This document shows, piece after piece, positions 1-11,534 of a stretch of 11,534 nt of DNA (positions are counted from its first letter, which is position 1; every line of letters starts with the position of its first letter). A program made the position numbers and the translations under genes. Source of the stretch: Desulfobacteraceae bacterium (GTDB lineage: Bacteria; Desulfobacterota; Desulfobacteria; Desulfobacterales; UBA11574); assembly GCA_030671225.1 (NCBI GenBank), contig DAOVAE010000012.1, positions 1 through 11,534 of the forward strand. The letters are read 5' to 3'. The notes beneath the pieces are model-generated. The model worked only from the letters and a program-made list of their open reading frames with translations, was not told the origin of the DNA and did not search any database.

Positions 1-33
1 CTTACGTTCTACGCTTTCAAAGGGATGATTTAA
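1..33 (+). CDS. rnfA: C-terminal end of probable RnfA (partial, cut by window start)
   Basis: The first 33 bases read as an open frame ending LTFYAFKGMI followed by TAA at 31-33. The stop overlaps the start of the Shine-Dalgarno sequence of the RnfB fusion gene. A short hydrophobic tail ending in a small aromatic/glycine motif is compatible with the last transmembrane helix of RnfA, and rnfA directly before rnfB is the usual order in rnfCDGEAB operons. Only ten residues are visible, so the assignment rests mainly on context. Confidence 0.5.
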   Translation, partial: LTFYAFKGMI

Positions 34-38
34 GGAGG
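32..38 (+). promoter_or_regulatory. Ribosome binding site fixing the GTG start of rnfB
   Basis: AAGGAGG lies five bases before GTG at 44-46. This near-perfect anti-16S match overlaps the upstream gene's stop codon, which selects the GTG as start and implies translational coupling. Confidence 0.85.
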
Positions 39-43
39 ATACT

Positions 44-2143
44 GTGTTATCATTATCAGCCGTTTTGTTTATGTTGGGTCTTGGGGCTACATGCGGAGCT
101 GTGCTCAGTGCGGCTTCCAAAATCTTTTATGTCTATGAAGACCCTCGAATCGCTGTAGTTGAAGGATTGACCGCCGGTGCAAACTGCGGTGGCTGCGGAT
201 ATGCCGGCTGTAACGCCGCAGCGGTCGCTGTTGTTGTCGGAGAAGCACTGCCCAGTGTCTGTATTGTGGCCGATGCAGAAGCTGCGGTCAATATCGCCGC
301 TGTCATGGGCGTCGATCCTGGTACTGCCGAACCTCTGCTTTCTTACAATACCTGCGCCGGTGGCGACCGGGCAGCCAAAAAATATTTTTATATGGGTATT
401 AACAGCTGTCAGGCACTTGCCACCTTGTACGGCGGTCAGCGGGAATGTCAAGTAGGATGTCTTGGCTTAGGCGACTGTGTCAGGGCCTGTACTTTTGACG
501 CTCTTAAGATAGGTCCAGAAGGATTCCCTGTCGTCAATGAGATGAAATGTGTCGGGTGCGGTGCCTGTGAGAAAGTCTGCCCCAAAAACATCATGGAAAT
601 TAAAACCATGTCTCAAAGACTGCTCCATCTCAACCAGTTTGACGACCGCATTGCCCCTTGTCAGCAAACCTGCCCTGCTGAAATTGACATCCCCAAATAC
701 ATCGCTCAAATCAATAATGACGACTATGAAGGGGCTGTCAATACCATCCGGGCACGCAATCCTTTGCTGTTATCCTGCGGCCGTGTCTGTCCTCACCCTT
801 GTGAAGACAAGTGCCGTAGGGGTGTTGAAGATGAAGCGGTCTCCATTAATCAATTGAAACGCTTTGTGGCCGACCATGAAATGAACTCAGGAAAACACCT
901 TCCCGTATCAGTTGCTCCTTCCACCGGCAATAAAGTGGCCGTCATCGGTGGTGGCCCGGCTGGATTGAGTTGTGCCTTTTTTCTCCGCCGCTTGGGCCAT
1001 GACGTTACTATCTTTGACGGCATGCCTAAATTAGGTGGTATGATTCGATACGGAATTCCTGAGTATCGACTCCCCAAAGAGGTTCTGGCCTGGGAAATTG
1101 ATGGGATTTTGAACCTGGGGATTGAACACAAGCCCAACGTAATGCTGGGCCGTGACTTTGACATCGGCTCTTTGATTGCTTCCGGATTTGACTCTGTATT
1201 CTTAGGTATCGGCGCCTGGAAAGATTATACCCTGGGGGTTGAAGGTGAAAATCTTGGCGGTTGTTATACTGGCATCAGTTTTTTGACAAATTTTGCTTTA
1301 TGGCAGCAGGAAGACGGTGCTGAAGATCATCGGCCTTTTGTCGGCAAAAAGTGCGTCGTGATCGGCGGCGGGAATACTGCCATCGACTGTGTTCGCACCC
1401 TTGTACGCCTGGGTGCTGATGAGGTATCGATTGTCTACCGCCGGACCCGCAAAGAAATGCCGGCCAATGAAGTTGAAATAGTAGCGGCCGAACATGAAGG
1501 CATAAAATTTACTTTTCTGGCGGCGCCGACCCGTGTGATAGGAGATGAGGAAGGCAAGGTTACCGATCTTGAATATCTGAAGATGGAGCTTGGCGAACCG
1601 GATGCAAGCGGCAGACGCCGTCCGGTGCCGATTGAAGGTTCTGAAACCGTCATCGAAATCGACATGCTCATCACGGCCATCGGGCAGGGCCCGGATGTAT
1701 TTTTCGCGAGGGAAAGCAAGCGCCTTAACGAGGATCTGAACCTTACCCGCTGGGATACAATCGACGCTGAAGATCCGGTGGCTCTGCAGTCAAGTATACC
1801 TTATATTTTTACCGGCGGAGACTCCGCAACCGGTGCTGATTTGGTTGTCTCTGCTATCGGCGCCGGTCGACGAGCGGCCCGCTCGATCCACTTTTACCTT
1901 GCCGGCGAGGAAATAACGCCACCAGCTAAAACATTGTTTACGGACAATATACCGGTATCGATTTTTGAATCGGTTGAAGGAATCGAGAAATCTGCAAGGA
2001 CGGAAATGCCGGAACTTCTGGTGGATGAACGGATAAAATCTTTTGTTGAAGCAGACCTTGTGATCAGCGAAGAAGAAGCCCTGTATGAATCGAATCGCTG
2101 CTTGCAATGCTGCCTGACATGCTATAACAAAGACGTTTCTTGA
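44..2143 (+). CDS. rnfB: RnfB fused to a GltD/NfnB-type FAD/NAD(P) oxidoreductase
   Basis: This is a 699-residue fusion. Residues 2-29 form a membrane anchor. Residues 45-75 carry the RnfB 4Fe-4S motif (C48, C51, C56, C73). C135/C139/C145/C149 and C169/C172/C175/C179 form two ferredoxin-like clusters. From about residue 190 the protein becomes a glutamate synthase small-subunit type module: cysteines C206, C210, C245, C249, C253 and C257 of the Fer4_20 domain, an FAD Rossmann motif at 301-307 (IGGGPAG), an NAD(P) Rossmann motif at 440-447, and the closing GGD flavin motif at 591-593. A last cysteine cluster (686, 689, 690, 693) ends the chain. RnfB normally passes electrons between ferredoxin and the membrane Rnf complex. 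The added module suggests direct exchange with NAD(P)H (inference). A terminator follows, so the gene appears to close the operon. It starts with GTG behind a strong ribosome site. Confidence 0.9.
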   Translation: MLSLSAVLFMLGLGATCGAVLSAASKIFYVYEDPRIAVVEGLTAGANCGGCGYAGCNAAAVAVVVGEALPSVCIVADAEAAVNIAAVMGVDPGTAEPLLSYNTCAGGDRAAKKYFYMGINSCQALATLYGGQRECQVGCLGLGDCVRACTFDALKIGPEGFPVVNEMKCVGCGACEKVCPKNIMEIKTMSQRLLHLNQFDDRIAPCQQTCPAEIDIPKYIAQINNDDYEGAVNTIRARNPLLLSCGRVCPHPCEDKCRRGVEDEAVSINQLKRFVADHEMNSGKHLPVSVAPSTGNKVAVIGGGPAGLSCAFFLRRLGHDVTIFDGMPKLGGMIRYGIPEYRLPKEVLAWEIDGILNLGIEHKPNVMLGRDFDIGSLIASGFDSVFLGIGAWKDYTLGVEGENLGGCYTGISFLTNFALWQQEDGAEDHRPFVGKKCVVIGGGNTAIDCVRTLVRLGADEVSIVYRRTRKEMPANEVEIVAAEHEGIKFTFLAAPTRVIGDEEGKVTDLEYLKMELGEPDASGRRRPVPIEGSETVIEIDMLITAIGQGPDVFFARESKRLNEDLNLTRWDTIDAEDPVALQSSIPYIFTGGDSATGADLVVSAIGAGRRAARSIHFYLAGEEITPPAKTLFTDNIPVSIFESVEGIEKSARTEMPELLVDERIKSFVEADLVISEEEALYESNRCLQCCLTCYNKDVS

Positions 2144-2170
2144 AACGCATCTGCAAATAAAACACAAGTT

Positions 2171-2208
2171 GAGCGCAAAGCGTAATTTTCGTTTTGCGCT
2201 CTTTTTTT
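2171..2208 (+). terminator. Intrinsic terminator of the rnf operon
   Basis: A 12-bp stem (GAGCGCAAAGCG at 2171-2182 with CGTTTTGCGCTC at 2190-2201, one G-T pair) closes a seven-base loop and is followed by seven T at 2202-2208. It begins 27 bases after the RnfB fusion stop codon. Confidence 0.93.
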
Positions 2209-2223
2209 AAATGATACAATTTT

Positions 2224-2365
2224 AATGGTCTCGTAAAAAGTCGAAAATACGACTTTTTACTGACGTTTTAAGTTTTAGGTGTTAAGTTTTAAGTGTCTGT
2301 TAAAACAATTAATTTTAATTGCCTAAAACCTAAAACGTGATGAATTCTACTTTTTACGAATTCAT
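2224..2365. repeat. MITE-like nested inverted-repeat element 1
   Basis: The ends pair imperfectly: 2225-2243 against the reverse complement of 2347-2365 matches at 15 of 19 positions, with TCGTAAAAAGT at 2231-2241 matched exactly by ACTTTTTACGA at 2349-2359. Inside lie a second inverted pair (2263-2280 with 2321-2338, 16 of 18) and two local hairpins, GTAAAAAGTCG at 2233-2243 with its complement at 2250-2260, and GATGAATTC at 2339-2347 with 2358-2366. The direct repeat CAATTTT stands on both sides (2217-2223 and 2366-2372) and may be a target duplication. There is no coding frame. It fills the space between the rnf terminator and the flavodoxin gene. Confidence 0.6.
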
Positions 2366-2393
2366 CAATTTTGAACCTGTGAGAAATCTAGAT

Positions 2394-2402
2394 TAAGGAG
2401 GT
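2394..2402 (+). promoter_or_regulatory. Ribosome binding site of the flavodoxin gene
   Basis: TAAGGAGGT precedes the ATG at 2408 with a five-base spacer. It is a strong site, unlike the weak ones in the right half of the window. Confidence 0.85.
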
Positions 2403-2407
2403 TTTAA

Positions 2408-2890
2408 ATGCAGATTTTGATTCTTTATTTTTCAAAAAGCGGTAATACCAGAAAGCTTGCTGAAGCAATTGTCAAAGGCGTGGAAAATGTCGAAGGTGTA
2501 AATGCAGTTTTGAAAAAGACCGATGAAGTAACAAAAGAAGATTTTGTAGCATCGGATGGAGTTATAGCTGGATCTCCTGTTTATTTCGGACTAATGGCTG
2601 CACAACTTAAAAAGATATTCGACGAATTTGTGGGAGTACGCAAAAAAATGGAGGGCAAGGTTGGGGCTGCCTTTGCCACTTCTGGAGATCCTTCAGGTGG
2701 CAAGGAGACCACCATGATGTCAATTATCCAGACAATGCTGATTTATGGCATGGTTGTTGTAGGTGATCCCATGTCGGCCACAGGACACTTCGGCGTGTCC
2801 TGTGTGGGAGCACCGGACGGCAAGATTGAAGATAATGGGATGAAGCTTGGTCAAAGGGTGGCAGAATTAGCAAAAAAACTTCGGGGATAA
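2408..2890 (+). CDS. Short-chain flavodoxin / flavodoxin-like NAD(P)H oxidoreductase
   Basis: This 160-residue protein has the flavodoxin fold. Its FMN phosphate loop is at residues 9-14 (SKSGNT), directly after the first beta strand. The second flavin loop is GSPVYFG at 55-61, and the third, glycine/serine rich, is around 91-102 (TSGDPSGGKETT). The length suits a single-domain flavodoxin or a small WrbA/NAD(P)H:quinone-reductase relative. It would carry electrons through FMN in the cytoplasm. An rnf operon lies immediately upstream, so exchange of electrons with Rnf is possible, but a terminator and a repeat element separate them and the gene is probably transcribed alone. A perfect 10-bp hairpin lies within the coding region at 2779-2804. 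The ATG at 2408 is well supported by its ribosome site. Confidence 0.88.
   Translation: MQILILYFSKSGNTRKLAEAIVKGVENVEGVNAVLKKTDEVTKEDFVASDGVIAGSPVYFGLMAAQLKKIFDEFVGVRKKMEGKVGAAFATSGDPSGGKETTMMSIIQTMLIYGMVVVGDPMSATGHFGVSCVGAPDGKIEDNGMKLGQRVAELAKKLRG
2779..2804. other. Perfect 10-bp hairpin inside the flavodoxin coding region
   Basis: CACAGGACAC at 2779-2788 and GTGTCCTGTG at 2795-2804 are exact complements around the loop TTCGGC. The structure covers codons 124-133 of the flavodoxin. No T run follows, so it does not look like a terminator. It may be chance or an mRNA element. Confidence 0.6.
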
Positions 2891-2903
2891 AATTACAGTA
2901 TTT

Positions 2904-3139
2904 CTACTTGAGTTCAAGATGGGTCAAGGAAATATTATTCCCGGGTTTGCAAAAGGGGTAATGGGCATGAAACAAGGCGAAACAAAAACCATGTCCATCC
3001 CCCCGAAGAAGCTTATGATGAACGGCAGGAAGAATTGATTGCCAGGATCGATAAAAATGAATTCCCATCAAATATTTCTCTCAATGTGGGTATGCCGCTT
3101 CAAATGAAGAGACACGATGGCAAGGAGATATTCAGATGA
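2904..3139 (+). pseudogene. SlyD-like FKBP peptidyl-prolyl isomerase, 5'-truncated and frameshifted
   Basis: Directly after the flavodoxin stop, one frame reads LLEFKMGQGNIIPGF, then AKGVMGMKQGETKTMSIPP. This is the characteristic FKBP/SlyD segment leading into the IPPEEAY motif. At 3005 the frame breaks: the expected CCG-GAA is CCGAA, one G short. The shifted frame then continues EEAYDERQEELIARIDKNEF and ends with VGMPLQMKRHDGKEIFR and TGA at 3137-3139. The original frame runs into a stop shortly after the break. The first 40-50 residues of the family (the start and the chain before LEF) are missing, as is the C-terminal half of the usual insert/flap region. Truncation plus frameshift makes it a relic. 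A single-base sequencing error could explain the frameshift but not the missing N-terminus. Confidence 0.82.
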
Positions 3140-3246
3140 CATTTAAAATAGAAAGATCTCTTCAGATCATTGCGATCATGCTTATGCTGCTGTTCCCAAC
3201 CACTTCAGCTTTGTGTTTGCTTGCCAAAACTCCAACAAGAAGATAA
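3136..3246 (+). CDS. Putative 36-residue hydrophobic small protein
   Basis: The ATG at 3136 overlaps the TGA of the SlyD-like relic (ATGA arrangement) and is preceded by AAGGAG at 3122-3127 with an eight-base spacer. The product begins MTFKIERSLQIIAIMLMLLF and ends with LLAKTPTRR. It has a charged start, one hydrophobic helix of about 18 residues (9-26) and a basic tail, so it resembles either a signal peptide left from a truncated exported protein or a single-pass small membrane protein. No family is recognised. The good ribosome site and the coupling to the upstream relic favour a once-functional start. Whether anything is still made is unknown. Confidence 0.35.
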   Translation: MTFKIERSLQIIAIMLMLLFPTTSALCLLAKTPTRR

Positions 3247-3339
3247 TTTGTCTTGATTACATATATCAAAAAATATTTAGGCCTTGATATTTTCAGGATG
3301 AGCAGATAGCAAAGTCTGCTTAAATGGGTCAATTTTCGG

Positions 3340-3744
3340 TTATCGAAACGGATCTTCTTTTTCTTTCGTTTCTTCCTTAGCTTTTTCTTCGACCATATCA
3401 ATGTCTTCCACTTCTTCTTTAGCTTCTTTTTCAACATGGAGCATTGCTTCCGTTCCCATTTTCATCTTTTTTGCTCTGCTTTTTTCTACTTTAACAACTG
3501 CTTTAGAAGCCTCAGCACTCACAACCGACCCACAAACAAACTCGTCACCATAAGATGTTGAAGATACAAAAAAGCACACGGTAGCTCCCGGTATAAATCC
3601 ATTATTCACACCTCCATTAATATGAACACGCCCTTTACTTTTATTAATTCCGGTAACCTGTGCTGCCATAGCAATGCCTATAAAAGATGTTGATGCTATC
3701 ACTATGATTCCCATTGCAAAGAGAAATAATTTGATTTTATTCAT
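3340..3744 (-). CDS. Small exported protein with a possible SH3-like beta domain and a Glu/Lys tail
   Basis: Starting at ATG 3744, chosen because GAGGAGG lies five bases upstream, the protein has 134 residues; a start 12 codons earlier has no such site. Residues 1-28 form a signal peptide with basic start, hydrophobic core and AMA cleavage site. Residues 28-95 run as short beta-like stretches with glycine turns (GRVHINGGVNNGFIPGATV, then a GDEFVCGSVV stretch), reminiscent of small SH3-like modules found at the ends of envelope proteins such as FlgT. This likeness is an impression, not a proven homology. The last 30 residues (KEAKEEVEDIDMVEEKAKEE and following) are a highly charged probable coiled coil. 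The product is likely periplasmic with unknown function. The neighbours are DNA-binding proteins on the same strand, 145 bases away, with no clear functional link. Confidence 0.65.
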   Translation of the reverse strand: MNKIKLFLFAMGIIVIASTSFIGIAMAAQVTGINKSKGRVHINGGVNNGFIPGATVCFFVSSTSYGDEFVCGSVVSAEASKAVVKVEKSRAKKMKMGTEAMLHVEKEAKEEVEDIDMVEEKAKEETKEKEDPFR

Positions 3745-3749
3745 TAAGC

Positions 3750-3756
3750 CCTCCTC
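3750..3756 (-). promoter_or_regulatory. Ribosome binding site selecting the start at 3744
   Basis: The minus strand reads GAGGAGG here, five bases before ATG. It decides for the internal start that also gives a clean signal peptide. Confidence 0.75.
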
Positions 3757-3888
3757 TACGTTATGTAAATTCCCGTTCACTTTTTTATTAGGGTTATGAG
3801 ATACCTTGCCGTATTCAAAATTCGAATTTATTACAGATATCGTATAATGACCGTTACCAAGTCAAGTAAATCCTATTTTTAATGCCGG

Positions 3889-4080
3889 CTACAGTCTTGG
3901 TTTTTTTCTCCTCTCTTTGTGAACAAGTGCTAATTTTTCTATTATTGCATCGGTCACAAAATCATGAATAGTCATTTCTTGTTCAGCACAAAAAACCTCT
4001 ACTCTTTTAATTAAGTCTTGCGGTAGCACGGTGCTAAGCATTTCAGTTTCGGTTTCCTCTGGAGTCGGTTTCTTTTTCAT
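3889..4080 (-). CDS. Small probable ribbon-helix-helix (CopG/Arc-type) DNA-binding protein
   Basis: The 63-residue product has a polar start, then a segment MLSTVLPQDLIKRVEVFCAE that looks like a beta strand followed by helix A of ribbon-helix-helix proteins, then MTIHDFVTDAIIEKLALVHK as helix B, and a strongly basic tail (KERRKKPRL). RHH proteins dimerise and insert the paired strands into the major groove. Size and pattern suit an antitoxin-like or autoregulatory repressor, but no toxin gene is next to it. GAGAAGGG is seen about four bases before the ATG. It lies 60 bases downstream of the H1-like gene and may be cotranscribed with it. The assignment is by pattern only, since sequence signatures in this family are weak. 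Confidence 0.6.
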   Translation of the reverse strand: MKKKPTPEETETEMLSTVLPQDLIKRVEVFCAEQEMTIHDFVTDAIIEKLALVHKERRKKPRL

Positions 4081-4140
4081 GTTTCCCTTCTCATATAAGT
4101 TTTGACATAAAGATTTTGTCCCTTCTATTTCGTGCTCGGT

Positions 4141-4551
4141 TTATGTCTTCACATAAACACCTCTCCCTTCACTTTGAATCTTACCCTGCTTCTTCAGAAT
4201 CTTAACATTGTCATATATTTTTCTTCTATTGAAACCGGTTTTTTCCATCAGTGTAGAGACATCCACGCCCTTTCTGTATCTTTTGATAAAACCAAAAACA
4301 GTATCAGCCGCTATTAATTTGACGGGTTTCTTTGCGGCGGGTTTTTTAATAGCGGCCTTTTTTACAGGAGTTTTTTTGGCTGCTACCTTTTTCACGGGTT
4401 TTGCTTTGGCCACGGTTTTCTTTGCTGGTTTTGCCTTGATAGTTTTTGGTTTCTCAAGCTTCCCGACCATAACCATCATCCTATCAACTTTCTTAGCGAG
4501 TGCCTTTAGATCCTTGTTTACGGTTTGAAGATTCTTTTTGAGATTTTTCAT
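4141..4551 (-). CDS. Histone-H1-like Lys/Ala/Pro-rich protein with C-terminal winged helix
   Basis: From ATG 4551 the product has 136 residues. Residues 1-34 are a predicted amphipathic, probably coiled-coil helix. Residues 39-77 are a low-complexity run of KPAKK, VAKAK, PVKK and AAIKK units, like the tail of eukaryotic histone H1 and bacterial H1-like proteins (Hc1, AlgP types). Residues 78-136 look like a winged helix-turn-helix: a helix around DTVFGFIKRY, then VDVSTLMEKTGFNRRKIYDNVKILKKQGKI as the HTH pair, and a short wing ending GRGVYVKT. It probably binds DNA, either as nucleoid protein or regulator. The start is selected by AGGAGG at 4561-4566, nine bases upstream. A longer reading from 4614 would run into the remains of an HU gene and is rejected. 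The position just behind a dead HU gene is notable. Confidence 0.75.
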   Translation of the reverse strand: MKNLKKNLQTVNKDLKALAKKVDRMMVMVGKLEKPKTIKAKPAKKTVAKAKPVKKVAAKKTPVKKAAIKKPAAKKPVKLIAADTVFGFIKRYRKGVDVSTLMEKTGFNRRKIYDNVKILKKQGKIQSEGRGVYVKT

Positions 4552-4560
4552 TTCCGGGTT

Positions 4561-4566
4561 CCTCCT
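4561..4566 (-). promoter_or_regulatory. Ribosome binding site selecting the start at 4551
   Basis: The minus strand reads AGGAGG nine bases before the ATG at 4551. It lies just past the end of the HU relic, so the H1-like gene has its own site. Confidence 0.75.
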
Positions 4567-4580
4567 ATTTTCTATATGTT

Positions 4581-4857
4581 TTAATAATCCACCCTCTCCT
4601 ACAATGTTTACCACATTTGAAAAACGGTAGCTTTTTAGGTTTCATCTTCACCTTTTTACCTGTCTTTGAGTTTTTTTGCCGGTGTATAATTTGTATTTCT
4701 TAGCATAAAATGAGCATAGGCCTCAAATTTCTACCCTGTTACCATTTGCAGGGGCTCCCGACATTTCGTTAAAGAATAAATTCAAAACCGCTTTTGCTAC
4801 GGATTTTGTGAGTCCGTTTTCCCCTCTCAGGATTTCTATAAGTTCCAGTTTGTTCAT
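4581..4857 (-). pseudogene. HU/IHF-family DNA-binding protein, inactivated by two stops and two frameshifts
   Basis: Reading the minus strand from ATG 4857, the first 44 codons give MNKLELIEILRGENGLTK, then SVAKAVLNLFFNEMSGAPAN and GNRVEI, the N-terminal half of an HU-like protein. Codon 45 is TGA (4723-4725), where the family has Arg in the RGLCSF-type motif, which fits a CGA to TGA change. The frame continues GLCSFYAKKYKLYTGK, is shifted at a seven-A run (4671-4677 on the plus strand as T; five expected), and resumes NSKTGKKVKMKPKKLPFFKC followed by GK. Another base is lost near 4605, and a second stop TAG (4599-4601) replaces a Lys codon before ERVDY and TAA at 4581-4583. Corrected for the shifts it would be 91 residues, the normal HU length. 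A weak ribosome site (AGGAAA) remains before the ATG. Confidence 0.9.
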
Positions 4858-5012
4858 ATAATTTTCCTGAATTAATTTTTAATTAAATCAGCACAATAAA
4901 GAATCGGTTGAAAATTGTCAATGAATTCTATATGTTTAGTTCAAAACTTCGATGTCTTATAAATAACATACCCAATCTTTTTTATAAATTTCCGATAGTT
5001 GAGGCGTTAAAT

Positions 5013-5366
5013 ATGCAACCAATAGGCTTTAAATGTAAACAGTGCGGGAGCTGTTGTATAAATCTTAGAGATGCTTTTGAGACATGTGCAACTGAAGAAG
5101 ATGTTCAACGCTGGGAGGAAGAAGGGCGTGAAGATATTTTAGCTTGGGTTGACCCCATACCACTCGGTGAAGAACATTTTGTATATGATATTTGGATAAG
5201 CCCGATAACGGGAGACGATGTATCAAGGTGCCCCTGGTTAAGAAAACTACCTAAAAAGAATAAATACATTTGTCGGATTCATGATGTTAAACCTTTGCAT
5301 TGTAGGGAATACCCCATGTCAAGAAAGCATGCTGAGAAAATTGGATGTCGGGGGTTTGAGGAATAG
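5013..5366 (+). CDS. YkgJ-family CxxCxxCC metal-cluster protein
   Basis: Starting at ATG 5013 the protein has 117 residues and opens with MQPIGFKCKQCGSCC. Cysteines 8, 11, 14 and 15 make the CxxCxxCC signature of the YkgJ / zinc- or iron-chelating family, joined by C25, C73, C87, C97 and C112. The C-terminal segment YICRIHDVKPLHCREYP matches the second half of that family's motif (C-x-IH/Y-...-RP-x-x-CR-x-YP). The family probably binds an Fe-S cluster or zinc, and its exact role is not settled. The frame stays open upstream to TTG 4908, with an internal ATG at 4932, but the residues before 5013 lack any family likeness. A partial site (GAGG about eight bases before 5013) supports the later start. 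It is a single gene facing the minus-strand zinc-ribbon gene. Confidence 0.78.
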   Translation: MQPIGFKCKQCGSCCINLRDAFETCATEEDVQRWEEEGREDILAWVDPIPLGEEHFVYDIWISPITGDDVSRCPWLRKLPKKNKYICRIHDVKPLHCREYPMSRKHAEKIGCRGFEE

Positions 5367-5426
5367 CTGCAGCAAAGAATGAAGAGAAAAAACCACTTAT
5401 GCGTATACCATCAAGTAAATAAGACG

Positions 5427-5576
5427 TTACGAGACCTTTGCAAAACGCCCCCTTTTGCCCAATTCCGGCGTCAGGCTCAAATTTTAATCCTCAAAATACT
5501 CAATGTATTCCTGTGGTTAAAATTTTTGCCTTTCTTGGCCTTGAACAAAATTGAACGTTTTGCAAAGGTCTCGTTA
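5427..5576. repeat. MITE-like element 2 with perfect terminal inverted repeats and TTA duplication
   Basis: CGAGACCTTTGCAAAACG at 5430-5447 is exactly complemented at 5556-5573, giving an 18-bp perfect terminal inverted repeat and an element of 144 bp. TTA stands on both sides (5427-5429 and 5574-5576) as a likely target-site duplication. No frame inside resembles a transposase, so it would need one supplied in trans. It sits between converging genes (YkgJ on +, zinc-ribbon on -), a neutral insertion point. It shares 27 of 30 end positions with a solitary copy at 6474-6503. Confidence 0.78.
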
Positions 5577-5616
5577 CAATGATTTGTTTGATCAAATCTT
5601 GGCAATTAATGGTTTC

Positions 5617-6294
5617 TTATTGGCCTGCCACATCTTTACCACAGTGTTTGCAGATTTTGGCTCTTTTTTTTATTATTTCTGCGCAAAAAGGGCATTCTCT
5701 AGTGAAGTATCTTTTATGAATCTTTGCTATAGATTCATCGACCATTTTCTGGATAATTTCATTGCCGAATTTGACATTCTTGATGGGTTCTATGGCTTCA
5801 AGCTCTCCGATGTCGCCGATCATTTCAGCGGCCTTGGCCCTAACCCTTGCAGGTTCGGTAGCATCCAGGAGCAATCGCATAACCGTGACGCCGTCTTTAT
5901 CCAAATAGGCATCCGTGAGAATCGAGAATCCTCTTTTTATATTTTCTTTTAACACCTCCTGTTCGGCCAGGACCTGATCGTCAATTATTTGCCCTGTGCC
6001 TCCCATGGGACTGAATACTGGGATGCATTCGAACTGTTTTGTGCCGGGATAGTTCATGCACCGATAAGAAGCGTTATGGGCATAATTGTCCATTATATCA
6101 TCCCATCCCTTTACATACAGGGGGCATTCATCATTGAAACACACAAAAAGGTAAGGGGTGCCCCAGCCGAGGCCGTCGCTGAAGCTAAAAGGGGGGACCT
6201 CCCATATGCTCATTTCCGTGCCGCAGTGAGGGCATACCGATTTTTTTTGGGAAAGAATCTTTTCTAAAACTTGTTCTTTGGTTTCAAAGTCCAT
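5617..6294 (-). CDS. Double zinc-ribbon protein with a HEAT-like middle
   Basis: The 225-residue product starts at ATG 6294 with GGAG eight bases upstream. An N-terminal ribbon uses C21, C24, C52 and C57 (CPHCGTEM ... FVCFNDECPLYVKGW). Residues 65-105 hold a glycine/aromatic block with GTKQFECIPVFSPMGGTGQI. Residues 110-195 are helical, with a stretch (LLDATEPARVRAKAAEMIGD, then GELEAIEPI) that looks like one or two HEAT-type repeats. The C-terminal ribbon is C201, C204, C215, C218 (CPFCAEIIKKRAKICKHCG), a common rubredoxin-like knuckle also used as a regulatory or anchoring domain. There is no enzymatic motif, signal peptide or membrane segment, so it is probably a cytosolic adaptor or nucleic-acid/protein-binding factor. 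Its function is unknown. The MITE-like element 2 begins 44 bases beyond its 3' end. Confidence 0.72.
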   Translation of the reverse strand: MDFETKEQVLEKILSQKKSVCPHCGTEMSIWEVPPFSFSDGLGWGTPYLFVCFNDECPLYVKGWDDIMDNYAHNASYRCMNYPGTKQFECIPVFSPMGGTGQIIDDQVLAEQEVLKENIKRGFSILTDAYLDKDGVTVMRLLLDATEPARVRAKAAEMIGDIGELEAIEPIKNVKFGNEIIQKMVDESIAKIHKRYFTRECPFCAEIIKKRAKICKHCGKDVAGQ

Positions 6295-6375
6295 TGGTTA
6301 TTCTCCATATTTAGGTGGCAGGCGGGTCTGCGAAAATCTGCGTCCTATTTAACTTGAATTTCGGACCCCGTTTTT

Positions 6376-6404
6376 TATATAGTACTATTTATAAAGGTTT
6401 GCAA
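6376..6404 (-). promoter_or_regulatory. Possible promoter of the zinc-ribbon gene
   Basis: On the minus strand TTGCAA (6399-6404) and TATATA (6376-6381) are 17 bases apart and point to the gene starting at 6294, which lies about 75 bases downstream of the -10. Each box matches four of six consensus bases, in an AT-rich stretch, so this is tentative. Confidence 0.35.
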
Positions 6405-6451
6405 CATATAGGAGTCCATTATAGATCCTCTGGCATAAAATTTAAGCCTGA

Positions 6452-6473
6452 TCCGCCAGAGTTCTTTGGCGGA
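6452..6473. other. Seven-bp GC-rich hairpin between the zinc-ribbon and radical SAM genes
   Basis: TCCGCCA at 6452-6458 and TGGCGGA at 6467-6473 flank an eight-base loop. It lies 33 bases beyond the radical SAM gene's stop on the minus strand, but no T run follows in that direction. It may be an inner part of the adjoining repeat copy or a factor-dependent termination hairpin. Confidence 0.35.
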
Positions 6474-6503
6474 GACAAAAGGGGGCGTTTTTCAAAAGTC
6501 TCG
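6474..6503. repeat. Solitary end of a MITE-like element related to element 2
   Basis: These 30 bases match the reverse complement of 5430-5459 at 27 positions, including the GGGGGCGTTTT core and the GTCTCG tip. No matching opposite end is seen up to 6300, so this is a decayed or truncated copy. Its tip lies two bases before the last codon of the radical SAM gene (stop 6506-6508). Confidence 0.65.
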
Positions 6504-6505
6504 CA

Positions 6506-7687
6506 TCATGCCCAGCGTCCTGGTATAATGGTCTGGCAATATTTACATCGATTTTCGTCCAGGTTGTAGGTAGGAATGGAATATCCGAATCGTTCAATCA
6601 GCAGCTTTTTACAGTTGTGACAATAGGTGTTGTTCCCTTCTGGAAAGGAAACGTTGCCCACATAGACATAACGTATTCCCTCATCCATGGCAAGTTTGCG
6701 GAAACGGATCAGGATTGAGATGGGGGTGGCAGGTAATCGGTCGAGTTTGTATTTGGGGAAAAAGCGTAAAAAGTGCAAAGGATAATCAGGCCCTAAGTTT
6801 TCTAATATCCACTGGCACATCTGTTTTACCATGTCGGCATTATCGACGTATCCGGGAACCACAAGATTTGTCATCTCAAAATGGATTCCCTGCTCATGAA
6901 GCGTTTTGAAAGTATTCAACACAGGCTGTAACCGCCCGCCGTTCAATTTTCGGTAGATGTCGTCGCTGAAAGATTTGATATTGACATTGGCTCCATCCAG
7001 CACACGGCATAATTCCAGCAGAGGTTTTCGATTGATGTAACCGTTTGAAATCCATAAATTAGATATCCCGTTGTCTCTGGCAATGCGGGCGGTGTCGATC
7101 ATGTATTCAAAAAAAGTGACGGCTTCGGAATAGGTGTAAGCGATGGACTCGCATTCGGCGCGCTGTGCCGTTTTAATCACATCGGCCGGGAATAGTTCGT
7201 AATGGCGGACCTCATGGGGTTTTGACTGGGAAATTTCCCAGTTCTGGCAATTCAAGCAGCGAAAGTTGCAACCGGTGGTTGCGATGGAAAAAGCTTTTGA
7301 CTGCGGCTTGAAATGGAACAGAGGTTTCTTTTCAATGGGATCGACATTCACGCTACAGGGATTACCGTATGTTAAACTGTAAAGTGTGCCGTTCATATTG
7401 ACCTTGGAACGGCAGACACTGCGATCACCGGGTGATAACATACATCTGTTGGGGCAGATGCCGCACATCACCGTTTTGTTTCCCAGCTTTGTATAAAGAA
7501 ATCCTTCGTGGGACCATTTCCAGAGTTTTTTGGGCGCATCTTTTTTAAAAACCAGGCCGCGAATATCGACCGGACCCGTTGCTGCACTTATTTTTTCTGA
7601 AAAAGGCCGGAAAGCATAAGCAGGAACGGTGTAACAAAGTAGTCCCGCGCTGCAATAAAGAAAATGACGGCGGCTAATTTTTTTCAT
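6506..7687 (-). CDS. amrS: AmmeMemoRadiSam-system radical SAM enzyme with a twin-arginine signal
   Basis: The 393-residue protein opens with MKKISRRHFLYC: SRRHFL fits the twin-arginine S-R-R-x-F-L consensus, followed by a hydrophobic stretch and AYA near residue 25 as possible cleavage site. C75, C78, C82 and C92 (CGICPNRC ... C) form an N-terminal metal or Fe-S site. C140, C144 and C147 (TTGCNFRCLNCQNWE) are the CxxxCxxC radical SAM cluster. Residues 183-340 supply the rest of the partial barrel, including LWISNGYI and NVNIKSFSDDIYRKL. C356/C359 and C381/C384 near the end suggest a C-terminal zinc ribbon closing with IPGRW. The family is paired with Memo and AMMECR1 genes. The substrate is unknown. 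Its start overlaps the upstream gene by 14 bases without a strong ribosome site, indicating translational coupling. Confidence 0.88.
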   Translation of the reverse strand: MKKISRRHFLYCSAGLLCYTVPAYAFRPFSEKISAATGPVDIRGLVFKKDAPKKLWKWSHEGFLYTKLGNKTVMCGICPNRCMLSPGDRSVCRSKVNMNGTLYSLTYGNPCSVNVDPIEKKPLFHFKPQSKAFSIATTGCNFRCLNCQNWEISQSKPHEVRHYELFPADVIKTAQRAECESIAYTYSEAVTFFEYMIDTARIARDNGISNLWISNGYINRKPLLELCRVLDGANVNIKSFSDDIYRKLNGGRLQPVLNTFKTLHEQGIHFEMTNLVVPGYVDNADMVKQMCQWILENLGPDYPLHFLRFFPKYKLDRLPATPISILIRFRKLAMDEGIRYVYVGNVSFPEGNNTYCHNCKKLLIERFGYSIPTYNLDENRCKYCQTIIPGRWA

Positions 7688-9779
7688 GACGCGTAACTAC
7701 AACAATTAAACTACAAAATTTAAAACCGATCAATCCTGCTGCAGCCCAGATGATCCCGCAATATGGGATCAATACAACGCTGGTGACCAGGGTGCCGCAG
7801 GCGGCCCCGATCAAATCGGCTGAAAAGGTTCGGGTCACCGCCGGAGCATCTCCCCCCCGCAAATAGAGGGCGACCGGAAATTGAAAACCGCAGATCAGTG
7901 AAACCACAAAACCGAAAACAAGAAAAAAAGCCACCGGCAGCAGACTTCCATGTTGCATAGCCAAGATCAACAGGCCCATCATGGCAATCATCAACCCATC
8001 GGCAAGTGCAAGGGTTTGCTTGCTCCTGCGGTGCAATCTCTCACCGAACCAGGCTCCGGGTAAAAGGCCGGCCAGAAAAACGGTAACGATCAGACCGATC
8101 TGCGTATAGATATAACCGAAAAAAATTTGAAATGCAAATATTACCAGAATTTCACTACCCATTACCGTAAAACCGGTGGAAAATAGAACAAATTCTTCAG
8201 CGGTAATACGAACCAGGTAAATAAGGAAAAGTACGGTAAAAACCGCAATGAAACCGGTGGGAGAAGAGGCAAACTTGGCAAACCACTGAATAAACATAAG
8301 ACGCATCAACTGGGGAGAATCATCACGGTTTTTTGGGGTTTCAGGATCAATAAGCCTATTAAGGCGAGCGATTCTTTCCTGGGTCAGGTTGCCGTAATAG
8401 TAGCCTTTTATGTAGCGGGTATGGATTCCTTTTTTGACAAGGAGTGCCGGTATATCGGTGCTAAGGGGTTGAGAGCTGCATAGAAAAAAGGTCTTTTGTC
8501 CCGGCAGCAAAAGAACATGGTCAAAATAGTCTGTTACGGTATTGTAAAGGGAAGAAAGCTTCTGGCGTTGCGGTTCTGCAAGGTAGTTGTCAAATCCTTT
8601 CATGGCAAAACTAAGCACCCCGTTTCCGGCCAGATGACGCCTGGCCATTGAAAAGAATCTATCGGTAAAAAATCGATTGATTTGAAAGGTATCAGGTTCG
8701 CCAAGGTTGATGATGATGGCGTCATATATTTTGTGCGAGCCGGCAAGATAGGATCGGCCGTCTTGATGAATGACTTTTAGTCCGGGAATCCTTTTTATCA
8801 GTCCGAACCTGAATTGAATGTCCGCAACCTTTGGATCGAGTTCCACATAATCGATAGAATCCGGTCGGTACTTTTCCAGTTCAGCCATCATGCCGCCTTG
8901 GGCTGAAATCAATAGAATGTTTTGAACTTTAGAAATCTGGGATAGCGGATAATGTATGGTTTCTTCAGCCATGCTAATATTCTGACTGCCGAACAGAGGG
9001 AGTCCTCCAACGAACAGGGTAAACTGTTCCTGGTTTTGATGGACTTCGATTCTGCCGTAGCGTGATTCGCTGTAATAAACAAGTTTACCTTCTGATGGCT
9101 TAAGAGATGATGGTTCCATAATAATGGAGAACACGAGGATTGCGAAAGTCAGTCCGGTCCCTAAAAAAACAAGAGGGCGATGTCGGGAAGAGGAGGGAAA
9201 GAGGAGATAGGTCGCAAGAAGTAATGGTAAATTGGCAAAAAATGTGGCTTTTAAGGGGGTAACCAGAAAGACAAGTACAAAGGAAAACAGAGCACCGCCG
9301 GAAACATCCCCCAGATTGTCAATGATATAGATAAGAGTTCCGGAATAATCCGGATTTTCGATCCTGATTACAAAAAGGCTATAGGGGAGAACAAAGCCGA
9401 GTAAAAGGCAATAAGGCGCAATTGTGAAAAAGGTATAGGCAAAGGTGGAATAAAACCCGACCGAGCTGCCGTGAATAAAAAAAAGATCGCGAAGCTGCCT
9501 GATGGCCAGAATTTGCACGGCGGGCAGGCTTGCCAGAATCAAAGAAAGCCACCCCAGTCTATTGATGGTGGCATGCCAAAAGCGTTTGGTTACCCAGTGC
9601 GCAAGGAGTGTGCCTGCGCCGCCAATGATCAGCCAGTTGAAGAGAATAAGGGCAATGACGAACTCGTTAGACTGAAATTGGGCTAAAAATTCACGAATGA
9701 TCAACAGTTGAGTCACCACAGAGGAAATGCCCGTGGCGATGACCACTCGAATTATGGCACGTTCATTTTTCCTCTTCAA
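7674..9779 (-). CDS. Polytopic membrane protein with embedded spermidine-synthase-like domain
   Basis: Reading from TTG 9779 gives 701 residues. About seven hydrophobic helices (roughly residues 10-220) are followed by a soluble Rossmann-type domain (about 230-435) and about six to seven more helices (508-698). The domain follows the spermidine-synthase plan: ISAQGGMM (291-298) replaces the GGGDGG nucleotide loop, VELDPKV (312-318) is the acidic SAM-ribose motif, then HQDGRSYLAG, and INLGEPDT (357-364) where true synthases have an Asp-rich D-S/T-x-D-P. The acidic catalytic pair is therefore changed, so aminopropyl transfer is doubtful. The final helices carry FSADLIGAACGTLVTSVVL, typical of this membrane family. 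The frame stays open to 10055 but that part duplicates the AMMECR1 coding region. Start alternatives are GTG 9746 and TTG 9779 (AGG nine bases upstream). The gene overlaps both neighbours. Confidence 0.78.
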   Translation of the reverse strand: MKRKNERAIIRVVIATGISSVVTQLLIIREFLAQFQSNEFVIALILFNWLIIGGAGTLLAHWVTKRFWHATINRLGWLSLILASLPAVQILAIRQLRDLFFIHGSSVGFYSTFAYTFFTIAPYCLLLGFVLPYSLFVIRIENPDYSGTLIYIIDNLGDVSGGALFSFVLVFLVTPLKATFFANLPLLLATYLLFPSSSRHRPLVFLGTGLTFAILVFSIIMEPSSLKPSEGKLVYYSESRYGRIEVHQNQEQFTLFVGGLPLFGSQNISMAEETIHYPLSQISKVQNILLISAQGGMMAELEKYRPDSIDYVELDPKVADIQFRFGLIKRIPGLKVIHQDGRSYLAGSHKIYDAIIINLGEPDTFQINRFFTDRFFSMARRHLAGNGVLSFAMKGFDNYLAEPQRQKLSSLYNTVTDYFDHVLLLPGQKTFFLCSSQPLSTDIPALLVKKGIHTRYIKGYYYGNLTQERIARLNRLIDPETPKNRDDSPQLMRLMFIQWFAKFASSPTGFIAVFTVLFLIYLVRITAEEFVLFSTGFTVMGSEILVIFAFQIFFGYIYTQIGLIVTVFLAGLLPGAWFGERLHRRSKQTLALADGLMIAMMGLLILAMQHGSLLPVAFFLVFGFVVSLICGFQFPVALYLRGGDAPAVTRTFSADLIGAACGTLVTSVVLIPYCGIIWAAAGLIGFKFCSLIVVVTRHEKN

Positions 9780-11247
9780 AATATTGAACCTGATAGGTCG
9801 ATATTTCCAGTTGAGTTTTTTCCCAGGTGTCGGCCGATAGGCCGGCCTTTCTGCAAAGATGGGACAGAAAGTGCTCGGGCTCGGGTAGCTGTTCCCAAAC
9901 CTGTGGTAAAAAAGTGGCGCTGGCCGTTCCTTTGCGTAGAATAACGCCATCCACATGGGGGCGTAGTTTGGTAAGCAGATCCTTACTACCACGATATTCA
10001 AGGGGCTGAGGTTCGGTAAGGATGCTGATTTCGATTCCCACCTGGTCGAGTTCATCGGCTTTCAAGGGGGCAAATCTGGGATCATGGAAAGCGGCATTAA
10101 CGGCGTTGCGCTTTATTCCGGCCATGATCGATTCGGTAGATTCCAAATTACCGATACAACCGCGCAGTTGTTTATTAATGGTAAGAGTTACAAAGGTCCC
10201 CCGGTGCTCCTGAAAGCAGTTGTCGGTCATGGGATCAGACTCGGTCTTGGCTGATTTTAGGCCGAGTTTTTCCATAATGGCCTTCCGGGCCAACCTTCCC
10301 AGTGCCTGCCCCTGATGTTTGCTTAAATGCCTCGTGGTATTATTATTCTTCTGCATAGATGAACCTCCATAAAAGGCGATGGCCGCATAGCCGACAACCC
10401 TCGAACGATCCCCTGCTGTGTCACCGCTGTTCGAATAGTGGAGAATAACCGGTTGCCAGCCATGTCGGCGGGCCAAATTTATCAAAACCAGAATTGGTGT
10501 TTTACCACAGGCCGCATTATCCTGCTTTAACAGTTTGCCGGCATTAAGATTTAATATCATTTGGATTGTCTTCCGGTCCCTATCAACAGCTTCCGAATAT
10601 GGAAGATAGTGGGATAAATCCGAACTGGCAACCAGCAAAGTCTTTTTGTCAAACAAAGGATCGAGAGCTGCCGAATAGCTATCGATATTACCAGGACCAA
10701 TTACAATCGGGATGAGTTCGAATTTTTTTAGAAAGTACTGCAGAAAAGGGAGAACCACCTCCACAGAATGCTCAAGCCGATCGGAAGCCGGGATTGTTTG
10801 AAAAAGGTATTTATTTCGACGCAGCCTGACCGCATCTTCATTCAGCGGAATCAGGCCTAGAGGAGTTTCATAGGCGGTTGCGTCGCTAATGGCACCACCT
10901 TTGAATCCCACGCGATGATCCGGTGCCAGCACAATGACCCTGTTGAATTGATTTTCCTTTAATACCAGAGAGATATGCGCTGCAGTCAACCCTGAATAGA
11001 TATAACCGGCATGGGGCATTATAAGAGCTTTTATTGAAGTATGGGGCAGGTTTTGAACATTAGTCTGTTTAGCCCGGTCGGTGAGTTCCTCAATAAAAGT
11101 CGTCAATTCAGACCGTGTGCCAGGATAAAAACTGCCGGCATATACCGGTTTGCGGATATCACCGGCATTGACTGCGCCAACCTGGGGGAGGACTGCCAGG
11201 CAGAGAGCAAGAAGAATCTTAAAAATTAGACTGAAAGTTCGCTTCAT
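9763..11247 (-). CDS. amrB-amrA: Secreted Memo-AMMECR1 fusion (AmmeMemoRadiSam proteins B and A)
   Basis: The 494-residue protein starts with a clear Sec signal (basic MKR, hydrophobic core, VNA near residue 28). Residues 32-294 are a Memo domain: PHAGYIYSG (78-86), APDHRVGF (109-116), SSDLSHY (208-214) and DNAACGKTP (243-251). The likely metal ligands H79, H111 and C247 correspond to those reported for human MEMO1. Residues 312-492 are a full AMMECR1 domain with the hallmark LRGCIGNLE (361-369) and HDPRFAPL (388-395). The two are separate proteins in many organisms. The gene is first in its operon behind a good promoter, and its stop overlaps the start of the membrane gene. ATG 11247 has only a poor ribosome site. 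The role is unknown; the context implies work with the radical SAM enzyme, here outside the cytoplasm. Confidence 0.9.
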   Translation of the reverse strand: MKRTFSLIFKILLALCLAVLPQVGAVNAGDIRKPVYAGSFYPGTRSELTTFIEELTDRAKQTNVQNLPHTSIKALIMPHAGYIYSGLTAAHISLVLKENQFNRVIVLAPDHRVGFKGGAISDATAYETPLGLIPLNEDAVRLRRNKYLFQTIPASDRLEHSVEVVLPFLQYFLKKFELIPIVIGPGNIDSYSAALDPLFDKKTLLVASSDLSHYLPYSEAVDRDRKTIQMILNLNAGKLLKQDNAACGKTPILVLINLARRHGWQPVILHYSNSGDTAGDRSRVVGYAAIAFYGGSSMQKNNNTTRHLSKHQGQALGRLARKAIMEKLGLKSAKTESDPMTDNCFQEHRGTFVTLTINKQLRGCIGNLESTESIMAGIKRNAVNAAFHDPRFAPLKADELDQVGIEISILTEPQPLEYRGSKDLLTKLRPHVDGVILRKGTASATFLPQVWEQLPEPEHFLSHLCRKAGLSADTWEKTQLEISTYQVQYFEEEK

Positions 11248-11309
11248 GGAAGGATCCGTTATCGTACAAAGTCGTTTTCTTGACTTTTTGCGTGACCATC
11301 ATCATTAGT

Positions 11310-11338
11310 AAAATACAATGGGGACTAATTGCTGTCAA
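11310..11338 (-). promoter_or_regulatory. Sigma70-type promoter of the AmmeMemoRadiSam operon
   Basis: On the minus strand a perfect TTGACA (11333-11338) is followed 17 bases later by TATTTT (11310-11315). Transcription would start near 11303, leaving a leader of about 55 bases before ATG 11247. The promoter lies in the short gap behind the upstream deacetylase-like gene. Confidence 0.7.
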
Positions 11339-11409
11339 ATAAAAACACAAAATCTGTGGGTGCAATTGTAGAAAAGGAGCTTAGACACAGTACCATTTCC
11401 AGCCCGGAA

Positions 11410-11534
11410 TTAACCGGCAATATGCACCACTTCAGAAGCATTAACCAGAATCGCCTTTTTTTTCAATTCAGGGAGTACTTCACGAAGAACATCATATGTC
11501 ATGGCATGGGGGTGTGCGATGCCTATGGCTTCAC
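11410..11534 (-). CDS. C-terminal end of a divergent polysaccharide deacetylase (YibQ-like), partial
   Basis: The minus strand from the window edge reads EAIGIAHPHAMTYDVL, then REVLPELKKKAILVNASEVV and HIAG before TAA at 11410-11412. The pattern G-x-A-I-G-I-x-H-P-H followed by L-P-x-L-x-x-x-x-I-x-x-V-x-x-S-E-x-V is the characteristic end of the divergent polysaccharide deacetylase family (YibQ, DUF610), whose members are usually exported and thought to act on envelope glycans. The N-terminal part lies outside the window. It runs in the same direction as the AmmeMemoRadiSam operon, whose promoter lies 72 bases beyond its stop. No clear terminator separates them, so some read-through is possible. 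Confidence 0.75.
   Translation of the reverse strand, partial: EAIGIAHPHAMTYDVLREVLPELKKKAILVNASEVVHIAG

Follow-up and report, generated by a model that had tools for sequence, protein, structure and literature searches.

The window, i.e. the whole analysed stretch of 11,534 nucleotides from a Desulfobacteraceae bacterium, contains an operon predicted to encode an AmmeMemoRadiSam system which, judging from the leaders of its enzymes, is very probably located outside the cytoplasm. The membrane partner encoded by the same operon would handle, and probably supply, SAM on the outer face; we give this explanation as a whole a chance close to, but short of, even. The computational comparison revealed that the membrane gene and leader-bearing enzymes co-occur, that the active-site residues of the enzymes are conserved, that the predicted topology places the SAM-fold domain of the membrane protein outside and that this protein is homologous to a membrane protein encoded next to isoaspartyl methyltransferase (PCMT) genes.

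The operon and its predicted products

The three minus-strand genes (Table 1) overlap, as described in the first-pass annotation; with the start of gene 2 adopted here, the overlaps measure 17 bp (genes 1 and 2) and 14 bp (genes 2 and 3). The start of gene 2, listed at 10055 among the open reading frames, was taken to be the alternative TTG at 9779, since the matches of its relatives extend to residue 1 of the protein begun there and the loci L151 and L152 have a possible TTG or GTG start at the equivalent position. The single promoter claimed for the three genes finds a plausible candidate in the best-scoring site upstream of gene 1; however, promoter-like sites were not enriched in the region around the operon (7 found vs 7.6 expected in shuffles).

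Table 1. Positions of the genes, domains and motifs in the window.
Feature	Position	Strand	Description
Promoter-like site TTGACA-17-TATTTT, 5' of gene 1	11310..11338	-	10/12; top score in region
Gene 1: Memo-AMMECR1 fusion	9763..11247	-	494 aa; AmmeMemoRadiSam proteins B and A, signal peptide
Sec-type signal peptide, gene 1	11164..11247	-	residues 1-28; cleavage site by eye; hydrophobic 11-mer score 2.93
Memo domain, gene 1	10378..11148	-	predicted metal ligands H79, H111, C247, equivalent to human H49, H81, C244
AMMECR1 domain, gene 1	9778..10296	-	Pfam AMMECR1; LRGCIG motif
Gene 2: 14-helix membrane protein, spermidine-synthase-like domain	7674..9779	-	701 aa, TTG start
Spermidine-synthase-like domain, gene 2	8262..9104	-	residues 226-506; AlphaFold2 secondary structure; predicted periplasmic side
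Gene 3: AmmeMemoRadiSam radical SAM enzyme	6506..7687	-	393 aa, Tat-type leader
Twin-arginine leader, gene 3	7613..7687	-	SRRHFL; residues 1-25; cleavage site by eye
Radical SAM motif C140-x3-C144-x2-C147, gene 3	7247..7270	-	CxxxCxxC

The products named in the first-pass annotation were recovered by the family models. The gene 1 protein, for which a Sec signal had been proposed, carries a Sec-type leader and exceeds the cut-offs of both TIGR04336 (Memo-family protein B; 242.5 bits, cut-off 26) and TIGR04335 (AMMECR1-family protein A; 205.4 bits, cut-off 99), and it is matched by the Pfam Memo and AMMECR1 models. The Memo metal ligands are conserved across the aligned rows, and LRGCIG is present throughout 111 aligned rows, with I replaced by V in a single row (neither set of rows was deduplicated). 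H49, H81 and C244 are described in PMC11081632 as iron/copper ligands of human MEMO1.

The gene 3 protein scores 348.1 bits against TIGR04337 (cut-off 220). Its SRRHFL motif is followed by a hydrophobic segment, as it is in the near copies, in keeping with the proposed Tat signal. The CxxxCxxC motif is found in 121 of 122 aligned rows (not deduplicated), the remaining row having a gap. By sequence the closest solved structure is 3C8F (E 2.4e-8), which covers only residues 137-293, and the protein has further cysteine clusters at its N- and C-terminus. C111 and C291 occur together in 106 of the 122 exported rows, two of which show a gap, and in none of the 25 soluble rows of group A. They may form a periplasmic disulfide, although cysteine loss is not strictly paired. 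Based on their conserved active-site residues the enzymes are likely to be catalytically active.

The polytopic SAM-fold membrane protein of the first-pass annotation corresponds to gene 2, which matches Pfam Spermine_synth with 37.7 bits (cut-off 22.9). Its AlphaFold2 model (mean pLDDT 89.8) consists of seven helices, a mixed domain and another seven helices. A positive-inside pattern was detected in both halves of all 71 aligned gene 2 homologs, and the SAM-fold domain is predicted to face the outside.

Leaders and membrane gene in related loci

Leaders were assigned by hydropathy, motif and comparison according to a home-made rule, which we count among the points against our proposal. Of 106 distinct radical SAM genes that neighbour gene 2, 100 were assigned a Tat-type leader, compared with six of the 35 that do not; these counts of leaders and linkage were deduplicated because the genome collections overlapped, and, as a further point against the proposal, they are not independent, the loci being phylogenetically related. 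In the set of leader calls with 114 Tat-type rows, one L144 row without anchor motif was left out and one L112 row with RR but with the anchor inside the leader was counted as non-Tat. The six non-Tat rows linked to gene 2 in that set comprise a soluble radical SAM copy lying some 1.8 kb away from gene 2 (L140), a leader containing a run of N (L161) and four leaders in which RR is followed by a residue outside the rule (L204, L205, L208, L209). Among the six Tat-type genes without a nearby gene 2, which also count against the proposal, two are located at contig breaks (L063, L074) and three belong to genomes with gene 2 elsewhere (L139, L122, L125); L107, unlike these five, lacks an explanation. 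When loci were chosen by the radical SAM gene alone, gene 2 adjoined 15 of 18 Tat-type genes vs none of the 23 others. Furthermore, the 20 genomes in which gene 2 gave no match contain 23 copies of the radical SAM gene, of which just one was Tat-type (another was unreadable); this Tat-type copy (L332) belongs to a genome, G014, bearing the second membrane branch described below.

Signals were detected on 69 of the 72 distinct linked Memo genes that were read, i.e. those in loci also containing a match to gene 2 or the radical SAM gene, with 21 Memo matches lacking the anchor motif omitted. In nine of ten genomes with a Memo-less operon stretch a signal-bearing Memo is encoded elsewhere; the tenth has no Memo match. 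Four unlinked Memo-AMMECR1 fusions (L308-L311) also have hydrophobic leaders, and each of their genomes carries a Tat-type radical SAM gene. The first-pass annotation had placed the complete system at the membrane or in the periplasm and had suggested comparing related loci for co-occurrence of the membrane gene and the signals; these counts agree with its placement.

We consider it highly improbable that the leaders are misread or act as membrane anchors only, leaving the catalytic parts on the cytoplasmic side together with SAM and electrons. Such an orientation would suit the established view of radical SAM enzymes as cytoplasmic proteins and the synthesis of SAM in that compartment, and RK or KR in place of RR as the first motif in 31 of 114 Tat-type leader calls may also speak for it. 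However, outward signals occur together on three different proteins, even when their genes are unlinked, an N-terminal anchor of the RR type places the downstream part outside, and the SAM-fold domain of gene 2 lies outside by predicted topology in 71/71 rows. Moreover, 18 of 20 unlinked Memo copies are leaderless and two have signals, a contrast that is partly due to choice because these copies, mostly short frames, were selected as non-operon (14 were scored by the rule, including the two with signals, and the other six were judged leaderless by eye). Taken together, the sequence comparison supports a putatively extracytoplasmic set conserved in related and distant genomes.

Leaderless paralogs are common, and many genomes with the exported set also carry them. 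Homologous loci lacking both the signals and the membrane gene, which the first-pass annotation had named as evidence against its reading, were found as paralogs only, namely as the leaderless type of radical SAM enzyme, which is common, and as two leaderless Memo-AMMECR1-radical SAM operons (L033, L224), for which no membrane gene was seen within the 4-kb stretches. A tree of 219 sequences thinned to 93 and labelled by leader, in which seven unclear leaders (four in the 93) were set as soluble, needs six label changes, four of them forced by starred branches. Its exported half contains, again as a point against the proposal, the leaderless sequences L011 and L239 and eight canonical rows. Inspection by eye suggested that L011 and L239 are truly leaderless and that L023 is truncated by the end of its contig. 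L240 and one of the two L112 rows seem to have received the exported label in error, and the second L112 row the soluble one.

The SAM-fold domain and a second membrane branch

According to a profile search the gene 2 domain matches 27 distinct solved sequences, nearly all of them named aminopropyltransferases, with 1UIR as the best match (E 3.2e-27). E313, D315 and D340, which we take to be the ribose- and adenine-side acids of spermidine synthase structures, are retained. All 71 aligned homologs match the PRK03612 and NF037959 models at E <= 0.001; however, gene 2 remains below the aminopropyltransferase equivalog cut-offs (81 vs 472 bits for PRK03612, 57 vs 260 and 39 vs 250) and below that of NF037959, a fused MFS/spermidine synthase (32.1 vs 40 bits). 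Residues 1-200 align to residues 524-701 (96.2%), indicating an internal, transporter-like six-helix repeat.

A membrane-bound transferase, whose outward domain would use SAM or decarboxylated SAM to transfer an aminopropyl group, a methyl group or some other moiety onto an envelope substrate shared with the radical SAM enzyme and Memo-AMMECR1, appears rather unlikely as an alternative to a SAM supplier. It would agree with the alignment over nearly the whole length of spermidine synthase (1UIR residues 15-300 of 314) and with the family consensus DLPEP (in some members DLPDP) at the position of DLTDP in 1UIR, a DxxDP loop that presumably holds the catalytic aspartates; yet the window protein itself reads NLGEP, the scores fall far short of the aminopropyltransferase cut-offs, SAM outside would still be required, and a homolog located beside a repair methyltransferase that performs its own transfer is harder to fit. 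The envelope modification pathway suggested in the first-pass annotation gained no backing from the neighbouring genes: a clue to the substrate was sought by clustering first 53 and then 136 loci, in which the trio alone recurs widely and the largest further clusters, taken without family-by-family annotation, comprise 11/136 and 10/136 loci.

The homolog in question forms a second branch of the membrane family (hhalign 99.8%, 670 columns). A PCMT gene adjoins it in at least 34 of 67 genomes, in at least 33 of them within 200 bp, and signals were assigned in 35 of 36 PCMT loci with the second branch (33 of 34 after removal of two duplicate genomes). The same pairing with a signal-bearing isoaspartyl methyltransferase is present in the window's own genome. 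The best PCMT matches, all of them signal-bearing, come from 30 genomes, and 27 of these have one of the two branches vs 144 of 297 genomes overall. Against the proposal, three of the 30 have neither branch, and at 19 of these 30 loci the second-branch protein was not found within about 1.5 kb. All 20 unpaired methyltransferases are without signal, partly by choice as they were selected by a short open frame. Two features of gene 2 that are not shared by the second branch are counted against our proposal: that branch has no consensus at the D340 position, and when examined on its own it did not reveal the internal repeat (1.2%). The location of this branch beside signal-bearing PCMT favours the handling of SAM over any particular envelope product. 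The first-pass annotation could not have revealed this second branch, the predicted outward orientation of the SAM-fold domain or the leaderless paralog.

The pairing of the family with two different exported SAM-consuming enzymes, together with a nucleoside-type domain and a transporter-like repeat, would also be expected if gene 2, rather than being a SAM supplier, served to clear the outer face of SAH, 5'-deoxyadenosine and methylthioadenosine or to recycle these products. Since the entry of SAM would then be left unexplained, we regard recycling as improbable. That a 14-helix inner-membrane family delivers SAM to the outside, with every branch dedicated to one exported SAM enzyme (the radical SAM enzyme with Memo-AMMECR1 in one case, the protein-isoaspartate methyltransferase in the other), appears possible, if speculative. 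If this holds true, the periplasm of many bacteria would host both radical SAM chemistry and protein repair. One membrane family accompanying two unrelated exported SAM enzymes offers a concrete, testable case for periplasmic SAM transport.

Proposed mechanism and relation to known systems

In the mechanism we propose, the radical SAM enzyme would fold and receive its iron-sulfur cluster in the cytoplasm prior to export by the Tat system, and the Memo-AMMECR1 protein would leave the cytoplasm via Sec. Gene 2 would span the inner membrane with 14 helices, exposing a binding domain for SAM-type nucleosides on the outer face, where it would handle SAM, most likely by carrying it across to the exported radical SAM enzyme; we rate this supply of SAM by gene 2 as somewhat less likely than not. 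The exported enzyme would then generate a radical on a joint substrate, in whose processing the Memo iron site would take part. An extracytoplasmic radical SAM enzyme would come as a surprise, given that both SAM and low-potential electrons are regarded as confined to the cell interior. We know of no periplasmic SAM in such bacteria and of no electron donor for the cluster, which counts against the proposal.

The AmmeMemoRadiSam set is widespread, unexplained and normally viewed as intracellular, so that an exported version raises the question of how SAM arrives. Relocation of all parts together to another compartment would imply that Memo, AMMECR1 and the radical SAM enzyme act as one functional unit, and it would confine the substrate to molecules accessible from beyond the inner membrane. 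Conservation of Memo and AMMECR1 extends to humans; to our knowledge there is no agreed reaction for them nor a known reaction for the AmmeMemoRadiSam system. Wider Memo contexts, with links to nucleotide-base and isoprenoid modification, have reportedly been treated by Burroughs et al. 2019 (JBC), who may mention the membrane gene. A literature search by title and start of abstract retrieved no description of an exported AmmeMemoRadiSam system or of SAM transport to the periplasm, with prior notice possible in that study, which is cited on the dioxygenase-Memo superfamily in PMC7159879. In two papers that use the name, AmmeMemoRadiSam serves only as a gene label, and PMC11081632 presents MEMO1 as lacking an agreed reaction.

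Among known systems, gene 2 has its best NCBIfam match in PRK03612 (NF002956), a membrane polyamine aminopropyltransferase, but far under its cut-off; it also stays below the cut-off of NF037959 and has an altered putative catalytic loop. The nearest structure to gene 3, pyruvate formate-lyase activating enzyme (3C8F), covers the central part only and lacks the extra N- and C-terminal cysteine clusters and the Tat leader. By sequence gene 1 belongs to the Memo family (human MEMO1, 3BCZ, E 2.5e-15) and shares the ligands H49, H81 and C244; however, it is predicted to be exported and is fused to AMMECR1, whereas PMC11081632 assigns the eukaryotic protein to the cytosol. With the AmmeMemoRadiSam system (TIGR04335, TIGR04336, TIGR04337) the window set has in common that all three families exceed their cut-offs, are clustered and conserve their active-site residues, and it differs from the leaderless L033 and L224 operons by its Sec and Tat leaders and its 14-helix SAM-fold partner.

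The operon and its enzymes

Three minus-strand genes in the window overlap by 17 bp and 14 bp, and all three AmmeMemoRadiSam models score above their own cut-offs on the trio. Gene reading and model scores thus bear out the first-pass annotation, which had described a Sec-leader Memo-AMMECR1 fusion, a spermidine-synthase-like membrane protein and a twin-arginine radical SAM enzyme. The genome carrying the window is 68.7% complete; its nearest named relatives, judged by gene 2, are bins named Desulfobacterales, Desulfobacteraceae or Deltaproteobacteria.

Genes read in the window
Feature	Position	Strand	Reading
Gene 1	9763-11247	-	Memo-AMMECR1 fusion, Sec-type leader
Gene 2	7674-9779	-	Membrane protein, spermidine-synthase-like domain, TTG start
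Gene 3	6506-7687	-	Radical SAM enzyme, twin-arginine leader
Oxidoreductase fusion	44-2143	+	RnfB-like iron-sulfur N-terminus fused to glutamate-synthase-small-subunit-type NAD(P) oxidoreductase
Small protein	4141-4614	-	Middle rich in lysine, alanine and proline and weakly histone-H1-like; end with sub-threshold HTH
Small protein	3340-3780	-	N-terminal hydrophobic stretch; sub-threshold match to ExtJ (selenite/tellurite reduction operons)

Among the exported radical SAM proteins the cysteines C75, C78 and C82 and the CxxxCxxC motif are kept in 121/122 rows, the other row being a gap, and C92 is likewise kept in 121/122 (P in one). According to PMC11081632, human MEMO1 binds iron or copper by H49, H81 and C244; the corresponding Memo positions hold H in 70/70 and 71/71 rows with a letter, and C in 77/77. 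The AMMECR1 motif LRGCIG is kept across 111 rows with a single I to V change. Retention of these residues suggests that the enzymes are functional in their exported form. Two extra cysteines of gene 3, C111 and C291, occur together in 106/122 exported-type rows versus 0/25 rows of the soluble radical SAM group A; they may form a disulfide or ligate a cluster.

Export signals and their linkage to gene 2

The model TIGR04337 scores above its cut-off in 274/297 genomes of the phylum and in 104/116 of the order, and a gene 2 homolog is found at E <= 1e-20 in 105/297 phylum genomes. Many genomes of both sets carry two or more radical SAM matches, and the copies in the fetched neighbourhoods belong mainly, though not wholly, to two types. 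The short leaderless type mostly has about 15 residues ahead of the first CxxCxxxC motif and lies without a linked gene 2 homolog and, save for a few exceptions, without Memo/AMMECR1. The long type has a twin-arginine leader and mostly adjoins gene 2 homologs and Memo/AMMECR1.

The first-pass annotation had proposed comparing loci for co-occurrence of gene 2 and the signals, and the two do occur together. Based on 149 radical SAM rows (141 distinct) from loci L062-L221, Tat-type leaders were called in 100 of 106 copies adjoining gene 2 versus 6 of 35 elsewhere, leaving 6 and 29 non-Tat copies, respectively. Of the six non-Tat exceptions adjoining gene 2, five are explained by an N run or by RR leaders that escaped our rule; the remaining one (L140) is a soluble copy. 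In loci chosen on the radical SAM gene alone, 15/18 Tat-type versus 0/23 non-Tat copies adjoin gene 2 (Fisher p 1.3e-8, uncorrected for kinship). Twenty genomes gave no gene 2 match; of their 23 radical SAM copies, 1 was Tat-type and one was unreadable.

Memo follows the same pattern, with a signal in 69/72 distinct genes read in linked loci. The exceptions are L161, whose start is unreadable, and L033 and L224, which are leaderless operons of Memo, AMMECR1 and radical SAM genes with no gene 2 within the 4-kb stretch; since L224 and L202 share a genome (G403), the exported operon is present there too. Unlinked Memo copies, a set chosen mostly for short frames, bear a signal in 2/20, both from genomes (G031, G127) whose exported operon stretch is without Memo. 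Such Memo-less stretches were seen in 10 genomes, 9 of which encode a signal-bearing Memo elsewhere; none was found elsewhere in G002 (84% complete). The unlinked Memo-AMMECR1 fusions of G396, G344, G110 and G036, genomes with a Tat-type radical SAM enzyme, all start with hydrophobic leaders (4/4).

Standalone AMMECR1 bears a signal in 29/38 rows from gene 2 loci versus 3/20 rows elsewhere, some rows being cut or repeated, and two of these three come from genomes (G206, G268) encoding a Tat-type radical SAM enzyme without nearby gene 2. The operon fusion is the sole AMMECR1 match in several relatives (e.g. G314, G370, G069, G224). A lineage represented by L085-L094, with its relatives, has AMMECR1 and no Memo in the exported operon stretch; its radical SAM leader is mostly RK, not RR, and a signal-bearing Memo is encoded elsewhere in 9/10 genomes, as noted above.

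Beyond the relatives, the gene 2 scan, of whose 501 confirmed stretches the best 80 were retained, includes homologs from Pirellulales, Verrucomicrobia, a Methylacidiphilum bin, Bacteroidota, magnetotactic bins and DPANN archaeal bins, assignments which rest on bins with possible contamination. Where the radical SAM start is readable in these 80, the leader is mostly of the same kind.

Gene 2 and a second membrane branch

The AlphaFold2 model of gene 2 (71 aligned homologs; mean pLDDT 89.8, pTM 0.88) starts with seven long helices (4-34 to 202-225); a mixed domain (residues 226-506) separates these from another seven long helices. Lys+Arg counts show the alternation predicted for a protein with both termini inside and the domain outside, in 71/71 rows and for each half separately, with helix limits placed by hand; using the AlphaFold helix ends, the eight inside loops hold 18.6 Lys+Arg versus 4.1 in the six outside loops.

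The domain aligns with spermidine synthases (1UIR, E 3.2e-27) and retains E313, D315 and D340, presumably the ribose- and adenine-side acids. Gene 2 may carry out transfer chemistry itself. However, the first aspartate of the spermidine synthase loop DLTDP is N in the window, and the scores fall far under the cut-offs of spermidine-synthase-type enzymes. Alignment of residues 1-200 to 524-701 (hhalign 96.2%) reveals a direct repeat of six helices, an arrangement that many transporters share. Removal of products is a further possible role.

Near the trio in L103, L106, L151, L199 and L200, a signal-bearing isoaspartyl methyltransferase adjoins another large membrane protein. Profile comparison identifies this protein as a full-length homolog of gene 2 (99.8%, 670 columns); its hydropathy and charges are patterned similarly, and it likewise resembles spermidine synthases. 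Profile self-comparison of this second branch alone gave no internal repeat. At least 34 of 67 genomes have it adjoining the methyltransferase, among them that of the window (contig C54, 1770-4879), whose methyltransferase bears a signal. Signals were read in 35/36 methyltransferase loci with the second branch (33/34 once the twice-fetched G000 and G126 are removed) and in the best 30 methyltransferase matches (30/30), of which 27 lie in genomes with either membrane branch, versus 144/297 genomes overall. Four related loci, L103 (8002-8928), L106, L151 and L152, share a gene whose product starts with a hydrophobic leader; it follows the radical SAM gene downstream, on the opposite strand. The L103 product, the sole copy scanned, is Peptidase MA-like.

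Proposed SAM handling and comparison with known systems

Protein-isoaspartate methyltransferase requires SAM, so that, if exported, it would require SAM outside as well. Both branches would pair an exported SAM-using enzyme with a transporter-like membrane protein whose SAM-type domain faces outward. The simplest common denominator of both is SAM, and for this reason we favour the view that gene 2 handles SAM and most likely supplies it. The envelope modification pathway of the first-pass annotation goes further than the data reach.

Our literature search listed no report of an exported AmmeMemoRadiSam version or of SAM being delivered to the periplasm. Systems combining Memo-AMMECR1 and a radical SAM enzyme date from a 2019 description cited in PMC7159879, and the three models cover this known trio. 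The enzymes as such are therefore already known, and it is their exported version that appears to be new.
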